Positions 1 to 64,000 of a stretch of DNA of 64,000 nucleotides are shown piece by piece (the stretch's first letter is position 1; each line of letters starts with the position of its first letter). Source of the DNA: Halopiger aswanensis (GTDB lineage: Archaea > Halobacteriota > Halobacteria > Halobacteriales > Natrialbaceae); contig NZ_RAPO01000003.1 of NCBI RefSeq assembly GCF_003610195.1, positions 620,001 to 684,000 of the forward strand, read 5' to 3'. A program made the position numbers and the translations under genes. The notes below the pieces were generated by a model. That model was not told where the DNA came from. It was given only the letters and a program-made list of their open reading frames with translations, and did no database searches.

Positions 1-97
1 GGCGTGTCCGACCCTCGAGCAAAAGTACGAACGCGAACAGTCCGAGTGCTAGACGTCGAGGGTGTCGCTTTTGTCGGTGCCGTCGCAACGAGCGTCC

Positions 98-754
98 ATG
101 ACGACGCTCGAGGCAGTTCGCGACCGCGCCCGGACGTACTTCGAGGATGCACCGCCGGCCCACGACTGGCACCACGTTCGGCGGGTCGGGGCGCTCGCCG
201 AGACGTTGATCGATCGCCACCCCGACGGGGACGCCGTCGACGAGCGCGTCGTTACCCTCGCCGTCTTCCTCCACGATATCGGCCGGGAGCGCGAGGACCG
301 CGGCGAGATCGACGACCACGCGACCTGGGGTGCGAGGGAGGCCGGCGACATCCTCGCGGACGTCGGCGTCGACGCGGAGACCGCCGAACGCGTCCAGCAC
401 TGCGTTCGCACCCACCGGTACTCGAACGCCCTCGAACCCGAGATGCTCGAGGCGAAACTCGTCTCGGACGCGGACAACTTAGACGCGCTCGGCGCGGTCG
501 GGCTCGCTCGCGTGTTCGCCCACGGCGGTGCGGTCGGCTCGCCGATTCACGCCAGGCGCGCCAGTAATGGTGCTGACGAACGGGCCGCCGACGTAGAGCC
601 GGCGGAGGCGCAGTACGACCACATTCACGAGAAGATCCTCGACCTTCCGGCGCGGATGTACACCGACCCCGGTCGGGAGCTCGCTGCGGACCGCGCAGCG
701 TTCGTCCGCGAGTACGTACAGCGGTTCGACGCCGAAGTGGCGGGCGAGCAGTAG
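98..754 (+). CDS. HD-domain phosphohydrolase
   Basis: A 218-residue soluble protein of the HD metal-dependent phosphohydrolase superfamily. The metal-site motifs are visible in order: a His pair near residue 25 (DWHHVRR), the HD pair at about 59-60 (FLHDIG), a further His near 74, and Asp residues near 124-126 (SDADNLDALG). The layout fits the small stand-alone HD hydrolases of the YedJ type; the substrate cannot be told from sequence. I start at the ATG at 98 because the 12 codons upstream are not part of the HD fold. The gene stands alone, with a short membrane-protein gene 108 bp downstream on the same strand. Confidence 0.82.
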   Translation: MTTLEAVRDRARTYFEDAPPAHDWHHVRRVGALAETLIDRHPDGDAVDERVVTLAVFLHDIGREREDRGEIDDHATWGAREAGDILADVGVDAETAERVQHCVRTHRYSNALEPEMLEAKLVSDADNLDALGAVGLARVFAHGGAVGSPIHARRASNGADERAADVEPAEAQYDHIHEKILDLPARMYTDPGRELAADRAAFVREYVQRFDAEVAGEQ

Positions 755-862
755 CGGGCCGAGGGTCGCTCGCGAGCAGTCGATACGTATCAAACAACAA
801 GAAACCCGCGGAGGATTTTTCCCGATCCCGTCGGTACTAGGACGATGCCGAGGTGAGAACGT

Positions 863-1117
863 ATGTACGAGAAACCCATCGGCAGTCCCCAACGGGATCC
901 GTTCGACGCCCTGGTCGACGTTCTCGCCGCGGCCAGCCGGTACGACCTCCTGCTCGGGGCCGTTCCGGTTGCGTTCGCGGTTGCACTGGTCGTCGCGACC
1001 GTGACGAGCGTGTCACTGGTCGAAGCGATGCTCGTCGCGGCGATCATCGGCGTGCTCGTCATCGTCGATGGCTGCTATCGTAACCCCCCGATCGACCGAG
1101 ACCAGGGGTCGACGTAG
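863..1117 (+). CDS. Small two-TM membrane protein
   Basis: An 84-residue protein of unknown function. A short polar N-terminus is followed by two hydrophobic segments, at roughly residues 28-47 and 51-67, and a short charged tail. It looks like a conserved small haloarchaeal membrane protein. There is no motif that suggests a role. Codon use matches the neighbouring genes, which supports it being real. Confidence 0.6.
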   Translation: MYEKPIGSPQRDPFDALVDVLAAASRYDLLLGAVPVAFAVALVVATVTSVSLVEAMLVAAIIGVLVIVDGCYRNPPIDRDQGST

Positions 1118-1235
1118 CGGTATCGACCACCAACCGCTTCCCAGCGCCGAGGACGTGCAACCGTTTTCCGATCCACTGGTTGCGATTTGCCCGGACGGAC
1201 CGGTCTCCGATCAATGGAATCACCGGTCTTGACAA

Positions 1236-1242
1236 GTTATTT
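1236..1242 (+). promoter_or_regulatory. TATA-like element before the short ORF and H-NOX gene
   Basis: The AT stretch GTTATTT sits in GC-rich surroundings and is centred about 27-30 bp before the ATG at 1269. This is the normal haloarchaeal TATA-to-start spacing. It predicts a transcript beginning at about 1266-1269, upstream of the H-NOX start at 1349. Confidence 0.4.
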
Positions 1243-1268
1243 GCCCGCTCGCTCCATTTTTCGTCGTA

Positions 1269-1346
1269 ATGTCGTCTGCGCTGAACGCACTCAGCGAGTC
1301 GAGCGGGGGCTCGCAGCAAGTGGGATGCTCCGTGGGGGGAGCCTGA
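1269..1346 (+). CDS. Short upstream ORF, 25 codons, before the H-NOX gene
   Basis: An ATG lies at the distance from the TATA-like element expected of a leaderless start. It opens a 25-residue Ser/Gly-rich reading frame starting MSSALNALSE and ending VGGA. The TGA stop lies two bases before the GTG of the H-NOX gene. It may be a leader peptide that couples translation, or simply a fortuitous frame in the 5' untranslated region. It has no recognisable domain; there is one Cys near its end. Nothing beyond position and spacing supports it. Confidence 0.35.
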   Translation: MSSALNALSESSGGSQQVGCSVGGA

Positions 1347-1348
1347 GC

Positions 1349-1906
1349 GTGCACGGAATCATCTTAAAGGGGCTCAAGGATTTCGTCACCGAAGAGTACG
1401 ACGAGGAGACCTGGACGGCACTCCACGAGGCCGCTGGGTTGCGAACGCGGCTGTACGTCCCCGTTACGGAGTACCCCGACGAGATCGTCCTCGAGTTGGT
1501 CGACGCGGCGACCGACCTGACCGGCCTCGAGGAGGAGGCGCTGCTGGCCGCGTTCGGTCGCTTCCTCGTGCCACACCTGCTCTCGACGTACGGCGTGCAC
1601 GTCGACCGCGAGTGGACCGGCCTCGAGTTGATCGCCAACGTCGAAACGTACATCCACGAGGCGTTGCGCGCGAAGCAAACCGGCGAGTTCACGCCGCCGG
1701 AACTGCGAACGCGCCGCGTCGACGACCGCCGGGTCGCGCTCGCCTACGAGTCCGATCGCGGCCTCTGTGCGCTCGCCCGGGGGCTCCTCGAGGGGATCGC
1801 GGACTACTACGACGAACCGCTGCACATCGAACAGCGCCGCTGTATGCACGAGGGGGCGGACTGCTGTGTCTTCGTAGTGACGCGCCGACGAGCGGACGGC
1901 GCTTAG
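1349..1906 (+). CDS. H-NOX (haem NO-binding) sensor protein
   Basis: A 185-residue stand-alone H-NOX protein, close to the usual size of bacterial H-NOX sensors. It opens with the typical MHGIILKGLKDFV strand/helix. The predicted proximal haem ligand is His103 (ETYIHEAL). The conserved prolines TPP are at 115-117. The YxSxR haem-propionate motif is Tyr133-Ser135-Arg137, followed by the family's C-terminal segment (RRCMHEGADCCVFVV). The distal position that carries a Tyr in O2-binding members appears to be Leu142, which suggests NO rather than O2 binding. The GTG start matches the family N-terminus; the frame stays open upstream, but that part is not H-NOX. A GGGGAG Shine-Dalgarno-like stretch lies about 7 bases before the GTG. 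No histidine kinase or cyclase is adjacent, so the output partner is unknown. Confidence 0.85.
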   Translation: MHGIILKGLKDFVTEEYDEETWTALHEAAGLRTRLYVPVTEYPDEIVLELVDAATDLTGLEEEALLAAFGRFLVPHLLSTYGVHVDREWTGLELIANVETYIHEALRAKQTGEFTPPELRTRRVDDRRVALAYESDRGLCALARGLLEGIADYYDEPLHIEQRRCMHEGADCCVFVVTRRRADGA

Positions 1907-2017
1907 GCTGTTTGACGGCGACCGGATCCGAACCGGTCGTCCGTCCGGGGCGACGGACGCCGCCGACCGCCCCGGTCGGAACCCTTTTCGGTCGACCCAC
2001 CGTACCTGTGTGTAACG

Positions 2018-2449
2018 ATGGGACTGGGCTCCGATATGTACCGACAGCAGATCCTCGATCACTACAAGAACCCCCGCAACTACGGGGAACTCGAGGATCC
2101 CACGTTTACCCACGTCGGCGAGAACCCGATGTGTGGCGACGAGATTCGGATGGACGTCAAACTCGACGGCACCGTCGACGACGACGACGCGACCATCGAG
2201 CGGGTCGCGTTCTCCGGCGACGGCTGCGCGATCAGCCAGGCCTCCGCGAGCATGCTCTCGAAGGAACTCCAGGGGATGACCCTCGGCGAACTCCTCGAGA
2301 TGGACCGCGACGACATCATCGACATGCTCGGCGTCGACATCTCCCCGATGCGCGTCAAGTGCGCGGTGCTGGCCGAGAAGGTCGCACAGGACGGCGCCGA
2401 GATCGAGCGCGGCGAACTCGAGGTCGACAAGACGACGACCGAAGACTAA
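2018..2449 (+). CDS. sufU: SufU/IscU-type Fe-S cluster scaffold protein
   Basis: A 143-residue protein of the NifU N-terminal/IscU fold, which assembles iron-sulfur clusters and passes them to apoproteins. The three conserved Cys motifs are present: NPMCGD, GDGCAIS and VKCAVLAE. The insertion between the second and third Cys and the DHYKNPRNYG N-terminus are typical of the SufU type. No suf or isc genes are adjacent, so it is transcribed apart from any sufBCD operon. A TATA-like element is not obvious, and the start is chosen from the family N-terminus (MGLGSDMYRQ). Confidence 0.88.
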   Translation: MGLGSDMYRQQILDHYKNPRNYGELEDPTFTHVGENPMCGDEIRMDVKLDGTVDDDDATIERVAFSGDGCAISQASASMLSKELQGMTLGELLEMDRDDIIDMLGVDISPMRVKCAVLAEKVAQDGAEIERGELEVDKTTTED

Positions 2450-2536
2450 CGGAGTACCGCACCCGCTTCGCGACGCCCAGCGAGTTCCGAACCATCCGGC
2501 GACGATGACGATTCTTCTTCCCGCGCCGTCCTAACC

Positions 2537-3334
2537 GTGACCGACGACAGCGAGCAGCGGGTCGACCCGACTCACGAACTCGTCGTCAGGACCGCGGCGC
2601 TCGAGGGCGACGACCGCTCCCTCGCGATGGCCGCAATCGACGCTGCAGCAGTGTCGGCGGACCGCTGCCGACTCCGTCTCGACGATGAGACCTTCGCGGC
2701 CGAGTATCCGGCCCGAACGGCACGCCTCCGCGACGCGTTCGAGTGCGTTCGAACGGACGGGTCGCTCGCGACGTACCGGGCGTCCGCCACCGACGACGCG
2801 CTCGAGATCGTCCGCTCGCTGCTGACCGTCCCGTCCTGGCACGGCCACGTCGCGCTCGAAACCGTTCGGCTCGAGCGCGATGGAGTGCCGTTTCTCTACT
2901 ACAATCCCGACCACCGCCGGTTCGACCTCGACGGCGACGCGGCACCCACCGCGATCGACGCGGTCGCGACCGCACTCGAGGAGGAACCGGCGGGCATCGT
3001 CTCGACCGAGCCCCGACAGTGGACCGCCGACGGCGCGTCGTTCGAACTCGTCGGTGGGAGTCTCTGCTACGAGACGGACGGACCGCTCGGGACCTCGAGT
3101 CGGGCGTGCTTCCGGTGTTCGCGATTGGCGGGGATCGACGTCGATGCAGATCGTCAGCGAATCTTCCTCGACTGGACCGACCCGCCGGACGCCCCGCGGC
3201 CGATCGCCGCGATCGGCAAGTTCCTCGAGGGGCTCGGCCCCGAGCGACCGACGACGATGCACGTCGATACTCGGGACGGACTCGAGACGGCACGCGAAGG
3301 ACTCACGGATCTCCTCGAAGCGATCGAAGAATAA
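2537..3334 (+). CDS. Conserved hypothetical protein
   Basis: A 265-residue acidic soluble protein starting at GTG. I do not recognise a domain. It contains several short hydrophobic strands and isolated Cys residues, including CFRCSRL near residue 192, which is too sparse to call a zinc site. Codon bias and amino-acid composition match genuine haloarchaeal genes. It converges on radA, with the two stop codons about 48 bp apart. Confidence 0.7.
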   Translation: MTDDSEQRVDPTHELVVRTAALEGDDRSLAMAAIDAAAVSADRCRLRLDDETFAAEYPARTARLRDAFECVRTDGSLATYRASATDDALEIVRSLLTVPSWHGHVALETVRLERDGVPFLYYNPDHRRFDLDGDAAPTAIDAVATALEEEPAGIVSTEPRQWTADGASFELVGGSLCYETDGPLGTSSRACFRCSRLAGIDVDADRQRIFLDWTDPPDAPRPIAAIGKFLEGLGPERPTTMHVDTRDGLETAREGLTDLLEAIEE

Positions 3335-3382
3335 AATTCGACGACTCGCGCTGCGGTGACTCGAGCGGCGTCCTTCTCGTCG

Positions 3383-4414
3383 TTACTCGGGCTTCAGACC
3401 GCCGTCCTCGACGCGCATGACGGCCTCGCCGTCGGCGAGGTTCGGCGCGTCGACCAGCCGGACGATCCGCTTGTCGCCTTTCGACTTCCGGAGGTAGATA
3501 CGGAAGGTGGACTTGTGGCCGAGGATGTTACCACCGATCGGCTGAGTCGGGTCGCCGAAGAACGAGTCGGGGTTCGACGCGACCTGGTTCGTGACGATGA
3601 CGGCGGTGTTGTAGAGGTTGCCGACCTTGTCGAGGTCGTGCAGGTGCTTGTTGAGCTTCTGCTGTCGGTCCGCGAGTTCGCCACGACCGACGTACTCGGC
3701 GCGGAAGTGAGCCGTCAGGGAGTCGACCGCGAGCAGGCGGATCGGATACTCCGAGTCCTCGTACTCGCTTGCGAGTTCCTGGGCCTTCTCGGCCAGCAGC
3801 ATCTGGTGGTTGGAGTTGAACGCCTTCGCGACGTGGATCTTCTCGAGGATGGCGTCGACGAGTTCGTCGAGCGCTTCTTCGTCGTCGGCCGAGCCTTCGA
3901 TCTCGCGGTCCTCGAGGGTGGCCTCGATGACGTCGTCCGGGAGGCCCCGAACCATGTCGTCGATCCGCTCGGGGCGGAACGTGTCCTCGCTGTCGATGAA
4001 CATCGCGCTGCCGTGGAGGCCGCCGACTTCCTTGGGAAGCTGGACGTTGACGGCCATCTGGTGGGTAACCTGGGACTTCCCGGAGCCGAACTCACCGTAG
4101 ACTTCGGTGATCGACTGGGTCTCGATCCCGCCGCCGAGCAGGTCGTCGACCTCGTCGATATGCCAGCTCAGTTTGCCGATCTTGTTCCGTCGCTCGAGGA
4201 CGGTCGAGCCGGTCTCGAAGCCGCCGACGTCGGCGGCGTCGCGGGCGGCGTTGACGATGTCCGCGGCGGTGGATTCGCCGACGTCGGCCGTGTTCGACAG
4301 TTCGGAGGGGGAAGCGACGGCGAGACTCTGGAAGGAGTCGAAGCCTGCATCCTGGAGTTTCTCTGCGGTTGCCGGTCCAACGCCGGGGAGCGTCTCGAGG
4401 TCTGCGTCGGGCAT
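3383..4414 (-). CDS. radA: DNA repair and recombination protein RadA
   Basis: A 343-residue archaeal RecA/Rad51-family recombinase that forms filaments on single-stranded DNA and performs strand exchange in homologous repair. An N-terminal helix-hairpin-helix DNA-binding segment ([12 protein letters not shown]) is followed by the ATPase core with Walker [10 protein letters not shown], a Walker B-like strand LLAVDSL, and the conserved VTNQV and PIGGN segments. Length is typical for RadA and there is no intein. The start ATG gives the canonical [12 protein letters not shown]-terminus, and a TATA element (GTTTAT on the minus strand at 4440-4445) lies about 27 bp upstream, indicating a leaderless mRNA. 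Confidence 0.97.
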
Positions 4415-4439
4415 ACTCCCTCGTTGTGCCCCACCCCCC

Positions 4440-4445
4440 ATAAAC
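4440..4445 (-). promoter_or_regulatory. radA TATA element
   Basis: GTTTAT on the minus strand is centred about 28 bp before the radA ATG at 4414. It predicts initiation at or next to the start codon. Confidence 0.55.
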
Positions 4446-4608
4446 CCTCGTTAACAGGAGAGTGAAAGTGAAAGTGGGGGAGGGCGGGAGGGTACTCGAA
4501 GAGATGACAGCAGGTTTACGTGGGAAGCCGAGCGCGACCGATACGTCTCGAGAACAGTGCGACGCAGCGGCGAAAGCGCAGATGGGGCGGCTTTCTCGTC
4601 GACACCAG

Positions 4609-5712
4609 TCAGGGCCGCGGCTCGCCGGGGGTCCACGTCAGGCAGGTAAGGGTTCCGTCGTCATCGCCGACGTACAGCCGCTCACGGCCGACTGCAGGCG
4701 CGTGCGAGACCCCGCCCTCGAGCGTGCGGTGCCAGAGGTGCGAACAGTCGTCGGCGACGTCGAGTCCGTAGACTGAGCCGGTCTCGTCGGCGACGCAGAC
4801 GACGTCGCCGATGACTACGGGGCTCGCCCGAACCGGCCCGTCCAGCGGGACGCCTTGCTTCGAGAAGAGCCAGCCGCGAAGCTTGCGCCGGCCGAAGGTC
4901 GTGTCGGTGACGTGGAGGTAGCCGTCGGCGGCCCCGACGAACGTCGTCTCCGCGTCGGGCAGCACCGTCGGCGACGACGCGAACGGGTCGTCGATCTCGT
5001 AGGAGAACCACGGCTGGCCCGAGTCGGCGTCCATCGCGAGGAGCGTGCCGGACTCGTCGGCGACGTAGACGAGGTCGTCCGCGACCGTCGGCCCCGCGAC
5101 TGCGGGTCCGTCCGCGGGCGTCGTCCAGGCTTCCTCGCCGGACTCGGCCTCGAGACAGATCACGGCCTCGCCCGCAGTGGCGACGTACACGCGCGGACCG
5201 GCCCACGCTCGGTCGTCGGCGATGGCCGGACAGCCGACGACTCGCGTTTTGGTCTCGTGAGTCCAGGCGGGTTCTCCCGTCTCGGCGACGAGCGCGGTGA
5301 CGCCGGCCGCGTGCCCAACGTAGAGCCGGTCACCGCCCCCGGATAGCGCGATCGCGGTCGGCTCCGTGCCTTGCAGTTCCGTTCGCCACACCGGATCGCC
5401 GGTCGCGCGATCGACCGCGCGGACGGTACCGTCCGCGCTGGTGAACGCCACCCGGTCGCGCGTCGCAACTGGCGCTTCGTCGGTTGCAACCTGTGTTTCG
5501 ACAGTCCAGCGTTGCCGGCCAGTCTCGCGGTCGACCGCGGTGAGCGCGCCGCGCTCGGTGCCCGCATAGACCGTCTCGTGATCCAGCACCGGCGGCCCGA
5601 CCGGCGCGGCGAGGTCGACAGACCACGCCTCCTCGAGTCGGACTGGTCCCTCGAGATCGCGTCGAAGACCGCCGTTTTGCGGATCTCCCTTGAACTGATT
5701 CCACTCGGTCAC
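4609..5712 (-). CDS. PQQ-like beta-propeller repeat protein
   Basis: A 367-residue protein built of repeated propeller blades with the pattern VYAGTERGALTAVDRETGRQRW, which recurs with variations such as VYVADESGTLLAMDADSG and LYVGDDDGTLTCL. This is the PQQ-dependent dehydrogenase/BamB-like WD-type fold. It lacks the catalytic residues of an alcohol dehydrogenase and has no signal peptide from the chosen start, so it is probably a cytoplasmic scaffold or binding protein. I choose the GTG at 5712 because the upstream in-frame extension is not propeller-like, and a TATA element (AATTATG, minus strand, 5738-5744) sits 28 bp before it. Confidence 0.78.
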   Translation of the reverse strand: MTEWNQFKGDPQNGGLRRDLEGPVRLEEAWSVDLAAPVGPPVLDHETVYAGTERGALTAVDRETGRQRWTVETQVATDEAPVATRDRVAFTSADGTVRAVDRATGDPVWRTELQGTEPTAIALSGGGDRLYVGHAAGVTALVAETGEPAWTHETKTRVVGCPAIADDRAWAGPRVYVATAGEAVICLEAESGEEAWTTPADGPAVAGPTVADDLVYVADESGTLLAMDADSGQPWFSYEIDDPFASSPTVLPDAETTFVGAADGYLHVTDTTFGRRKLRGWLFSKQGVPLDGPVRASPVVIGDVVCVADETGSVYGLDVADDCSHLWHRTLEGGVSHAPAVGRERLYVGDDDGTLTCLTWTPGEPRP

Positions 5713-5968
5713 TGCTGTCGGATACCGAGCCCACCCCCATAATTGGTGTGACCGTGTTCGACGAGCGAATGCGGACGGGAAGCCAGTATCGTCAGTGATA
5801 CCGCTTCGCGTCGCTGTCGAGGGGTAGAAACGGCAGGAGAAGGGCAACTGTGTATGGCGCAGTTGTGATGATGTGGCGTCCTGCCGACACCCGTTCTCGG
5901 TGCGTCGAAGGGATAGCAGTGTTGCCAACAGAATTTGGCGCAGGCGGTCAGCGCGGGGGCAAGACTAC

Positions 5969-6577
5969 CTACTCCCAGGGATGGGTCCCCCGCTCGCTGG
6001 GCCAGAGGGGATACCAGTACTCCTTCTCGCGTTCGATCTCGAGTTCGCCGTCCAGCGCCGACTCGAGTTTGAACTCCGCGCTCGAGTCCCGCTCGCGACC
6101 GGACCGGGGCGCGAAGGGGTAGTAGGCGCCGCGGCGGAACGAGTAGATCCAGTAGGCGGGGTCGCCGTTGCGGTCTTCGTAGCCGAAGACGGCCGCCAGC
6201 AGCCGCGAGCCGTAGCCGCGCTCGATGAACGTGTCCGCGGCGAAGTGCATGCTCGTAATGAGGTCCTCGGGATCGTCGTCCTCGAGGATCACCCAGTGGT
6301 AGCCGTGGTCGTCCTTCGAGACCGAGAACTCGGTGCCGGTCTCCTCCTGGCCGGCCTCGAGGATGGCGACGACCTCGTCGACGGTTTCGCTGAAGCTGTG
6401 CGAGTCGACGCCGGAGAAACAGAGGGCGCCGATATCGAGCGACTCGTACCCCAAGTCCGCTTCCATCGTCAGGTAGGCGGTGCTCATCCCGAACAGGTCG
6501 TCGGGGTCGGCGTCGCGCCGAGCGTCGGTTTCGGCGCGCAACCCGAGGGCGGCGCGGAGTCCGTCCAGCAGTCCCAT
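5969..6577 (-). CDS. PspA-associated protein PspAB-like
   Basis: A 202-residue acidic protein opening MGLLDGLRAALGLRAETDA. It resembles the haloarchaeal proteins annotated as PspA-associated protein PspAB, thought to act with the PspA/ESCRT-III-like membrane stress system. It contains the characteristic DDLFGMSTAYLTMEADLGY segment near residues 30-50 and no membrane segments. No pspA gene is nearby. The start ATG at 6577 gives the conserved N-terminus; an ATG eight codons upstream is less likely. The family identification is from memory of the sequence pattern. Confidence 0.7.
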   Translation of the reverse strand: MGLLDGLRAALGLRAETDARRDADPDDLFGMSTAYLTMEADLGYESLDIGALCFSGVDSHSFSETVDEVVAILEAGQEETGTEFSVSKDDHGYHWVILEDDDPEDLITSMHFAADTFIERGYGSRLLAAVFGYEDRNGDPAYWIYSFRRGAYYPFAPRSGRERDSSAEFKLESALDGELEIEREKEYWYPLWPSERGTHPWE

Positions 6578-6794
6578 ACCCGGTCTAGGGACGGCGATCA
6601 TTTAGTCTGTTAGTATCGCCGAAGCGACTGCTCGAGCGGCGCATCTCGGACCCTTTCTCGAGCCCGTCTTCGATCGGACCGAAAGCCAGAATTTCAGGTC
6701 AAACTGGGGGTAGCACGCCCGTTATAGTGCTCGAGCCCCTACGAGTGTTGAATAGCTCGTCGATCGATTCCGTCAGTTCACCCCTGATGCATCC

Positions 6795-7424
6795 ATGAAA
6801 ACAACAGCATCACCGAAAGCACCGCTTCCCGTTCCGACTCCCGACCACTTAGAGGAGCGCTCGCTGCGCGCCCGGATCGAACCGATGTCCGTGCTCGCGC
6901 TGGGCGACGGCCTTTACGAGGTCGAATCAGGCAGCGAGAGCACCTATCTCGTCGATCTCGGGGCGGGCCGCTGTACCTGTCCGGATCACGTCTTCCGCGA
7001 CGCTCGCTGCAAGCACATCCGTCGCGTCGCGATCGAGATCACGGAGGGTCGCACCCCGCCGCCGGGTGAAATCGCCGTCGAGTGTCACGACTGCGGCGAG
7101 ACGCTCTTCGTAGATGAGGACGCCACCGAACCGTGCTACTGCGACGACCACGAACTCCGGCCGGGCGATACGGCCCGCGACCGCGAAACGGGCGATCGAC
7201 TCACCGTCGTCGACGTCTCCGACTACCGCGCCGACGCGGTCGAGATCGGGACGACCGGCGACACGGTCGCCGAGTACGCGACCAACGCAGACTACGAGCC
7301 CGACGTGCCCGTCGTCGGTGCGGTCTACCCCCACGCAAGCGTCAAACCCAACGGCGTCGTCCCCTCGTCGCTGAAGGTCTACGTCTTCCCGCGGACGCGC
7401 CTCGAGAAGGTCACCGCCGACTAA
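6795..7424 (+). CDS. SWIM-type zinc finger protein
   Basis: A 209-residue protein with a SWIM zinc finger near residues 55-75 (CTCPDHVFRDARCKH, the CxCx(n)CxH pattern). A second set of Cys residues follows (CHDCGETLF and CYCDDH, about residues 96-117), which may bind another zinc. The C-terminal half is an acidic beta-rich domain of unknown role. SWIM domains bind DNA or proteins and are common as small stand-alone proteins in haloarchaea. A TATA-like GTTATAGT lies at about 6720-6728. Confidence 0.8.
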   Translation: MKTTASPKAPLPVPTPDHLEERSLRARIEPMSVLALGDGLYEVESGSESTYLVDLGAGRCTCPDHVFRDARCKHIRRVAIEITEGRTPPPGEIAVECHDCGETLFVDEDATEPCYCDDHELRPGDTARDRETGDRLTVVDVSDYRADAVEIGTTGDTVAEYATNADYEPDVPVVGAVYPHASVKPNGVVPSSLKVYVFPRTRLEKVTAD

Positions 7425-7493
7425 GCCCGCGACGCGTCCCCGGCCGCTCGGCCCGAACGAACGCTTTTCTCGCCGCCTGCCGTCCGTTCTCCT

Positions 7494-7970
7494 ATGTCGA
7501 CTCGAGACGGCGACGACGCGTCGGCCCGGAGCACGCGACTCGAGCGCTTCAAAGGCGCGTTCTGGGAACGCCACGCGAACCCGAAAAGCGGCTGGTCGCG
7601 GGTGCTGCTCGGCCTGTTCGTGCCGGTCGCGCTCTACCGACGGGACTGGCGCTTGCTCGGTGCGGTAGCGGCCGGCCTCGCGGTCAACCCGATCTTCTTC
7701 GCCAGACCGAATCCGGACACGGAGAGCTGGATGACCCGGGGCGTCCGGGCCGAACGGTGGTGGATCGACGGCGAGAACGGCACGGTCGGCCTCGACTGGC
7801 CGAACGTCCTCAACGCGGCGAACGTGCCGCTGTACGGCTACGCCCTGTACGCGGCGTACAAACGTCGCCCGATTCGTGCGGCCGTCACCTACGCCCTCTC
7901 GATGGCCTGCAAGTTCGCGTGGATCGAAGCGATCGCGCGGCGGTACGACCGCCGCGACGATGCGGTATAA
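7494..7970 (+). CDS. Conserved membrane protein, DUF6653-like
   Basis: A 158-residue protein with an N-terminal amphipathic segment (FKGAFWERHANPKSGWSRVLLG) followed by hydrophobic stretches at about residues 38-66 and a more weakly hydrophobic C-terminal pair. The HANPxSGWSR pattern is what I recall for the DUF6653 family of haloarchaeal membrane proteins. No enzymatic motif is visible. It converges on hjc with only 15 bp between the two stop codons. Confidence 0.68.
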   Translation: MSTRDGDDASARSTRLERFKGAFWERHANPKSGWSRVLLGLFVPVALYRRDWRLLGAVAAGLAVNPIFFARPNPDTESWMTRGVRAERWWIDGENGTVGLDWPNVLNAANVPLYGYALYAAYKRRPIRAAVTYALSMACKFAWIEAIARRYDRRDDAV

Positions 7971-7985
7971 CGCCCTTCTTTCCCG

Positions 7986-8507
7986 CTATTCGAGCGCCTC
8001 GGCCGCCTCCTCGACGTCTATCACGCCCTGCTTGACGGCGTTGAGTACGCGAAGCACGTCCTCGTCCGGGCCGTCGTCCTCGTCGTCGCCGACCTCCTCG
8101 AGGGTGACCTTCTCGGACTCCCCGACGAACTCGGCGAAGTCGGTGCCGTCGGCGACGGCCGTCTCCTTCTTGACGCGGTAGTTGCCGCCGTCGGTGACGT
8201 AGAGGTCGCCGGGGTGGAAGAAGTACCAGTCCTCGCGGTCGAAGCGGACGCCGATGCGGGGTTTCGCGCCGAAATTTTGCGCGAAGTAGATCAGCGCTTC
8301 CACTTCTTCGCCGGTGAGGTAGATGGGGTCGCCGGAGCTCGATTTCGCCTCGATCGCGTAGAACTGCTCGCCGTCGCCGGCGAGCACGTCGGGGAGTTCG
8401 CGTTCGGTCGCCGAACCGCTCGCGGGGGCGCGCATCACCGCGAAGCCGGCCTCGTCGAGTTCGTTGACGAGTTCGCGTTCGCGACGGTCACCCTTCGCCT
8501 GGGACAT
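7986..8507 (-). CDS. hjc: Holliday junction resolvase Hjc
   Basis: A 173-residue archaeal structure-specific endonuclease that cleaves four-way junctions in recombination, functionally linked to RadA about 3.6 kb away. Nuclease-fold catalytic residues are visible: the first Glu in GDRRERELV, Asp in ELPDVLAG and the ExK pair in YAIEAKSSS, plus the conserved Ser/Gly loop [10 protein letters not shown]. It is longer than minimal Hjc (about 120-130 residues) owing to an acidic C-terminal tail rich in Asp and Glu. The ATG at 8507 gives the family N-terminus, with a TATA element (TTTATTA) 28 bp upstream. Confidence 0.92.
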
Positions 8508-8530
8508 ACGGGCCTCTCTTCCGCGGGCGA

Positions 8531-8537
8531 TAATAAA
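8531..8537 (-). promoter_or_regulatory. hjc TATA element
   Basis: TTTATTA on the minus strand is centred 27 bp before the hjc ATG, which supports the shorter start and a leaderless transcript. Confidence 0.55.
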
Positions 8538-8594
8538 GGACCGGACGCCGTCGGATGGCGCGGTGAAAGTGGTCGCCGCCGTCACAGTCGACGA

Positions 8595-9422
8595 CTATAG
8601 CGGCAACGCTGGAACGACCTCGAGCGCCGCAGCGGCCGCCTCGCCCGTCGGTGCCGCCTCCTCGAGCTCGTACTCGAGGGCGATGTAGAACAGGGCGAAC
8701 TGGATGCCGTTGAACGTGGCGTGGGCGGCGATCGGGACGAGGAGGTTCTCGCTTTTCGCGTAGAGGTAGCCGAAGATGAGCGCGCCGCCGAAGACGGTCA
8801 CGATCGGGACCGTGGTTGCCAGCAGCGAGTCGGAACTGACGGCGTAGGAGGCGAAGTGGATGAGCGCGAAGATCGCGCTGGCGATGACGATCGCCTGCGT
8901 CCGACTGAACGCATCGTAGAGGCGCTTCTGGACGATGTTCCGGAAGAGGAACTCCTCGGCCGGCGCGTTGAAGAAGAAGACGATGCCGATCATGATCAGG
9001 ACCATCGTCTGATCGTCCTCGATGTACCGCATCACCTCGTTCTCCGCGGACGGCAGCGACAGGACGGTAACGACGATGTTGACGAGGATGTAGAACGCGA
9101 TCATGCTGGCGATCCCCGCGCCGACGTACATCCAGCCCCGTTTCGAGGGCATGCGGAGGTCGACGTACGACCAGCCGCGGTCGGTAACGACCAGATAGAT
9201 GGCCCCGGCCAGGAACATCCCGACGAAGTTCAGCGTCAGAAGCGCCGTGCGGCCGGCGATCGACGCCTCCGCCGGCCCCTCGATCAGCGCCGGATCGAGC
9301 AAGAATGCGGGCAGCGTCGTGACGTTCGGCGCGACGAGGACGCCGAAGATCGTCAGGCCGATGGCGACGAGCGTCGACCGCAGCGGCGCGTCGTCGCGAC
9401 GGTCGCGAGCGGGTGTTTCCAT
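8595..9422 (-). CDS. CPBP family intramembrane protease
   Basis: A 275-residue polytopic membrane protein of the CPBP/Abi (CAAX-protease-like) family. Motif 1 is EExxxR in APAEEFLFRNIVQ, and motif 2 is FxxxH in FALIHFASY; a third conserved region follows in the GALIFGYLYAKSENLLVPIAAHATFN segment with its His. About seven or eight hydrophobic segments are present. Members act as intramembrane glutamic peptidases in protein processing or defence against peptides. The substrate is unknown. Its start lies 70 bp from the stop of the large sensory regulator, transcribed in the same direction. Confidence 0.87.
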   Translation of the reverse strand: METPARDRRDDAPLRSTLVAIGLTIFGVLVAPNVTTLPAFLLDPALIEGPAEASIAGRTALLTLNFVGMFLAGAIYLVVTDRGWSYVDLRMPSKRGWMYVGAGIASMIAFYILVNIVVTVLSLPSAENEVMRYIEDDQTMVLIMIGIVFFFNAPAEEFLFRNIVQKRLYDAFSRTQAIVIASAIFALIHFASYAVSSDSLLATTVPIVTVFGGALIFGYLYAKSENLLVPIAAHATFNGIQFALFYIALEYELEEAAPTGEAAAAALEVVPALPL

Positions 9423-9492
9423 GGATCCGGCTACGGCCGGGCGGTCCTTGGGTGTTCCTTTCCGGTCTCGAGGAGGCGAAACCCGCTTCGTG

Positions 9493-12400
9493 TTATGTCT
9501 CGTCGCCGAACGGCCGCGCCTCGGTCTCGAACAACTGCGAGAGGAGCCGCTGCTGAGCCAGCCGGAGGTGGCGGTTGACCGTCGGCTGGGTTACGTCCAG
9601 CAACGCGGCGACTTCTTCGCCGGTGCTCTCGCGGGGCCACTCGAAGAAGCCCGCGAAGTAGGCCGTCCGGAGCACCTCGAGCTGTCGCTCCGTGAGCGGC
9701 TCGAGTAGCGACGCGACCAGTTCCCGACGGGTATGGGTGTCGCGCTGGACGTGGCGCTGCGATCGGAGGTCGACGCTCGGATACCGATCGGCGAGCATCT
9801 CGACGAACTCGCGGACGTCGGTGCCGGGCGGCACGTCGGCCGTGACGACGGTGCGGTCGCCGTCGGCTTCGATCGAACGCGGGCTGGCCCCGTGGCGAAC
9901 GAGGCGCGAGGCGAGCACGTCGCCGGCGGCGGTCGCTTCGACGAGCCAGCCGTCGTCCGTCTCGGTGATCACGCGGTAGTCGGTGACGGCGACGAGGTCC
10001 TCGAGGACGTCGCGGACGACGGACGCGGCGTCTTCCGTGTCACCGTTCTCGGCGGCGTCATCGTCGTCAATACCTGGCCTCTCGACCGTGAAGAACAACA
10101 GCGCCTCCTCCTCGGAACTGGTGCTTAGCCCCTCGTACGTGACCCCCGCGTCGGCGCCCTCGGCGATCCGGGACAGCACGTCGTCCGCGTCCGCGAACTC
10201 GAGCGTGAGTTCGACGACCGACTCGGCGTGGAGCGCCTCCCTGGTCTGGACCGCGTTGATCGCGTTCGCGATTCCCTCGCCGAGCTCTTCGAACACCGTC
10301 CGCTCGAGATCCGTGAACGCGTCGGGCTCGTCGGCGTAGACGGCCAGCACGCCGTAGCCGTACTCCTCGAACTCGAGCGGGACGGCGATAGCCGACTGCA
10401 GTCCTTCGTTGAGTGCGGTCGTTCGCCACGCCCCCTCCTGCAGGTCGTCGACGACGTTTTCGACAACCGTCGGCGTCTCGGTGCGGGCGGTTCGGACGGC
10501 CGGCTCCGTTCCCGACGACAACTCGAGCGAGACCGCGTCCAGGTACTCGGGGCTGGTCCCGGCCCAGCTTCTGGGCTCGAGCGTCGTCTCGCCGGGATCG
10601 GTGGCGCCGATCCACGCGAACGCGATGTCGTCGGCTTCGACCAGCCGTTCGGGGACGGTGCGTTCGATCTCGGCGCGGCTCTCGGCGCCGATCAGCGACC
10701 GGTCGATCCGTCGAATGAGGTCGGTGATCGCGATCTGGCGCCTGAGCCGCCGGTTTCGTGCCTCGAGTTCCGCGTCGCGCTCCCGCAGGCTCGCCTCGCT
10801 CTCGAGGCGGTCGAAGGCCGCTTCGACGGTCGCGACGAGCGTTTCGAACAGCCGTCTGGTTTCGTCGTCGATCGCCGCCGGCGGCGCCAGCAGGACGAAC
10901 ACGCCGTGCTCGCCCAGCGGCACGAGCAACCCGCTCGAGGCGTCGTCGCCGAACAGCGGCGTTCCGTCTGCGCTGCTGCCGGCGTCGACGACCGTCTGGG
11001 TGCCGGTCACGTAGGTGTTCCAGAGCAGGGAGTCGCCGCCGACGGCGACCGACGGCGCGCCGCCGGTTCGGTCGGCGAAGTGACCGGCCGACGCGACCGG
11101 TTCGAACCGGTTCGTTTCGGAATCGAGCAGGTAGACGCCGGCGCTGGCCGCGTCGAGCAACTCGGTCGCCGTCTCCGCGGCCAGTTCGGCGACCGCCGGT
11201 TCCGTCGTCGCGTTGAGCAGCCGCCGCGCGGTCTCCGTAAGTGACTCCAGGGTCCGCTCGCGCTCCTTCTGGGCGGTGATATCCTGTAGCGCCCCGCGGT
11301 AGGCGACGAGGTCGCCGTTCTCGTGGATCGGTTCGCCGATCGCTCGCACCCACTTGTTTTCGCCCGCGTCGGTTCGGATCCGCGCCTCGAGCTCGTACGC
11401 CGTCTCGGTCTCGAGCGCCCGCTCGAGTTCCTCGCGGACGAGCGGTCGGTCCTCGGGGTGGTAGCACGCGAGCGCCGTCTCGAAATCCGGGTCGACGTCG
11501 CGGGGCAAATCGTGGAGCCGGTACAGTTCGTCGGACCAGATCGCGAGTTGGGGTTCGTCGGTGACGTCGAGTTCCCAGCCGCCGATGTTGGCCATTCGCT
11601 GGACCCGCTCGAGCAGGTGCGTCATCCGCTCGAGTTCCCGTTCGTACTCGATACGCTCGGTGACGTCGTTGAGGATACCGATCATGCGCCGCCCGCCCAT
11701 CTCGCTGACGAGCCGACCGCGGGCACCGATCCAGACCCAGTCGCCGTCCTCGTGTTGCATCCGGAACTCGATCCGGTACAGTTCGCGCTCCTCGACGGCC
11801 GTATCGAGCGCCCCCTCCACGCGATCGACGTCGTCGGGGTGGACGCGTCGCTTGAACGCCTCGTAGGTGCCGCCGAACTCCCCCGGCTCGAGCCCGACCA
11901 GCCGCTCGAGCGTCGCGCTCCACTCGATCTCGTCGGTGTCGACGTTCCACTCCCAGAGTCCGGTGTTGGTCCCCTCTAGCGCCAGTTCGAGTCGCCGCTT
12001 CGTCTCCCGGAGGTCCTGTTCGCGCCGCTTGCGCTCGGTGATGTCGCGGCAGATCCCCAGGAAGCGGTTTTCGGACTCCAGATCGAGTCGTATGAGGTGG
12101 ACTTCGATCGGGAACGTCGATCCGTCGCGGCGGCGGAACCGCCCCTCGAACTTCCGGCGCTCGCCGACCGCCATCTCCTCGAGCACCGCGCGGACGCCGT
12201 CCGCGTCGAACAACTCGTCGTGTTCCCAGATTTTCGTTCCGAGCAGGTCGCCTTCGTCGTACCCCAGTTCGTCACTGAAGCGGCGGTTCGACTCGACGAT
12301 CGTCCCCGCTGCATCGAGGACGTTGATGATGTCCGGGGAGTCCTCGAACAGCGCCTCGAGTCGCGCCGTCGTCGTCTCCAGTCGTCGCTCGCGCTCCTTG

Positions 12401-14514
12401 CGGTCGGTGATGTCCTCGAGAGCGCCCATGGTGCCGACGATCTCGCCCTCCGCGTTGTGGATCGGCGCGGCCGAGAAGCTCACGTCGATCACCGTCCCGT
12501 CCTTCCGGCGCCGTTTCGTCTCGAGTCCGGCGACCGTCTCGCCCTCGAGCACGCGCTCGAAGAGCGGCCGGTGATCGGTGCGGTCGTCGGGGACGATCGG
12601 CAGGGATCCGTCCCGGACTTCCGACTCGCTCCACCCGAAGATGCGCTCGGCCGCGGGGTTCCAGAGCGTCACGTTCTCCTCGCGGTCGAGCGCGATCAGC
12701 GCCGCCGGTGACGCCTCGATGATCGCGTTGAGCCGTTCGTTGGTTTCTCGAAGCTCTCGCTCGCGTTCCTTGCGCTCGGTAATCTCCTGGATCGAGCCGC
12801 GGACGCCGACGATTTCGGCCTCGGCCTCGGAGTCGGCCGGGGCGCCGTCGTCGTAGATCGGCTCGCCGATCGTCCGAACCCACTGTTGCTCGTCCGCCGC
12901 CGTTCGCATCCGCAACTCGAGTTCGTACGGCTCTCCCCGCTCGAGGGCTCGGTCGAGCGCCTCGCGGATCCGCGGCCGATCGTCCGGGTGGTAGTACGTG
13001 AGCGCGTCCTCGAGATCGATGTCGCGATCGCCGCCGTTCGGGTCGAATCCGTGGATACGGCCCGTCTCGTGGGTCCACTGGACCGCGGGCGACTCGCCGC
13101 GGGCGTCCAGTTCCCAGGCGCCGACGCTCGTCAGTCGCTGGGCCTGCTCGAGGAGTTGTGCGGTCCGCTCGAGGTCGCGCTCGTAGCGCTTGCGCTCGGA
13201 GATATCCCGGGCGATGCCGACCTCGATCGGGTTTCCGTCCGGGTCCTCGATCACGGACGCGACGAACTCGTGGGGAATGCGCTCGCCGTCTTTGGTCGTC
13301 AACGGCGCCTCGACGCGAGTTTTGCCCGTCTCGAAGGTCTCCGAGACTGACGCGTCGATCGTCGCCAATGCATCCTCGTCGAAGTACAGCCGTTCGTCCC
13401 CCGCCGCGATCTCGGCGTGAGAGTAGCCGGTCACGTCGGCGAGCGCGTCGTTCCAGCGCCGGAGCGTCCCGTCCGCGTCGACGACGTAAAAGATGTCGTC
13501 CAGCGCGTCGAGCAGGTCGTCGGTGAACGCGCGCTGGCGCTCGAGTTCGCGTTCGTAGGCCCGCCGGTCCAGTTCGTGGCTCACCCACCGCGTCATGAGA
13601 TCGACGAACGTCCGCTCCGGCCCCGTAAACGGCTCAGTGTGCGGCTCACGATCGACGAAGCAGAGGGTGCCGTACGGGTCGCCGTCGACCTCGACCCGCC
13701 CGCCGAGGTAACAGCCGATGCCCAGCTCCGCGTAAGCCGGATCGTCCTCGTACCCCTCCGCTGGCGCGTTGTAGATCTCGAGGAGGTCGTCGGAATCGAT
13801 CGTGTGCCGACAGTACATCGTCGACAGATCGCTCTCCTCGGCTTCCTGCACGAGGTCGCTCCCGCGGGCGAACTGCACCGTATACCGGTCGCGCTCGGGA
13901 TCGATGCGGGAGACGAACCCCGCCTCGACGTCCAGGCGCTCGCAGCCGAGCTCGAGCACGCGTCGGATCTTCTCGTCGCCGCTCGCGGCCGAGTCCGACG
14001 TGATCCGGTACAGTTCCGTTCGGTAGCGTTCGCTCTCGGCGAGGTGCCGTTCGCGCCGTTCGACCGCGCTCGTTAGGTCGTCGACGGCCGCCGCGAGGCG
14101 CTCGACCTCGTCGTTTCGGTCGTGGGAGCCCCGATCCTGTGGTTCGGGTTCGGATGCGGATGCGGATTCGGATCCGGGGTCGGAGTCCGATTCGGACTCG
14201 GGCTCAGACTCCGGTTCCCCCTCGAGACCGAGTTCGGGCCCGGCCGGGACCTCCGTGACCGGATCGGTACCGCGGTCGGTGATGTCGAGTCGGTCGACGT
14301 ACGCTTCGACCTCGTTCGCGAGTCGCTCGACGGTCGTTCGGTCCGATTCGTCTCGAGCGGCCAGTCCCAGGACGCCGGGCACGGGGAGCAGTTCGACCCC
14401 GGCGCCGTGGCCGGTGCCTGCGGCGACCAGTCCGAGTACGCCCGCGACGATGGCGATCACGCGGTAGATCTCCCGCCGCTCGAGATCGTCCGCGCGAGGC
14501 CGAGCCTCGGTCAT
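9493..14514 (-). CDS. Giant GAF/PAS one-component regulator with Bat-type HTH
   Basis: A 1,673-residue sensory regulator. A hydrophobic N-terminal segment (about residues 15-52) is followed by a coiled, Ser/Glu/Asp-rich linker and a GAF domain (about 176-316). Six consecutive PAS/PAC modules follow (about 330-1090), each ending in an ITERKxRE-like linker, and then two more GAF domains (about 1095-1430). The C-terminus is the haloarchaeal bacterio-opsin-activator (Bat) arrangement: an associated domain and an HTH_10 (LTERQLEVLRTAYFAGFFEWPR, TGEEVAALLDV, TVNRHLR, about 1598-1665). There is no histidine kinase or receiver, so it should bind DNA directly in response to small-molecule, redox or light inputs. 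The ATG at 14514 is supported by a TATA element 28 bp upstream; an upstream in-frame ATG is unlikely. Confidence 0.9.
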   Translation of the reverse strand: MTEARPRADDLERREIYRVIAIVAGVLGLVAAGTGHGAGVELLPVPGVLGLAARDESDRTTVERLANEVEAYVDRLDITDRGTDPVTEVPAGPELGLEGEPESEPESESDSDPGSESASASEPEPQDRGSHDRNDEVERLAAAVDDLTSAVERRERHLAESERYRTELYRITSDSAASGDEKIRRVLELGCERLDVEAGFVSRIDPERDRYTVQFARGSDLVQEAEESDLSTMYCRHTIDSDDLLEIYNAPAEGYEDDPAYAELGIGCYLGGRVEVDGDPYGTLCFVDREPHTEPFTGPERTFVDLMTRWVSHELDRRAYERELERQRAFTDDLLDALDDIFYVVDADGTLRRWNDALADVTGYSHAEIAAGDERLYFDEDALATIDASVSETFETGKTRVEAPLTTKDGERIPHEFVASVIEDPDGNPIEVGIARDISERKRYERDLERTAQLLEQAQRLTSVGAWELDARGESPAVQWTHETGRIHGFDPNGGDRDIDLEDALTYYHPDDRPRIREALDRALERGEPYELELRMRTAADEQQWVRTIGEPIYDDGAPADSEAEAEIVGVRGSIQEITERKERERELRETNERLNAIIEASPAALIALDREENVTLWNPAAERIFGWSESEVRDGSLPIVPDDRTDHRPLFERVLEGETVAGLETKRRRKDGTVIDVSFSAAPIHNAEGEIVGTMGALEDITDRKERERRLETTTARLEALFEDSPDIINVLDAAGTIVESNRRFSDELGYDEGDLLGTKIWEHDELFDADGVRAVLEEMAVGERRKFEGRFRRRDGSTFPIEVHLIRLDLESENRFLGICRDITERKRREQDLRETKRRLELALEGTNTGLWEWNVDTDEIEWSATLERLVGLEPGEFGGTYEAFKRRVHPDDVDRVEGALDTAVEERELYRIEFRMQHEDGDWVWIGARGRLVSEMGGRRMIGILNDVTERIEYERELERMTHLLERVQRMANIGGWELDVTDEPQLAIWSDELYRLHDLPRDVDPDFETALACYHPEDRPLVREELERALETETAYELEARIRTDAGENKWVRAIGEPIHENGDLVAYRGALQDITAQKERERTLESLTETARRLLNATTEPAVAELAAETATELLDAASAGVYLLDSETNRFEPVASAGHFADRTGGAPSVAVGGDSLLWNTYVTGTQTVVDAGSSADGTPLFGDDASSGLLVPLGEHGVFVLLAPPAAIDDETRRLFETLVATVEAAFDRLESEASLRERDAELEARNRRLRRQIAITDLIRRIDRSLIGAESRAEIERTVPERLVEADDIAFAWIGATDPGETTLEPRSWAGTSPEYLDAVSLELSSGTEPAVRTARTETPTVVENVVDDLQEGAWRTTALNEGLQSAIAVPLEFEEYGYGVLAVYADEPDAFTDLERTVFEELGEGIANAINAVQTREALHAESVVELTLEFADADDVLSRIAEGADAGVTYEGLSTSSEEEALLFFTVERPGIDDDDAAENGDTEDAASVVRDVLEDLVAVTDYRVITETDDGWLVEATAAGDVLASRLVRHGASPRSIEADGDRTVVTADVPPGTDVREFVEMLADRYPSVDLRSQRHVQRDTHTRRELVASLLEPLTERQLEVLRTAYFAGFFEWPRESTGEEVAALLDVTQPTVNRHLRLAQQRLLSQLFETEARPFGDET

Positions 14515-14538
14515 GGGGGCAATACGTGGTGACCGGGA

Positions 14539-14547
14539 ATTATACGT
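14539..14547 (-). promoter_or_regulatory. TATA element of the giant regulator
   Basis: CGTATAATT on the minus strand is centred about 28 bp before the ATG at 14514. It predicts a leaderless mRNA and argues against the ATG further upstream. Confidence 0.5.
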
Positions 14548-14732
14548 TCGCCCGTTCACGGAACCATACACGTCTCGAACTGACGGTCTCGATTTCGTGA
14601 CCGAACGTCAGCGTCGAGCGACGGCCTGAACCGTCCGGTCTACCGGCCTTCTATACACGTAGTGTCTCGTCACCGCCCGAGGTAACGTGTATAACGGTCA
14701 GGGAGATGGCCGTCGCACGCCTCCGGACGACT

Positions 14733-14993
14733 ATGCCCGAATCCACGCTCGACGTCACGCACGATTCGCCCAGTCTCCGGATCATCGACGCCCTCGCAGA
14801 CGCAACCGACACCGATCCGCTCGAGCTCGGCCCGCTCTACGACGTCGTCGATCCCGAAGCGCTGGACCGGTTCCTCGAGGCCGATCCGACCGGCGAAGCC
14901 ACCGTGGCGTTCGGCTACGACGGCCACAGCGTCGAAGTTCGAAGCGACGGCGCCATCGCCATCGACGGGACGATCTACGATGAGTGCGCGTAA
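14733..14993 (+). CDS. HalOD1 output-domain protein
   Basis: An 86-residue protein consisting of a single HalOD1 domain, the small output module typical of haloarchaeal signalling proteins (pattern SLRIIDALADATDTDPLELGPLYDVVDPEALDRFL, then VAFGYDGHSVEVRSDGAIAIDG). The molecular activity of HalOD1 is unknown. The gene faces away from the giant regulator across a 218-bp spacer. An ATG nine codons earlier (14706) is possible, but a TATA-like TGTATAAC at about 14688-14695 would place the transcript start after it, so I prefer 14733. Confidence 0.8.
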   Translation: MPESTLDVTHDSPSLRIIDALADATDTDPLELGPLYDVVDPEALDRFLEADPTGEATVAFGYDGHSVEVRSDGAIAIDGTIYDECA

Positions 14994-15107
14994 GCGACGG
15001 CGCTCGACCGCCTGCGCCGCGAGCGATAAGCACGGTCGTAGCGAGACCCGATTCCATTTCTACCCCTGACAGCGAGACGCCGGATCCAAACCGACAGCCC
15101 ATAGCCC

Positions 15108-16037
15108 ATGCAAGAGTTCTCGACGGCCGCTCTCGGCCCCGATCTGCAGACGCGACACGCCGACATCACGGTCCTCGTCGCGACGCATCGCTCGTCGCTC
15201 GAGCGAGCAGCGGCCCGACTCGAAGCGGCGCTGTGCGACGTCTACGATAGCGACGCCGACGTCGACGTCGACCTCCGGACGCTCCCGTCGTTCTCCGCGC
15301 CGGAGTCGACGCCGACGCTGCTCGAGCGACTGGCCGACGCGGACTGTCTCGTCCTCGAGCAGGCCGCGTCCGAGTCGTCGGCCGCAGACGCAGACGTCGC
15401 CGCCGTTCTCGAGGCGGTCCGACGCCGATATCCGTCGCGTCCGGCGATCGTCGTCTCGGACGCGCCGCCGGACGACGGCTCGACGCCCGTCACCGATGCC
15501 GTCCGATCGTACCGGTTCATCGACCACGTTCGAACGGCGGACCTCGTCACGACCGATGCCGTCGCCGACGACCCACGGTGCGACCGCGCCTACGAGCGAC
15601 TGGCCCGTCGCGTTCGCTCGGCCATCGCCCGCCGCCGACTCGACGGCCTGTCGACGCGGTTGCTCGCCGGGATTCAGCTCTCCCAGGACGCGATCGCCGT
15701 CGCCGGTCCCGACGGCCGACTCGAGGCCGCGAACTGCTGGTTCGCGGCGCAGTTCGGCTACGAACACGAGACGCTGTGCGGGCGCTCCTGGACGGACTTT
15801 TTCACCGCCGAGGCCGTCGCGCACCTCGAGGCGACCGCGATCCCGACCGCGGCCGACGGGTGGCGCTGGACCGGCACCTGCACCGGTCGCCGCCGGTCCG
15901 GCGAACCGATTCCGGTCCGGGTTCGGCTCGCCGGCCTCGAGGACGGCAGTCTCGTCTTCGTCGTCGAATCCGCTGTCGACGAGGACGATGGCGAGAGTGC
16001 TGACGGCGAGGAGTCCGTGCTCGACGGCGAACCCTAA
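15108..16037 (+). CDS. Degenerate receiver-like plus PAS domain protein
   Basis: A 309-residue soluble signalling protein. Residues about 18-175 have the alternating strand/helix pattern of a response-regulator receiver (DITVLVATHRSSLERAA, DADCLVLEQ, RPAIVVSDAPP), but I cannot find a clean phospho-acceptor Asp followed by Thr and Lys, so it is probably degenerate. Residues about 185-295 form a PAS domain (QDAIAVAGPDGRLEAANCWF, FGYEHETLCGRSW). There is no kinase or HTH. It lies downstream of the HalOD1 gene on the same strand and probably takes part in the same sensory network. The tail is acidic. Confidence 0.68.
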   Translation: MQEFSTAALGPDLQTRHADITVLVATHRSSLERAAARLEAALCDVYDSDADVDVDLRTLPSFSAPESTPTLLERLADADCLVLEQAASESSAADADVAAVLEAVRRRYPSRPAIVVSDAPPDDGSTPVTDAVRSYRFIDHVRTADLVTTDAVADDPRCDRAYERLARRVRSAIARRRLDGLSTRLLAGIQLSQDAIAVAGPDGRLEAANCWFAAQFGYEHETLCGRSWTDFFTAEAVAHLEATAIPTAADGWRWTGTCTGRRRSGEPIPVRVRLAGLEDGSLVFVVESAVDEDDGESADGEESVLDGEP

Positions 16038-16042
16038 CGTCG

Positions 16043-16759
16043 TCAGAAGAGGCCGATCTGAACCGCGAGGACGGCCAGCAATCCGAGGCCAGCGAGTCCC
16101 GCCAGCCACGGCAGCCACCGCTCGCGCCGCGACCGGAGGCGCACCGTCCGTACCTTCTTGATTTGCTTGATCCCGCCCTCGGAGCGGCACGTGAAAATGA
16201 TCGGCAGCGAGTACGACCCCGTCGGGGCGGCCGCTCGCGTGTTGATCTCGAGGATGTACGACGGTCCGCCGTCCTCGGTCCCGTCGAGGGGTTTGCGCTC
16301 GAGGGCGTACTCGCCCGAGTCCCCGCGGTCGAGGGTCGTCGCGTGGACGAACGGTTCCGACTCCGCCGCCTCGGCGGTCGCGCCGTCCGGGTTCGCGTCG
16401 CTCGCACCGCCATCGGTCGGGGCCGGCGCCAGTCCGCTCGCGCTCCGACGCACCGTTCCGGGATCCTCGAGATCGATCAGTTCGTCGCGCTCGCCGTCGT
16501 AAAACACGCTGAGTTCGGTTTCGTCGACTCGCTCGAGTCCGGAGACGAAGATCCCCAGTTCGATCCGGTCGCCCGGCGAGAGCCGCGGGCGTTTGAGAAA
16601 TACATCGAAGTCGTTCTCCGCGACCCGTCCCGCCCCCGCCACGGAGACGCCGACCTCGAGGTGGCCGTCGGCGTCGATCGACGACCGCTCGAGCAGCGGC
16701 GAGATCGGATACTCTCCCTTCGACTCCTCGCCGTCGGCCGGTTTCCCCCTCGATCCCAT
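16043..16759 (-). CDS. C-terminally anchored hypothetical protein
   Basis: A 238-residue protein of unknown function. An N-terminal beta-rich region (about residues 15-175) ends in a basic stretch (KQIKKVRTVRLRSRRERW) and one hydrophobic C-terminal segment (WLAGLAGLGLLAVLAVQIGLF). This is the signature of a tail-anchored membrane protein with its bulk in the cytoplasm. A Ser/Ala/Glu-rich low-complexity insert occupies about residues 105-145. Its stop lies only 6 bp from the stop of the convergent PAS gene. Confidence 0.65.
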   Translation of the reverse strand: MGSRGKPADGEESKGEYPISPLLERSSIDADGHLEVGVSVAGAGRVAENDFDVFLKRPRLSPGDRIELGIFVSGLERVDETELSVFYDGERDELIDLEDPGTVRRSASGLAPAPTDGGASDANPDGATAEAAESEPFVHATTLDRGDSGEYALERKPLDGTEDGGPSYILEINTRAAAPTGSYSLPIIFTCRSEGGIKQIKKVRTVRLRSRRERWLPWLAGLAGLGLLAVLAVQIGLF

Positions 16760-16860
16760 CGATTGCCTGTACTATCTCGGAGGCTCGGTTTGAGCGCTTC
16801 GGCCGATTCGGCCGGTGCAGGTCCAAGGGGCAGCCGACGGACTCGGAACGACGAGCGGCC

Positions 16861-18162
16861 TTACGTCCCGTGATCCCAGCTATCCATGTAGTCGCGCTGG
16901 GTGTCGGTCAGCGAGTCGAACTCGACGCCCTCGGCCTCGAGTTTGATCTCCGCGATTTCCTTGTCGAGTTCGTCCGGCACGTCGTGGACGCCGGGGCCGT
17001 ACTCGTCGCCGTTCTCGAGCATCTCGCGGACGCAGACGGCCTGCACGCCGAAGCTCTGGTCCATGACCTCGACCGGGTGGCCCAGCGAGATCGGGGCGGC
17101 GAGGTTCACGAGCCGACCCTCGGCGATGACGTTCAGCCGCCGGCCGTCGGCCATCTCGTAGGCCTCGACGCCGTCGCGGGCCTCGTAGCGGTCGACCGCG
17201 AGGTCGTCGAGCGCGTCCAGGTCGATCTCGATGTCGAAGTGGCCCGCGTTGGCCAGCAGGACGCCGTCTTTCATCTTCTCGAAGTGTTCCTCGACGACGA
17301 CGTCGCGGTTGCCGGTCGTCGTCAGGAAGACGTCGCCGACCTCGGCGGCCTCGTCCATCGGCATCACGTCGTACCCCTCCATGTGGGCCTCGAGGGCGCG
17401 GCGGGGCTCGACTTCGGTGACGATGACGTTCGCGTTCTGGCCGGCGGCCTTCTTCGCGACGCCCTTGCCGCAGTAGCCGTAGCCGGCGACGACGACGTTC
17501 TTGCCGGCCCACGAGAGGTTCGTGGTCATCGCAATAGAGGCGAGGGAAGACTCGCCGGTCCCGTGGACGTTGTCGAACAGCCGCTTCATCGGCGTGTCGT
17601 TGACCGCGAAGACGGGGTACTCGAGCGCCCCGTCGTCGTCCATCGCACGAAGGCGGTGGACGCCAGTGGTCGTCTCCTCGCAGCCGCCGATAATGCCGTC
17701 GATCAGTTCGGGGTAGTCCTCGTGGATCGCGGCGACGAGGTCCATCCCGTCGTCGACGGTGATCGTCGGCTCGTGGGCGATGACGGCCTCGATCGCGGCG
17801 TAGTACTCCTCGTCGTCGACGCCGCGTTTGGCGTAGCTGGTGATGTTCTCGTGGGTGTCAAGCGCCGCCGAGACGTCGTCGTGGGTCGAGAGCGGGTTGC
17901 AGCCCGTCACTGCCACTTCGGCCCCGCCCTCCGCGAGCGTCTCGACCAGCATCGCCGTCTTCGCCTCGACGTGCATCGCCATCGCGATGCGCTCGCCCGC
18001 GAAGGGCTGCTCGGCGACGAACTCCTCGCGAACGGACTCGAGGATGGGCATGTGCTGGGCGGCCCAGTCCATCTTGCGACGGCCCTCCTCCCGGGCCGAC
18101 TCGAGGTCCTCGAGTTGCTCGCTGATCGGCGGATACTCGGATTCGATATCGAGTTCGGTCAT
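16861..18162 (-). CDS. ahcY: Adenosylhomocysteinase
   Basis: A 433-residue S-adenosylhomocysteine hydrolase, which splits SAH to adenosine and homocysteine and so relieves product inhibition of methyltransferases. The NAD-binding motif is VVVAGYGYCGKGVAKKAAG, the substrate-side residues include HVEAKTAMLVETL and EETTTGVHRL, and the C-terminus is the shortened archaeal form without the eukaryotic extension. The ATG at 18162 gives the family N-terminus (MTELDIESEYPPI). A deaminase gene that may also act on SAH lies 1.3 kb upstream in the same direction. Confidence 0.95.
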   Translation of the reverse strand: MTELDIESEYPPISEQLEDLESAREEGRRKMDWAAQHMPILESVREEFVAEQPFAGERIAMAMHVEAKTAMLVETLAEGGAEVAVTGCNPLSTHDDVSAALDTHENITSYAKRGVDDEEYYAAIEAVIAHEPTITVDDGMDLVAAIHEDYPELIDGIIGGCEETTTGVHRLRAMDDDGALEYPVFAVNDTPMKRLFDNVHGTGESSLASIAMTTNLSWAGKNVVVAGYGYCGKGVAKKAAGQNANVIVTEVEPRRALEAHMEGYDVMPMDEAAEVGDVFLTTTGNRDVVVEEHFEKMKDGVLLANAGHFDIEIDLDALDDLAVDRYEARDGVEAYEMADGRRLNVIAEGRLVNLAAPISLGHPVEVMDQSFGVQAVCVREMLENGDEYGPGVHDVPDELDKEIAEIKLEAEGVEFDSLTDTQRDYMDSWDHGT

Positions 18163-18518
18163 GGGTCGACTGAGTGGGACCGGGGCCAAAACGCTACCGA
18201 ACCGGGCCGACGACCGATGGCGTAGTACTCGAGGGGCGCTCGAGAGTGCAAAACGAGAATTGACCGGCGAACGGCGAGAAAAACGAAAAACGAAGCTGAA
18301 CTGGTGGGTGTCGATAGGGGTGGGGGTGTGCGGGTCCGGACCCGCGTTTGGGGTGTCGATCGAAGCGGTCGTCAGCGCACGGTGGCCCCTGTTCCCGGTG
18401 GCCGCTCGTGCGCGTCGCCGCGCTCGATACCGGCGACGGAACGTGCCTCTGACAGCGTGCGGATCGATCGATTTTCGTCGACCGGTATCGAGTTCATCGT
18501 TGCGTTCGGTTCAGTTCC
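18163..18518. other. Intergenic region between ahcY and the secreted repeat protein
   Basis: I see no convincing gene in these 356 bases. The left part holds two runs of five A on the plus strand (18279-18283 and 18286-18290), which read as T-runs for the leftward gene at 18519 and may end its transcript. No clear TATA element is visible for ahcY; a weak TAGCGTTTTGG lies on the minus strand at about 18186-18196. Confidence 0.4.
18279..18290 (-). terminator. T-run terminator candidate
   Basis: Two T5 runs separated by two bases on the minus strand, about 230 nt after the stop of the secreted repeat protein. Haloarchaeal transcription usually ends in T-rich tracts without a strong hairpin. Confidence 0.35.
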
Positions 18519-19310
18519 TCAGTTCGGGCCGGCGTTGTCCGGCGGTCCGCCACCATTGCCGGCATTTCCGTTGCCGTTACCGTTGTTCCCGTCGTCATCA
18601 TCGTCCGACTCGTCGCTGTCGTCCTCGTCTTCGTCGTCCGATTCATCGTCATCGTCGTCCGACGGGCCAGCGTGGTCCGGCGGCCCCTGCTTCTTGTCGT
18701 CATCGCCGTCCGACTGCCCGGCGTGTTCCGGCGGCCCCTGCTTGTCGTCATCGTCGTCGTCACCCGGCGGGCCCGCGTGGTCCGGCGGCCCAGCGTGATC
18801 GGGGGCGTTACCGGGGTTGTTCTCGACGACGAAGTCCGCCACGGCGAGGCCGAGCGGCCCGTCGGTCTCGTTGCGCTGTTGCTCGACGAACTGCGAGACC
18901 AGCGCACCGAAGTTGTCGACCTCGAGTTCGCTCAGCGGCTCGAGGGTGGCCGTCGTCTCGGCGGTGCTGCCGTTGACCGTTGCGGTGATCGCCACGTCGA
19001 CGCTCTCGTTGTCGGTCGGCGCATCGAGGGTGACAGTACCGTCCTCGTCGGTGGTGTACGTACCCGTGTCCGCGTACGAGGCCTCTTCGCCGTCGGCGAG
19101 GGTCACGTCGACGGTCGCGCCCGCGACGGGTTCGTTATCCGCGTTCGCGTCCGTGACCGTCACGGTCGCGTCGGTATCCTGTGCGACGTTGATCGCAGGA
19201 TCAACGCTCTCGTTCGCTGCAGCGACTGTTGCGATGCCGCCGCCCGCGAAAAGAACGGACAGCAGCAACGCTGCCGCCAGCATCACTGCGAGTGGTTTTG
19301 CGTTCCTCAT
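18519..19310 (-). CDS. Secreted protein with Asp-rich PPDHAG-repeat tail
   Basis: A 263-residue exported protein. A Sec-type signal peptide (MRNAKPLAVMLAAALLLSVLF...VAAA) is followed by an Ig-like/carboxypeptidase-regulatory-type beta domain (about residues 40-125: VTVTDANADNEPVAGATVDVTLADG, YTTDEDGTVTLDAP). A linker ends in VVENNPGNA. The last 100 residues hold five copies of a PP[DE][HN]AG-like motif separated by runs of Asp/Glu and Gly/Asn. The tail is probably a disordered, highly acidic surface extension. No anchor is visible, so it may be released. A TATA element (TTTATTC, minus strand) lies 29 bp upstream of the ATG. Confidence 0.75.
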   Translation of the reverse strand: MRNAKPLAVMLAAALLLSVLFAGGGIATVAAANESVDPAINVAQDTDATVTVTDANADNEPVAGATVDVTLADGEEASYADTGTYTTDEDGTVTLDAPTDNESVDVAITATVNGSTAETTATLEPLSELEVDNFGALVSQFVEQQRNETDGPLGLAVADFVVENNPGNAPDHAGPPDHAGPPGDDDDDDKQGPPEHAGQSDGDDDKKQGPPDHAGPSDDDDDESDDEDEDDSDESDDDDDGNNGNGNGNAGNGGGPPDNAGPN

Positions 19311-19335
19311 CCGCTCGAGACATACAGGATTACTT

Positions 19336-19342
19336 GAATAAA
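19336..19342 (-). promoter_or_regulatory. TATA element of the secreted repeat protein gene
   Basis: TTTATTC on the minus strand, about 29 bp before the ATG at 19310, fits a leaderless promoter. Confidence 0.5.
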
Positions 19343-19389
19343 CCCCGACGGCAGTTCTGACGGATTCGTCGATTCCAAAACGGCCTCAG

Positions 19390-19394
19390 AAAAA
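19390..19394 (-). terminator. T-run terminator candidate for the deaminase gene
   Basis: A T5 run on the minus strand 76 nt after the deaminase stop at 19470. It is a plausible archaeal terminator, with no hairpin needed. Confidence 0.35.
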
Positions 19395-19469
19395 GTTAGA
19401 CAGTTTATAGGGGCGTCTGAACGTTCAGTTCCGGTTCCTGGATCTGCGATTATTACGGATCATTTCGCC

Positions 19470-20774
19470 TCACTCTTCGCCGCTGGCCCGGGCCGACAGC
19501 GCTTCGGCCGCCTCCTGGGCCCGTTCGCGAACCGCCACCTCGTCGAGGGTTAGCACCTCGCGGTCGCGCATGAGCACTCGGCCGTCGCAGACCGTGTGGC
19601 GGACGTCGGCCGCCGCCGCGGCGTAGGCGAGGTGGCTCACCAGATCGTGGCGCGGCGTCAGGTGGGCCGTCTCGAGGTCGATCACCGCGAGGTCGGCGGG
19701 CGCACCTTCCTCGAGGCGACCGCTCTCGAGGCCGATCGCGTCCGCGCTGCCTCGGGTCAGCATCTCCGTCACCGCTTCCGCCGGCACCGCCGAGGCGTCG
19801 TCGGCGGCGAGTTTACCGAGCATGGCCGCGTCGCGGGCCTCGTCGAGCATGGAGAGGTCGTTGTTCGAGGCTGCCCCGTCCGTGCCGAGTCCGACGGTGA
19901 CGCCGGCGTCGCGCATGCGCTGGACCGGCGCCATCCCGCTGGCGAGTTTCATGTTCGAGGCGGGGCAGTGGATCACACCTGCGCCCGCTTCCGCGAGCAG
20001 TTCGATCTCGCTGTCGTCGACGTGGACGCCGTGGGCGAGGAAGTCCTCGGGCTCGAGCATCCCGCGCTCGGCGGCGTAGGCCAGCGGGCGGACGCCCTCC
20101 TCCTCGACGATCGGCGCGACCTCGTCAGCGGTCTCGTTGGCGTGGTAGTGAATCGGGACGCCGGCCTCGCGGGCCTTCGGGACGAACTCCTCTAAGTACT
20201 CCGTCCCAACGGTCGTCAGCGAGTGGGGCATGAAGGCGGTCGAGATCCGGCCGTCCGCGGTGCCGTCGTACTCGCGGGCGACCTCGAGGCTCGTCTCGGC
20301 GTCCGCGCGGGCGCCCTCGTCGTCCTTGGCGACGGTGACGATGCCGTGACCGAGGCGGGCCCGCAGCCCCGCCTGCTCGACCGCGGCGGCGATCTCGGGG
20401 ACGTGGAAGTACATGTCTGCGAAGGCCGTCGTCCCGGACTTGATCATCTCGAGGAGGCCGAGTTCGGCGCCGATCCGGACGTCCTCGGCGGTCAGTTCGC
20501 CCTCCGCGGGCCAGATGTCCTCCTGGAGCCACGCGTCCAGCGGTTTGTCGTCGGCGTAGCCCCGAAGCAGCGTCATCGCGACGTGGCAGTGGCCGTTGAC
20601 GAAGCCGGGGGTCACCAGCGCACCCTCGGCGTCGAGGGTCTCGTCGCCCTCACCCGCGAGGTCGGATCCGATCTCGAGGATTTCGCCGGTGTCCTGGTCG
20701 ACCAGTACGTCCGCACGCGTCACCGTCGCGTCGGGTCGGAGCACCCGGCCGCCGGTGATCGAAAGCGTCGTCAT
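19470..20774 (-). CDS. dadD: SAH/5'-methylthioadenosine/5'-deoxyadenosine deaminase
   Basis: A 434-residue metal-dependent amidohydrolase of the cytosine deaminase-like superfamily. Metal-binding motifs are visible: GFVNGHCHVAMTLLRG (HxH), HYHANET (His near residue 205), LAHGVHVD (His) and GLGTDGAASNN (Asp). CPASNMKLASGMAPV is typical of MtaD/DadD/TrzA enzymes that deaminate SAH, methylthioadenosine or 5'-deoxyadenosine to the inosyl form. The exact substrate cannot be decided from sequence. The ATG at 20774 is supported by a TATA element (GTATAA) 28 bp upstream. Proximity to ahcY suggests a shared role in recycling methylation and radical-SAM by-products. Confidence 0.82.
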   Translation of the reverse strand: MTTLSITGGRVLRPDATVTRADVLVDQDTGEILEIGSDLAGEGDETLDAEGALVTPGFVNGHCHVAMTLLRGYADDKPLDAWLQEDIWPAEGELTAEDVRIGAELGLLEMIKSGTTAFADMYFHVPEIAAAVEQAGLRARLGHGIVTVAKDDEGARADAETSLEVAREYDGTADGRISTAFMPHSLTTVGTEYLEEFVPKAREAGVPIHYHANETADEVAPIVEEEGVRPLAYAAERGMLEPEDFLAHGVHVDDSEIELLAEAGAGVIHCPASNMKLASGMAPVQRMRDAGVTVGLGTDGAASNNDLSMLDEARDAAMLGKLAADDASAVPAEAVTEMLTRGSADAIGLESGRLEEGAPADLAVIDLETAHLTPRHDLVSHLAYAAAAADVRHTVCDGRVLMRDREVLTLDEVAVRERAQEAAEALSARASGEE

Positions 20775-20800
20775 GGACCGTGGTTTCGCCCCGCCGGGCC

Positions 20801-20806
20801 TTATAC
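20801..20806 (-). promoter_or_regulatory. TATA element of the deaminase gene
   Basis: GTATAA on the minus strand, centred 29 bp before the ATG at 20774. Confidence 0.55.
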
Positions 20807-20949
20807 TGTCGATCCCGGTTCGAGCGGCGCGAGCGACTCGAGCGATGGACGCGGCACCCACCACCGTTTCAACTGGAACCCCCTTCGAGCGTTTTTGGAG
20901 CCGGCAAACCGTCGGCGGATTTATCTTCTATTTTGGATAACAGGAGGGC

Positions 20950-22047
20950 ATGAACGGACCCGAGGACGGTGCGGCCGGTGATGGCGCCGGCCGCAGTCCA
21001 GACGGCAACGAAGCCGGGGGAACGGATGGGGATGGGGATGGGGACGGAGACGGCGGCTTCGAGTTCGGCCCCGACCGCCAGACCGTTCCCGACGAGCGGG
21101 GCGGTACCGGTTCGAACCGAACGACGGCAGACGAGGACGGGGGGATCGCCGTCGATCTCGCCGACGATCGGACGGCCGAACCGTCGGGGACGGATCCCGG
21201 TGCCGAACCGACCGCCTCGAGCGCCGGCGCCGGTCCCGATCCGGCCACTATCCGCACCTGGTCGACGCTCCTACTCGCGCTCGCGATCGCGGCGTTCGGG
21301 ACGGCAGTCGTCATCGTCGCGACTACCGACGATCCGACTCCCGCCGCCGGCGCGGGGGCCCTCGGGGTCGTGTTCGGTGCGGTCGGCGCCACCGCCCGGT
21401 CGGGACGGACGCGGCTCGTCGCTACGTTGGCGGCTGGCTGGGACGAATACCGCCGTTCCGTCTGGTTCGCGACCGGGTTGTTCGCGATCGGGACCATCGG
21501 CGGCATCGCCCTCCTGCTGGCCGGCTACGACCTGCTCGAGATGGTCGCCGAACTCTTCGAGGAGATGCTCCCCGAACTCGAGGACGAGGCGGGTTCGATC
21601 GAACTGACCGCTACGTTCTTCATTCTGAACAACTCGCGTGCGTTCCTGATGGCGATCGCCGGCGCGCTGACGCTCGGCCTACTCACGGCGTTCGTGATGG
21701 TCTTCAACGGGATCATCATCGGCAACATGGGCGCCTCGATCGGGCAGAGCGTCGGCATCGATTACATCCTCGTCGGGCTGGCGCCCCACGGGATCTTCGA
21801 ACTCCCCGCGCTGTTTATCGCCGCCGGCGTCGGGTTCCGGATCATCTACCGCTTCGGCGAGCGGGTCTTGGGCTCCCGCGACGCCTTCTTCACGAAGCCG
21901 TACCTCGCCCGCACCGCCGCACTGATCGCCTTCGGCTGGCTGCTGCTGGTGCTGGCGGCGTTCGTCGAAGCCTACGTGACGACGGTGCTGCTCGAGTCCC
22001 TGTTCGCCGACCGACTCGCGGGAATGGGTGGGACGGCTATCCCGTAA
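20950..22047 (+). CDS. SpoIIM (stage II sporulation protein M) family membrane protein
   Basis: A 365-residue polytopic membrane protein. The first 100 residues are a disordered acidic region with Gly-Asp repeats. One TM pair (about 97-145) is followed by the SpoIIM/DUF95 domain (about 160-360): SVWFATGLFAIGTIGGI, FFILNNSRAFLMAIAGALTLG, FNGIIIGNMGAS and LVGLAPHGIFELPALFIAAGVGFRI. The conserved LAPHGIFE motif is characteristic of the family, which in archaea is found outside sporulation and has an unclear role in membrane remodelling or transport. A TATA-like TTTATCTT lies at about 20919-20926. A small membrane gene follows 11 bp downstream, probably in an operon. Confidence 0.87.
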   Translation: MNGPEDGAAGDGAGRSPDGNEAGGTDGDGDGDGDGGFEFGPDRQTVPDERGGTGSNRTTADEDGGIAVDLADDRTAEPSGTDPGAEPTASSAGAGPDPATIRTWSTLLLALAIAAFGTAVVIVATTDDPTPAAGAGALGVVFGAVGATARSGRTRLVATLAAGWDEYRRSVWFATGLFAIGTIGGIALLLAGYDLLEMVAELFEEMLPELEDEAGSIELTATFFILNNSRAFLMAIAGALTLGLLTAFVMVFNGIIIGNMGASIGQSVGIDYILVGLAPHGIFELPALFIAAGVGFRIIYRFGERVLGSRDAFFTKPYLARTAALIAFGWLLLVLAAFVEAYVTTVLLESLFADRLAGMGGTAIP

Positions 22048-22058
22048 TTTTCACCCGT

Positions 22059-22412
22059 ATGGAGAAGACGATCGAAATATCGGGTAAATCGATCGCGTAC
22101 CTCCTCTACGCGGTCACGCTGGGTATGTTCGTACTGTTCCTCTTTACGATGGTAGGGACCGACCGTCCCTCCGCGGTCCCGTTAGGCGTCTTTTTTGCGT
22201 CCGTGCTACTCGCGATGGTCGTCGGCCTGTGGCGATGGAAGACCGGGAGGGAAGGAGACCACCTCGGTACGGCCGGCGACCTCGTGTACGATCCGCTCGC
22301 TCCCGGGCAAATGGCGAAAGAAAGATGGCTGCAGTCGATTCGCCGCCTTCCCGGTGCGGACCTCGACGGCGACGAAGAGGACGAGAACGACGGCGAAGAC
22401 GAGTCGGAGTGA
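22059..22412 (+). CDS. Small two-TM membrane protein downstream of SpoIIM-like gene
   Basis: A 117-residue protein with two membrane segments (about residues 12-32 and 40-58), a basic cytoplasmic loop (WRWKTGREGDH) and a very acidic C-terminus. I do not recognise a family. The 11-bp spacing from the SpoIIM-like gene implies co-transcription, and it may act in the same membrane complex. Confidence 0.65.
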   Translation: MEKTIEISGKSIAYLLYAVTLGMFVLFLFTMVGTDRPSAVPLGVFFASVLLAMVVGLWRWKTGREGDHLGTAGDLVYDPLAPGQMAKERWLQSIRRLPGADLDGDEEDENDGEDESE

Positions 22413-22545
22413 TCGCTCGGCGGTCCGTTCCGAGCGCTCAGCGATATAATCGACGAACGGCGATCGCGTCTCGAGTGCACGCCTGCGTGGCCGCTGCCGA
22501 ACTGTTCGATACGATCGTTACCGACCCCACTTCTCTGCTCCGAGC

Positions 22546-22989
22546 CTACGGCCGATCCCGCTCGAGAAAACTCGGCTGTCGGACGCGCTCGGTGCTGTCG
22601 TCCGGCAGCGTATCGATCCGATAGCCCTGTAGGGAGGTCGGGAGGCCGCTCTGATCGCCGTCTTCCCCGTCGGCCTCGTCTGATTCGGGATCCGCGTGCG
22701 GAGCGACCAGCGGCGTGACATCGGTGAGTTCGTCGGCCAGTCGCTTGCGGAGCTGTTGACCGTCGTCGACCTCCGGCTCGAGTTGTCGGACCCGCTGGCG
22801 ACCCTTTCGGTAGGCTAGGTCGACGAAGCGGCGATCGTAGGCCGTTTCGACCGCGTCGGCGAGTCGCTCGCGCTCGTCCGGATGGGCTTCGCCCAGACAC
22901 TCGGCGACGCCGAGCGCGAAGGCGCGGCGCAGCGCCTCGTCACGGTTCTCGAGCGTGTCCCAGTCGGTGCCGAATGTGCGTTCGTACAT
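22546..22989 (-). CDS. Hypothetical protein in operon with RAD55-like ATPase
   Basis: A 147-residue charged, mostly helical soluble protein without a recognisable domain. Residues 1-90 look like a compact helical bundle; the rest is an acidic, probably disordered tail. It begins 5 bp after the stop of the RAD55-type ATPase gene, so the two are very likely co-transcribed and may interact. Confidence 0.65.
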   Translation of the reverse strand: MYERTFGTDWDTLENRDEALRRAFALGVAECLGEAHPDERERLADAVETAYDRRFVDLAYRKGRQRVRQLEPEVDDGQQLRKRLADELTDVTPLVAPHADPESDEADGEDGDQSGLPTSLQGYRIDTLPDDSTERVRQPSFLERDRP

Positions 22990-22994
22990 CGTCG

Positions 22995-23705
22995 TTAGCT
23001 CTGGACCTTCTGATCCGGGTGGACGCGCAGGCCGCGGTCGGTGAACTCGAGGGGGCGGATGTCGCAGTCGATCTCGGTCCCGCGCATCTTGATGAGCTGG
23101 AGCCCGCGGGTCATCCCGCCCGACTCGAGGTAGTTGTGCATGAACAGGACGCCGTGGGCGAGGTAGTGGCCGTCCGAGTAGGAGGTCGGATCGGTCATCT
23201 CGGAGACGACCAGCACCGTCGCGTTGGCGCGTTTAAGCTTCGTCAGGAAGGTGATCAGCTGGTCGACCTCGTCGGAGAAGTAGTACTCGAGCAACATCGT
23301 CGAGTCGATGACGACGCGTTCGACGCCGTTGGATTCGATGTAGGAGACGAGCTTGTTCGTGAGGTTCTCCACGTTGTCGGGGCCCTCGCTGCCGCCGCGG
23401 GAGGACGACGAGAAGAACCGTTTCGTCTCGCTCGCGAAGACGTCCATGAACTTCATCTGGCCCGCGTTGACGGCCTGGTCGAAGCCGAACTGGAACGACG
23501 ACATGTCCGCGACGAGTTCCTGCTCGGACTCGTGCATGCTCACGTAGAGCCCCGTTTCGCCGTTGAACGCGCCCTTGGTGAGAAACTGGGCGCAGAAGGT
23601 CGTTTTGCCGCTCCCCGGCGGGCCGCTCACGATGTAGAGCCGGTCCCGCAACAGCCCGCCGTCGACTAACTCGTCGAACCCCGGGACTCCCGTGGAGAGT
23701 CGCAT
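22995..23705 (-). CDS. RAD55/KaiC-type RecA-fold ATPase
   Basis: A 236-residue single-domain P-loop ATPase of the KaiC/RAD55 group, common in haloarchaea as signalling or regulatory ATPases. Walker A is SGPPGSGKTTF at about residues 27-37, and the Walker B strand is VERVVIDSTMLLEYY. The N-terminus LSTGVPGFDELVDGGL is the standard KaiC-type entry. It is too short to hold a second KaiC domain. The ATG at 23705 is supported by a TATA element 27 bp upstream; the long in-frame extension beyond it would cover that promoter. A perfect inverted repeat just beyond the TATA element is a candidate operator. Confidence 0.87.
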   Translation of the reverse strand: MRLSTGVPGFDELVDGGLLRDRLYIVSGPPGSGKTTFCAQFLTKGAFNGETGLYVSMHESEQELVADMSSFQFGFDQAVNAGQMKFMDVFASETKRFFSSSSRGGSEGPDNVENLTNKLVSYIESNGVERVVIDSTMLLEYYFSDEVDQLITFLTKLKRANATVLVVSEMTDPTSYSDGHYLAHGVLFMHNYLESGGMTRGLQLIKMRGTEIDCDIRPLEFTDRGLRVHPDQKVQS

Positions 23706-23727
23706 CGTTAAATCCAGGGTAGTCACC

Positions 23728-23736
23728 GAATAAATA
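23728..23736 (-). promoter_or_regulatory. TATA element of the RAD55-like gene
   Basis: TATTTATTC on the minus strand, centred about 27 bp before the ATG at 23705. Confidence 0.55.
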
Positions 23737-23757
23737 GATTCCGCAGTGGTGTAATAT

Positions 23758-23775
23758 CGATAACTAGTGTTATCG
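23758..23775. promoter_or_regulatory. Perfect inverted repeat, candidate operator
   Basis: CGATAAC-TAGT-GTTATCG is a perfect 7-bp inverted repeat with a 4-bp spacer. It lies about 25-45 bp upstream of the RAD55-like TATA element, where an archaeal activator or repressor could bind. Confidence 0.4.
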
Positions 23776-24023
23776 TACGCGAGCATCAGTTTGCCTGTCA
23801 GGTCGGCGCGTTCGAGACGCGGAATCTTCCGGCCCTCGTAGCGACGACCCGCTTCATCGCTTCTCGCGTCCTTCCCGTCGGCGAGCGGCAACTCGTGTCG
23901 CTCTCGGCAGGACGTCGCCAGTCGGTGAATTACGGGGCTGTGGCGCCTACTTAACTATACGACGGCCCGACGCCCCGCTCGAGGCCACGGTCGATCCGAA
24001 CCAACGACCAGCACGAACGACCC

Positions 24024-26339
24024 ATGACCGATCACTCACCCGACGACGCCGACCGCTCGGCCGGATCGGCCCGCGCTCGAGGCGCACAGCACGACGACCG
24101 GACGCCGACCGATAGCTACTGCTCGTGTTGTCGGGTCTGTAACTGCTACCGCGACGCGCCGGCACCGGACGAACGCGGAGCCCGCGACGAGCATCACGAC
24201 GGCGGTGGCGGCGACCGCGACCACGAGGCCGGTCACAAGCACGACCACGACCACGACCACGACCACGACGGCGGCGCCCACGTCGACCACGCCGGCCACG
24301 AGGCGATGTTCAAGCGCCGCTTCTTCGTTTGCTTCGCGCTCGCGCTCCCGGTGCTGTACTTCAGCCCGATGTTCCAGGAGTGGTTCGGCTATACGGCGGT
24401 GACGTTCCCCGGCAGCGAGTACGTCGGCCCCGTGCTCGGCGTCGCCGTCTTCGCCTACGGCGGGATCCCGTTCCTCCGGATGGGCGCCATCGAGGCCCGC
24501 AACCGCGAGCCCGGGATGATGTTGCTGATCTCGTTGGCGATCACCGTCGCCTTCGGCTACAGCCTCGCGGCCGTCGCCTTCGGTCTCGGCGAGCCGTTCT
24601 TCTGGGAACTCGTGACGCTGATCGTCATCTTCCTGCTGGGCCACTGGATCGAGATGCGGTCGGTCCGCCGGGCGTCGGGCGCGCTCGACGAACTCGCCGC
24701 ACTGATGCCCGACACCGCCGAGCGGATCACCGACCCCGAAACGGGCGAGATCGAGGAGGTGGCCGTCGACGACCTCGAGGAAGGCGACCTCGTGCTCGTC
24801 CGCCCCGGTGCCAACGTCCCTGCGGATGGCGTCGTCGAGTCCGGCGAGTCCAACGTCAACGAGTCGATGGTGACCGGCGAGTCGAAACCGGTCGCCAAGG
24901 AACCGGACGACGAGGTCATCGGCGGGACGACCAACCGGGACGGCAGCCTTCGAGTTCGCGTCGCCGCGACCGGCGAGGAAACGGCGCTGGCGGGGATCGT
25001 GCGACTCGTCGAGGAGGCTCAGCAGAGCCGCTCGCGGACGCAGGTGCTGGCCGACCGGGCCGCGGGCTGGCTGTTCTACGCCGCGCTGGGCGCCGCGGCG
25101 GTGACGGCCGTCGCCTGGTCGCTCGCGATCGGCTTCGGCCTGCCGGTCGTCGAGCGCGTCGTCACCGTCCTCGTCAGCGCCTGCCCGCACGCGCTCGGGT
25201 TGGCGGTCCCGCTGGTCGTCGCGATCAACACCTCGACGGCCGCGCGCAACGGGATGCTCGTCCGCGACCGGATCGCGATGGAGCAGGCGCGGAACCTCGA
25301 TACGATCGTCTTCGACAAGACCGGGACGCTCACCGAGGGCGAGCAGGGCGTCGTCGACGTGGCGACGACCGACGGCTGGACCGCGGAGGACGCGCTGGCG
25401 CTCGCGGCCGCCGTCGAGCGCGACTCCGAGCACATGATCGCCCAGGCGATCCGCGAGGAGGCCGCCGAACGCGACCTCTCTGTGCCCGCCGTCAACGGGT
25501 TCGAGGCCCTCGAGGGTCGGGGCGTCCGGGCGACGGTCGAACCCGAGGCGGTGCCGGCCGTCGCGTCCGGCGGGGACGGCTCGAGCGAGCGCGAGCCTGC
25601 GAACGGCGCCACCGCAAGCGACGGCCACACCGTCGCCGTCGGCGGCCCGAACCTCCTCCGGCACCTCGAGGTCGAACCCGGCCCCGGCCTCGAGCGATTC
25701 GCCGACGAAGCGGGATCGCGCGGCGAGGGCGTCGTCTACGTGCTCCGCGACGAGCGGGTCGTCGGCGCCGTCGCGCTGGCGGACGTGATCCGCGAGGCGA
25801 GCTACGAGGCGATCGAGGCGCTCCACGAGATGGGTGTCGCGGTCGCGATGCTGACCGGCGACGACGCCGACGTCGCCCACAGCGTCGCCGACGATCTCGG
25901 CATCGACACCGTCTTCGCGGAGGTGCTGCCCGAGGACAAGGACGAGAAGATACAGGAGCTACAGGAGCGGGGCCACCTCGTCGCGATGGTCGGCGACGGA
26001 GTCAACGACGCGCCCGCGCTCACGCGCGCCGACGTGGGGATTGCCATCGGTTCCGGGACGGACGTCGCCGTCGAGTCAGCCGGTGTCGTGCTCGTGGAGA
26101 ACGATCCGCGCGACGTCGCCCGGCTCGTTCGACTGAGCAGAAAGAGCTACCGGAAGATGCAGGAGAACATCGCCTGGGCGGCCGGCTACAACGTGTTCGC
26201 GCTGCCGCTGGCCGCCGGCATCCTGGCGCCGGTCGGAATCGTGCTCTCGCCCGCGGTCGGCGCGATCCTCATGTCCGCGAGCACGGTGATCGTCGCGATC
26301 AACGCGCAGTTGCTGCGGCGGGTCGATCTCTCGGTGTGA
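24024..26339 (+). CDS. copB: Copper-type P1B ATPase with CPH motif (CopB-like)
   Basis: A 771-residue heavy-metal-transporting ATPase. The membrane metal site is CPH (387-389, [10 protein letters not shown]), the signature of the P1B-3/CopB group associated with copper export, rather than the CPC of CopA. The catalytic elements are complete: TGES at 284-287, phosphorylated Asp431 in DKTGTLT, and [10 protein letters not shown] near the C-terminus. The N-terminus lacks an HMA domain. Instead it has five Cys within residues 33-41 (CSCCRVCNC) and a His/Asp run at about 71-82, a likely metal-binding tail. It exports metal from the cytoplasm. hisG follows 55 bp downstream but is unrelated in function. 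No metalloregulator is adjacent. Confidence 0.92.
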
Positions 26340-26394
26340 CGCCGATTCGCCGGGATGAAAAGACAATTCCCGACCGACCCCGAAAGGAGAGCAA

Positions 26395-27255
26395 ATGCGA
26401 ATCGCCGTTCCCAACAAGGGCCGCCTGCACGAGCCGACGATCGACCTCTTAGAGCGGGCGGGGCTCCACCTCGAGAACGGTGCCGACCGGAAACTCTACG
26501 CCGACACCGTCGACCCCGACGTCTCCGTTCTGTTCGCCCGCGCGGCGGACATTCCGGAGTACGTCGCCGACGGCGCGGCCGACCTCGGCATCACGGGCTA
26601 CGATCAGGTCTGCGAGGCCCGCGTCGACAACGTCTCCGAACTACTGGATCTGGAGTTCGGCCGCTGCCGACTCGTCCTCGCCGCGCCCGAGGACGGCGAC
26701 ATCGAGTCCGTCGCGGACCTCGAGGGCGGCACCGTCGCCACCGAGTTCCCGAACATCACCGCGGATTTCTTCGCCGACGCCGGCGTCGACCCCGACATCG
26801 TCGAGGTCTCGGGCGCGACGGAACTGACTCCACACGTCGAGATGGCCGACGCCATCGTCGACATCACGAGCACCGGGACGACGCTGAAGATGAACCGACT
26901 GGCCGTCATCGAAGAGGTGCTCGCGAGTTCCGTCCGGCTGTTCGGGCGCGAGGACGTCCTCGAGGACCCGAAGGTCGAGGAGGTTCGGACCGCGCTGGCG
27001 TCGGTCAAGCAGGCCGAGGGGAAGCGCTACCTGATGATGAACGTCCCCGAAGGGAAAATCGAGGCCGTCCGCGACGTGATTCCGGGAATGGGCGGCCCGA
27101 CGGTGATGGACATCGCCGACGAGAACGGCGAGGACGGCAAGGTTGCGGTCCACGCGGTCGTCGACGAGCGCGACGTCTTCGAGACGATCACCGAGGTGAA
27201 GAAGGCGGGCGCCGGCGATATTCTGGTGACCGAAATCGAGCGGCTGATCGAGTAA
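26395..27255 (+). CDS. hisG: ATP phosphoribosyltransferase, long form
   Basis: A 286-residue HisG of the long type, which catalyses the first step of histidine synthesis, joining ATP and PRPP. The N-terminal catalytic lobes carry [29 protein letters not shown] and the PRPP-binding loop [13 protein letters not shown]. The C-terminal third is the ACT-like regulatory domain ([37 protein letters not shown]), which gives hexameric enzymes feedback inhibition by histidine; no HisZ is needed. hisA is elsewhere in this window at 49.2 kb, so the pathway genes are scattered, as is usual in haloarchaea. Confidence 0.96.
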
Positions 27256-27381
27256 GCACGGCGGCCGGCGCCGGCGCGACGAGCGGCACGGACGCCGGTC
27301 GGGGCCGTCTCGATGGTTTTCGCGGTCGGTCGTCGCGGTCGATCTCGATTTCCCGGGCCTCACGATCGGTCGCGACCGCAG

Positions 27382-27807
27382 TTACGCGGGCTCGACCGGT
27401 GCGGTCCCGTCGACCGGGTCGTCCTCGAGGTCGGACTCGATCGCGGGGAGATCTCTCCCGCGCGAGACGACGCCCCGCTCCCGATCGTAGGCGACGAGTC
27501 CGCACGACTCGAGCAGCGGCAGGTGGGTCCGGCACAGCGAGACGTAGATGCGCTGGCGCAGTTCCAGCAGCGTCGTGACGACCGTCGGGTCGTCCTCGGC
27601 GTCGGCGAGAACGCCCGCGAGCGTCCGCACGGAGAGCCGCTCGTCTTCGTCGGCGTCGAGCAGTCGCCGGAGTACCGCTCGCCGCCGGTCGCTCTCGAGT
27701 GCCCGACGGCGCTGGACGGACGTGGGCGGCCGGGCGTTACCGAGGACCGCTCCGCGAGGAACGGTGGTGTTCGATCCCGCCTGGCGTCGATCCGAGTGAG
27801 TCGTCAT
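27382..27807 (-). CDS. DUF7344-like HTH regulator
   Basis: A 141-residue protein with a winged-helix-like core at about residues 40-110: RRALESDRRRAVLRRLLDADEDERLSVRTLAGVLA, then LRQRIYVSLCRTHLPLLESCGLVAYDRERGVVSRG. This is the pattern of the haloarchaeal DUF7344 predicted DNA-binding domain. The first 35 residues are basic and probably disordered. A TATA element (GTTTATCGG, minus strand, about 27833-27841) supports the ATG at 27807. The target genes are unknown. Confidence 0.7.
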   Translation of the reverse strand: MTTHSDRRQAGSNTTVPRGAVLGNARPPTSVQRRRALESDRRRAVLRRLLDADEDERLSVRTLAGVLADAEDDPTVVTTLLELRQRIYVSLCRTHLPLLESCGLVAYDRERGVVSRGRDLPAIESDLEDDPVDGTAPVEPA

Positions 27808-28013
27808 GGACAGGCGTTCGTTACTGCGACCGACCGATAAACGCGAACGCTCGTTTCGACGGTCCCCGCCGCTTTCGATCAGTCTCGGCGAATTCAACGC
27901 CGTGAACGGTCGCGAACCGTGGCTCGAATCCCGCTGAATTCGATCCGAACCGTTCGGTAGGCCACCGAGCGGTCCGGGGCCGCTCACCGAAACCACTATA
28001 CGATCTTGTGGAA

Positions 28014-28028
28014 TGCTATCCATTAGCA
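28014..28028. promoter_or_regulatory. Inverted repeat at the start of the small HTH gene
   Basis: TGCTA-N5-TAGCA sits 4 bp before the ATG at 28033 and next to the expected transcript start, downstream of a TATA element (ACTATACG, about 27994-28001). The position suits an autoregulatory repressor site. Confidence 0.4.
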
Positions 28029-28032
28029 CGAA

Positions 28033-28248
28033 ATGGTTCATTGCCCGGAGCGAGCGCTGCTGTCCGTACTCGACGAACGGGGGCCGACGAGAGTGACGGC
28101 GCTCGCGACCGAACTCGAGACCCATCCGATCACGATCACCCAGTACTGCGACGACCTCCAGTCCGACGGCTACGTCTACCGCGTATCGGCCGACGTCTAC
28201 GCCATCACCGAAGCCGGACGCGAACGGCTGGCATCGCTCGCGGAGTGA
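28033..28248 (+). CDS. Small winged-helix DNA-binding protein
   Basis: A 71-residue protein that is a single winged helix-turn-helix. Helices run ALLSVLDERGPTRVTALATEL and ITITQYCDDLQSDGYV, followed by the wing YRVSADVYAITEAGRERLASL. It resembles the PhiH1-repressor-like and MarR/ArsR-type mini-regulators of haloarchaea. It has no effector domain. An inverted repeat overlaps its start region. Confidence 0.78.
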   Translation: MVHCPERALLSVLDERGPTRVTALATELETHPITITQYCDDLQSDGYVYRVSADVYAITEAGRERLASLAE

Positions 28249-28274
28249 CGCGAGGCGGAAACTGACTCGAGCCG

Positions 28275-28348
28275 ACACGGATCGATACGGATCGAACCGA
28301 CCCGGATCGAACTGAACCGGATCGAACTGAACCGGACCGAACCGTGAA
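28275..28348. repeat. Tandem 15-bp repeat between convergent genes
   Basis: The unit CCGGATCGAACTGAA occurs twice exactly (28302-28316 and 28317-28331) and is flanked by degenerate copies such as CCGGACCGAACCGTGAA and ACGGATCGAACCGACC. The array lies between the stops of two convergent genes. Its role is unknown. Confidence 0.6.
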
Positions 28349-28405
28349 CGATCGACCGAATCCGGATCCACCGTCGACCGCCCTGCGACCGTCCGAGAGT
28401 CGCGT

Positions 28406-29410
28406 TCAGTCCTCGATCGGCGGCCAGTGCCACGCGTCGGCCTTCACGACGCCCAGCAGTTTCCGGCGGCGCTCGGTGTGGTCCTCGAGCGCGTCGGCGA
28501 ACGCCTCCTCCGAGACGGTCGGAATCCCGTCCTCGCGAAGTCGTTCGAGATCCGGCTCGGGCGGCACCTCGCCGGCGGGGTCGATGAAGGCGGTATCGAG
28601 CGTGTCGAGGTAGCTCTGGACGCTCGAGCGGGCGTCCTCGACGAGCGTCTGATTCGGCCCTTCGTCGTCGGGCATGCCGTACTCGTAGATCGTCAGCGCC
28701 TCGTCGAAGATGGGGACGGCCATCGCCGACGCTCGCTTCCCGCGCTCGCTGTGGTAGTAGTGGAGGATGGGGTAGGACTTGTGCTGGTCCGCGAGCAGGG
28801 ACAGATCCGACGAGAGCGACTCGAGGGGCAACTCGAGGCCGCGGAACCGCTCGTCTTCGCCGGCCCAGCTCGTCCGGACGAACGCCTCGCTGCGCTCGCC
28901 GAGGCCGGTGACGTCGCTGGCGAACGAGCGCTTTTCCGACACCGCGCCGATCACCGCGATGATGTAGGAGATCCCGAGGGTAACGTAGGCCATCCCCGTC
29001 GCCGTCGTGAACGAACTGGCGATCTCCCAGACGTCCCCGGTCGGCGTGTAGTCGCCGTTGCCGTCGGTGAACATCGTGTACGCGACGTAGTAGAACCGGC
29101 CCGGCCAGTCGGCCGGCGCGCCGGTTCGCGTACTGATGAGCGCGATCGGGCTGCTGGCGAACACGAGCGTCCAGCCGAGCCAGAGCAGCCCGATCCACAT
29201 CACGAGCGTCAGCACGAGGATGAGCGGCCCGGCGATGCTGAGTACCCGCGAGTGGTCGTTACTGACGCGGCGCAGGCCGTGCCAGACGACCGTCGTCAGC
29301 CGGCCCGAGAGCGGCCCGGAGCCGCCGTCGACCCAGAGCGTCGTCCAGATGATGTCCACGGTCGTCGCAACGAGCAGTACGAGTCCCGCAATGAGGAACA
29401 GCGGTTGCAT
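28406..29410 (-). CDS. Potassium-channel-like membrane protein with altered filter
   Basis: A 334-residue protein. Membrane segments lie at about residues 3-22, 55-85 and 130-160, and a pore-loop-like stretch between the last two reads YVAYTMFTDGNGDYTPTGDVWE. This recalls the TxGYGDxxP selectivity filter of two-TM ion channels, with Asn in place of the central Tyr. The C-terminal 170 residues form a soluble helical domain not resembling RCK. It may be a channel of changed selectivity or a non-conducting relative. The ATG at 29410 is preferred over one seven codons upstream because it places the first TM directly at the N-terminus. Confidence 0.65.
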   Translation of the reverse strand: MQPLFLIAGLVLLVATTVDIIWTTLWVDGGSGPLSGRLTTVVWHGLRRVSNDHSRVLSIAGPLILVLTLVMWIGLLWLGWTLVFASSPIALISTRTGAPADWPGRFYYVAYTMFTDGNGDYTPTGDVWEIASSFTTATGMAYVTLGISYIIAVIGAVSEKRSFASDVTGLGERSEAFVRTSWAGEDERFRGLELPLESLSSDLSLLADQHKSYPILHYYHSERGKRASAMAVPIFDEALTIYEYGMPDDEGPNQTLVEDARSSVQSYLDTLDTAFIDPAGEVPPEPDLERLREDGIPTVSEEAFADALEDHTERRRKLLGVVKADAWHWPPIED

Positions 29411-29745
29411 TTCCCTTCCGTCACCGTACACCGGCCAGGCCCGTCAACGGTCGGCCGGCGAGACGCCGGATTGTTTCGAATCGATGGCGGTCGGCCACCC
29501 AATCGAGTCGGACGGCAGTGCCGAGACGACGGACTCGAGACGCGGCGAGTGGCAGCGGCTGGAGAAGGGCTCGAGTTACGACCGACGAGCGGTGATCGCG
29601 GTAGTCGGCGATCGATACTCGCGATCGATAGGCGGTGGTCAGTGATCGGTGATCGGTGATCGGGACCGAGACCGACGATCGATTGCCAAAGCCCGTTTCG
29701 GCGGCGTCGACACTCAGAGGTCGCGAACGAACGCCGTCGGAGGCG
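29411..29745. other. Intergenic region upstream of the channel-like gene
   Basis: No gene is visible in these 335 bases, which lie between the channel-like gene start and the tbp stop. Near 29641-29662 a 7-base unit GTGATCG is repeated three times in tandem, and several GATCG/CGATC words cluster around 29600-29690. No T-run clearly ends the tbp transcript. Confidence 0.4.
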
Positions 29746-30306
29746 TTACTCGAGCAGGCCGAGGTCCTCGAGTCGGGAGACGATCTTGTCGACGGCGTGT
29801 TCGGCGTCTTCGGGCTTCTTGCCGCCGGTGATGACGAGCTTGCCCGAACCGAACAGCAGGGCGACGACCTCGGGGTCGTCGAGGCGGTAGACCAGTCCCG
29901 GGAACTGCTCGGGCTCGTACTCGATGTTCTCGAGTCCGAGGCCGATCGCGATCGCGTTCAGGTTGAGGTTGCGGCCGAGGTCGGCCGAGGTAACGATGTT
30001 CTGGACGACGATCTCGGGGTCCTCGTTGACCTGAATCTGGAGTTCACGGAGCTTGTCGAAGACGATACGCAGGCTCTCGTGAACGTCGTCGGTGCTCTTC
30101 GCGCCGGTACAGACGATCTTCCCCGACCGGAAGATCAGTGCGGCGGATTTGGGGTTTTGCGTTCGGTAGACCAGCCCGGGGAACTGCTCGGGGTCGTAGT
30201 CGGCCCCCTCGAGGTCCATCGCGACGCTCTGGAGGTCGAGTTCCTGGCCGATACCGGTCGACGCCACCACGTTTTCGATGTTGATGGTGTCCTTCGGATC
30301 CGTCAT
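29746..30306 (-). CDS. tbp: TATA-box-binding protein
   Basis: A 186-residue archaeal TBP, the general transcription factor that recognises the TATA element and recruits TFB and RNA polymerase. The two direct repeats of the saddle are clear: IENVVASTGIGQELDLQSVAMDL...PGLVYRTQNPKSAALIFRSGKIVCTGAKS and IQNIVTSADLGRNLNLNAI...PGLVYRLDDPEVVALLFGSGKLVITGGKK. Length and residues are standard. Its own promoter is strongly AT-rich, with a near-ideal TATA sequence about 31 bp before the ATG. Confidence 0.97.
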   Translation of the reverse strand: MTDPKDTINIENVVASTGIGQELDLQSVAMDLEGADYDPEQFPGLVYRTQNPKSAALIFRSGKIVCTGAKSTDDVHESLRIVFDKLRELQIQVNEDPEIVVQNIVTSADLGRNLNLNAIAIGLGLENIEYEPEQFPGLVYRLDDPEVVALLFGSGKLVITGGKKPEDAEHAVDKIVSRLEDLGLLE

Positions 30307-30333
30307 TAGTCGCTTAAAAAGACGTATTTAAGG

Positions 30334-30341
30334 TTTATAAA
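30334..30341 (-). promoter_or_regulatory. tbp TATA element
   Basis: TTTATAAA, read on either strand, lies about 31 bp before the tbp ATG in a locally AT-rich stretch (30311-30345). It is one of the strongest TATA matches in the window. Confidence 0.6.
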
Positions 30342-30498
30342 GGTTGGTGCCGCCGCATGATATATCCGGTTCGTTCGACGGTCACGGAACCGAATACGTT
30401 CCGCAGTCGGGCGTTCGCACCCTTCTGTCGGCACCGGGACGAACCGACGGTTCGCGGAAAGCGGTAGGCTCATACTCGCGCCGCGGCGATAGCCGTCC

Positions 30499-31584
30499 GT
30501 GTATCTGCTCGAGCTCGGCGGCGAGGACGACGCGTTCGCGGCTTGCGAGGCGAAAAGCGCCGCGACCGACGTCCGGCGGATTGCGCCCGGCCTGGCCGTC
30601 GCGCGCGGCATCGTCCCCGAGCGCGTCCGCGGCCTCGCGTACACTCACCGCGCGAGCGAGCTTCTCGGCCGAACCGACGCGGATCTCGAGAGCGCGCAGG
30701 CATTGCTCGAGGCTGCGTCGATCGATCGGGATCGCGACGCGACGGTCGCAGTCCGAGCGACCGACGTCCACGGCGCGACCGGCATTAGCACCGAGCGGGC
30801 CGAACGGGAACTCGGCCAGGTGCTGGTCGATCGAGGCTTTTCGGTCGATCTCGAGGATCCCGACCACCTCCTGCGGGTCGCCTTTTCGGACGGGCGGCTC
30901 GAGGAACCGATGAACGCCGCGGGCGAACCCGCCGCACGCGACGAAGCCGACGCTCGAGGCGGCGACCGCGCCGCGGTCTGTGCGCTGGGCTGGCTCGAGG
31001 CCGAGAGCGTCCGCGACTTCGGCACTCGCGCGCCGACGGACAAACCCTTCTTCCAGCCCGGCAGCATGGACCCGCTGCTGGCCCGCGCGGTCGCGAACGT
31101 CGCGGGCGCGCGCCCCGGGCGCACGATACTGGACCCCATGTGCGGCACCGGCGGCGTCCTCGTCGAGGCCGGCCTCGTCGGCGCGGACGTGATCGGCACC
31201 GACGCCCAGTGGAAGATGGCCAACGGGGCGCGGACGAATCTCGAGCACTTCCTCGATACGGACGCCCCGTCGCCAACGGGCGTCGACCGCGGTGCGTGGC
31301 ACGTCGGCCGCGGTGACGCCACCCGCCTGCCGCTCGCCGACGACGCGGTCGACGGCGTCGTCTTCGACGCGCCCTACGGCCGCCAGTCGAAGATCGACAC
31401 CCACCGCCTCGAGGACTTAGTCGCCGGCGCGCTCGCCGAGGCCCGCCGCGTCGGCTCCCGGGCCGTCGTCGTCGCCGATCGGTCGTGGCGGACCGAGGCT
31501 CGGGCCGCTGGCTGGGAACTCGTCGCGTCGTTCGAACGGCGCGTCCACCGGTCGCTGACGCGGTACGTGCTGGTGCTCGAGTAA
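30499..31584 (+). CDS. trmG10: tRNA (guanine(10)-N2)-dimethyltransferase
   Basis: A 361-residue class I methyltransferase of the TIGR01177/Trm-G10 type, which dimethylates guanosine 10 of tRNAs. The N-terminal part (about 1-150) fits a THUMP-type tRNA-binding region. The catalytic domain holds the SAM-binding motif ILDPMCGTGGVLVEA at about 210-225 and the (D/N)PPY-type motif, here VFDAPYGRQS. FQPGSMDPLLARA before it is typical of the family. Translation starts at GTG (MYLLELGGED). It is separated by 20 bp from a convergent thioesterase gene. Confidence 0.88.
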   Translation: MYLLELGGEDDAFAACEAKSAATDVRRIAPGLAVARGIVPERVRGLAYTHRASELLGRTDADLESAQALLEAASIDRDRDATVAVRATDVHGATGISTERAERELGQVLVDRGFSVDLEDPDHLLRVAFSDGRLEEPMNAAGEPAARDEADARGGDRAAVCALGWLEAESVRDFGTRAPTDKPFFQPGSMDPLLARAVANVAGARPGRTILDPMCGTGGVLVEAGLVGADVIGTDAQWKMANGARTNLEHFLDTDAPSPTGVDRGAWHVGRGDATRLPLADDAVDGVVFDAPYGRQSKIDTHRLEDLVAGALAEARRVGSRAVVVADRSWRTEARAAGWELVASFERRVHRSLTRYVLVLE

Positions 31585-31604
31585 CGTATTAGCTGTTGAG
31601 GCAG

Positions 31605-32042
31605 TCAGTAATCGGCCTCGAGCGCGCGCTCTCGAAGCCGCGCACCTTCGTCACTCTCGACCGTCAGGTCCGGGACGGGAACGGGTTTGCCGTCCGCGTC
31701 GATCGCGACGAACGTGAACGACGATTCGGTCGTTTTCTCCGTCTCGCCGCTTCGGGGTTCCTCGCGCCAGGCCCGCAGCGCCACGTGAACGCTGGTCCGG
31801 CCCTCGTCGTAGACGTAGGCCTCCACGAGCGCCGTGTCGCCGATCCGGATCGGCCGCTCGAAGTCGAGTTCGTTCACCTGCGCGGTGACGCAGGTCTCGC
31901 CGGCGAAGCGCATCGCCGACATCGCGCTCACCTCGTCGAGCCACTTCATCAGGTTGCCGCCGTGGAGCGTATTATTGTTGTTCGCGTGGTTCGGCTGGAC
32001 GCGAAAGCGATTCGTGATGCGCGTCTCGAGGACGTTCGGCAT
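31605..32042 (-). CDS. Acyl-CoA thioesterase (hotdog fold)
   Basis: A 145-residue hotdog-fold protein of the YciA/BACH-type acyl-CoA thioester hydrolases. The characteristic segment HANNNNTLHGGNLMKWLDEVSAM spans about residues 19-41, with the conserved Gly-Gly and catalytic-helix Asp, followed by VNELDFERPIRIGDTALVEAYV. It would hydrolyse acyl-CoA in the cytoplasm; the chain-length preference cannot be told. It is a single gene. A 221-bp spacer separates it from the AAA protein gene upstream. Confidence 0.85.
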   Translation of the reverse strand: MPNVLETRITNRFRVQPNHANNNNTLHGGNLMKWLDEVSAMSAMRFAGETCVTAQVNELDFERPIRIGDTALVEAYVYDEGRTSVHVALRAWREEPRSGETEKTTESSFTFVAIDADGKPVPVPDLTVESDEGARLRERALEADY

Positions 32043-32263
32043 ATCCCGGTGTTCGCACGAGGGGGTGAAGAAAACGGCCCCGACGTGTGGACAGACTGAC
32101 TTTTTCTGGCAGCGCCCAGCAACAATCGATATGGCTCGAGATACGGAGGTCCCCGATCCGCCCCGTACGTCTGCAGGCCGAACGCGACGGCGCGACTCGA
32201 GAAACGGATCGAGTGAGAAGCGAGTGGTACCCGGGTTCGCAAAATCGGTCGGTGCGCCGTCGA

Positions 32264-33268
32264 TCAGGCGTCTCGACCTAGCTCCGCCAGCAGGTGCGAG
32301 ACGTGGATCCGGTCGCTCGTCCCCTCGTGTAGTTCGAACTCGATGTCCGCGGCCAGCCGGTGAATCCGGGCCAACTTCTCGCCCTGATACCGCTTGCGTC
32401 CGATCCGGAGGATGGCGTCGAGCACTTCCTCGCCGTCGAGTCCCTCGTCGACGAGGAGGTCGTCGAGCGTGCTCCGGGCGTCGGTGAACTCGCCGGCCTC
32501 AGCGTCGTCGAGCATCGATTCCACCTCGTCGTCCAGGCCGACCTCCCCGAGGGTCTCGTAGGCCGCGTTCATCGTCAGTTCGCCCTCGTCCTCGACGGTC
32601 GTCTGGGCGCCCAGGATCGCCTGCCGGAGGTTGCCGTCGGCGTAGTTGGCGACGAACTCGAGGCCGTCCGCGTCGTACTCGACGTCCTCGGCCTCGAGAA
32701 TGCGCTCCAGTACGGTGACGGTCTCGTCGGTCGTCGGCGACCGGACGGAAACGGGGAAACACCGCGAGCGGATCGGCGGGATCAGCTTCGTCGGTTGTCG
32801 GGTGGCGACGATGAACTGGGTCGTCCGGTGGTGTTGTTCCATGATCCGGCGCAGGGCCTGCTGGAAGTCCTCGCGGACGTCCTCGGCGTTGTCCAGCAGG
32901 ATCGTCTTGTAGTCGCCCGAAACGGAGGAGTAGCTGGCCGATTCCTTGAGGACGTGGTTGATCATGTCCCGCTTGGACATCGAGGAGCGGCCGACGAGGA
33001 ACTGCGCGAACCGGGGGTCGTTCTTGATCTCGGTCTTCGTCCGGCCGAAGAAGTCGGCGACGTTGATCTCGATCAGGTCGTTGTCCGGATCCACGTGGGC
33101 CTCGCGAGCCAGCGCGCGCGCCGCCGCCGTCTTCCCGCTGCCGGGTGGCCCCTGGAGCAGGAGGTTGATCGGTTCCTCGACGGCCCGCTCTAAGTACTCG
33201 CGAACGTCGTCCTGGGGCAACTCCGCCAGTTCGGGAGCGTGCGTATCGGTCCACAGCGGCGCGTCCAT
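32264..33268 (-). CDS. rfcC: RFC small-subunit-like AAA ATPase
   Basis: A 334-residue clamp-loader-type AAA protein. Walker A is GPPGSGKT at 40-47, the SRC motif of RFC small subunits is present (PPIRSRCF), and the C-terminal helical collar follows. Walker B reads LLDNAED (125-130) where canonical subunits have LDEAD, so the catalytic acidic residue is displaced. It fits the second, divergent RFC small subunit of haloarchaea (RfcC) that loads PCNA together with RfcA and RfcB. The start gives the conserved MDAPLWTDTHAPELAELPQ. No other rfc gene is in the window. Confidence 0.8.
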   Translation of the reverse strand: MDAPLWTDTHAPELAELPQDDVREYLERAVEEPINLLLQGPPGSGKTAAARALAREAHVDPDNDLIEINVADFFGRTKTEIKNDPRFAQFLVGRSSMSKRDMINHVLKESASYSSVSGDYKTILLDNAEDVREDFQQALRRIMEQHHRTTQFIVATRQPTKLIPPIRSRCFPVSVRSPTTDETVTVLERILEAEDVEYDADGLEFVANYADGNLRQAILGAQTTVEDEGELTMNAAYETLGEVGLDDEVESMLDDAEAGEFTDARSTLDDLLVDEGLDGEEVLDAILRIGRKRYQGEKLARIHRLAADIEFELHEGTSDRIHVSHLLAELGRDA

Positions 33269-33340
33269 CGACAGCCGGTAGGGGCGGGGCGGGTAAGAAT
33301 CGGTCGATTGTTCGATCGGCTCGAGGCGGTGGGCGGGAGG

Positions 33341-34561
33341 TTACTCGTCGACCTGCTCGACGCTCACGGTGCCGTCGTTCGCGGACTCGTTCTCGGAAGC
33401 CGCGAGTTCGCTGTTGCTCTCGTTTGCGGTGGCGCCGTCATCGCCGTCGTCCGTCGACTCGAGTTCCCCATCCGCGAGCGTGAACGTCGTCTCGACGGGC
33501 TCGCCGTCGTGTTCGATCGGCGTCGCCGACTCGTTGTCGGCGGGGTCGCCCTCGTAGAGGACGGCCGTGAGTTCGTCGTCGCTGTCGACCCCCTCGAGGG
33601 CGACGGTGACGTTCTCGTGTTCGCCCGGCGCGAGCGCCGCGCTCGTACCGACGACGGTGGCGTTGTCGTCGCTGCCGTTGCCGTCGGTCCGGTCCTCGAC
33701 GGCAACGTACCCGTCCGCCGGAATCGCGACGTCGAACGTCGCCGTGCTCTCGTTCTCGCTCGTGTTCGCGACGGTCACGGCGGGATCGGTATGGAACTCG
33801 AACTCGATCGTCTGGAGCGCGCCGTCGGCGTCGGTGTAGACGCCGATAGTCCGCTCGCCGGGTGTCGCCTCGCTGGCGTCGAACTGGAAGGTCACGTTCC
33901 GGGATTCTTCGGCCTCGAGTTCCAGCAGTTGCCGATCGACGACCGCGCCGTCGAGACGCACCTCGACGTTTTGCTGGGTCGTGAACTCGGTGGGGTTGCT
34001 GATCGTCGCGTTGATCGGGATCGTCCCGTTGGTCGTCGCCGTCGCCGGCACGTCGACGGATTCGACGACGAACGAGTTAGTCAGGCCCTGCTGTTCGGGG
34101 GTCGTCACCGTCGCGGTGTCGCTGACCGGGAACCCGTCCTCGAGGTAGGGGCGGTCCTCCTCGCCCTCGCTTTCCGCGTACGTGTAGGTTTCGTCGCCGT
34201 CGGTGTCCTGATGGACCGTCGCCGTGAGTTGACCGGTGAGTTCCCGGTTTGCAGCCTCGTCGCGTTCGACGGTGACGTTCTCGTGGCTCCCCGAACTCAG
34301 GTAGTCGGAAACGGCGATCGGCTCCGAGCCGCCGTCGGTGATGACGACGAAGCCGCCGTCGGACAGCGAGACCGACTCGATCGTCACGCTCGTGCCGTCG
34401 CCCTGTTGGTCCGCGAACGCGATCGACGCCTCCGGGTCCTCCTCGACGCCGAAGAGGGTCGGCGCTTGCCCGACGAGTATCCCCGCAGCGAGCACGACCG
34501 TGATCGCGAGTAAAATTGCCCCGATACGCTTGATCGTGCCGAAGGTCGATCTCGAGCTCAT
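33341..34561 (-). CDS. Membrane-anchored surface protein with duplicated DUF7282-like domains
   Basis: A 406-residue protein with an N-terminal membrane segment (about residues 12-32) that may be a signal anchor, followed by an extracytoplasmic region. Residues about 45-150 and 275-365 share the pattern GGFVVI...GSHENVTVE and DGYVAVED...GEHENVTVAL, matching the DUF7282 domain of halophile surface proteins. A CARDB/NEW3-like beta domain (about 165-260: VVESVDVPATATTNGTIPINATISNPTEF) lies between them. The tail is a disordered Asn/Asp/Glu-rich stretch. It probably acts on the cell surface. Several NxT/NxS sequons could be glycosylated. Confidence 0.75.
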   Translation of the reverse strand: MSSRSTFGTIKRIGAILLAITVVLAAGILVGQAPTLFGVEEDPEASIAFADQQGDGTSVTIESVSLSDGGFVVITDGGSEPIAVSDYLSSGSHENVTVERDEAANRELTGQLTATVHQDTDGDETYTYAESEGEEDRPYLEDGFPVSDTATVTTPEQQGLTNSFVVESVDVPATATTNGTIPINATISNPTEFTTQQNVEVRLDGAVVDRQLLELEAEESRNVTFQFDASEATPGERTIGVYTDADGALQTIEFEFHTDPAVTVANTSENESTATFDVAIPADGYVAVEDRTDGNGSDDNATVVGTSAALAPGEHENVTVALEGVDSDDELTAVLYEGDPADNESATPIEHDGEPVETTFTLADGELESTDDGDDGATANESNSELAASENESANDGTVSVEQVDE

Positions 34562-35018
34562 TGTGACGTTAGTCGCGGACCGTCTCCGATCGGTCGACGG
34601 CTCGCAGTCACCGACAATTCGGGGCGCATCGATGTAAACATTGAGTTCTACTGCTGCGTGTGCATTTGACGCGCCCGCGTTCGCCAGTTCCCCGTCCGAG
34701 ATGGCACTGACTGTAACGGTCCGAGGGACTATTTACCGATAGTTATCGATACACTACAATCATATTTTAATCCTAGAATACATTCAATAATTCATACTGG
34801 ACATAATATTCAACCTAGTAAAGAGTTAATTACGGCATCGTAGTTGGAGCATATATGGGTCCACCGGCACCGAGGCTCGTCTGGCGCTCGTTCGCAGTCA
34901 CGAACCATCGTCCGGGTCGAGTACGTCGCACCCGCCCGATACCGGAGTCGAAACCGCAGGTACCGGACGATCGAGGCGACAGTACGGCCACTCGAACGCC
35001 GAATCGCGCCGGCACACG
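34562..35018. other. Intergenic region with an AT-rich island before the PGA operon
   Basis: No gene is apparent in these 457 bases. The centre (about 34728-34840) is strikingly AT-rich compared with its surroundings and holds the palindrome CGATAGTTATCG and several TATA-like words. A TATA-like GCATATATGG at about 34846-34855 points rightward and would start a transcript at about 34876, giving the pgsC-like mRNA a leader of roughly 140 nt. No alternative start codon for a coding leader is seen in it. Confidence 0.5.
34737..34748. promoter_or_regulatory. Palindrome in the AT-rich island
   Basis: CGATA-GT-TATCG is a perfect 5-bp inverted repeat with a 2-bp spacer, about 100 bp before the presumed TATA element of the poly-gamma-glutamate operon. 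It could be a regulator site. Confidence 0.3.
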
Positions 35019-36203
35019 ATGATCGTCGCAGCGACCCTCACGGTGCTCGGTCTCCTGATCGGGATCGGAATCGTCCAGCGGTACGGCCTTCGGCTCTCCG
35101 GAGTCCTCGTCGTGCCGCTGTTCGCCGTGTACGCGCTGTACGATTTCACCGCGATTCCGGCGTTCGCACTCGGCATAATCGCCGCCTACGGCGGCCTGGT
35201 GATCCTCCAGCGCCGAACGTTCCTGTTCGGCCGCCAGCTCCTGCTGGCGAGCATGGGGATCAGCATGGCCGTCCCCCTCGGTGTTTTCGGTGGACTCACA
35301 CTGCTCGGCGTGCCCGGGCTCACCCTGTCCGACGTCACGTTCGTCGGGAGCATCCTCCCGGGCGTCGCCGCGTACAACTACCACCAGCTCGAGTCGGATC
35401 GGCGCCGCGACGACGTGCTGTTGAGCGCCGCGACGTTGCTCGGGTTGACCGGGCTCGGCGTCGCGCTCGTCAACCTTCCCCTGGCCCCGTATCTCGGCTC
35501 GCTGACGCCGCCGGTCCTGTACGGCGAGGGGTCGGATATCGCCGCGATTCAGGGCGTGAGCTTCTCGGACGCCTCGAGTCCCCTCACTGCACCGCCCGCG
35601 GTGATCCTCGCGGCGATCGTCGCGGGGATGGTCGTCTCCGAGGGGGCGTACCTTCGCTGGGGGATCAGACTCAACGGCATCATCGCCTTGCCGTTGCTCG
35701 CGCTGTTTACGCTCCGGTCGGTCGCCGTGTTCCCGCTGTACGTCGCGGGACTCGCCGCCGTCTACGGGCTGATCACGCTGCTTCACCGCTGGACGCTGCT
35801 GTACGGCCGGGTGTTGCTCGCGAGCGGGCTGGTCATCGCGATGGTCGGTTCGGTTCCGGTCGCAATGGTCGCCCCGGTGACGAGCGGGCGGCACCTGTTC
35901 TTCGCGGCGATCCTGATCGGCATCGGTGCGTACAACCTGCATCGGATGCCGCCGGAACACCGCTCGACGTCGATCGCGCTCTCCGCGGGCGCGTTCGTCG
36001 GCTTCCTCGGCGTCTTGGGCTGGGTGGTCGGCCCGCTACCGGAAGCGATCGTCGCCGATCCGGACGTCCTCGAGGCCGGGGCCGTGCTCGTCGCGACCGT
36101 CGTCGTGATCGTCGCCGCGGGGACCGCCCTCCGACTCGAGCGACTCCGACCGAGCGCTGCGGAGCGTCGTCGAATCGCCTCGCACGACCACACCGACTCC
36201 TAA
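35019..36203 (+). CDS. pgsC: PgsC/CapC-like poly-gamma-glutamate synthesis protein, internally duplicated
   Basis: A 394-residue integral membrane protein, more than twice the length of bacterial PgsC (about 150 residues). The two halves repeat each other. Residues about 20-88 (QRYGLRLSGVLVVPLFAVYA...QRRTFLFGRQLLLASMGI) and about 208-278 (LRWGIRLNGIIALPLLALF...HRWTLLYGRVLLASGLVI) align clearly. It therefore looks like two PgsC units fused, with ten or more TM segments. PgsC partners PgsB in polymerising glutamate at the membrane. A 27-bp gap separates it from pgsB, which indicates an operon. Confidence 0.85.
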   Translation: MIVAATLTVLGLLIGIGIVQRYGLRLSGVLVVPLFAVYALYDFTAIPAFALGIIAAYGGLVILQRRTFLFGRQLLLASMGISMAVPLGVFGGLTLLGVPGLTLSDVTFVGSILPGVAAYNYHQLESDRRRDDVLLSAATLLGLTGLGVALVNLPLAPYLGSLTPPVLYGEGSDIAAIQGVSFSDASSPLTAPPAVILAAIVAGMVVSEGAYLRWGIRLNGIIALPLLALFTLRSVAVFPLYVAGLAAVYGLITLLHRWTLLYGRVLLASGLVIAMVGSVPVAMVAPVTSGRHLFFAAILIGIGAYNLHRMPPEHRSTSIALSAGAFVGFLGVLGWVVGPLPEAIVADPDVLEAGAVLVATVVVIVAAGTALRLERLRPSAAERRRIASHDHTDS

Positions 36204-36230
36204 CCCACCACACCTCACTCCACCCCCACG

Positions 36231-37481
36231 ATGGCATACCCAAACTTCGATCTCCCGGTCGCGGAACCGGTCACACGAATCGCGAAGCAACTCGCGACGC
36301 CGCTGACGCGCGGCGTCGATCACCGACAGCGGTTGGCGGATATCGACGTTCGGATCGTCGTCTCCGGCACGCGCGGCAAGTCCGGGACGACCGAACGCAT
36401 CCACGACGTCCTCCGCTCGCGCGGCTACGACGTCTACGCGAAGATCACCGGCAACCACCCGCTGTCGCTGTACAACGGTGAGCGACACGAGGTCGACCGC
36501 GGCGAGCGCGTCACGCTCTACGAGAACGTCCGCGAACTCCGCAAGTACACCCCCGTCGACGCCCTGATCCTCGAGAATCAGGGGATCACGGACTACACGA
36601 CGCGGCTGATGAACGAGGCGTTCGGCAAACCGGACGTGCTCGTCGTCACGAATGTCCGTCAGGATCACCGCGACACGCTCGGCGGCTCTCGCGCCGACAT
36701 CGCCCGCGCGTTCGCTCGGGCCACGCCCGAGGGAACCCACGTCGTCAGCGGCGAACAGGACCCCCGGCTCCGCGCGCTCCTCGAGCGCGAACTCGAGGCG
36801 ATCGGCGCGACGATTTCGCACGTCGACGTCCCGGAAACCCACCGCGACCTGCCGGGCGCGGAGACCGTCTACGCGATCAACGACGTCCTCGCGGCGATCG
36901 GCGAGCAGCCGTTGTCCGACCGCGTCATCGAGGACATGCTCGAGGAGTTCCGAATCGAGTGGACGTCGGTGCCGAACGGCCGCGTGTTCAACGCCGCCGA
37001 CGTCAACGACGTCGAGAGTACGGAACTCGTCAGGCAGGCGTTGGTCGACGGCGGTACCGGCGACGAGGAAGTCGTCCAGCCGTTCCTCTACCTGCGTCGC
37101 GACCGTCGCGCTCGTACCGCATCGTTCCGGGACTACCTCGAGTCGCTCGCCGATCGCGGGGCGATCGAACAGGTACGCGTTGCGGGGGGACACGCGGCGC
37201 TGTTCGCCGAGAAGACGACGTTTCCAGTGGTCGTCCACGACGAGGACGCGGAGTCCGCGGGTGGGGTGTTAGACGAGGCGCTGGCCGACGGCTGGCCGGT
37301 GCTCGTGATGGGGAACACCGTCGCGGAGTTCATGCGAGATCTCGACGATGCGATCCAGCGACGACACGATGCCGTCGATCGACGTCGGCAGGAACGGGAC
37401 GAGGAGACAGACGCGGATGGCGACGACCGAACCGCCTCCGACGAACAGCGTTCGACCGACCCGCAGCAACTGCCAGCGTAG
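36231..37481 (+). CDS. pgsB: PgsB/CapB poly-gamma-glutamate synthase
   Basis: A 416-residue Mur-ligase-type ATP-dependent amide ligase. The P-loop is VVSGTRGKSGTTERIHDVL, followed by VYAKITGNHPLSLYNG and the glutamate/ligase-type segment DALILENQGITDYTTRLMNEAF and VVTNVRQDHRDTLG. These are hallmarks of PgsB/CapB, which activates and links glutamate through gamma-carboxylates. The C-terminal 45 residues are an acidic tail. It lies between the PgsC-like gene and a TAT-exported hydrolase-like gene, all in one direction with short gaps. Confidence 0.93.
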   Translation: MAYPNFDLPVAEPVTRIAKQLATPLTRGVDHRQRLADIDVRIVVSGTRGKSGTTERIHDVLRSRGYDVYAKITGNHPLSLYNGERHEVDRGERVTLYENVRELRKYTPVDALILENQGITDYTTRLMNEAFGKPDVLVVTNVRQDHRDTLGGSRADIARAFARATPEGTHVVSGEQDPRLRALLERELEAIGATISHVDVPETHRDLPGAETVYAINDVLAAIGEQPLSDRVIEDMLEEFRIEWTSVPNGRVFNAADVNDVESTELVRQALVDGGTGDEEVVQPFLYLRRDRRARTASFRDYLESLADRGAIEQVRVAGGHAALFAEKTTFPVVVHDEDAESAGGVLDEALADGWPVLVMGNTVAEFMRDLDDAIQRRHDAVDRRRQERDEETDADGDDRTASDEQRSTDPQQLPA

Positions 37482-37522
37482 TCCGATCCGACCGGCCACG
37501 ACACACCACACCACCTCCGACG

Positions 37523-38635
37523 ATGACAGACAACGATACTGACTCCGACACCGACTCCACGCGGCATCGTTTCCGACCATCCCGCCGAACGTTCCTCGGC
37601 GCGGCACTCGCCTCACCGGCCGCACTGGGACTCGGCGTGACCAGCTACCAAGCCGCGACGCGGCCCGACAGCGACGTCTCCTACGACACCGGCCTCGTCT
37701 GCTCGCTCGCCGATACCCAGGACGACCTCGACGGCAACCAGCACGCGATCTCGGCCGATCCGCGACTGCTCGAGGCCCACGGGCTGTCGGCCGGGGACCA
37801 GCTCCGGGTCGAGCGCTCCGACGACGAGTTCGCGGCCTACACGGTCGCCGAGAGCCGCCCCGAGGCGCCACAGGGAATCGTCCGCATGTCCGACAGCGGG
37901 CAGTACCGCCTCGACCTCGCCGACCGAGAGTGGTCGGCCGAGGACGATCTGAACACGTGTCCCGCGCCCCGAACCGATCACTCGCTCGAGGACGAGTTCG
38001 AAGCCGACATCTCGACGACCCTGCCGCGACCGGATCTCTCGGTCGACGAGGCCCGCGAGCAGGGCGAACTCGTCGAGCAACTCGACGAGGGCGACGAGTC
38101 GCTGGTCGCGATCGCACCCCACGGCGGCGGCATGCAGCCGTGGACCGACGAGCAGGCGGCCCGCGTCGGCGAACTCGCGTCGGCGACGAGCTGGCGAGCG
38201 CTCGGCTGGGGCCCCTCGCCCGAGGGCGGCGCGTTCCGCCGGTGGTACGTCCCGTCCACGGAGATTTCCCCGGCCTCGTACCCGAAACTCGCCGAGATCG
38301 CCGACACCGAGTTCGACGTCGCCGTCGACTTCGGTGGCGTCTGCGAGTCGGGTATCGAGGTCGGCGGCACCGCCGACGAGTCGCTGCGCGCCGAGATTCG
38401 CGATGCGATCAACGAGGCACTGCCGCGCTGTGCCGTCGAAGCGACGCTCCCCGACGAGCCCGACGGCACGGCCGACTCGATGCTGGTCAACCGGCTCGGC
38501 GAGGACGGCGTCTTCGTCTCCCAGAGCTACGCGACCCGCCGCGCGTACTGGAAGCAGATCGCTCACGGCGTCGCCGCCGCCCTGAGCGACGACGTGAGCG
38601 CCGCCCTCGCATCGCTCGAGTCGGCCGGCTGTTAG
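37523..38635 (+). CDS. TAT-exported poly-gamma-glutamate hydrolase-like protein
   Basis: A 370-residue protein with a twin-arginine signal (PSRRTFLGAALASPAALGLG). It shows the pattern of the PghP-like poly-gamma-glutamate hydrolase (DUF867) family: VAIAPHGGGMQPWTDEQA near 195, a Gly-rich middle, and a C-terminal VNRLGEDGVFVSQSYATR segment. The HG that follows in known members appears as DFGGVCESG here, so one metal or catalytic ligand may be missing. As third gene of the PGA operon, it may trim, release or bind the polymer outside the cell. The ATG at 37523 puts the signal peptide at the N-terminus. Confidence 0.75.
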   Translation: MTDNDTDSDTDSTRHRFRPSRRTFLGAALASPAALGLGVTSYQAATRPDSDVSYDTGLVCSLADTQDDLDGNQHAISADPRLLEAHGLSAGDQLRVERSDDEFAAYTVAESRPEAPQGIVRMSDSGQYRLDLADREWSAEDDLNTCPAPRTDHSLEDEFEADISTTLPRPDLSVDEAREQGELVEQLDEGDESLVAIAPHGGGMQPWTDEQAARVGELASATSWRALGWGPSPEGGAFRRWYVPSTEISPASYPKLAEIADTEFDVAVDFGGVCESGIEVGGTADESLRAEIRDAINEALPRCAVEATLPDEPDGTADSMLVNRLGEDGVFVSQSYATRRAYWKQIAHGVAAALSDDVSAALASLESAGC

Positions 38636-38716
38636 CGCCCCGAACGTCGGCCCGACGGCGCTATTTTTCGGCTTGATTCGAAGGCGGTATACTTGTCCCG
38701 GCCCCATATCGACCCG

Positions 38717-39661
38717 ATGCCACTGCGCGTGACGTTTTTGGGAACGGCCGGGGCGATTCCGACGACCGAGCGGAATCCGAGCGGAATCTTCGTCTCCCGC
38801 GAGGGCGAGGAGCTGCTGTTCGACGCCGGCGAGGGGACCCAGCGCCAGATGATGCGCTTTGGCACCGGCTTTTCGGTCTCGCACCTGTTCGTCACGCACC
38901 TCCACGGCGACCACGTCCTCGGGATTCCGGGGCTGCTCCAGACCATGGACTTCAACGAGCGCGAGGAGCCCCTCGCGATTCACACGCCACGCGGCACGCG
39001 CCGGAAACTCGAGTCGCTCGTGAACGCCCTCGACAACGACCCCGCCTTCCCCGTGCGGATCAACGAGGTCGGCGACGGGGACGTGGCCTACCGCGCCGAC
39101 GAGTACGAGGTCCGCGCGTTCGGGACCGACCACGACGCCCGGTCGGTCGGCTACGCCCTCGTCGAGGACGACCGCAAGGGCCGGTTCGACCGCGAGCGCG
39201 CCGAGGAACTCGGCGTCCCGGTCGGGCCGAAGTTCTCTAAACTCCACGAGGGCACCCCCGTCGAACTCGAGGACGGCACCGTCGTCGAGCCCGAGCAGGT
39301 CGTCGGCGACCCGCGACCGGGGCGTACGATCGTCTACACCGGTGATACGCGGCCGACGGTGGCGACGATCGAAGTCGCCGACGACCCCGACCTGCTGATC
39401 CACGACGCGACCTTCGCCGAGGATCGGGCCGACCGCGCGACGAAGACGGCCCACTCGACGGCCAAACAGGCCGCCGAAATCGCCAACCGGGCCGGTGCGA
39501 GTCGGCTGGCGCTGATGCACCTGTCCTCGCGCTACGCGGGCTATACGGACGATCACCTCGCGGAGGCCCGCGAGGTGTTCGACGGCGAGGTCTTCGTCCC
39601 CGAGGACGGGCAGAAACTCGAGATTCCGTATCCTGACGCGGACGCAGACCCGGACGAGTAG
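38717..39661 (+). CDS. rnz: Ribonuclease Z
   Basis: A 314-residue metallo-beta-lactamase-fold endonuclease that removes the 3' trailer of tRNA precursors. The zinc-binding motif is VTHLHGDHVLGIPGLL at about 61-76; the further ligands lie in FGTDHD, VYTGDT and LMHLSSRY. The N-terminus MPLRVTFLGTAGAIPT and the exosite insertion match standard archaeal tRNase Z. A TATA element (GGTATACTT, about 38686-38694) lies 27 bp before the chosen ATG, indicating a leaderless mRNA. Confidence 0.95.
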   Translation: MPLRVTFLGTAGAIPTTERNPSGIFVSREGEELLFDAGEGTQRQMMRFGTGFSVSHLFVTHLHGDHVLGIPGLLQTMDFNEREEPLAIHTPRGTRRKLESLVNALDNDPAFPVRINEVGDGDVAYRADEYEVRAFGTDHDARSVGYALVEDDRKGRFDRERAEELGVPVGPKFSKLHEGTPVELEDGTVVEPEQVVGDPRPGRTIVYTGDTRPTVATIEVADDPDLLIHDATFAEDRADRATKTAHSTAKQAAEIANRAGASRLALMHLSSRYAGYTDDHLAEAREVFDGEVFVPEDGQKLEIPYPDADADPDE

Positions 39662-39700
39662 CCGGTCGACCGAGACGCCGAGACGCTATTCGCGGAGACG

Positions 39701-40675
39701 CTACTCGTGGCCGTACACCGGCACCGGCTCGTAGGGCTCCTCGAGGTAGTCGACGTCCGAATCTGAAAGGTCGATCTCGAGCGCTTCCACCGCTTCTTCG
39801 AGGTGCTCGACGCTCGAGGTGCCGACGATCGGCGCGGTCACGTTGTCGTTCTGGAAGTGCCAGGCCAGCGCGATCTGGGCCATCGTGACGCCCTTCTCGT
39901 CGGCCAGTTCCTGAACCCGTTCGTTGATCGCCTCGCTGCCCGAGAACTCGTGGTAGGGGACGCCGGCCTCTTCGGCCTCGTGCTCGCCGCGGGTCGTCGT
40001 CTGGAACTCCTCGTGGGGACGTGCGAGGTAGCCCGCCCCGAGCGGGCTCCACGGAATCGTGCCGACGTCGTACTGCTCGCAGACGGGGTACATCTCGCGC
40101 TCCTCCTCGCGGTAGGCCAGATGATAGAGGTTCTGCATCGTCTCGAACGGCGCCAGTCCCTCCCGCTCGCTCACTCGCCGGGCCTCGAGGAACTGGTGGG
40201 CCCACATCGACGAGGCGCCGATATGGCGAACCTTGCCGCGCCGGACGGCGTCGTCTAACGCCCGCAGCGTCGTCTCGATCGGCGTGTCGTAATCCCAGCG
40301 GTGGATCTGGTAGAGGTCGAGCGCGTCCATCCCCAGCCGGTCCAGGGTGTGTTCGAGTTCCTGTTCGATGGTCTTTCTCGAGAGCCCGGTCGCGTTGCGG
40401 TGGTCGTTTGCGCCCCTGAACCGGACCTTCGAGGCGACGACCATCTCGTCGCGGTCGTAGTCGGCGAGCACGTCGCCGAGGATCTCCTCGCTCTCGCCGT
40501 AGGAGTAGATATTGGCGGTGTCGAAGAAGTTGATTCCCAGATCGATCGCGCGCTCGATGAGTTCGCGGCTCTCATCCTCGTCTAACATCCACTCGCGATC
40601 GGTGCCGAAGCTCATGCAGCCGAGACAGATCTTGCTGACTTCCATGCCGGTCGAACCGAGTGTGGTGTACTCCAT
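39701..40675 (-). CDS. Aldo/keto reductase
   Basis: A 324-residue NADPH-dependent aldo/keto reductase of the TIM-barrel family. The active-site signature is visible: Asp and Tyr in INFFDTANIYSYGESEEILG, Lys in VVASKVRF, and His in LYQIHRWDYDTPIE. The cofactor segment ITAPIVGTSSVEHLEEAVEAL-like is near the C-terminus. The YakC/YajO-type N-terminus MEYTTLGSTGMEVSKICLG fixes the ATG at 40675. The physiological substrate is unknown. A TATA-like GCTATTTGA on the minus strand lies at about 40701-40709. Confidence 0.92.
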   Translation of the reverse strand: MEYTTLGSTGMEVSKICLGCMSFGTDREWMLDEDESRELIERAIDLGINFFDTANIYSYGESEEILGDVLADYDRDEMVVASKVRFRGANDHRNATGLSRKTIEQELEHTLDRLGMDALDLYQIHRWDYDTPIETTLRALDDAVRRGKVRHIGASSMWAHQFLEARRVSEREGLAPFETMQNLYHLAYREEEREMYPVCEQYDVGTIPWSPLGAGYLARPHEEFQTTTRGEHEAEEAGVPYHEFSGSEAINERVQELADEKGVTMAQIALAWHFQNDNVTAPIVGTSSVEHLEEAVEALEIDLSDSDVDYLEEPYEPVPVYGHE

Positions 40676-40846
40676 GCGAACACATGACTCAGGGGCCGTC
40701 AAATAGCCACGGTCAGCGGCAGAACAGTTACGACAGCCACGTAATGAGACGTGCCTGTGGCCGCCCCGTGACCGGTCGACGAACTCGAGAAGCGAGTTCT
40801 CGTCCTCGAATCCCGACACTGAACCGCCGTTGCCCCCCGCCATGGG

Positions 40847-40854
40847 TTTATATT
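40847..40854 (+). promoter_or_regulatory. TATA element of the DUF460 gene
   Basis: TTTATATT is centred about 27 bp before the GTG at 40877. It is a strong archaeal TATA box and indicates a leaderless mRNA starting with GTG. Confidence 0.55.
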
Positions 40855-40876
40855 CGGGGATTGCCTAACGGTATCC

Positions 40877-42850
40877 GTGAGCACCCGAACGAGTGCGCTC
40901 GATGCAGTCGTCTTCGGAGTCGACGTGCAAAGCGGCGACGTGCGGGGCGACGCGCCCTCCTACGCACTGGTTAGGTACGACGGCGAGGAGGTCCGCCGCG
41001 ACGTCGTCTCCCACCGCAAACTCCGGCGACTGATCGACGACGAGGAGCCGGCGATCGTCGCGACGGACAACATGTACGAGCTGGCCGCCGACAAGGACCA
41101 GCTCATCCACTTCCTCGGGTCACTGCCCTCCGGAACCAAGCTCGTCCAGGTGACCGGCGCCGAGCAGCCCGAACCCCTCTCCCGGGTCGCGAAGCGCCAC
41201 GGAATCCCCTACGGCAAGCAACCGATGAAGGAGGCCGAGGCCGCGGCCCGCCTCGCGGCCCACAACGTCGGCTACGAGGTGTCGGCCTTTACCGACACTA
41301 CGGAGGTCAAGGTCTCGAGGGGCCGCTCGACCGGCAGCGGCGGCTGGAGCGAGGACCGCTACACCCGCCGCATCCACGGCTCCGTCAAGAAACGCTCCCG
41401 CGAAGTCGAATCGGAACTCGAGGACGCCAACCTCGAGTACGAGCGCGACGTTCGGGAGGCCTACGGCGGCTACGCGAACGCCGTCTTCACCGTCGAAGCC
41501 AAGCCCAGCGAGATTCCGGTCTCGCGCAACCGCTCGGGCGACGTTCGCGTCGAGATCGAACGGGAGCGCCGGGACGGCATCGAGTTCCGGCCGCTCGCCA
41601 AGCGCCGGGACCACGTCATCGTCGGGATCGACCCCGGCACGACGACCGCCGTCGCCATCGTCGGCCTCGAGGGCGAGGTGTTAGACGTCTGGAGCTCCCG
41701 GACCAGCGACACCGCCGAGGTCATCGAGTGGATCGTCGAGCGGGGCCGGCCGATCGTCGTCGCGGCGGACGTAACGCCGATGCCCGAGACGGTGGAAAAA
41801 TTCCGCCGGAGCTTCGACGCCGCCGGTTGGGCCCCCGAGACCGACCTGCCGGTCGACGAGAAGCAACACCGCACGCGCGAGCACCCCTACGAGAACGACC
41901 ACCAGCGCGACGCGATGGCAGCCGCGCTCTACGCCTTCGACGCCCGCGAGGACCAGTTCGAGCGCATCGCCCGGAAGCTGCCGCCGGGTCTCGACCGCGG
42001 CGAGGTGACCGCCCGCGTCGTCGCCGGCGAGGAGAGCGTCGAGGCCGTCCTCGCGGATCTCGAGGACGACGACGACGGCGAGGAGGAGTCGACCGAGCAC
42101 CAGCCCCGCGAACTCACCGAAGAAGAGAAGCGGATCAAGGACCTCAAGCGCCAGGTCGAGCGCCTCCAGTCGCACGTCGACACCCTCGAGGACCGCCTCG
42201 AGCAGAAGGACGACCGCATCGACGACCTCGAGTCCGAACTCGAGGCTGCCCGCCGCAAGGAGCGCAAGGAGGTCCGGAAGGACCGCGAGGTGACCCGCTA
42301 TCGCCGCAAGGCCGAGCGCCTCGAGTACGAGCGCGACGAGGCCCGCGAAGAGGTCGAAGCCTTAGAGAAGAAAGTCGAGCGGATGAAGGCCCTCTGGAAG
42401 CTCGACCACTCGAACTTCAGCGACGTCTCGGCGAAGAAGGAGGGACTCGTTCCCGTAAAGGTCGTCGAGAAGTTCACCAAAGGAGCCATTCGGGAGGCCG
42501 ACGAACAGTACGGGATCGCCCCGGGCGACGTCGTCTACCTTCGGGACGCCAGCGGCGCGGGCCGCTCGACGGCCGAACTCCTCGCGGACTTCGAGCCGCG
42601 AGTCATCCTGAAAGACGGCGGGCTCTCCGATATCGCCGACGAGATCCTCTTCGACGAGGAAATCCCGGTCGGTCCCGCCGACGACGTCGCCATGCAGGAG
42701 GTCGACGAACTCGCCGTCGCCCGCGAGGACGACGTCGAGGCCGTCATCGACGACTGGCACGAGCGCGCTCGCGATCGCCGCCTCGACCGGAAGGCCGAGA
42801 TGGTCGATCAACTCATCAGCGAGCACCGGGCCGGCAACAACGAAGTCTAA
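40877..42850 (+). CDS. DUF460 domain protein (RNase H-like nuclease fold, coiled coil)
   Basis: A 657-residue protein conserved among archaea as DUF460. The N-terminal region (about 1-190) has RuvC/RNase H-like features (VFGVDVQSGDV). A second RNase H-like domain follows (about 245-370: VIVGIDPGTTTAVAIVGLEGEVLDVWSS, with Asp and His downstream in HPYENDHQRDAMAAALYAF). A long charged coiled coil runs at about 415-515, and a C-terminal domain at about 520-640. The fold implies a metal-dependent nuclease on branched or structured nucleic acid, but the activity is unproven. It starts at GTG. Confidence 0.85.
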   Translation: MSTRTSALDAVVFGVDVQSGDVRGDAPSYALVRYDGEEVRRDVVSHRKLRRLIDDEEPAIVATDNMYELAADKDQLIHFLGSLPSGTKLVQVTGAEQPEPLSRVAKRHGIPYGKQPMKEAEAAARLAAHNVGYEVSAFTDTTEVKVSRGRSTGSGGWSEDRYTRRIHGSVKKRSREVESELEDANLEYERDVREAYGGYANAVFTVEAKPSEIPVSRNRSGDVRVEIERERRDGIEFRPLAKRRDHVIVGIDPGTTTAVAIVGLEGEVLDVWSSRTSDTAEVIEWIVERGRPIVVAADVTPMPETVEKFRRSFDAAGWAPETDLPVDEKQHRTREHPYENDHQRDAMAAALYAFDAREDQFERIARKLPPGLDRGEVTARVVAGEESVEAVLADLEDDDDGEEESTEHQPRELTEEEKRIKDLKRQVERLQSHVDTLEDRLEQKDDRIDDLESELEAARRKERKEVRKDREVTRYRRKAERLEYERDEAREEVEALEKKVERMKALWKLDHSNFSDVSAKKEGLVPVKVVEKFTKGAIREADEQYGIAPGDVVYLRDASGAGRSTAELLADFEPRVILKDGGLSDIADEILFDEEIPVGPADDVAMQEVDELAVAREDDVEAVIDDWHERARDRRLDRKAEMVDQLISEHRAGNNEV

Positions 42851-42965
42851 GGTCGATCCGTCGCGATTTCTCGGTTCGGTCTGCGATGCCGCGCTCGAGT
42901 TCGGGTTCGGGCTCTATCTCGAGTTCGAGTTCGACTTCGGGTTTAAGTGCCGCTCAGGTGTGGAT

Positions 42966-43220
42966 TCAGTCCGCCGACTCCACCGGCGAGAGCACCTGCG
43001 GCACCTCTTCGACGTCGACTTCGTCGGTCAGATCCTCGGCGTCGTCGACCGGCCCGTTGACGAACAGCGCGTGCCCGATGAACGCGAGCGCCACGATTCC
43101 GAGCGCGGCAATCGAGACCTCGAGGGCGATCGGCGTGACGTAGCCGATGAGCGCCCCCACGGCGAGACTCCCGCCGATACAACCTAACACGAGATCGTAA
43201 TAGTGCAGCGAGTAGCCCAT
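42966..43220 (-). CDS. Small conserved membrane protein
   Basis: An 84-residue protein beginning MGYSLHYYDLVLGCIGGSLAVG, with two membrane segments (about 8-28 and 33-55) and an acidic C-terminal tail. It looks like a widely conserved haloarchaeal membrane protein of unknown function. The ATG at 43220 is preferred to one five codons upstream because it starts the conserved sequence. Confidence 0.7.
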   Translation of the reverse strand: MGYSLHYYDLVLGCIGGSLAVGALIGYVTPIALEVSIAALGIVALAFIGHALFVNGPVDDAEDLTDEVDVEEVPQVLSPVESAD

Positions 43221-43362
43221 ACCGGATGGACACACTGGGGCGGCAAAACGGTCAGGGGTGCGATCGCGCGGTTCCGCGGCCCGTCGTCTCAGGCTTCGCA
43301 GTTTCGCGCTCGTCGTCTCGCGACTCGCGGACTCGTGGCCCGGGGGTCGGCTCGAGCGGCTG

Positions 43363-43542
43363 TTAGAACATGCCGAAGCTCTGGAGCATACCCGAGACCA
43401 GCGACTTCACGACCAGTCCGAGGCCGACGAGCACGAGCGCCATCCCAGCGGCGATGATCGGGTTCGCGTAGGCAATGAGTCCGATACCGCCGAGTAACAC
43501 TACGACGCCGACGATCCCGAGGGGACCGATCTTGTCGATCAT
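43363..43542 (-). CDS. 59-residue hydrophobic membrane protein, DUF7470-like
   Basis: A very short gene coding for 59 residues: MIDKIGPLGIVGVVVLLGGI, then AYANPIIAAGMALVLVGLGL, then VVKSLVSGMLQSFGMF. The first two parts form two membrane segments separated by a short turn with Asn-Pro, and the third is an amphipathic tail. It resembles the small haloarchaeal family I recall as DUF7470. Composition and codon bias are coherent, and it has a proper start and stop, so it is probably real. The function is unknown. Confidence 0.7.
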   Translation of the reverse strand: MIDKIGPLGIVGVVVLLGGIGLIAYANPIIAAGMALVLVGLGLVVKSLVSGMLQSFGMF

Positions 43543-43715
43543 ACGCAGGAGTGGTCAGGCGACGGAAATAAACGACGTGGTTTGCCGGCCGCTCGAGCGG
43601 TCGTCGCGCGTGCACAGCAGGCGTCGCGAGTCCGTTCGCTCTCCCCGCCCTCGTGGTGCGATCCCCGCGCGGAAATCGATAAAGGGTTAAACGCTTCCAA
43701 CGCGAATTTGGCCGT

Positions 43716-44006
43716 ATGAGTGACGACGGCGACGGCGGTCGCAAGAACCTCCGGATGCCAGAGGACGACGAGGTCTTCGCGACCGTCACTGACATGCTCG
43801 GGGCGAATCGGGTGAAAGTACGCTGTGCTGATGGGACAGAGCGCACCGCGCGCATCCCCGGCAAGATGCAAAAGCGCATCTGGATCCGCGAGGACGACGT
43901 CGTCCTCGTCGAACCCTGGGACTGGCAGGACGAGAAGGCCGATATCACCTGGCGCTACGAGAAGAGCGAAGCCGACCAGCTGCGAGAAGAAGGCCATATT
44001 CAGTAG
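43716..44006 (+). CDS. eif1a: Translation initiation factor aIF-1A
   Basis: A 96-residue S1-like OB-fold protein, the archaeal counterpart of eIF1A and bacterial IF1, which occupies the A site of the small ribosomal subunit during initiation. The core [48 protein letters not shown] is typical. Residues 1-14 are the short polar N-terminus of the archaeal type. A GGTTAAAC TATA-like element at about 43684-43691 lies 28 bp before the ATG. Confidence 0.96.
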
Positions 44007-44128
44007 ACCGACCTTTTGCGCTGCGCTCACAGCGGCGCTGCGCACCGCTGTTCGCTCGGCAAAACGTCGATGAAAAGCACTCCTCCTTCCCCTCCATTCA
44101 CTGCGTTCATTCTGGGTCAGTCGTCGGC

Positions 44129-44153
44129 CCGCGAGCGCCGTCGGCGCTCGCGG
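44129..44153. repeat. Perfect 12-bp inverted repeat with 1-bp loop
   Basis: CCGCGAGCGCCG-T-CGGCGCTCGCGG is fully self-complementary. It lies about 120 bp after the aIF-1A stop and 230 bp before the subtilase start. It may be a hairpin or cruciform-forming site, or a binding site. No T-run follows, so a terminator role is uncertain. Confidence 0.5.
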
Positions 44154-44352
44154 TGAACGGCGTCGCTCGGGTTCTTCGAACCGCTCGCTCGCCGATAGGA
44201 TACCGGTGGATCGTTTCATCGCCACCGGTCGTTGTTCGCTGAACACGTCTCCTATAGAGAGGCCTGCCCTTCCCCGACTCGAGCCCTCCTCGCGGCCGGC
44301 ACCCAACTGCGCAAATGTAACGGATCCGTCCCGAACGAAGCCAGCACAGAAA

Positions 44353-44360
44353 GCTTATCT
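44353..44360 (+). promoter_or_regulatory. TATA-like element of the subtilase gene
   Basis: GCTTATCT is centred about 27 bp before the ATG at 44384, in keeping with a leaderless mRNA. Confidence 0.45.
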
Positions 44361-44383
44361 CGTCCCTTGACTTTCCGGCTGGC

Positions 44384-45745
44384 ATGACTCTCAGTCGTCG
44401 GCAGCTCCTGCAGGGGGTCGGAGCTGGCGTTGGTACTGGGTTGCTCGGGACGACGGCCTCGAGATCGGCGTCGGCGTCGTCGACCGCTTCCGACACCCGC
44501 AGAGTGTTCGTCCACCCGCGGGACGGCCTGCTCGGGAACCTCCTCGACGTCGTCGAGGCCGTCGGCGGGACGACGGTCCTCGAGTACGACAACTTCGACT
44601 TTGTGGTCGCGGCGGTTCCCGAGAACCGACTGGACGACCTCCTTTCCGCGACCGGCGTCGCGGCCGTCGAGGAGGACGACGAGACGGGGATTCCGGACGA
44701 CTGGAACCCGTCGCTGCTCGATGTCTTGCTGCCGCCGGACCGGTCGGACTGTTCGACGCATCCGGACCAGCGGGCGTCGTGGGGCCACGAGCGAATCGGC
44801 GTCACCGACGTCGAACCGGACGGCACCGGCGTCGATATCGGCATTCTGGATACGGGGATCCAGACCGACCACTGTAGCCTCGAGGTCGCCGGCGGGCGGA
44901 ACTTCACGGCCGCCGGGCCGCCCGGCGACTACGAGGACCGCCACGGACACGGGACTCACGTCGCCGGCATCGCCGCCGCGGTGGACAACGAACTCGGCGT
45001 CGTCGGTGCGGCGCCGAACGCGAACTGCTACGCCGTGAAGGTGCTCGACGACGAGGGCCGGGGCCGGTACAGCGAACTGGTCGCCGGCATCGACTGGTGT
45101 ATCTCGAACGACGTCGAGATCATCTCGATGAGCCTCGGCGGCGAGACCGAGAGCGACACGCTCGCTGAGGCGATCGAGACCGCCCACGGGGAGGGTCACC
45201 TCCTCCTCTCCGCGGCCGGAAACGAGGGGAACCCGGGCGACGGCTCCTGCGACGCGGCGACGATGACCTACCCGGCGACCCACGAGAACGTCGTCGCTGT
45301 CGCCGCGACGGACGAGGACGACTCGCTGGCGTCCTACAGCAGCGTCGGTGCCGCCGTCGACCTGCTCGCGCCGGGGACGGACATCGTCTCGAGCGTCGCC
45401 GACAACGAGTACGCCGAGGCCAGCGGGACGAGCATGGCCTGTCCGTTCGTCACCGGCGTCGCGGCGTTGGTCTGGGAGCGCAGCGAGGCGGACGGTCCGG
45501 GCCCGAACGAGGCGGTCCGGCAGACGCTCGCAGAAACGGCGGAACCGGTCCTCGAGACCTGCGACGCGCACGGCCTCGTGGACGCTCGCGCGGCACTCGG
45601 GAAGGACGGCGCGGTCGACGACGAACCCGCCAGCGCCACAGATCAGGACGGCGAACGCGCCGGAAACCGACTCACGGCGGCGCTCGAGTGGCTCGCCGAC
45701 GCGATAACCAGTTTCCTCGAGTGGCTCCGGGGAGTGGTCCGCTAA
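44384..45745 (+). CDS. Exported subtilisin-like serine protease
   Basis: A 453-residue S8-family protease with a twin-arginine signal (TLSRRQLLQGVGAGVG), so it is exported folded. An inhibitor-I9-like propeptide fits residues about 38-95. The catalytic triad is Asp156 (LDTGIQTD), His192 (HGHGTHVAGI) and Ser350 (GTSMACPFVTG), with the oxyanion Asn280 (SAAGNEGN). Several Cys are present (123, 164, 215, 239, 289, 353) and could form disulfides. The C-terminus lacks the PPC domain of many halolysins and instead ends in an amphipathic helix (LTAALEWLADAITSFLEWL). Confidence 0.93.
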   Translation: MTLSRRQLLQGVGAGVGTGLLGTTASRSASASSTASDTRRVFVHPRDGLLGNLLDVVEAVGGTTVLEYDNFDFVVAAVPENRLDDLLSATGVAAVEEDDETGIPDDWNPSLLDVLLPPDRSDCSTHPDQRASWGHERIGVTDVEPDGTGVDIGILDTGIQTDHCSLEVAGGRNFTAAGPPGDYEDRHGHGTHVAGIAAAVDNELGVVGAAPNANCYAVKVLDDEGRGRYSELVAGIDWCISNDVEIISMSLGGETESDTLAEAIETAHGEGHLLLSAAGNEGNPGDGSCDAATMTYPATHENVVAVAATDEDDSLASYSSVGAAVDLLAPGTDIVSSVADNEYAEASGTSMACPFVTGVAALVWERSEADGPGPNEAVRQTLAETAEPVLETCDAHGLVDARAALGKDGAVDDEPASATDQDGERAGNRLTAALEWLADAITSFLEWLRGVVR

Positions 45746-45787
45746 GAGTCTGCGAACGCAGCCGCATTGGGAGTTCGACGCGATCGA

Positions 45788-46900
45788 CTACAGTCCGGCG
45801 ACGTCCTCGATCGCGTCGGTCAGTTCCTTGATCGACTCGAGGTCGTGTTCGCCCATGTGGCCGATGCGGAACGTCTGCTCGCCGAGTTGGGAGCCGTAGC
45901 CGTTCGAGAAAACGAAGTCGTACTCCTCGCTGACGGCCTCGATCGTCTCGGCGACGTTGATCCCCTGGGTGTTCTCGATACAGGAGACCGTCTGGGACTC
46001 GTAGCCCTCCTCGGGGAACATATCGAAGTGTTCGCGGGCCCACTCGCGGGTGTACTCGGCCATCTCGCGGTGGCGCTCGTCGCGGGCGTCGTGGCCTTCC
46101 TCGAGCATGTGTTTCATCTGCTTGCGGTAGGCGAGCATGATCGGGATGGCGGGCGTCGAGTGGGTCTGGCCCTTCCGGTCGTAGTAGTCGAGGGTGCGCT
46201 GGAAGCCGCCGTACCACGACGCCGAATCCTTCTCGAGTTCCCGTTCGTAGGCCTCGTCGCTGACCACGCAGACGGCCAGTCCCGGCGGCATGGCGAAGGC
46301 CTTCTGTGTCGAGGCGAAGATGACGTCGATGTTGTGCTCGTCGATGTCGACGTTGTCGCCGCCCAGCGCGGAGACGGCGTCGACGACGAAGTAGGTGTCC
46401 GGGTACTCGGCGACGACGTCGCCGATCTCCTCGATCGGATTGCGGACGCCGGTCGAGGACTCGTTCATCACGGTCGCGACGACGTCGTAGTGCTTGTCGC
46501 TGTTCTCGAGTTCCGCGCGGATGTCTTCGGGTTTGATCGCCTGGCCCCACTCGTACTCGAGTCGGTCGACGGTCTTGCCCAGCCGCTCGGCGACGTTGGC
46601 GTGGCGCTCGCTGAAGCTGCCGCAGGTCGGGACGAGGATGTTCTCGTCGACGAGGTTGAGCGTCGAGGCCTCCCAGAACTCGGTGCCCGAGGCGGTGAGG
46701 ATGATGACCTCGTTGTCGGTGCCGAGGAACTCCTTCGTGTCCTCGACGATGGTCGTATAGAGGTCGGTCATGCGGTCCATCCGATGGCCGAACATCGGCT
46801 GGCTCATCTCCTCGATGACGTCCTCGCGCACTTCGGTCGGACCGGGGATGTACAGCGTCTTGTCGGGGTAGTCGTCGGTATACTCGCGTTTCTCGGTCAC
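45788..46900 (-). CDS. Class V aminotransferase (alanine-glyoxylate/serine-pyruvate type)
   Basis: A 370-residue PLP-dependent aminotransferase. The N-terminal signature YIPGPTEVREDVIEEMSQPMFGHR is typical of alanine-glyoxylate/serine-pyruvate aminotransferases. The cofactor Asp lies in YFVVDAVSALGG, and the Schiff-base Lys in ASTQKAFAMPPG. The reaction is transfer between a small amino acid (Ser or Ala) and glyoxylate or pyruvate; which pair is used cannot be decided. I start at the GTG at 46900 (giving MTEKREYTDDYPDK) because AGGTGG precedes it; a GTG three codons upstream is also possible. Confidence 0.9.
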   Translation of the reverse strand: MTEKREYTDDYPDKTLYIPGPTEVREDVIEEMSQPMFGHRMDRMTDLYTTIVEDTKEFLGTDNEVIILTASGTEFWEASTLNLVDENILVPTCGSFSERHANVAERLGKTVDRLEYEWGQAIKPEDIRAELENSDKHYDVVATVMNESSTGVRNPIEEIGDVVAEYPDTYFVVDAVSALGGDNVDIDEHNIDVIFASTQKAFAMPPGLAVCVVSDEAYERELEKDSASWYGGFQRTLDYYDRKGQTHSTPAIPIMLAYRKQMKHMLEEGHDARDERHREMAEYTREWAREHFDMFPEEGYESQTVSCIENTQGINVAETIEAVSEEYDFVFSNGYGSQLGEQTFRIGHMGEHDLESIKELTDAIEDVAGL

Positions 46901-47028
46901 GGAAACCACCTGAGTACGGCTTACTGCGTCACCCGATGGTATGGTACTTTTGATGCCGTGTCGAAATCGAGTTGTCCGTCAGGGCGTCGTCGCTGCGCTC
47001 GAGCCGCTGCGCATTCGGCGTCTATCGA

Positions 47029-47056
47029 TCGGTTAGACGGCGTTTCCGATAACCGA
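47029..47056 (-). terminator. Hairpin downstream of the cupredoxin gene
   Basis: TCGGTTA and TAACCGA are perfect 7-bp arms around a 14-base loop. They lie about 120 bases after the stop of the leftward cupredoxin gene at 47177. This may mark transcript end or be a protein site between the two leftward genes; no T-run follows. Confidence 0.25.
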
Positions 47057-47176
47057 CCCATTCAGTTCGGTCGCGGGGAACGGGCGGCGACGAGAGTGCG
47101 GCCGCTACCCGACGGTAGGCCAGCGGAAAACCGCGAGAAACGGTAACGGAATCGAAGCGGTGTCGCGGTCGCGTCG

Positions 47177-47680
47177 TTATTCGACCTGGATCTCGCCGAC
47201 CATCTGCGACTCGTGGGGTCGGCAGACGTACTCGACGATCTCGCTGGTGGCTTCGAACTCGATCATCTGGCTGTCGCCGGGCTCTTCCTCGTTGGTCGTC
47301 TCGGTCTCGTAGTCCTCGACGACCTCGCCGCTGTCGTTGCGGAGTTCGATGTTGTGAGTGCCGCCGTCGCCCTGTGGCCAGCCGATCGTGTAGGTCTCGC
47401 CCTCCGTGAGAATCAGCGTCGGGTTGGACGCGTCCGCGATGCTGTCCGGAGCGATACCGGTCCATTCGGTCGTCTGGGCGTCGAGTTCGATGGTCGTGCC
47501 CGGCTCGATCTCGGTGCCGTCGGAGCCGCCACCGTTGCCGCTGTCGTCGCCGTTGCCACCGTCTTCGCCGTTACCGTTGCCGTTACCGCCACCGCCACAG
47601 CCGGCGACGAGCGCCGTCGTTGCTGCTGCGCCGGTTACCTTGAGCGCTTTTCGGCGGGAAACCGCGTTCTCTCGTGTCAT
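47177..47680 (-). CDS. Cupredoxin (halocyanin/plastocyanin-like) lipoprotein
   Basis: A 167-residue blue-copper-type protein. The signal carries a twin Arg (SRRKALKVTG, 9-10) and a lipobox ending at Cys28 (LVAGC), so it is TAT-exported and lipid-anchored. A Gly/Asn-rich linker (28-52) precedes the cupredoxin domain. Copper ligands fit His in GGTHNIEL and the C-terminal cluster EYVCRPHESQM (Cys, His, Met). It should carry electrons on the outside of the membrane. The ATG at 47680 is supported by a TATA element (TTTTATG) 27 bp upstream; a longer start would cover that promoter. Confidence 0.9.
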   Translation of the reverse strand: MTRENAVSRRKALKVTGAAATTALVAGCGGGGNGNGNGEDGGNGDDSGNGGGSDGTEIEPGTTIELDAQTTEWTGIAPDSIADASNPTLILTEGETYTIGWPQGDGGTHNIELRNDSGEVVEDYETETTNEEEPGDSQMIEFEATSEIVEYVCRPHESQMVGEIQVE

Positions 47681-47703
47681 CACTCCAGGGTTAGGGCTGG
47701 CCA

Positions 47704-47710
47704 CATAAAA
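47704..47710 (-). promoter_or_regulatory. TATA element of the cupredoxin gene
   Basis: TTTTATG on the minus strand, centred 27 bp before the ATG at 47680. Confidence 0.5.
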
Positions 47711-47849
47711 ATGGACACCCTCTTCCCCTACAAAGTTATGCACTCACATACCACAACTGTCGAAATCGAACGGCACCAGATACCTTTTTATCGACTCGAT
47801 CGGCGTCGCCCGATCCCCGGCACGGTCGACCGGGAGTGGTGCCGATCAG

Positions 47850-49082
47850 TTACTCCGTCGTCTCGTGATCGCGGCCGAACCGCGTTCCCGGCTCGAGCGA
47901 GAGTTTGAGGAAGATCGGGACGGTGACGACGGCGATCGCGATCTCGAGGCCGCCGACGGCGAGAAACGCGAGGCCGTAGCCGTAGTTGCTGGCAACGGTG
48001 CCGCCGATGAGATAGCCGCCGAGGAAGCCGAGGCTGCCGGCGAGGTTGAAACCGGCCATCGCGAGGCCGCGTTCGCTCTCGTCGGCGAGATCGGTGACCA
48101 GCGCCATCGTCGTCGGCGACACCAGCGCGCCGAGGACGCCGATGCCGACCATTCCGACGGCCGCCGTCGCCACCGACGGCGCGGCGCTGACCGCGAGGAT
48201 GCCGACGCCGTAGCAGATCGAGCCGACCACGATCGGAATCGTCCGGCCGATTCGATCCGACAGCGCGCCCATCGGATACTGCAGGAGCGCGAAGGGCGCG
48301 AAGAAACACGCAAGCAGGAGGCCGGTCGTCCCGGCGTCGACGCCGAAGACGTCCTGGAAGTACAGCGTCCCGACGAGCGCGAAGAAGCCGGCGGTCATGC
48401 GGTCGACGAACCCGAACGCGTAGGGAATCGACAGCGTCGGCTGGCGGCGCACCCCCTCGAGCAGCGCGCGGGCGGTCCGCTTCTGTGTCGGCGTGCGGTC
48501 CTCGATCGTCGAGACGACCGCTCCGACGACGACGAGCAGGCCGGCGGCGACGACCAGCGGCGCGAGCGGATTGACTTCGGTCAGTTGGCCGCCGACCGGC
48601 GCCCCGATCGCGGCCCCGAGCCCGATGGCGATTCCCGCCGCGCCCATGTTCCGGCCGTGGCCGCCCTCCAAATCCATCAGCATGGTCATCGTCAGCGAGA
48701 ACGCGCCGATGGTCATCGCACCCTGAAAGAGCCGCAGGAGGAGCACGCCCTCGAAGGAGATCGAGCCGATCGCGGGCACCGCGGCCAGCGACGCGTAGCC
48801 GACGGCCCCGGCCAGCGCCCCGGCGACGATAAACGGCGTCCGCCGGCCGGTCACGTCGCTCGCGACGCCCCAGACGCCGACGAAGGCGACGTAGGCGGCG
48901 AACTCCGCGACGAGGAACCACATGCTCGCGTCCAGCGGCGTCGCCGCGAACGCCGAGGTGGACGCGTCGGCGCCTAACGTCTCGACGAGCGTCGCGACCC
49001 CCGGATAGAGCAACAGCTGGGAGAACAGCACGGCGAACACGACCGCGGCGAGTACCAGCCGGTCCCGATCGCTCGAGTGCAC
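47850..49082 (-). CDS. Major facilitator superfamily transporter
   Basis: A 410-residue transporter with about 12 membrane segments in two halves joined by a charged loop (EDRTPTQKRTARALLEGVRRQP, about 198-220). The MFS loop 2-3 motif is present as GVASDVTGRRTPF, and its repeat in the second half is GALSDRIGRTIP. The closest general pattern is the drug/sugar efflux type (DHA). The substrate is unknown. Translation starts at GTG (HSSDRDRLVLAAV). hisA lies 73 bp upstream on the same strand, so read-through is possible. Confidence 0.88.
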   Translation of the reverse strand: MHSSDRDRLVLAAVVFAVLFSQLLLYPGVATLVETLGADASTSAFAATPLDASMWFLVAEFAAYVAFVGVWGVASDVTGRRTPFIVAGALAGAVGYASLAAVPAIGSISFEGVLLLRLFQGAMTIGAFSLTMTMLMDLEGGHGRNMGAAGIAIGLGAAIGAPVGGQLTEVNPLAPLVVAAGLLVVVGAVVSTIEDRTPTQKRTARALLEGVRRQPTLSIPYAFGFVDRMTAGFFALVGTLYFQDVFGVDAGTTGLLLACFFAPFALLQYPMGALSDRIGRTIPIVVGSICYGVGILAVSAAPSVATAAVGMVGIGVLGALVSPTTMALVTDLADESERGLAMAGFNLAGSLGFLGGYLIGGTVASNYGYGLAFLAVGGLEIAIAVVTVPIFLKLSLEPGTRFGRDHETTE

Positions 49083-49154
49083 GGCCGCCCCTACGTACTA
49101 CGGGCCCATCAAGGCGTCTGTCCCGGACGATAGCGGTAGCGCGGGCCGCCCGGT

Positions 49155-49913
49155 TCAGTCGTCGCCGTCGCCGTTGCCGACCGCCGCCTGCGCCGCCTCG
49201 AGCGTGAAGTTCCCTTCGTAGAGCGCGCTGCCGACGACCACCGCCGCCGCACCGGCATCCGCGAGCGCGCGGACGTCCTCGAGCGTCGCCACGCCGCCGC
49301 TGGCGATCACCGGGATGTCGGTCGCCGCGACGAGGTCTCGGACGGGCTCGGTCGCGACGCCCTCGAGTTGGCCCTCGACGTCGACGTTCGTGAACAAGAT
49401 TGCGGCGGCGCCCAGATCCTCGTAGCGCTCGGCGGCTTCGACGGGTGAGACGCCGGCGCCTTCGGTCCAGCCCTCGACGACGACCTCGCCGTCTTTCGCG
49501 TCGAGACTGACGACGACGCTGTCCGGATATTCGTCTCTGATCTCGCGAACGATTTCGGGGTTCTCGACGGCCGCGGTGCCGAGGATGACCCGGTCGACTC
49601 CGCGCTCGAGCAGGTCGGAGGCGTCCTCGACGGTTCGAATCCCGCCGCCCAATTGGGTGGGCACGTCGACGGCCTCGAGCACCCCCTCGATCGCGTCGGC
49701 GTTCGCGCGCTCGCCCTCGAACGCACCGTCCAGATCGACGAGGTGCAGCGACTCCGCGCCGGCGTCGATCCACCGCCGGGCGGCCTCGACGGGGTCGCCG
49801 TAGGTCTTCTCGGTGCCGCGCTCGCCCTGAACGAGTTGGACGACCTCGCCGTCCTGGATGTCGACGGCGGGGATGACCTCGAACTCGGCGCCGGACTCGA
49901 ACTGATCGTGCAT
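49155..49913 (-). CDS. hisA: Phosphoribosylformimino-5-aminoimidazole carboxamide ribotide isomerase
   Basis: A 252-residue TIM-barrel isomerase of histidine biosynthesis (ProFAR to PRFAR). Catalytic Asp residues lie in VIPAVDIQDGEVVQL (first half) and LFTNVDVEGQLEGV (second half). The phosphate-binding loops are LGGGIRTVED and ASGGVATLED. Length and motifs are standard. The ATG at 49913 begins ten residues ahead of the core. It faces away from the SLC13-type carrier gene across a 173-bp spacer. Confidence 0.94.
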   Translation of the reverse strand: MHDQFESGAEFEVIPAVDIQDGEVVQLVQGERGTEKTYGDPVEAARRWIDAGAESLHLVDLDGAFEGERANADAIEGVLEAVDVPTQLGGGIRTVEDASDLLERGVDRVILGTAAVENPEIVREIRDEYPDSVVVSLDAKDGEVVVEGWTEGAGVSPVEAAERYEDLGAAAILFTNVDVEGQLEGVATEPVRDLVAATDIPVIASGGVATLEDVRALADAGAAAVVVGSALYEGNFTLEAAQAAVGNGDGDD

Positions 49914-50086
49914 ACCCGTGTGGGCGCGCCCGACTCGAGTAAAGGCGACGGTTCCGACCGCCGCGTCGCCGCCGGGCCGCTGGTTCCGACCGCCTGTCGG
50001 CGCCGATGGTCGTCATCGGTCCGTTACAGTTCGCTTTCCTTGCGGAGTTATTACATATTCGCTCGGTGTGGTTCCCACTACGAACG

Positions 50087-51937
50087 ATGGTGGGGCTCGC
50101 GCCGCTGGTTCAGGAGTCGGCGGCTCAACCCGCGTTGACGACCGACATTCTCGTCGTGTTCGGCGTCGTTCTCCTCGCGCTCGTGCTCTTTCTCACCGAG
50201 CGCCTCCCGATCGACGTCACCGCAATCTTGCTGATCGTCGTGTTGGTCGTCTTGGAGCCGTGGACCGGCATCGATCCCGCGACGGGTATCTCCGGGTTCG
50301 CAAACGAGGCCACGATCACCGTCCTCGCGATGCTCATCCTGAGCGGCGGCATCAGCCGAACGGGGCTCGTCCAGGAACTCGGCCGGCGAATGGCCGCGTT
50401 CGCGGGCACCAGCATTCGGAAGCAGTTGTTCGCGACCGTCGCCGCGACCAGCCCCGTCTCCGGCTTTCTCAACAACACGCCGGTCGTCGCCCTGCTGGTG
50501 CCGGTCGTCACCGACGTCGCCAACCGGGGCAACACCTCCCCGTCGAAGCTGCTGATCCCGCTGTCGTACGCCTCGCAGATGGGCGGGATGCTTACGCTCA
50601 TCGGGACCTCGACCAACATCCTCGCCAGCGACGTTAGCGGTCGGCTCGGGAGCCAGTACCCCGAACTCCACCGGTTCTCGATGTTCGAGTTCACCCAACT
50701 CGGCGCCGTCGTCGTCGTCGTCGGCTCGCTCTACCTGATCTTCGTCGGCCACTACCTCCTCCCCGAGCGCGTCCCGCCGCGCGCGGACTACCTCGAGGAG
50801 TACGAGGTGGGGAACTACGTCGCCGACGTGGCCGTCGTCCCGGGCTCGCCGCTGGTCGGCGAGACGGTCGGCGACGCCGTCGAGTTGCTCGCCTCCGACG
50901 TCGACATCGTGCAGGTCGTCCGCGACGAGGATCACTCGATCGCGCCGCGACGGGAGACCCGGCTGCACGAGGGCGACGTCCTCGTCGTTCGCACGAACCG
51001 GGACGCGATCACGGCGCTCGAGGACGCCGCGGGGATCGAGCTGGTCGGGTTCCCGCGGTCGGATACGGACCTCTCGACCGACGAGGGAATCATCACCGAA
51101 ATCGTCGTCTCGCTGGATTCGCGGCTGGTCGGCGAACGGCTCGATCCCGAGGGGTTCCGCGAGGAGTTCAACGCCGCCGTCCTCGGCCTGCGACATCACG
51201 GCGAACTCATCGCCGAGCGCATCGTCGGGACCCGCCTCGACGTCGGCGACACGTTACTGGTGCAGGCGCCACCTGAGACGCTCGATCGGCTCTCCCGCCG
51301 GGACGACGTGATCGTCGCCCGGGAACCGCCCCGCTCCGAGTACCGCGCCGACAAGGCGCCGATCGCCGTCGCCATCATGGTCGGGGTCGTCGCCGTCGCC
51401 GCCCTCGAGATCTATCCGATCCTGATCTCGGCGCTCGCGGGCGTGGTCGCGATGATCGCCACGGGCGTCTTAGAGCCCAACGAACTGTACGACGCCGTCG
51501 AGTGGGACATCATCTTCCTGCTGGCGGGCGTGATCCCGCTGGGGATCGCTTTAGAGCAGTCCGGTGCGGCGGCGTACCTCGCCTTCCTCGTCGTGCAGTC
51601 TGCGGGCTTTCTACCGACGATCGTCGTGCTCTGGCTGTTTTACATCCTTACGGGGCTGCTCACGGAGGTCATCAGCAACAACGCCAGCGTCGTCCTCCTG
51701 ATCCCGGTCGCGGCGGCCGCGGCGGCGGGGATCGGTGCGAACCCGTTCGCGTTCGTGCTGGCGGTGACCTTCGCCGCCAGCACGGCCTTTCTGGGCCCGA
51801 TCGGCTACCAGACGAACCTATTCGTCTACGGACCCGGCGGCTACCGGTTCAGCGACTACTTCCGGATCGGCGCGCCGCTCCAGTTGATACTGTCGGTGGT
51901 GACCGTGCTCGGGATCGCGTTCTTCTGGGGCGTCTGA
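50087..51937 (+). CDS. SLC13/DASS-type transporter with two TrkA-C domains
   Basis: A 616-residue ion-coupled anion carrier. The N-terminal membrane half (about 15-210) includes MLILSGGISRTGL, SGFLNNTPVVALL and SQMGGMLTLIGTSTNIL. Two soluble RCK_C/TrkA-C domains follow (about 230-310 and 325-405), and then a second membrane half with ILTGLLTEVISNNASVVLLIP and FLGPIGYQTNLFVYG. This layout matches YbiR/SLC13-type carriers for sulfate, dicarboxylates or similar anions; the TrkA-C domains may bind a nucleotide or ligand for gating. The ATG at 50087 is preferred to one 27 codons upstream. A TATA-like TTACATATTC lies at about 50050-50059. Confidence 0.87.
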   Translation: MVGLAPLVQESAAQPALTTDILVVFGVVLLALVLFLTERLPIDVTAILLIVVLVVLEPWTGIDPATGISGFANEATITVLAMLILSGGISRTGLVQELGRRMAAFAGTSIRKQLFATVAATSPVSGFLNNTPVVALLVPVVTDVANRGNTSPSKLLIPLSYASQMGGMLTLIGTSTNILASDVSGRLGSQYPELHRFSMFEFTQLGAVVVVVGSLYLIFVGHYLLPERVPPRADYLEEYEVGNYVADVAVVPGSPLVGETVGDAVELLASDVDIVQVVRDEDHSIAPRRETRLHEGDVLVVRTNRDAITALEDAAGIELVGFPRSDTDLSTDEGIITEIVVSLDSRLVGERLDPEGFREEFNAAVLGLRHHGELIAERIVGTRLDVGDTLLVQAPPETLDRLSRRDDVIVAREPPRSEYRADKAPIAVAIMVGVVAVAALEIYPILISALAGVVAMIATGVLEPNELYDAVEWDIIFLLAGVIPLGIALEQSGAAAYLAFLVVQSAGFLPTIVVLWLFYILTGLLTEVISNNASVVLLIPVAAAAAAGIGANPFAFVLAVTFAASTAFLGPIGYQTNLFVYGPGGYRFSDYFRIGAPLQLILSVVTVLGIAFFWGV

Positions 51938-51952
51938 CGTCGATTCCCCAAA

Positions 51953-51959
51953 GTAATTT
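51953..51959 (+). promoter_or_regulatory. TATA-like element before the 25-codon mini-ORF
   Basis: GTAATTT is centred 30 bp before the ATG at 51986, giving a transcript start at about the mini-ORF start codon. Confidence 0.4.
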
Positions 51960-51985
51960 CACACGCTGCGCTAAACTACTGGTAG

Positions 51986-52063
51986 ATGCTGAGTTCCCGT
52001 CAGGATCGCGTTCGAACCTACCTGGACACCGCGACCGCGCTGGTGGAGGTGGCCGAACGATGA
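51986..52063 (+). CDS. 25-residue mini-ORF overlapping the next gene (ATGA)
   Basis: An open frame of 25 codons starting MLSSRQDRVRTYLDTA and ending VEVAER. It is predicted to be leaderless. Its TGA overlaps the ATG of the next gene as ATGA, which is the classic arrangement for translational coupling. The peptide could form one amphipathic helix. It may be a genuine small protein or a leader controlling the coiled-coil membrane protein. No homologue is known to me. Confidence 0.4.
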   Translation: MLSSRQDRVRTYLDTATALVEVAER

Positions 52064-52452
52064 ATCCGAGTCGTATCGACGCGATCATCGATCTCGCCTA
52101 CGGCGTCCTGATTTTCGTCTCGGTCGTGCTGATCGTCATCGAGGGCACGCGGGTCGGGGTCGCGCTCGGGTTGGGCGTTCTCGTCTCGTACGCCTTACAC
52201 GTCATCTGGAAGATGGCGCGTTTCGACCCCGAGTGGATGACGAGGGAAGTCGAAGAGACGGTCGAAGAAGCCGTCGAACAGACGATCGGCGAGCAGGTCG
52301 GCGCGGTCCAAGACCAGATCGAGACCGTCGACGAGCGTATCGATCGCCGGCCCCGCGAAGACGAGATCGAGGACCTCCTCGAGGAGACGGTCGCCGACGA
52401 TGCGACCGACGACGCGGCGGGCGGGGACGGCGCCGAAAGGTCTGGTCGATAA
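52060..52452 (+). CDS. Membrane protein with coiled-coil tail
   Basis: A 130-residue protein. Two hydrophobic segments (about 8-26 and 29-47) form a hairpin at the N-terminus. A long charged helix with heptad-like EEVEEAVEQ and QDQIETVDERID repeats follows (about 60-110) and then a Gly/Asp tail. It likely oligomerises at the membrane. A GGAGGT Shine-Dalgarno sequence at 52045-52050, inside the preceding mini-ORF, lies 9 bases before the ATG. The function is unknown. Confidence 0.68.
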   Translation: MNPSRIDAIIDLAYGVLIFVSVVLIVIEGTRVGVALGLGVLVSYALHVIWKMARFDPEWMTREVEETVEEAVEQTIGEQVGAVQDQIETVDERIDRRPREDEIEDLLEETVADDATDDAAGGDGAERSGR

Positions 52453-52613
52453 CCCCCCGGTTCCGATCTCGGTCCCGGTCGGGGCAGGTTCTGGCTCTGA
52501 CTCGGGCCCCTCACGCAACGGACCCGAACTCGAGTTCTCGTCCACCGGTCCACGCGACCGAGAGAGCACAACGAATATCCGAATCCGCGTAAAATCGCAT
52601 AGCAGATCTCAGT

Positions 52614-53792
52614 ATGGTGTCCGTACTGCTGCTCGTCGGGATTCTCGTGGCGGTCTTCGTGGGATTCAACATCGGCGGCGCCACGACGGGGCCGGCGTTC
52701 GGGCCGGCCGTCGGCGCCGACGCCATCTCGAAAACCGTCGCCGGGCTGTTGATGGCGGTGTTTTTCTTCGTCGGGGCGTGGACGATCGGCCGACAGGTCG
52801 TCAACACGCTCGGGAACGAACTCGTCACCGATCCCGGCGTGTTCACGCTCGAGGCCAGCGTCGGCGTCCTCTTTTTCATCGGCATCGCGCTGTTCGTCGG
52901 GAACTTCTTCGGCGTGCCCGCGTCGACGTCGATGACGGCCGTCGGCTCGATCGCGGGGCTCGGACTCGCCGCCGGCGAACTCGACTGGGCGGTGATGGGC
53001 GAGATCGCCATCTGGTGGATCGTCTCGCCCTTTATCGGCTTCTGGGTGTCGCTGATCATCGGCCGCTACTTCTACGCCGCCCTCAACCGCCGAATCGTGA
53101 TCGAGCGCAGCCAGGGGCCGCTCTTTACGATCGATCGCTCTCGGGGCGTGCCGCTCCCGGTCCCGAGCGAAACCACGAACCGGCGCGAACTCGGCGGCGT
53201 GGCGATGGTGATCGCCATCGGCTGCGTGATGGCCTACAGTTCCGGCACCTCCAACATCGCGAACGCGATCGCGCCGCTGGTCGGCAGCGGCGAACTCGAG
53301 ATGAATCCCGCGATCATCATCGGCTGTGTCGCGGTCGGGATCGGGACGCTCACCATCGCGCGCCGAACTCTCGAGACGATGGGCAGCGAACTCACGGAAC
53401 TGCCGTTGACGGCGGCGATCGTCACCGCGACGGTAAGCTCGACGCTCGTCATCTTCCTCTCGGCGATCGGCATTCCCGCGAGCTTCGTCATCATCGCGAC
53501 GATGTGTATCATCGGCCTCGGATGGGGGCGGGCGACGCGCCCGGTGACGGTGACCGACGCAGTTCGCGGCGAAGGGGAGACCCCGGTTTCGGTCGGCGCG
53601 CTGACCGCCGATCGAGAGGGCGACGAACTGCCGCCGATCGGCGAGGAGGAGCCCGAGCGGATCCCGAGCGCAGCCGACCTGTTCGATCCGGGGACGACGG
53701 CCCGCGTCGTCCTCATGCAGAACGTCGTGCCGGCTATCGCGACTATCGGGGCGTACGCCACGTTCCGATTCGTTCCGCTCTTCGGGATCTGA
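52614..53792 (+). CDS. pit: Inorganic phosphate transporter, Pit family (copy 1)
   Basis: A 392-residue Pit-type (PiT/SLC20) low-affinity phosphate carrier. The two signature repeats are NIGGATTGPAFGPAVGA near the N-terminus and SSGTSNIANAIAP near residue 205; about 10 membrane segments are present. It takes up phosphate, probably with Na+ or metal-phosphate. A very similar copy lies at 57682-58863. The ATG at 52614 aligns with the start of that copy. The TATA-like CGTAAAATC at about 52587-52595 is slightly too close for the ATG, so the exact start is not certain. Confidence 0.92.
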   Translation: MVSVLLLVGILVAVFVGFNIGGATTGPAFGPAVGADAISKTVAGLLMAVFFFVGAWTIGRQVVNTLGNELVTDPGVFTLEASVGVLFFIGIALFVGNFFGVPASTSMTAVGSIAGLGLAAGELDWAVMGEIAIWWIVSPFIGFWVSLIIGRYFYAALNRRIVIERSQGPLFTIDRSRGVPLPVPSETTNRRELGGVAMVIAIGCVMAYSSGTSNIANAIAPLVGSGELEMNPAIIIGCVAVGIGTLTIARRTLETMGSELTELPLTAAIVTATVSSTLVIFLSAIGIPASFVIIATMCIIGLGWGRATRPVTVTDAVRGEGETPVSVGALTADREGDELPPIGEEEPERIPSAADLFDPGTTARVVLMQNVVPAIATIGAYATFRFVPLFGI

Positions 53793-53824
53793 CGCCGTCC
53801 GCCCGCGATCTCGGTGGTTGTTCT

Positions 53825-53930
53825 CGAGACGCCGGTTGATTCTCGCTTCTCGACTTTCGCTCTCGGCTCTCGGTTCTCGACCCCCGACTTTCTTCGACTC
53901 TCGACTTTCGACTCTCGACGACCGAACTGC
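53825..53930. repeat. CT-rich degenerate repeat tract
   Basis: A strand-asymmetric pyrimidine-rich tract repeats words like TCTCGACTTTCG, TCTCGGCTCTCGG and GACTCTCGACTTTCG after the copy-1 phosphate carrier. It lies between two rightward genes and may be an expanded simple repeat. No open function is visible. Confidence 0.45.
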
Positions 53931-54004
53931 GCCCCACTGAACCAACTGCGACCCGCCCGGACTATATTACGCGTCGGCCCGTACGTGACGCTGAGATACC
54001 GTCG

Positions 54005-54778
54005 ATGCCCGACACCGACGACCACCGCGTGCTCGTTCCCGTCGCGGTGCTCCGCGGCGAGAGCGTTCCCACGACCGTCATCGACGCGTTCGCGTCGATT
54101 CCGGTCCTCCTGCTCGGCTACCACGAGGTCCCCGAGCAGACGCCGCCGGATCTAGCGCGCGAGCAGTTCCAGCGGCGAGCCGCGCGCGAACTCGAGGAGC
54201 GTCGCTCGGTGTTCGAGGCCGCCGGCTGTCCCGTCACCTCGCGGCTCGTGTTCACCCACGACCGCTTCAGAACCTTCGAACGCGTCGCGGTCGACGCGGG
54301 CTGTGACGCCGTCCTAATTCTCAACCCGGCCCCGATCCTCGAGTCGATGCTCGTCGCCATCCGCAGCGACGTCAACGTCGAACACAAGGCGCGACTCGTC
54401 GCCACCGTCCTCGAGGACACGGCCATCGACGTAACGCTCCTCCACGTCGTCGGGGACGAGCGCGACCGCGAGCGGGGCGAGGAACTGCTCGCGACGACGG
54501 CGACGGCGCTCGAGGACGCGGGACTCGATCCCGACCGCATCTCCCGGTCGGTCGTCGTCGACGACTCGCCGACCGCAGCGATCCTCGCGGCCGCCGAGGA
54601 TCACGACATGCTCGTCGCCGGCGAGAGCCGCCCCTCGATTCGCCGCTACGTCTTCCGGGACCGCGCCGAGCGGCTCGCGAAGCGCACGGCCGATCCGGTC
54701 TTGGTCGTCCGCGGGGAGTACCGCGAGGACGAGGGCGCGGGCGACGACGAGGCGGCGCGAGACGCGACGCCGGAGTAA
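54005..54778 (+). CDS. Universal stress protein, tandem-domain type
   Basis: A 257-residue protein of the UspA/Rossmann-like superfamily. It starts with HRVLVPVAVLRGESVPTTVID and contains GYHEVPEQTPPDLAREQF, a segment shared with the convergent gene at 54801-55535. The C-terminal half carries HDMLVAGESRPSIRRYVF and ends in DPVLVVRGEY. The canonical G-2x-G-9x-G(S/T) ATP-binding motif is not intact, so it may not bind ATP. It sits directly after the copy-1 phosphate carrier. A TATA element (ACTATATTA) is at 53961-53969. Confidence 0.78.
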   Translation: MPDTDDHRVLVPVAVLRGESVPTTVIDAFASIPVLLLGYHEVPEQTPPDLAREQFQRRAARELEERRSVFEAAGCPVTSRLVFTHDRFRTFERVAVDAGCDAVLILNPAPILESMLVAIRSDVNVEHKARLVATVLEDTAIDVTLLHVVGDERDRERGEELLATTATALEDAGLDPDRISRSVVVDDSPTAAILAAAEDHDMLVAGESRPSIRRYVFRDRAERLAKRTADPVLVVRGEYREDEGAGDDEAARDATPE

Positions 54779-54800
54779 GACCGCCGTTGCTCGCGCCGTC

Positions 54801-55535
54801 TCACGGCTCCGAGGCCGCCGCCGAGTCTTCCGAGTGCCGAACGACCAGCACCGGGCCGACCGACTCCGCGGCGATCCGCTCGGCTTCGTCGCCGAACAGC
54901 AGCGACTGGAGGGAGGGCGCGCGTTCGCCGACGACGACGGCATCGTGGGCGGCGGCGTCCTCCGTGAGCGCGTCGAACGCGCGGCCGCCGAGCGCGTCGA
55001 GCGGCCCCTCGCTCACGACGAGCGTCGACTCGGTCTCGACGCCGCGACCCGCGAGCGTTTCGGCGGCCTCCTCGAGCAACAGTCGGCCGTCGGCCTCCGC
55101 GTCGGTCGCGAGAAACAGGGTGACGCCGATCTCGCGGTCGCCGATCAGGTCGGCGACGAACGCGAGGACGCGGTCGGCGGCGACGTCCCCGGTCAGGGGG
55201 ACCAGAAGTCGGTCGATCGACTCTGCGATTCCCGGGAGAACGTACGCCTGCGAGCCGGTTTCCTCGGCGACGCGGTCGATCGTTCGATCCCGGTCGTGCG
55301 TGAACGCGAGCCGGGAGTCGGCCGCGCCCCCGGCCGCCTCGAACGTCGCCGTCAGGGTCTCGAGGGCGGCGGTCGCGCGGTCGCCGTACTGGACCCGCGC
55401 CTGATCCGGCGGCGTCTGCTCGGGCAGGACGTGGTAGCCCAGAACGGTCACGTCGGCGGGCGCGAGCAGGTCGACGAGCCCCGGCGAGACGGACTCGCCC
55501 TCGAGGACGGCCAGCGGGACGAGGACGCGGCTCAT
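54801..55535 (-). CDS. Universal stress protein, coupled to amino-acid permease
   Basis: A 244-residue UspA-like protein paralogous to the gene at 54005 (shared RVLVPLAVLEGESV and GYHVLPEQTPPDQAR). The last part, HDAVVVGERAPSLQSLLFGDEAERIAAESVGPVLVVRHSE, is USP-like but lacks a full ATP-binding signature. Its ATG overlaps the permease stop (TGATG at 55533-55537), indicating translational coupling. In several haloarchaea the permease and USP are one fused polypeptide; here they are separate. It probably regulates the permease. Confidence 0.8.
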   Translation of the reverse strand: MSRVLVPLAVLEGESVSPGLVDLLAPADVTVLGYHVLPEQTPPDQARVQYGDRATAALETLTATFEAAGGAADSRLAFTHDRDRTIDRVAEETGSQAYVLPGIAESIDRLLVPLTGDVAADRVLAFVADLIGDREIGVTLFLATDAEADGRLLLEEAAETLAGRGVETESTLVVSEGPLDALGGRAFDALTEDAAAHDAVVVGERAPSLQSLLFGDEAERIAAESVGPVLVVRHSEDSAAASEP

Positions 55536-56956
55536 CACAGGACACCTCGCAGGGTGACGTTGCGGGCGTAGTAGACGTACCAGCCGGCGGTCGCGACCAT
55601 CACCGCGACGCCGATGAGCTGCGACGTCGGCTGCATGAACGCGATGAGCCCGAAGCTGGCGACCGCCCCCACCGCCGGGACGACGGGGTAGCCCGGAACC
55701 CGGAAGTCAGGATCGTACCACGTCGGCTCGTCCCGGCGAAGCGCGACGAGGGCGACGCAGATGAGGCCGTACATAACGAGGTGCAGGAACGAGGCGACCT
55801 CCGCGAGGATCGTCACCCGACCGGTGGCGGTCAACGCCAGGATCGGCCCGCCGGCTAACCCGAGCGCGACGTGGGGCGTCCCGTACCGGAGGTTGATCCG
55901 GCTCGCCCATCGCGGGAGCAGGGCGTCCCGCGAGACGGCGTAGACCGCCCGCGAGGTGCTGAGAATCGACGCGTTGGCGCTCGAGATCGTCGCGAGGAGG
56001 CCGCCGAAGACGATCGCAACCGCGCCGATCGGACCGAGGTAGTGGCGGCCGACTTCGACCATCGCCGTCTCGCCGAGGTCGGCGAGGCGCTCGCTGCCGA
56101 ACGCGCTCGTCGCGACGAAGATGGTCGCGACGTAGAGGACGCCGACGATGACCACGGAGCCGACCATCGACAGCGGGAGGTTCCGACCGGGATTGCGCAT
56201 CTCGCCGGCGACGGTCGCGATCTGCGCGAAGCCGAGATAGGAGGTGAACACGAGCGCCGCAGTCGTCAACACGGGCACCGCGCCGAACGGCGCGAACCGT
56301 TCGGGCGCGGCCGGTTCGCCGACGAGACCGAGGGCGTCGAGTCCGCCGAATCCCAGAAAGAACGTCAGTATGGACAACAGCAGGGCGACGATCCCGTTCT
56401 GGAGTTTCGCCGCGTTCTCCGTGCCCGTGACGTTTAGCACCGTGAACCCGGCACCGAACAGCAGCGCCAGCGGGATGACCCAGCCGTTGCCGACGGCGAT
56501 GCCGAGTTCCGCGAGCGTATCGACGGCGTAGTAGCCGAAGCCGACGAGGTAAAACGCCGTCGCGAACACGAGCCCAAGCCACAGCGACAGGCCGACGACG
56601 GTCCCGGCGAGCGTGCCGAGTCCGCGCGAGATGAAGTAGTAGCCGCCGCCGCTTTTCGGCATCGCGGTCGCCAGTTCCGACGCCGGCAGCGCCACGAACA
56701 GCGCGATCACCGCCCCGATCGCGAACGAGCCCGCGGCCGCGGGTCCCGCACGCCCCGCCGCCAACCCGGGAAAGACGAAGATGCCGGCGCCGATCATCGT
56801 CCCGATCCCGATCGCGAGACCGCCGGCAAGTCCCAGCGTCCGCTCGAGTTCGGCGTCCTCGGTTTTCGTCGCCGCGTCGGTTTCGACCGTCGGCTCGATC
56901 CGCGGCGCCTCGTTGTCGACGTTCGTGCCGCCGCCCCGCGGCGTATCGGTGTCCAT
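55535..56956 (-). CDS. Amino-acid permease, APC family
   Basis: A 473-residue APC-superfamily transporter with about 12 membrane segments. The first-helix motif [19 protein letters not shown] near residues 48-66 and the unwound-helix segment [26 protein letters not shown] fit amino-acid/polyamine carriers. The first 40 residues are a polar cytoplasmic extension. It is followed by an overlapping USP gene. The substrate is not evident. It is divergently transcribed from the next USP gene across 131 bp. Confidence 0.92.
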
Positions 56957-57087
56957 AGTCGGTCCGTAGCCTGTGGGTGACTATACCACGCACGCTCTTG
57001 GTACTGGGGGGCGTCGGTTGCCGTCCCCGCCTGTCGTGCCATCCCAGTCACCCGCGCGCTTATCCCCGTCGCCGTGGGAGAGCGCGT

Positions 57088-57513
57088 ATGGTCTCTCACG
57101 TCCTCGTCCCGATGGACGGCTCGGAGATGAGCGAACGCGCCCTCGAGTACGCGCTCGAGGTCTATCCGGACGCCGAGCTCACGGTCCTGCACGTCGTCGG
57201 CGAACCGTCGCCGATGTGGGCGGAGGCGACGGGACTCGCCCTCGCCGACGATCTCGAGGCGGAAGCCAGAGAGCACGCGGACGCGATTTTCGACCGCGCG
57301 CGCGAAATCGCCGCGGACGCCGACGGCGATGTGACGCTCGATACCGAGATCGAACTCGGCCATCCCGTCCGCGCGATCATCAATCAGGCCGACGACTACG
57401 AGACGGTCGTGATCGGGACCCACGGCGGAACCGTCGCCGACCGCGTTTTCGTTGGCAACGTGGCGGAACGAGTGGTTCGTCGCTCGCCGGTGCCGGTGGT
57501 CGTCGTTCGGTAG
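57088..57513 (+). CDS. Universal stress protein UspA family, ATP-binding type
   Basis: A 141-residue single-domain UspA protein. It has the intact ATP-binding signature G-2x-G-9x-G in IGTHGGTVADRVFVGNVAERV, unlike the two larger USP-like proteins nearby. The N-terminus SHVLVPMDGSEMSERALEYAL is standard. The ATG at 57088 follows a GGGAGAGCGCGT stretch. It is 168 bp before the copy-2 phosphate carrier on the same strand and may respond to phosphate or energy stress. Confidence 0.92.
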   Translation: MVSHVLVPMDGSEMSERALEYALEVYPDAELTVLHVVGEPSPMWAEATGLALADDLEAEAREHADAIFDRAREIAADADGDVTLDTEIELGHPVRAIINQADDYETVVIGTHGGTVADRVFVGNVAERVVRRSPVPVVVVR

Positions 57514-57649
57514 ATCCCGTCGCCTCGAGCACGGCATCGGACTGCCCCTTGCCGAGGGTGTTGTACGTAGCCTGCTCGAGTCGGGCTCGCGCGCTTCGAC
57601 CCGGTTCGACCCGTCGGTCGGACGACAACTGGAACCGCGAATGGGCGCG

Positions 57650-57658
57650 TTTTTTAGG
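57650..57658 (+). promoter_or_regulatory. TATA-like element of phosphate carrier copy 2
   Basis: TTTTTTAGG lies about 28 bp before the GTG at 57682 and indicates a leaderless transcript. Confidence 0.45.
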
Positions 57659-57681
57659 CTTCAATCGCATGATCTCCTGTT

Positions 57682-58863
57682 GTGACGGAAGTACTACTTA
57701 TCGTGGGAATCCTTACCGCAATCTTCGTCGGCTACAACATCGGCGGCTCGACGACCGGTCCGGCGTTCGGTCCGGCCGTCGGCGCGAACGTCATCACCAA
57801 GCTGATGGCTGCCGGCCTGATGTCGATCTTCTTCTTCGTCGGCGCGTGGACGATCGGGCCGAACGTCGTCGACACGCTCGGGAACGAACTCGTCCACACG
57901 ACGGACGTCTTCACCATGCGCTCGAACGTCGCCGTCCTCTTTTTCATCGGCGGCGCCCTGTTCGTCGGCAACTACGCCGGCGTCCCCGCCTCGACCTCGA
58001 TGACCGCCGTCGGCGCGATCGCCGCGCTCGGTCTCGCGACGGGCGAACTCAACTGGAGCATCCTCGGCGAGATCGTCGTCTGGTGGATCGTCGCGCCCAT
58101 CATCGGCTTCTGGGTCGCCGGCGTCGTCGGCCGGTACTTCTACCCGCGGATCAACGAGTGGGTCGCTATCGAGGCCAACCGCGACGGCCGACAGATGATT
58201 ACCGTCGACCGCTCCTCGATCGTCCCGCGGCTCCAGTTCCAGGATAACGCCACTCGTCGGGAGATCACCGGCGCGTTCGTCGTCGTGGGAATCGGCTGTC
58301 TGATGGGCTTTTCCTCCGGGACGAGCAACATCGCGAACGCGATCGCGCCGATCTACGGCACCGGCGCCCTCGACATGTACACGCTGATCCTGATCGGGTC
58401 GGCGGCCGTCGCGATCGGCTGTTACACGATCGCCCGCCGGACGCTGGATACGCTGGGTAACGACATCACGAACCTGCCGCTGACGGCGGCGATCGTCGTC
58501 GCGGTTATCAGTTCGACGATCGTTATCGTGCTCTCCTCGATCGGGGTCCCCGCGAGCTTCGTCGTCATCGCGACGATGAGCATCATCGGCCTCGGCTGGG
58601 GCCGAGCGACGCGCACCACGACGCTCTCCGACGCCCGCCGCGGCGAGGAGACCCGCGTCTCGGTCGGCGCCCTCACCGCGGAGGAAGAGGGCGAGCAGGC
58701 CCCGAGGATCGGCGAGGAGGAGCCCGAGGACATCCCGAAAGCTTCCGACCTGTTCGATCCCTCGACGACCGCCCGGGTGATCCTCATGCAGAACGTCGTC
58801 CCGATCATCTCGACGGTCGGCGCGTACCTGACGTTCCGGTTCGTGCCGGTCTTCGGCTTCTGA
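57682..58863 (+). CDS. pit: Inorganic phosphate transporter, Pit family (copy 2)
   Basis: A 393-residue Pit phosphate carrier, a close paralogue of the gene at 52614. The same blocks recur: NIGGSTTGPAFGPAVGA, GVPASTSMTAVGAI, SSGTSNIANAIAPIYG and the C-terminal TTARVILMQNVVPIISTVGAY. It starts at GTG (MTEVLLIVGILTAIFVG), in register with copy 1. The two copies bracket three USP genes and the APC permease. Divergence between the copies is concentrated in the central loop. Expression of the two may differ, since their upstream regions are unrelated. Confidence 0.92.
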   Translation: MTEVLLIVGILTAIFVGYNIGGSTTGPAFGPAVGANVITKLMAAGLMSIFFFVGAWTIGPNVVDTLGNELVHTTDVFTMRSNVAVLFFIGGALFVGNYAGVPASTSMTAVGAIAALGLATGELNWSILGEIVVWWIVAPIIGFWVAGVVGRYFYPRINEWVAIEANRDGRQMITVDRSSIVPRLQFQDNATRREITGAFVVVGIGCLMGFSSGTSNIANAIAPIYGTGALDMYTLILIGSAAVAIGCYTIARRTLDTLGNDITNLPLTAAIVVAVISSTIVIVLSSIGVPASFVVIATMSIIGLGWGRATRTTTLSDARRGEETRVSVGALTAEEEGEQAPRIGEEEPEDIPKASDLFDPSTTARVILMQNVVPIISTVGAYLTFRFVPVFGF

Positions 58864-58986
58864 GTTCCACCGGCCCGGGACCGCCCTCCGACCGCTTTCG
58901 CTTCTGCGTCCGCCTCCGTCTCGCTCGTGCGGATCCGATACGTTTCGGCCACTTTTACCCAAATCGACACGTCTGGTATAGGCGGA

Positions 58987-58999
58987 TACAGCCGCTGTA
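58987..58999. promoter_or_regulatory. Inverted repeat 1 upstream of ferredoxin
   Basis: TACAGC-C-GCTGTA is a perfect 6-bp inverted repeat around one base, about 200 bp before the ferredoxin ATG. Confidence 0.35.
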
Positions 59000-59020
59000 C
59001 CGCTGGATTAGTGAACAATT

Positions 59021-59036
59021 GAAATCGCGCGATTTC
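59021..59036. promoter_or_regulatory. Inverted repeat 2 upstream of ferredoxin
   Basis: GAAATCGCGCGATTTC is a perfect 16-bp palindrome. A T6 run lies 20 bp to its right, so it could alternatively be part of the terminator of the phosphate-carrier gene. Confidence 0.4.
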
Positions 59037-59114
59037 GACCCGAATATGTTCTGAGTTCTTTTTTCTTTCCGGCTCGATCCCGATACTTCGCCACTCCTTC
59101 TCTTACTTTCCGTC

Positions 59115-59127
59115 GAATTGGCAATTC
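59115..59127. promoter_or_regulatory. Inverted repeat 3 upstream of ferredoxin
   Basis: GAATTG-G-CAATTC is a perfect 6-bp inverted repeat around one base, 34 bp before the ferredoxin TATA element, a typical place for an archaeal regulator to bind. Confidence 0.4.
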
Positions 59128-59160
59128 ATGTGCAAAGACAATTTAGGACTGAACAGCAAG

Positions 59161-59167
59161 CTATACC
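59161..59167 (+). promoter_or_regulatory. Ferredoxin TATA element
   Basis: CTATACC is centred about 29 bp before the ATG at 59193 and predicts a leader of only a few bases. Confidence 0.5.
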
Positions 59168-59192
59168 AGTGCGGCCCGTGAATCATCGAGTG

Positions 59193-59582
59193 ATGCCCAC
59201 GGTAGAATACCTCAACTACGAAGTAGTGGACGACCAAGGCTGGGACATTTACGACGAAGAAGTCTTCGAGAAGGCCGCCGACGCCGGCCTCGACGACGAG
59301 GACTACGGCACGCTCGACGTCGCCGAGGGCGAGTACATCCTCGAGGCCGCCGAGGCACAGGGCTACGACTGGCCCTTCTCGTGCCGCGCCGGTGCGTGTG
59401 CGAACTGTGCTGCCATCGTCGTCGAAGGCGAAATCGACATGGACATGCAGCAGATCCTCTCGGACGAGGAGGTCGAGGAGAAGAACGTCCGCCTGACCTG
59501 CATCGGTTCGGCCGAGACCGACGAGGTCAAGATCGTCTACAACGCCAAGCACCTCGACTACCTGCAGAACCGCGTCATTTAA
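59193..59582 (+). CDS. fdx: 2Fe-2S ferredoxin, halophilic plant type
   Basis: A 129-residue halophilic ferredoxin. The four iron ligands are Cys64, Cys69, Cys72 and Cys103 ([12 protein letters not shown] and RLTCIG), as in the known haloarchaeal plant-type ferredoxin. The extra acidic N-terminal domain (about residues 10-40, [20 protein letters not shown]) is the well-known halophilic insertion. It carries electrons for 2-oxoacid oxidoreductases and other enzymes. The ATG at 59193 starts [14 protein letters not shown]; longer in-frame starts would include the promoter. Confidence 0.96.
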
Positions 59583-59608
59583 ACTGACGCACCTGCCCGA
59601 GCTTCCGA

Positions 59609-59614
59609 TTTTTT
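59609..59614 (+). terminator. T-run terminator after ferredoxin
   Basis: A T6 run 27 nt after the ferredoxin stop, in GC-rich surroundings, fits a haloarchaeal transcript end. Confidence 0.45.
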
Positions 59615-59800
59615 GCGCGCCCGCCCTGGTCCGCTCGAGCGGTAGCGCCGCTTCTCGTTTTCCTGCCGTCGTTCGTGCTGCTCGCTTCGGAGCCGCGTCT
59701 ACGTGTCGACGCTCCGTGGCGGTCGAAAATCCCGTCTCGGTTTCGGTTCGATTCGTCCCGTCGTCGGTGGCCGGATCACCGCTGACGGGCTCGGTAACCG

Positions 59801-60202
59801 TTAGTAGCCGGCCATCCACTCGCGCGCTTCCTCGAGGTCCGCCGTGTGCATGAGCTTGTACGGCATGTCCTTGACGTCCTCGACGAACTCTTCCGTGTCC
59901 ATCTGCGAAATCACGCTCTCCTGGTGGACGATCGCGGAGTACTGCAGGCCGGCGTCGACCATCTCCGGATACCACTCCGACTCGAGCCACGCCAGATCCT
60001 CGTCGTCGTGGGCCTGAATGCCGCTCGTGTCGTGGATGACCTTTTCGACGCTGTTGGACTGGACGTACTCGAGGAGCGCGTTCGCGCCGTCCTTGAACCG
60101 GTCCCCGCTGGCGAACTCGTCCCAGGTGAACGTGACGGTGTCGATGTCGTCGTCCCACTCGATCGTGTACAGGTCGGTGTCTTCCTCGACTGTTTGCGCC
60201 AT
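59801..60202 (-). CDS. STAS/SpoIIAA-like protein
   Basis: A 133-residue acidic protein beginning MAQTVEEDTDLYTIEWDDDIDTVTFTW. The pattern of an N-terminal beta-hairpin, then ANALLEYVQSNSVEKVIHDTSGIQAHDDEDLAWLES, then GLQYSAIVHQESVISQM resembles the SpoIIAA-like/STAS fold. No phosphorylatable Ser of the anti-anti-sigma type can be fixed with certainty. It diverges from a soluble chemotaxis-signalling gene, so the two may share control. A TATA-like CTTACTTCG on the minus strand is at about 60224-60232. Confidence 0.62.
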   Translation of the reverse strand: MAQTVEEDTDLYTIEWDDDIDTVTFTWDEFASGDRFKDGANALLEYVQSNSVEKVIHDTSGIQAHDDEDLAWLESEWYPEMVDAGLQYSAIVHQESVISQMDTEEFVEDVKDMPYKLMHTADLEEAREWMAGY

Positions 60203-60329
60203 GGCCGCAAATTCTGCGGAATCGAAGTAAGTCTTCTTGCCGACATATCGCGATCGCCAAAGTGCACAGTATATGATGATTCTGCAGCCGGCCGTTCGTT
60301 TTATGTCGGCTGCGCGGATGGACTCGCGT

Positions 60330-61208
60330 ATGACCGACGAAACCGGGGGAAGCGACGCCGATTCGGCCGAGCAGACGCTGGCCAACGAGGTCGGCGACTC
60401 CGTGACGGAACTGTTGAATATCTCGAAGATGGTCTCCGGCAGTTCCGAGGAGATCAGCGAGCTGGCCGACGAGCAGTCCGAGACGATGCACGAGATCGCG
60501 GACGAGGTCTCGACCCTCTCGGCGACCGTCGAGGAGATCGCGGCCAGTTCGAACCAGGTCAAGGAAGTCAGCAGCACCGCGGAGGACCTCGCGGACGAAG
60601 GCTGTGACGTCGCCGAGGACGCCATCGACGCGATGGACAACGTCGACGACGCGAACACGGACGTCGCCGAGGCCGTCTCCCGGCTCCAGGATCGGATCGA
60701 CGAGATCGACACGATCGTCGAGGTGATCAACGAGATCGCCGATCAGACGAACATGCTCGCGCTGAACGCCTCCATCGAGGCGGCGCGCGCCGGCGAGTCC
60801 GGCGACCGGTTCGCCGTCGTCGCCAACGAAGTCAAGAGCCTCGCGGAGGAGTCCCGCGAGAACGCCGAGGAGATCGAGGAACTCGTCGCCGATATCAAGG
60901 ACGAGACCGACGAGACCGTCGAGCAGATCTCCACCGCGAACGAGGAGGTCGAAACCGGTATCGAGCACGTCACCGAGACGGTCGACATCCTCGAGGAGAT
61001 CGACGACGCCGTCACCGAGGCGACCCAGGGGGCCGAGGAGGTGGCCGCCGCGACGGACGAACAGGCGTCCTCGACCGAGGAGGTCGCGACGATGGTCGAT
61101 TCGACCGCCGAGAACGCCCAGACGGTCGCCGGCAAGATCAGCCGCGTCGCAGCGGCGAACGAGGAGCAGCGCGAGAAGATCCAGGAACTCGGCGAGCGCG
61201 TCGAGTGA
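60330..61208 (+). CDS. Soluble methyl-accepting chemotaxis signalling protein
   Basis: A 292-residue protein consisting almost entirely of an MCP cytoplasmic signalling domain, with no membrane segment, HAMP or sensor domain. The conserved hairpin tip is EIADQTNMLALNASIEAARAG followed by FAVVANEVKSLAEES, at about residues 132-173. The flanks are long coiled coils with Glu/Gln-rich stretches that could include methylation sites. It would couple to CheW/CheA if expressed. The ATG at 60330 is chosen because a TATA-like TTTTATG lies 28 bp upstream; an in-frame ATG at 60303 preceded by GTATATG is also possible. Confidence 0.87.
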   Translation: MTDETGGSDADSAEQTLANEVGDSVTELLNISKMVSGSSEEISELADEQSETMHEIADEVSTLSATVEEIAASSNQVKEVSSTAEDLADEGCDVAEDAIDAMDNVDDANTDVAEAVSRLQDRIDEIDTIVEVINEIADQTNMLALNASIEAARAGESGDRFAVVANEVKSLAEESRENAEEIEELVADIKDETDETVEQISTANEEVETGIEHVTETVDILEEIDDAVTEATQGAEEVAAATDEQASSTEEVATMVDSTAENAQTVAGKISRVAAANEEQREKIQELGERVE

Positions 61209-61278
61209 CCGGCGCCCGCTCTCGAATCCCCCGACCCCGGTCGAGCCGAAACAATAACACCACCGCGCTCGAGAGACA

Positions 61279-62310
61279 GTGAACGTGACACTCGCCGCCG
61301 TAGCCGCGACCGTGGCGACCGGTCCGGATCTCCTGCGACTCGTCGCCCTCCCGGTCTTCGCCTGGGTCGCCGTTCGCGACATCAAGACCAGGCGCGTCTC
61401 GAGTACCGTCTGGGTTCCGCTCGCGCTGTTGGGCGCCGCCCTGCTCGTCTGGGAGGCCCAACTGGCTCGAGCCGCGGGGCCACACGCGTGGACGACCGAG
61501 TTCCTCGTGCCGGCCGCGATCAGCCTCGGCTTCGTGGTGCCGATCGCGTACCTGTTCTGGTGGTTCGGCGGCTTCGGCGGCGCCGACGCGAAGGCGCTGC
61601 TCGTTCTCGCACTGCTCTTTCCAACTTTCCCGGAGTACGCCGTCGGCTCGTGGACGCTGCCGCTGACGACGTCGCCGCTGGGCGCGCTCTCGTTTACGAT
61701 CCTGACGAACGCCGTCGTCGTCGCGGTCGCCATTCCGGTCGTGCTCGCCGTTCGCAACGCCCTCGCCGGCCGCATCGCGCCGGTCATGGTGCTGGGCTGG
61801 CCCGTCGCAACCGAGTCGCTGCCCGAGCGCCACGGCCAACTCCTCGAGACGCCCGAGGGCGTCTCCCTGAGCGGCCTCGACCTCGACGCCCTGCGGATGT
61901 ACCTCCGCTGGCGCGGGCTCTCGCTGGCCGACGTCCGCGCCCACCCGAAGGCCTATCGCGACCCGGCGACGCTCCCCGAGGAGCCGAACCCGCCGACCGA
62001 CGGGGCCGTCGACGCCGACGTCCGCGGCGACGGCGGGACCGCCGCCGGCGACCTCGAGCGGGAGCCGCCGCGGTCCTCGCCGGCCCGAAAACGCACGTTC
62101 GACGATCCCTGGGGCGCCGAGGCCTTCCTCGAGGACATCGAAGGGTCGGCCTACGGGACGACGCCCGCGAAGCTTCGAGCGGGGCTCGACGTGGTCGCGG
62201 CGGAAGAGACCGTCTGGATCTCGCCGGGGACGCCGTTTCTGGTCCCGGTATTCGTCGGGCTGGTGATCGCGGTGACCTACGGCCATCTGCTGCTGGGCGC
62301 GTTCTTCTGA
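61279..62310 (+). CDS. pibD: Archaeal prepilin/preflagellin peptidase (A24 family)
   Basis: A 343-residue polytopic membrane aspartic protease that cleaves class III signal peptides of archaellins and pilins. The two catalytic Asp lie in VAVRDIKTRRVSS (first) and GFGGADAKALLVLAL (second, the GxGD-type motif with Ala before Asp). Membrane segments fill residues about 5-165. A large hydrophilic insert (about 175-310) precedes a last TM at about 318-340. The GTG start gives a short N-terminus. It is downstream of the soluble MCP gene and could be co-transcribed (71 bp gap). Confidence 0.9.
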   Translation: MNVTLAAVAATVATGPDLLRLVALPVFAWVAVRDIKTRRVSSTVWVPLALLGAALLVWEAQLARAAGPHAWTTEFLVPAAISLGFVVPIAYLFWWFGGFGGADAKALLVLALLFPTFPEYAVGSWTLPLTTSPLGALSFTILTNAVVVAVAIPVVLAVRNALAGRIAPVMVLGWPVATESLPERHGQLLETPEGVSLSGLDLDALRMYLRWRGLSLADVRAHPKAYRDPATLPEEPNPPTDGAVDADVRGDGGTAAGDLEREPPRSSPARKRTFDDPWGAEAFLEDIEGSAYGTTPAKLRAGLDVVAAEETVWISPGTPFLVPVFVGLVIAVTYGHLLLGAFF

Positions 62311-62350
62311 CCTTCTGTTTCTGTTTTCCCCGGTACCGATCCTCGTGCCC

Positions 62351-62596
62351 TCAGTCGAAGCCGACGACCCGCTCGTAGAGCGGCACGAGCGCCGTCCAGA
62401 AGACGACGAAAACGGTGCCGACGACGACGATCGCGAGCCACGGTCGCTGCGCACCGCTGCGGCCGGTCGGCGGCTCGTTCAGCAGGAGGACGAACGTGAC
62501 GACGAACAGCAGACAACAGAGGAGGACGCTGCCCACCTCGAGCGCCGTGGCGACGGGGCGCTCCTGCAAGCGGGCGACGATACTGACGAGTGGCAT
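62351..62596 (-). CDS. Small two-TM membrane protein
   Basis: An 81-residue protein with two membrane segments (about 18-40 and 53-72) and a short polar loop with NEPPTGRSGAQRPW. I do not recognise a family. It converges with the prepilin peptidase gene across 40 bp and lies downstream of the HIT gene on the same strand. Confidence 0.65.
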   Translation of the reverse strand: MPLVSIVARLQERPVATALEVGSVLLCCLLFVVTFVLLLNEPPTGRSGAQRPWLAIVVVGTVFVVFWTALVPLYERVVGFD

Positions 62597-62704
62597 ACTC
62601 GAGGCTCACACCGGATCGGCAAAACAGTCACGGCGTCGCGTGGTCGTGGCGCGGTTCGGCGACGGCGTTGTCAGGCGCCGCAGCCGGCGAGCCGGCGAGC
62701 CGGG

Positions 62705-63124
62705 TCAGGCTCGAGACTCGATGTCGTCGGCGATGTCGTCGAGTTCGTCGTCGTCCAAGTCGGGTCGCTCACCAGCGACGGCGTGGATGGGGCCGCCGCC
62801 GTCGCCCTCGAAGCGGGGGACGATGTGGCAGTGGACGTGGGGCACTTCCTGGCCGGCGGCCTCGCCGTTATTGAAGGCGACCGTCGTCGCATCGGCGTCG
62901 ACGGCCTCCTCGACGGCGGGAACCATTCGGTGGATCGTCTCGTAGAGGTCGGTTGCGACGTCCTCGGGGACGTCGTTCAGCCGTTCGTACTCGTCTTTGG
63001 GGATGACGAGCGTGTGGCCCGGCGCCAGCGGGTTGGCGTCGAGAAAGGCCAGCGTGGTCTCGTCTTCGTACACGACTCGAGCGGGGATCTCCCCCTCGAC
63101 GATCTGGCTGAAGATCGTGCTCAT
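62705..63124 (-). CDS. HIT family nucleotide hydrolase/transferase
   Basis: A 139-residue histidine-triad protein. The catalytic triad is HVHCH at 96-100 (VPHVHCHIVPRF), and the N-terminal IFSQIVEGEIPARVVYEDETTLAFLDANPLAPGHTLV is typical of the HINT/Hit1 group, which hydrolyse adenosine phosphoramidates or dinucleotides. The length is standard with an acidic C-terminal tail. The ATG at 63124 gives the conserved N-terminus. Confidence 0.93.
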   Translation of the reverse strand: MSTIFSQIVEGEIPARVVYEDETTLAFLDANPLAPGHTLVIPKDEYERLNDVPEDVATDLYETIHRMVPAVEEAVDADATTVAFNNGEAAGQEVPHVHCHIVPRFEGDGGGPIHAVAGERPDLDDDELDDIADDIESRA

Positions 63125-63223
63125 ACGCGAGTATGTGTCTGCTCGGCGTAAGAAGGTTACTCGGATCGACGGCGAAGGGCGCGCTTGACCAGCGGATCGA
63201 TCGGTTCGAACGACAGTTTATCC

Positions 63224-63261
63224 CGGTAAACGATCGGCTATTCGCGATAACTCCGGTAAAC
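63224..63261. repeat. Two CGGTAAAC direct repeats 30 bp apart
   Basis: CGGTAAAC at 63224-63231 and again at 63254-63261, with the following ATC also conserved, exactly 30 bp (three helical turns) apart. The first copy also forms GTTTA-N6-TAAAC. A regulator could bind both sites on one face of the helix. Confidence 0.4.
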
Positions 63262-63376
63262 TATCCGGAATTAGCGTGTACTGTCACTGTCTTCATTATC
63301 ACGCCGTTCCTCGAGACGACGTGCCCACGCGGGCATCGTGGCGCTGGCGGGGGACGACACTCACGCATTGACACAC

Positions 63377-63406
63377 CCACACCACACCACACCACACCAC
63401 ACCACC
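63377..63406. repeat. (ACACC)n microsatellite
   Basis: Five to six tandem copies of ACACC/CCACA. It is a simple sequence repeat and may vary in length between strains. Confidence 0.75.
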
Positions 63407-63851
63407 GATCACCCACCACGCACACTGCTGTGACCACCGCCACCGCAACGGTCCACGCTATCGATTCTTTCCGGTACGAACTCGCCGGACCCACCCGGCA
63501 ACTGACGGAACCGTAACTCGTTACCGCCGCGCTATGCCGTCGATCACGTCGTCTCCCGGTTCGGAGCGGACCGACTCGAGCGCGGACGCTGCGCCGGACC
63601 GTCCCAGACAGGGGTCCCTCCCGGCCATTGTTTATCAACTAGACGGCGTTTTGAACCCGATACTATTACCTATCCAACAACCATTTATAAAATATTTTTG
63701 CATTTTGGAGTATATAGCACTATAAATGTTAATTGACCTCCGGGTATAGATACTGTATGTCGTTCTTCCGTTGCACTGCGATTCGAAACCGGCACGCGCT
63801 ATCGACCGATCCGACAGTCCCTTCGATCGTGCCGAATCGGAGGGCCGACAC

Positions 63852-64000
63852 GTGGTAGCGGTGCTGTACGCCATCGAGCGCCCGTTCATGCGAAAGACCT
63901 TCGAGGCGATCGATCGACACGTCACTCTCGAGTCGGCGTTCGTCCCGGTTCGAGCGGACGCGCGCGGCTGTAGCGACCGGATCGCCGAGATCGAGGTCGA
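63852..64000 (+). CDS. 5' fragment of an unidentified gene, cut by the window end
   Basis: An open frame from the GTG at 63852 continues to the end of the window (49 complete codons). The translation begins VVAVLYAIERPFMRKTFEAI and continues without a stop. The composition is compatible with a haloarchaeal protein, but no family is recognisable. The reading frame is open upstream to 63750 without ATG, so the exact start is uncertain. The AT-rich island 100-200 bp upstream could supply its promoter. Confidence 0.4.
   Translation, partial: MVAVLYAIERPFMRKTFEAIDRHVTLESAFVPVRADARGCSDRIAEIEV

Follow-up and report, generated by a model that had tools for sequence, protein, structure and literature searches.

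A PghP-fold protein with lost catalytic residues at the PgsA position of haloarchaeal PgsC-PgsB loci

Which protein stands next to the archaeal poly-gamma-glutamate (PGA) synthase PgsC-PgsB at the position held by PgsA in Bacillus? The exit of the chain from the synthase and the role of PgsA are unsettled even in Bacillus. The window, i.e., the whole stretch of 64,000 nucleotides analyzed (positions 620001–684000 of contig C3 from a 4.87-Mb haloarchaeal genome), carries three genes on the plus strand between 35019 and 38635, with 27 and 41 nt between them. The initial annotation had described a duplicated PgsC, PgsB, and a TAT-exported hydrolase-like protein separated by short gaps; this order is correct, as are the coordinates. 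The three genes are as follows.

35019..36203, plus strand: PgsC/CapC, a 394-aa membrane protein made of two CapC units fused in tandem (PF14102, two stretches)
36231..37481, plus strand: PgsB/CapB, a 416-aa Mur-ligase-like amide ligase with the P-loop GTRGKSGTT (PF08245, partial TIGR04012, family alignment)
37523..38635, plus strand: third gene, a predicted TAT-signal pseudo-hydrolase of PghP fold, 370 aa from the ATG at 37523 where we placed its start (PF05908, fold match to 3a9l, catalytic residues lost)

The Recurrent PgsC-PgsB-Third Gene Trio

PgsC matches PF14102 over its two units at 1.9e-31, with a TIGR04011 score below the cut-off. A genome-wide search found no second CapC, the PgsC of the trio being the only one. 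PgsB exceeds the cut-off of the Mur-ligase middle domain PF08245 and matches TIGR04012 partially, with 89 bits against a cut-off of 222.7; its profile retrieved only Mur ligases and FolC from the PDB. As in the PgsBCA(E)/CapBCA(E) operons of Bacillus, PgsC and PgsB are adjacent and a protein exported or anchored in the membrane (putatively so in the window) is encoded in the same third slot. Unlike in Bacillus, PgsC is a tandem fusion, the order is C-B, the third protein has a PghP fold in place of PF09587 (PGA_cap), and the gaps are too small to accommodate a pgsE gene. An archaeal CapC-CapB pair also lies near the halomucin gene of Haloquadratum walsbyi, where it was described as CapBCA capsule genes, but no PghP-like third gene was reported there (PMC1544339).

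PgsB homologs were identified in 23 of the 125 genomes of the family. When a profile of the trio clade was run against 391 genomes of the class, 23 full-length matches (at least 276 bits) were obtained, each encoded immediately after PgsB in the same orientation. The next matches drop to 210 bits and correspond to free-standing hydrolases, and no member of the trio clade was found away from PgsB in the 391 genomes. The arrangement thus recurs across the family and the class and is not due to chance. Its conservation among haloarchaea had been raised as a point to check in the initial annotation; with 23 loci in the class sample, the trio is not a rare exception.

We compared 84 PgsB loci. The third gene is present in 24 (plus one remnant), CapA fills the slot in seven, and 52 have neither, indicating that the third gene is not universal and is dispensable for PgsCB in general. 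CapA and the predicted pseudo-hydrolase never occupy the slot together (7 vs. 24 loci), in a sample too small for significance. The placing of the hydrolase-like protein where PgsA would be expected is therefore borne out, as PgsA/CapA fills this very slot elsewhere. The haloarchaeal PgsC-PgsB-CapA loci (e.g., Haloarcula argentinensis L135, G138, G190) share the PgsC and PgsB families and a putatively exported protein in the slot, but in them this protein is a TAT lipoprotein with PF09587, about 710 aa long. The predicted pseudo-hydrolase accompanies none of the 30 N-terminally extended PgsBs and 24 of the 54 short ones. Single damaged copies of the third gene also exist, one being frame-shifted (L043) and another a remnant (L157).

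A Putatively Exported PghP-Fold Protein without the Catalytic Glutamate

The features of the third protein, all on the plus strand, are listed below in gene order, the equivalents of the PghP sites having been read from the alignment and by counting along 3a9l.

37574..37657, plus strand: putative twin-arginine signal (SRRTFLG) plus a hydrophobic segment containing an invariant Pro32; no lipobox Cys (weak TAT models, alignment)
37679..38023, plus strand: N-terminal double-psi beta-barrel (DPBB) domain and linker, residues 53–167 (VIA-align Z about 10 to DPBB structures)
37958..37960, plus strand: Cys146, in the trio-specific linker (alignment)
38024..38599, plus strand: PghP-fold domain, residues 168–359 (Z 15.7 to 3a9l, Z 14.6 to the PghL-PGA complex 5onj)
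38120..38122, plus strand: His200, equivalent to the zinc ligand His40 of PghP, the sole key residue retained out of five (alignment)
38135..38137, plus strand: Gln205, replacing the zinc ligand Glu45 (alignment)
38246..38248, plus strand: Tyr242, replacing His78 (alignment)
38333..38335, plus strand: Gly271, replacing the zinc ligand His103 (alignment)
38342..38344, plus strand: Cys274, at +3 from the former His103 site, which may form a disulfide with Cys146 (alignment)
38519..38521, plus strand: Ser333, replacing the catalytic Glu165 (alignment)
38537..38539, plus strand: Arg339, equivalent to PghL Arg171, the PGA carboxylate anchor (invariant in all trio and free-standing homologs aligned)

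The two arginines of the putative TAT signal are invariant in the trio clade, but neither the Pfam nor the TIGR models of this signal reach their cut-offs. PF05908 is matched at 6.1e-5 with 23 bits, barely above the cut-off of 22, and PF09587 gave no match in this protein at E up to 1. The nearest solved structures are PghP (3a9l; rmsd 2.9, 183 residues aligned), PGA-bound PghL, and the hydrolase of phage PM1. The third protein is therefore a member of the PghP/PF05908 fold family. To this extent its description as hydrolase-like holds, for fold and ancestry; the residues of the active site, however, are gone.

In PghP, His40, Glu45, His78, His103, and Glu165 are needed for activity, which is impaired in the alanine mutants (PMC6506827). 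In the window these five sites read HQYGS, the zinc ligand positions His40, Glu45, and His103 being H, Q, and G; the protein thus aligns with neither the catalytic Glu165 nor the full zinc ligand set of the enzyme. Among 27 trio proteins (24 distinct), we observed the patterns HQYGS, HQYGA, HQHSS, HQHSA, HERNS, SEHNS, HQYHG, HQYNG, and HEHHG. Glu165 is absent from all 24 distinct proteins, with S, A, or G instead, and 20 of them have also lost at least one zinc ligand. The four others, of the HEHHG type, are early-branching members from Salinarchaeum, Halomarina, and two more lineages; they retain the three zinc ligands, still without Glu165. Conversely, the free-standing haloarchaeal paralogs read HEHHE in 16 cases out of 16 (14 distinct), including two read from the genome of the window. 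Since the residues needed for activity in PghP read HQYGS, we consider the third protein inactive; it is almost certainly not a hydrolase. We found no paper describing this inactivation in the open-licence literature.

Other parts of the presumed substrate groove have been preserved. In PghL, Arg171 anchors the carboxylate of a gamma-PGA glutamate and the R171S mutant is inactive. Asn323 and Ser245, matched by position to PghL Asn151 and Ser80, are nearly invariant in both the trio and the free-standing sets. The PghL recognition residues His77 and Thr79 are not kept in the third protein, which is a point against a polymer-binding role. The linker bearing Cys146 is found only in the trio clade. 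Cys146 and Cys274 are both present in 21 of the 24 proteins and both missing from the same three close relatives, which amounts to one event. Their joint presence and joint loss suggest a disulfide that would pin the linker beside the dead site. In summary, the third protein shares with the PghP/PghL hydrolases (PF05908, MEROPS M86) the fold, the anchoring Arg, a conserved Asn, and GG motifs; it differs from them by the lack of the catalytic Glu and of two of the three zinc ligands, by its fusion to a DPBB domain, and by its strict linkage to pgsB.

In a maximum likelihood tree of 27 rows, a branch supported at 100/100 separates the 19 trio proteins from the free-standing ones, long branches among the free-standing rows leaving the internal order of the latter unsure. 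The dN/dS ratio of the third gene, 0.19–0.34, is not far above that of pgsB (0.11–0.20) and similar to that of pgsC (0.11–0.32). The third gene is thus maintained by purifying selection and is not a decaying pseudogene. A recent phage origin was rejected, phage matches being only weak. Fold and alignment indicate that the protein descends from a PghP-type gamma-PGA hydrolase and is now a pseudo-enzyme. As the HEHHG lineages retain the zinc ligands without Glu165, we infer that catalysis was lost first and metal binding later.

PgsA Homologs and Known Producers

No PF09587 gene lies in the operon or beside the trio, in the window or in the family relatives checked. A search of the full genome retrieved two PF09587 proteins elsewhere. 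The shorter (432 aa) has no evident signal; the longer (712 aa) carries a TAT signal together with a lipobox-like Cys. The locus had initially been described as lacking a recognizable PgsA, with the reservation that one might be encoded elsewhere: the description is valid for the operon and not for the genome, and the reservation was justified, one of the two proteins being of a type that neighbors PgsCB. Indeed, the 712-aa type adjoins PgsCB in 12 other loci (downstream of PgsB in seven, upstream of PgsC in four, and divergent in one), two of which also carry the trio.

This raises the possibility that the actual PgsA of this species is a PF09587 protein from outside the operon and that the third gene is accessory, as the two genes in the genome and the 12 loci would suggest. 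Yet, in the class sample, PF09587 is hardly more common with PgsB (48 of 80 genomes) than without it (162 of 311) among the listed genomes compared, and it also matches Escherichia coli and other organisms without CapC. We therefore rejected the idea that it marks PGA synthesis in haloarchaea. Moreover, PF09587 is present in 13 of the 22 trio genomes and absent from nine, including Natrialba aegyptia. The 712-aa haloarchaeal CapA was used to re-search seven trio genomes in which the family search had found no PF09587: six gave no match, and one (G104) gave a marginal match (E 0.002) restricted to query residues 4–101, which precede the PGA_cap domain. On balance we regard a distant PgsA of this kind as unlikely.

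N. aegyptia makes gamma-PGA of the L form only, of more than 1000 kDa (PMC3815933). Its strain DSM 13077 carries the trio and lacks PF09587, also upon the CapA re-search; the assembly being a draft of about 70 contigs, 99% complete, this absence is strong without being absolute. The same strain has a second PgsCB locus without the third gene, so that either locus could make the polymer. Together with the majority of loci devoid of it, this second locus indicates that archaeal PgsCB does not always require the third gene. Natrialba asiatica is also named as a producer in a review (PMC5751247). In its genome, the PgsCB pairs found (L058, L110) lack the third gene, and a PF09587 gene is present, which is a point against a general need for the third gene. 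PghP-like genes have been counted in five PGA-producing archaea, with no conclusion drawn (PMC4497714). In Bacillus subtilis, PgsBC alone yields L-rich PGA (95% L; PMC6029982), suggesting that PgsA may be dispensable for synthesis. By analogy with this situation, the absence of PgsA may help to explain the pure L composition of archaeal PGA.

Possible Roles of the Third Protein

The gene order, the fold, the residue loss, the single clade, the purifying selection, and the strict linkage to PgsB were observed directly. The ancestry, location, and residue pattern of the third protein further point to polymer binding, contact with PgsC and PgsB, and replacement of PgsA. We propose, with a probability of roughly 0.6, that it is a pseudo-hydrolase tethered to the membrane, which binds the polymer as a partner of PgsCB and takes the place held by PgsA in bacteria. 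PgsB would activate and join glutamate and the fused-duplicated PgsC would carry the chain across the membrane, the two forming a two-component archaeal synthase and exporter. The pseudo-hydrolase, probably tethered by its TAT segment as an uncleaved anchor, would receive the emerging chain in its old substrate groove at the outer surface of the membrane, without cutting it. It would thereby hold or guide the polymer at the PgsC/PgsB complex, in the position of PgsA/CapA in Bacillus. A more detailed version, in which the hydrolase-derived protein replaces PgsA as the outer-face subunit of PgsCB with the chain lying in the dead groove under the disulfide-pinned linker, is put forward tentatively.

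Other roles have to be weighed against this partnership. In Bacillus, PgdS is encoded by a separate PGA-cutting gene and was proposed to trim or release the polymer. The PF05908 match, the PghP fold, and the retention of the three zinc ligands in four distinct early-branching members would accord with a similar activity for the third protein. We rejected such an active hydrolase on its key residues, as Glu165 is missing throughout and zinc ligands are lost in most proteins, including that of the window; it is very improbable also in view of the intact PghP gene found beside the trio in ten loci, indicating that cutting, where needed, comes from a separate gene. Accordingly, of the functions suggested by the initial annotation, release by cutting is unlikely, whereas anchoring, guiding, or binding of the polymer fits. 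These neighboring active paralogs, like the PghP-like genes of haloviruses HCTV-1 and HCTV-16 and the retained Arg anchor, could instead argue for a regulator or protector that caps or shields the polymer from active PghP, cellular or viral, or sets chain length. However, linkage to PgsB is strict (23/23) and that to active PghP is only partial, and no member of the clade was found away from PgsB, so that we consider a regulatory role improbable, if still worth entertaining.

The nature of the polymer itself may also be questioned. PgsC and PgsB both score below the NCBIfam equivalog cut-offs, and the gamma-L-PGA made by Natronococcus occultus is short and reportedly comes from its cell wall polymer (PMC3815933); the product of PgsC and PgsB could thus be another gamma-linked polymer, or a short glutamyl chain of the cell wall, rather than secreted gamma-PGA. 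This is quite improbable, as N. aegyptia, which produces long gamma-L-PGA, was found to have PgsB of this family only, and as the partner protein has the fold of a PGA hydrolase.

The PgsCB system was already known; what is new is a PgsCB synthase constantly accompanied by a PGA hydrolase that is inactivated, judging from its residue pattern. One consequence concerns annotation: the third genes would be labeled as hydrolases of gamma-PGA and miscounted in surveys of PGA degradation. A clade of archaeal synthases associated with such a protein, in several genomes without PgsA, represents a natural replacement experiment, which suggests that polymer binding could be the contribution of the third subunit.

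Genes flanking the trio

In the window, the trio (tandem-fused pgsC, pgsB and the gene of the TAT-signal pseudo-hydrolase) lies between the following genes:

33341-34561, minus strand: secreted protein with DUF7282 domains, divergent, upstream of pgsC
38693-39661: ribonuclease Z, downstream of the trio

The DUF7282 gene again adjoins the trio in several Natrialbaceae, a recurrence that may only reflect synteny shared with the downstream ribonuclease Z. In two Natrialba species, the gene directly preceding the trio on the same strand codes for a protein roughly 1700 aa long, in which subtilase and dockerin domains occur together with CARDB and carboxypeptidase-regulatory-like domains:

L099:1199-6289: N. 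taiwanensis
L100:1192-6288: N. aegyptia

Variant and damaged PgsCB loci

At many haloarchaeal PgsCB loci, PgsB is extended at its N-terminus by some 130-150 aa that weakly match DUF1508, and genes for a response regulator and a large histidine kinase adjoin pgsC at loci with this extension (L101, L104, L105, L107, L111-L116 and others); none of these loci encodes a pseudo-hydrolase. Locus L056 (identical to L108) harbors two separate, adjacent PgsC genes of 232 and 199 aa (5444-6741), which likely represent the state preceding the fusion of the tandem PgsC. Three loci are damaged:

L062 (genome G064): truncated PgsB
L043: frame-shifted third gene
L157 (genome G275): third gene reduced to a remnant

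PghP-type hydrolases in hosts and PghP-like genes in viruses

At ten loci (L045, L046, L047, L202, L203 and L205-L209), the trio is adjoined, in varying orientation, by an intact PghP-type hydrolase gene retaining all five key residues (H40, E45, H78, H103 and E165). The genome of the window itself encodes two PF05908 proteins detected by Pfam and a further, PF05908-like one detected only with the profile built from trio-clade pseudo-hydrolases:

G000:C10:34877-35509: PF05908-like gene, 72 bits

PghP-like genes are also carried by haloviruses:

KC292029.1, 92355-92771: Haloarcula californiae tailed virus 1
MZ334524.1: halovirus

Their presence hints that haloarchaeal PGA acts as a barrier to infection.
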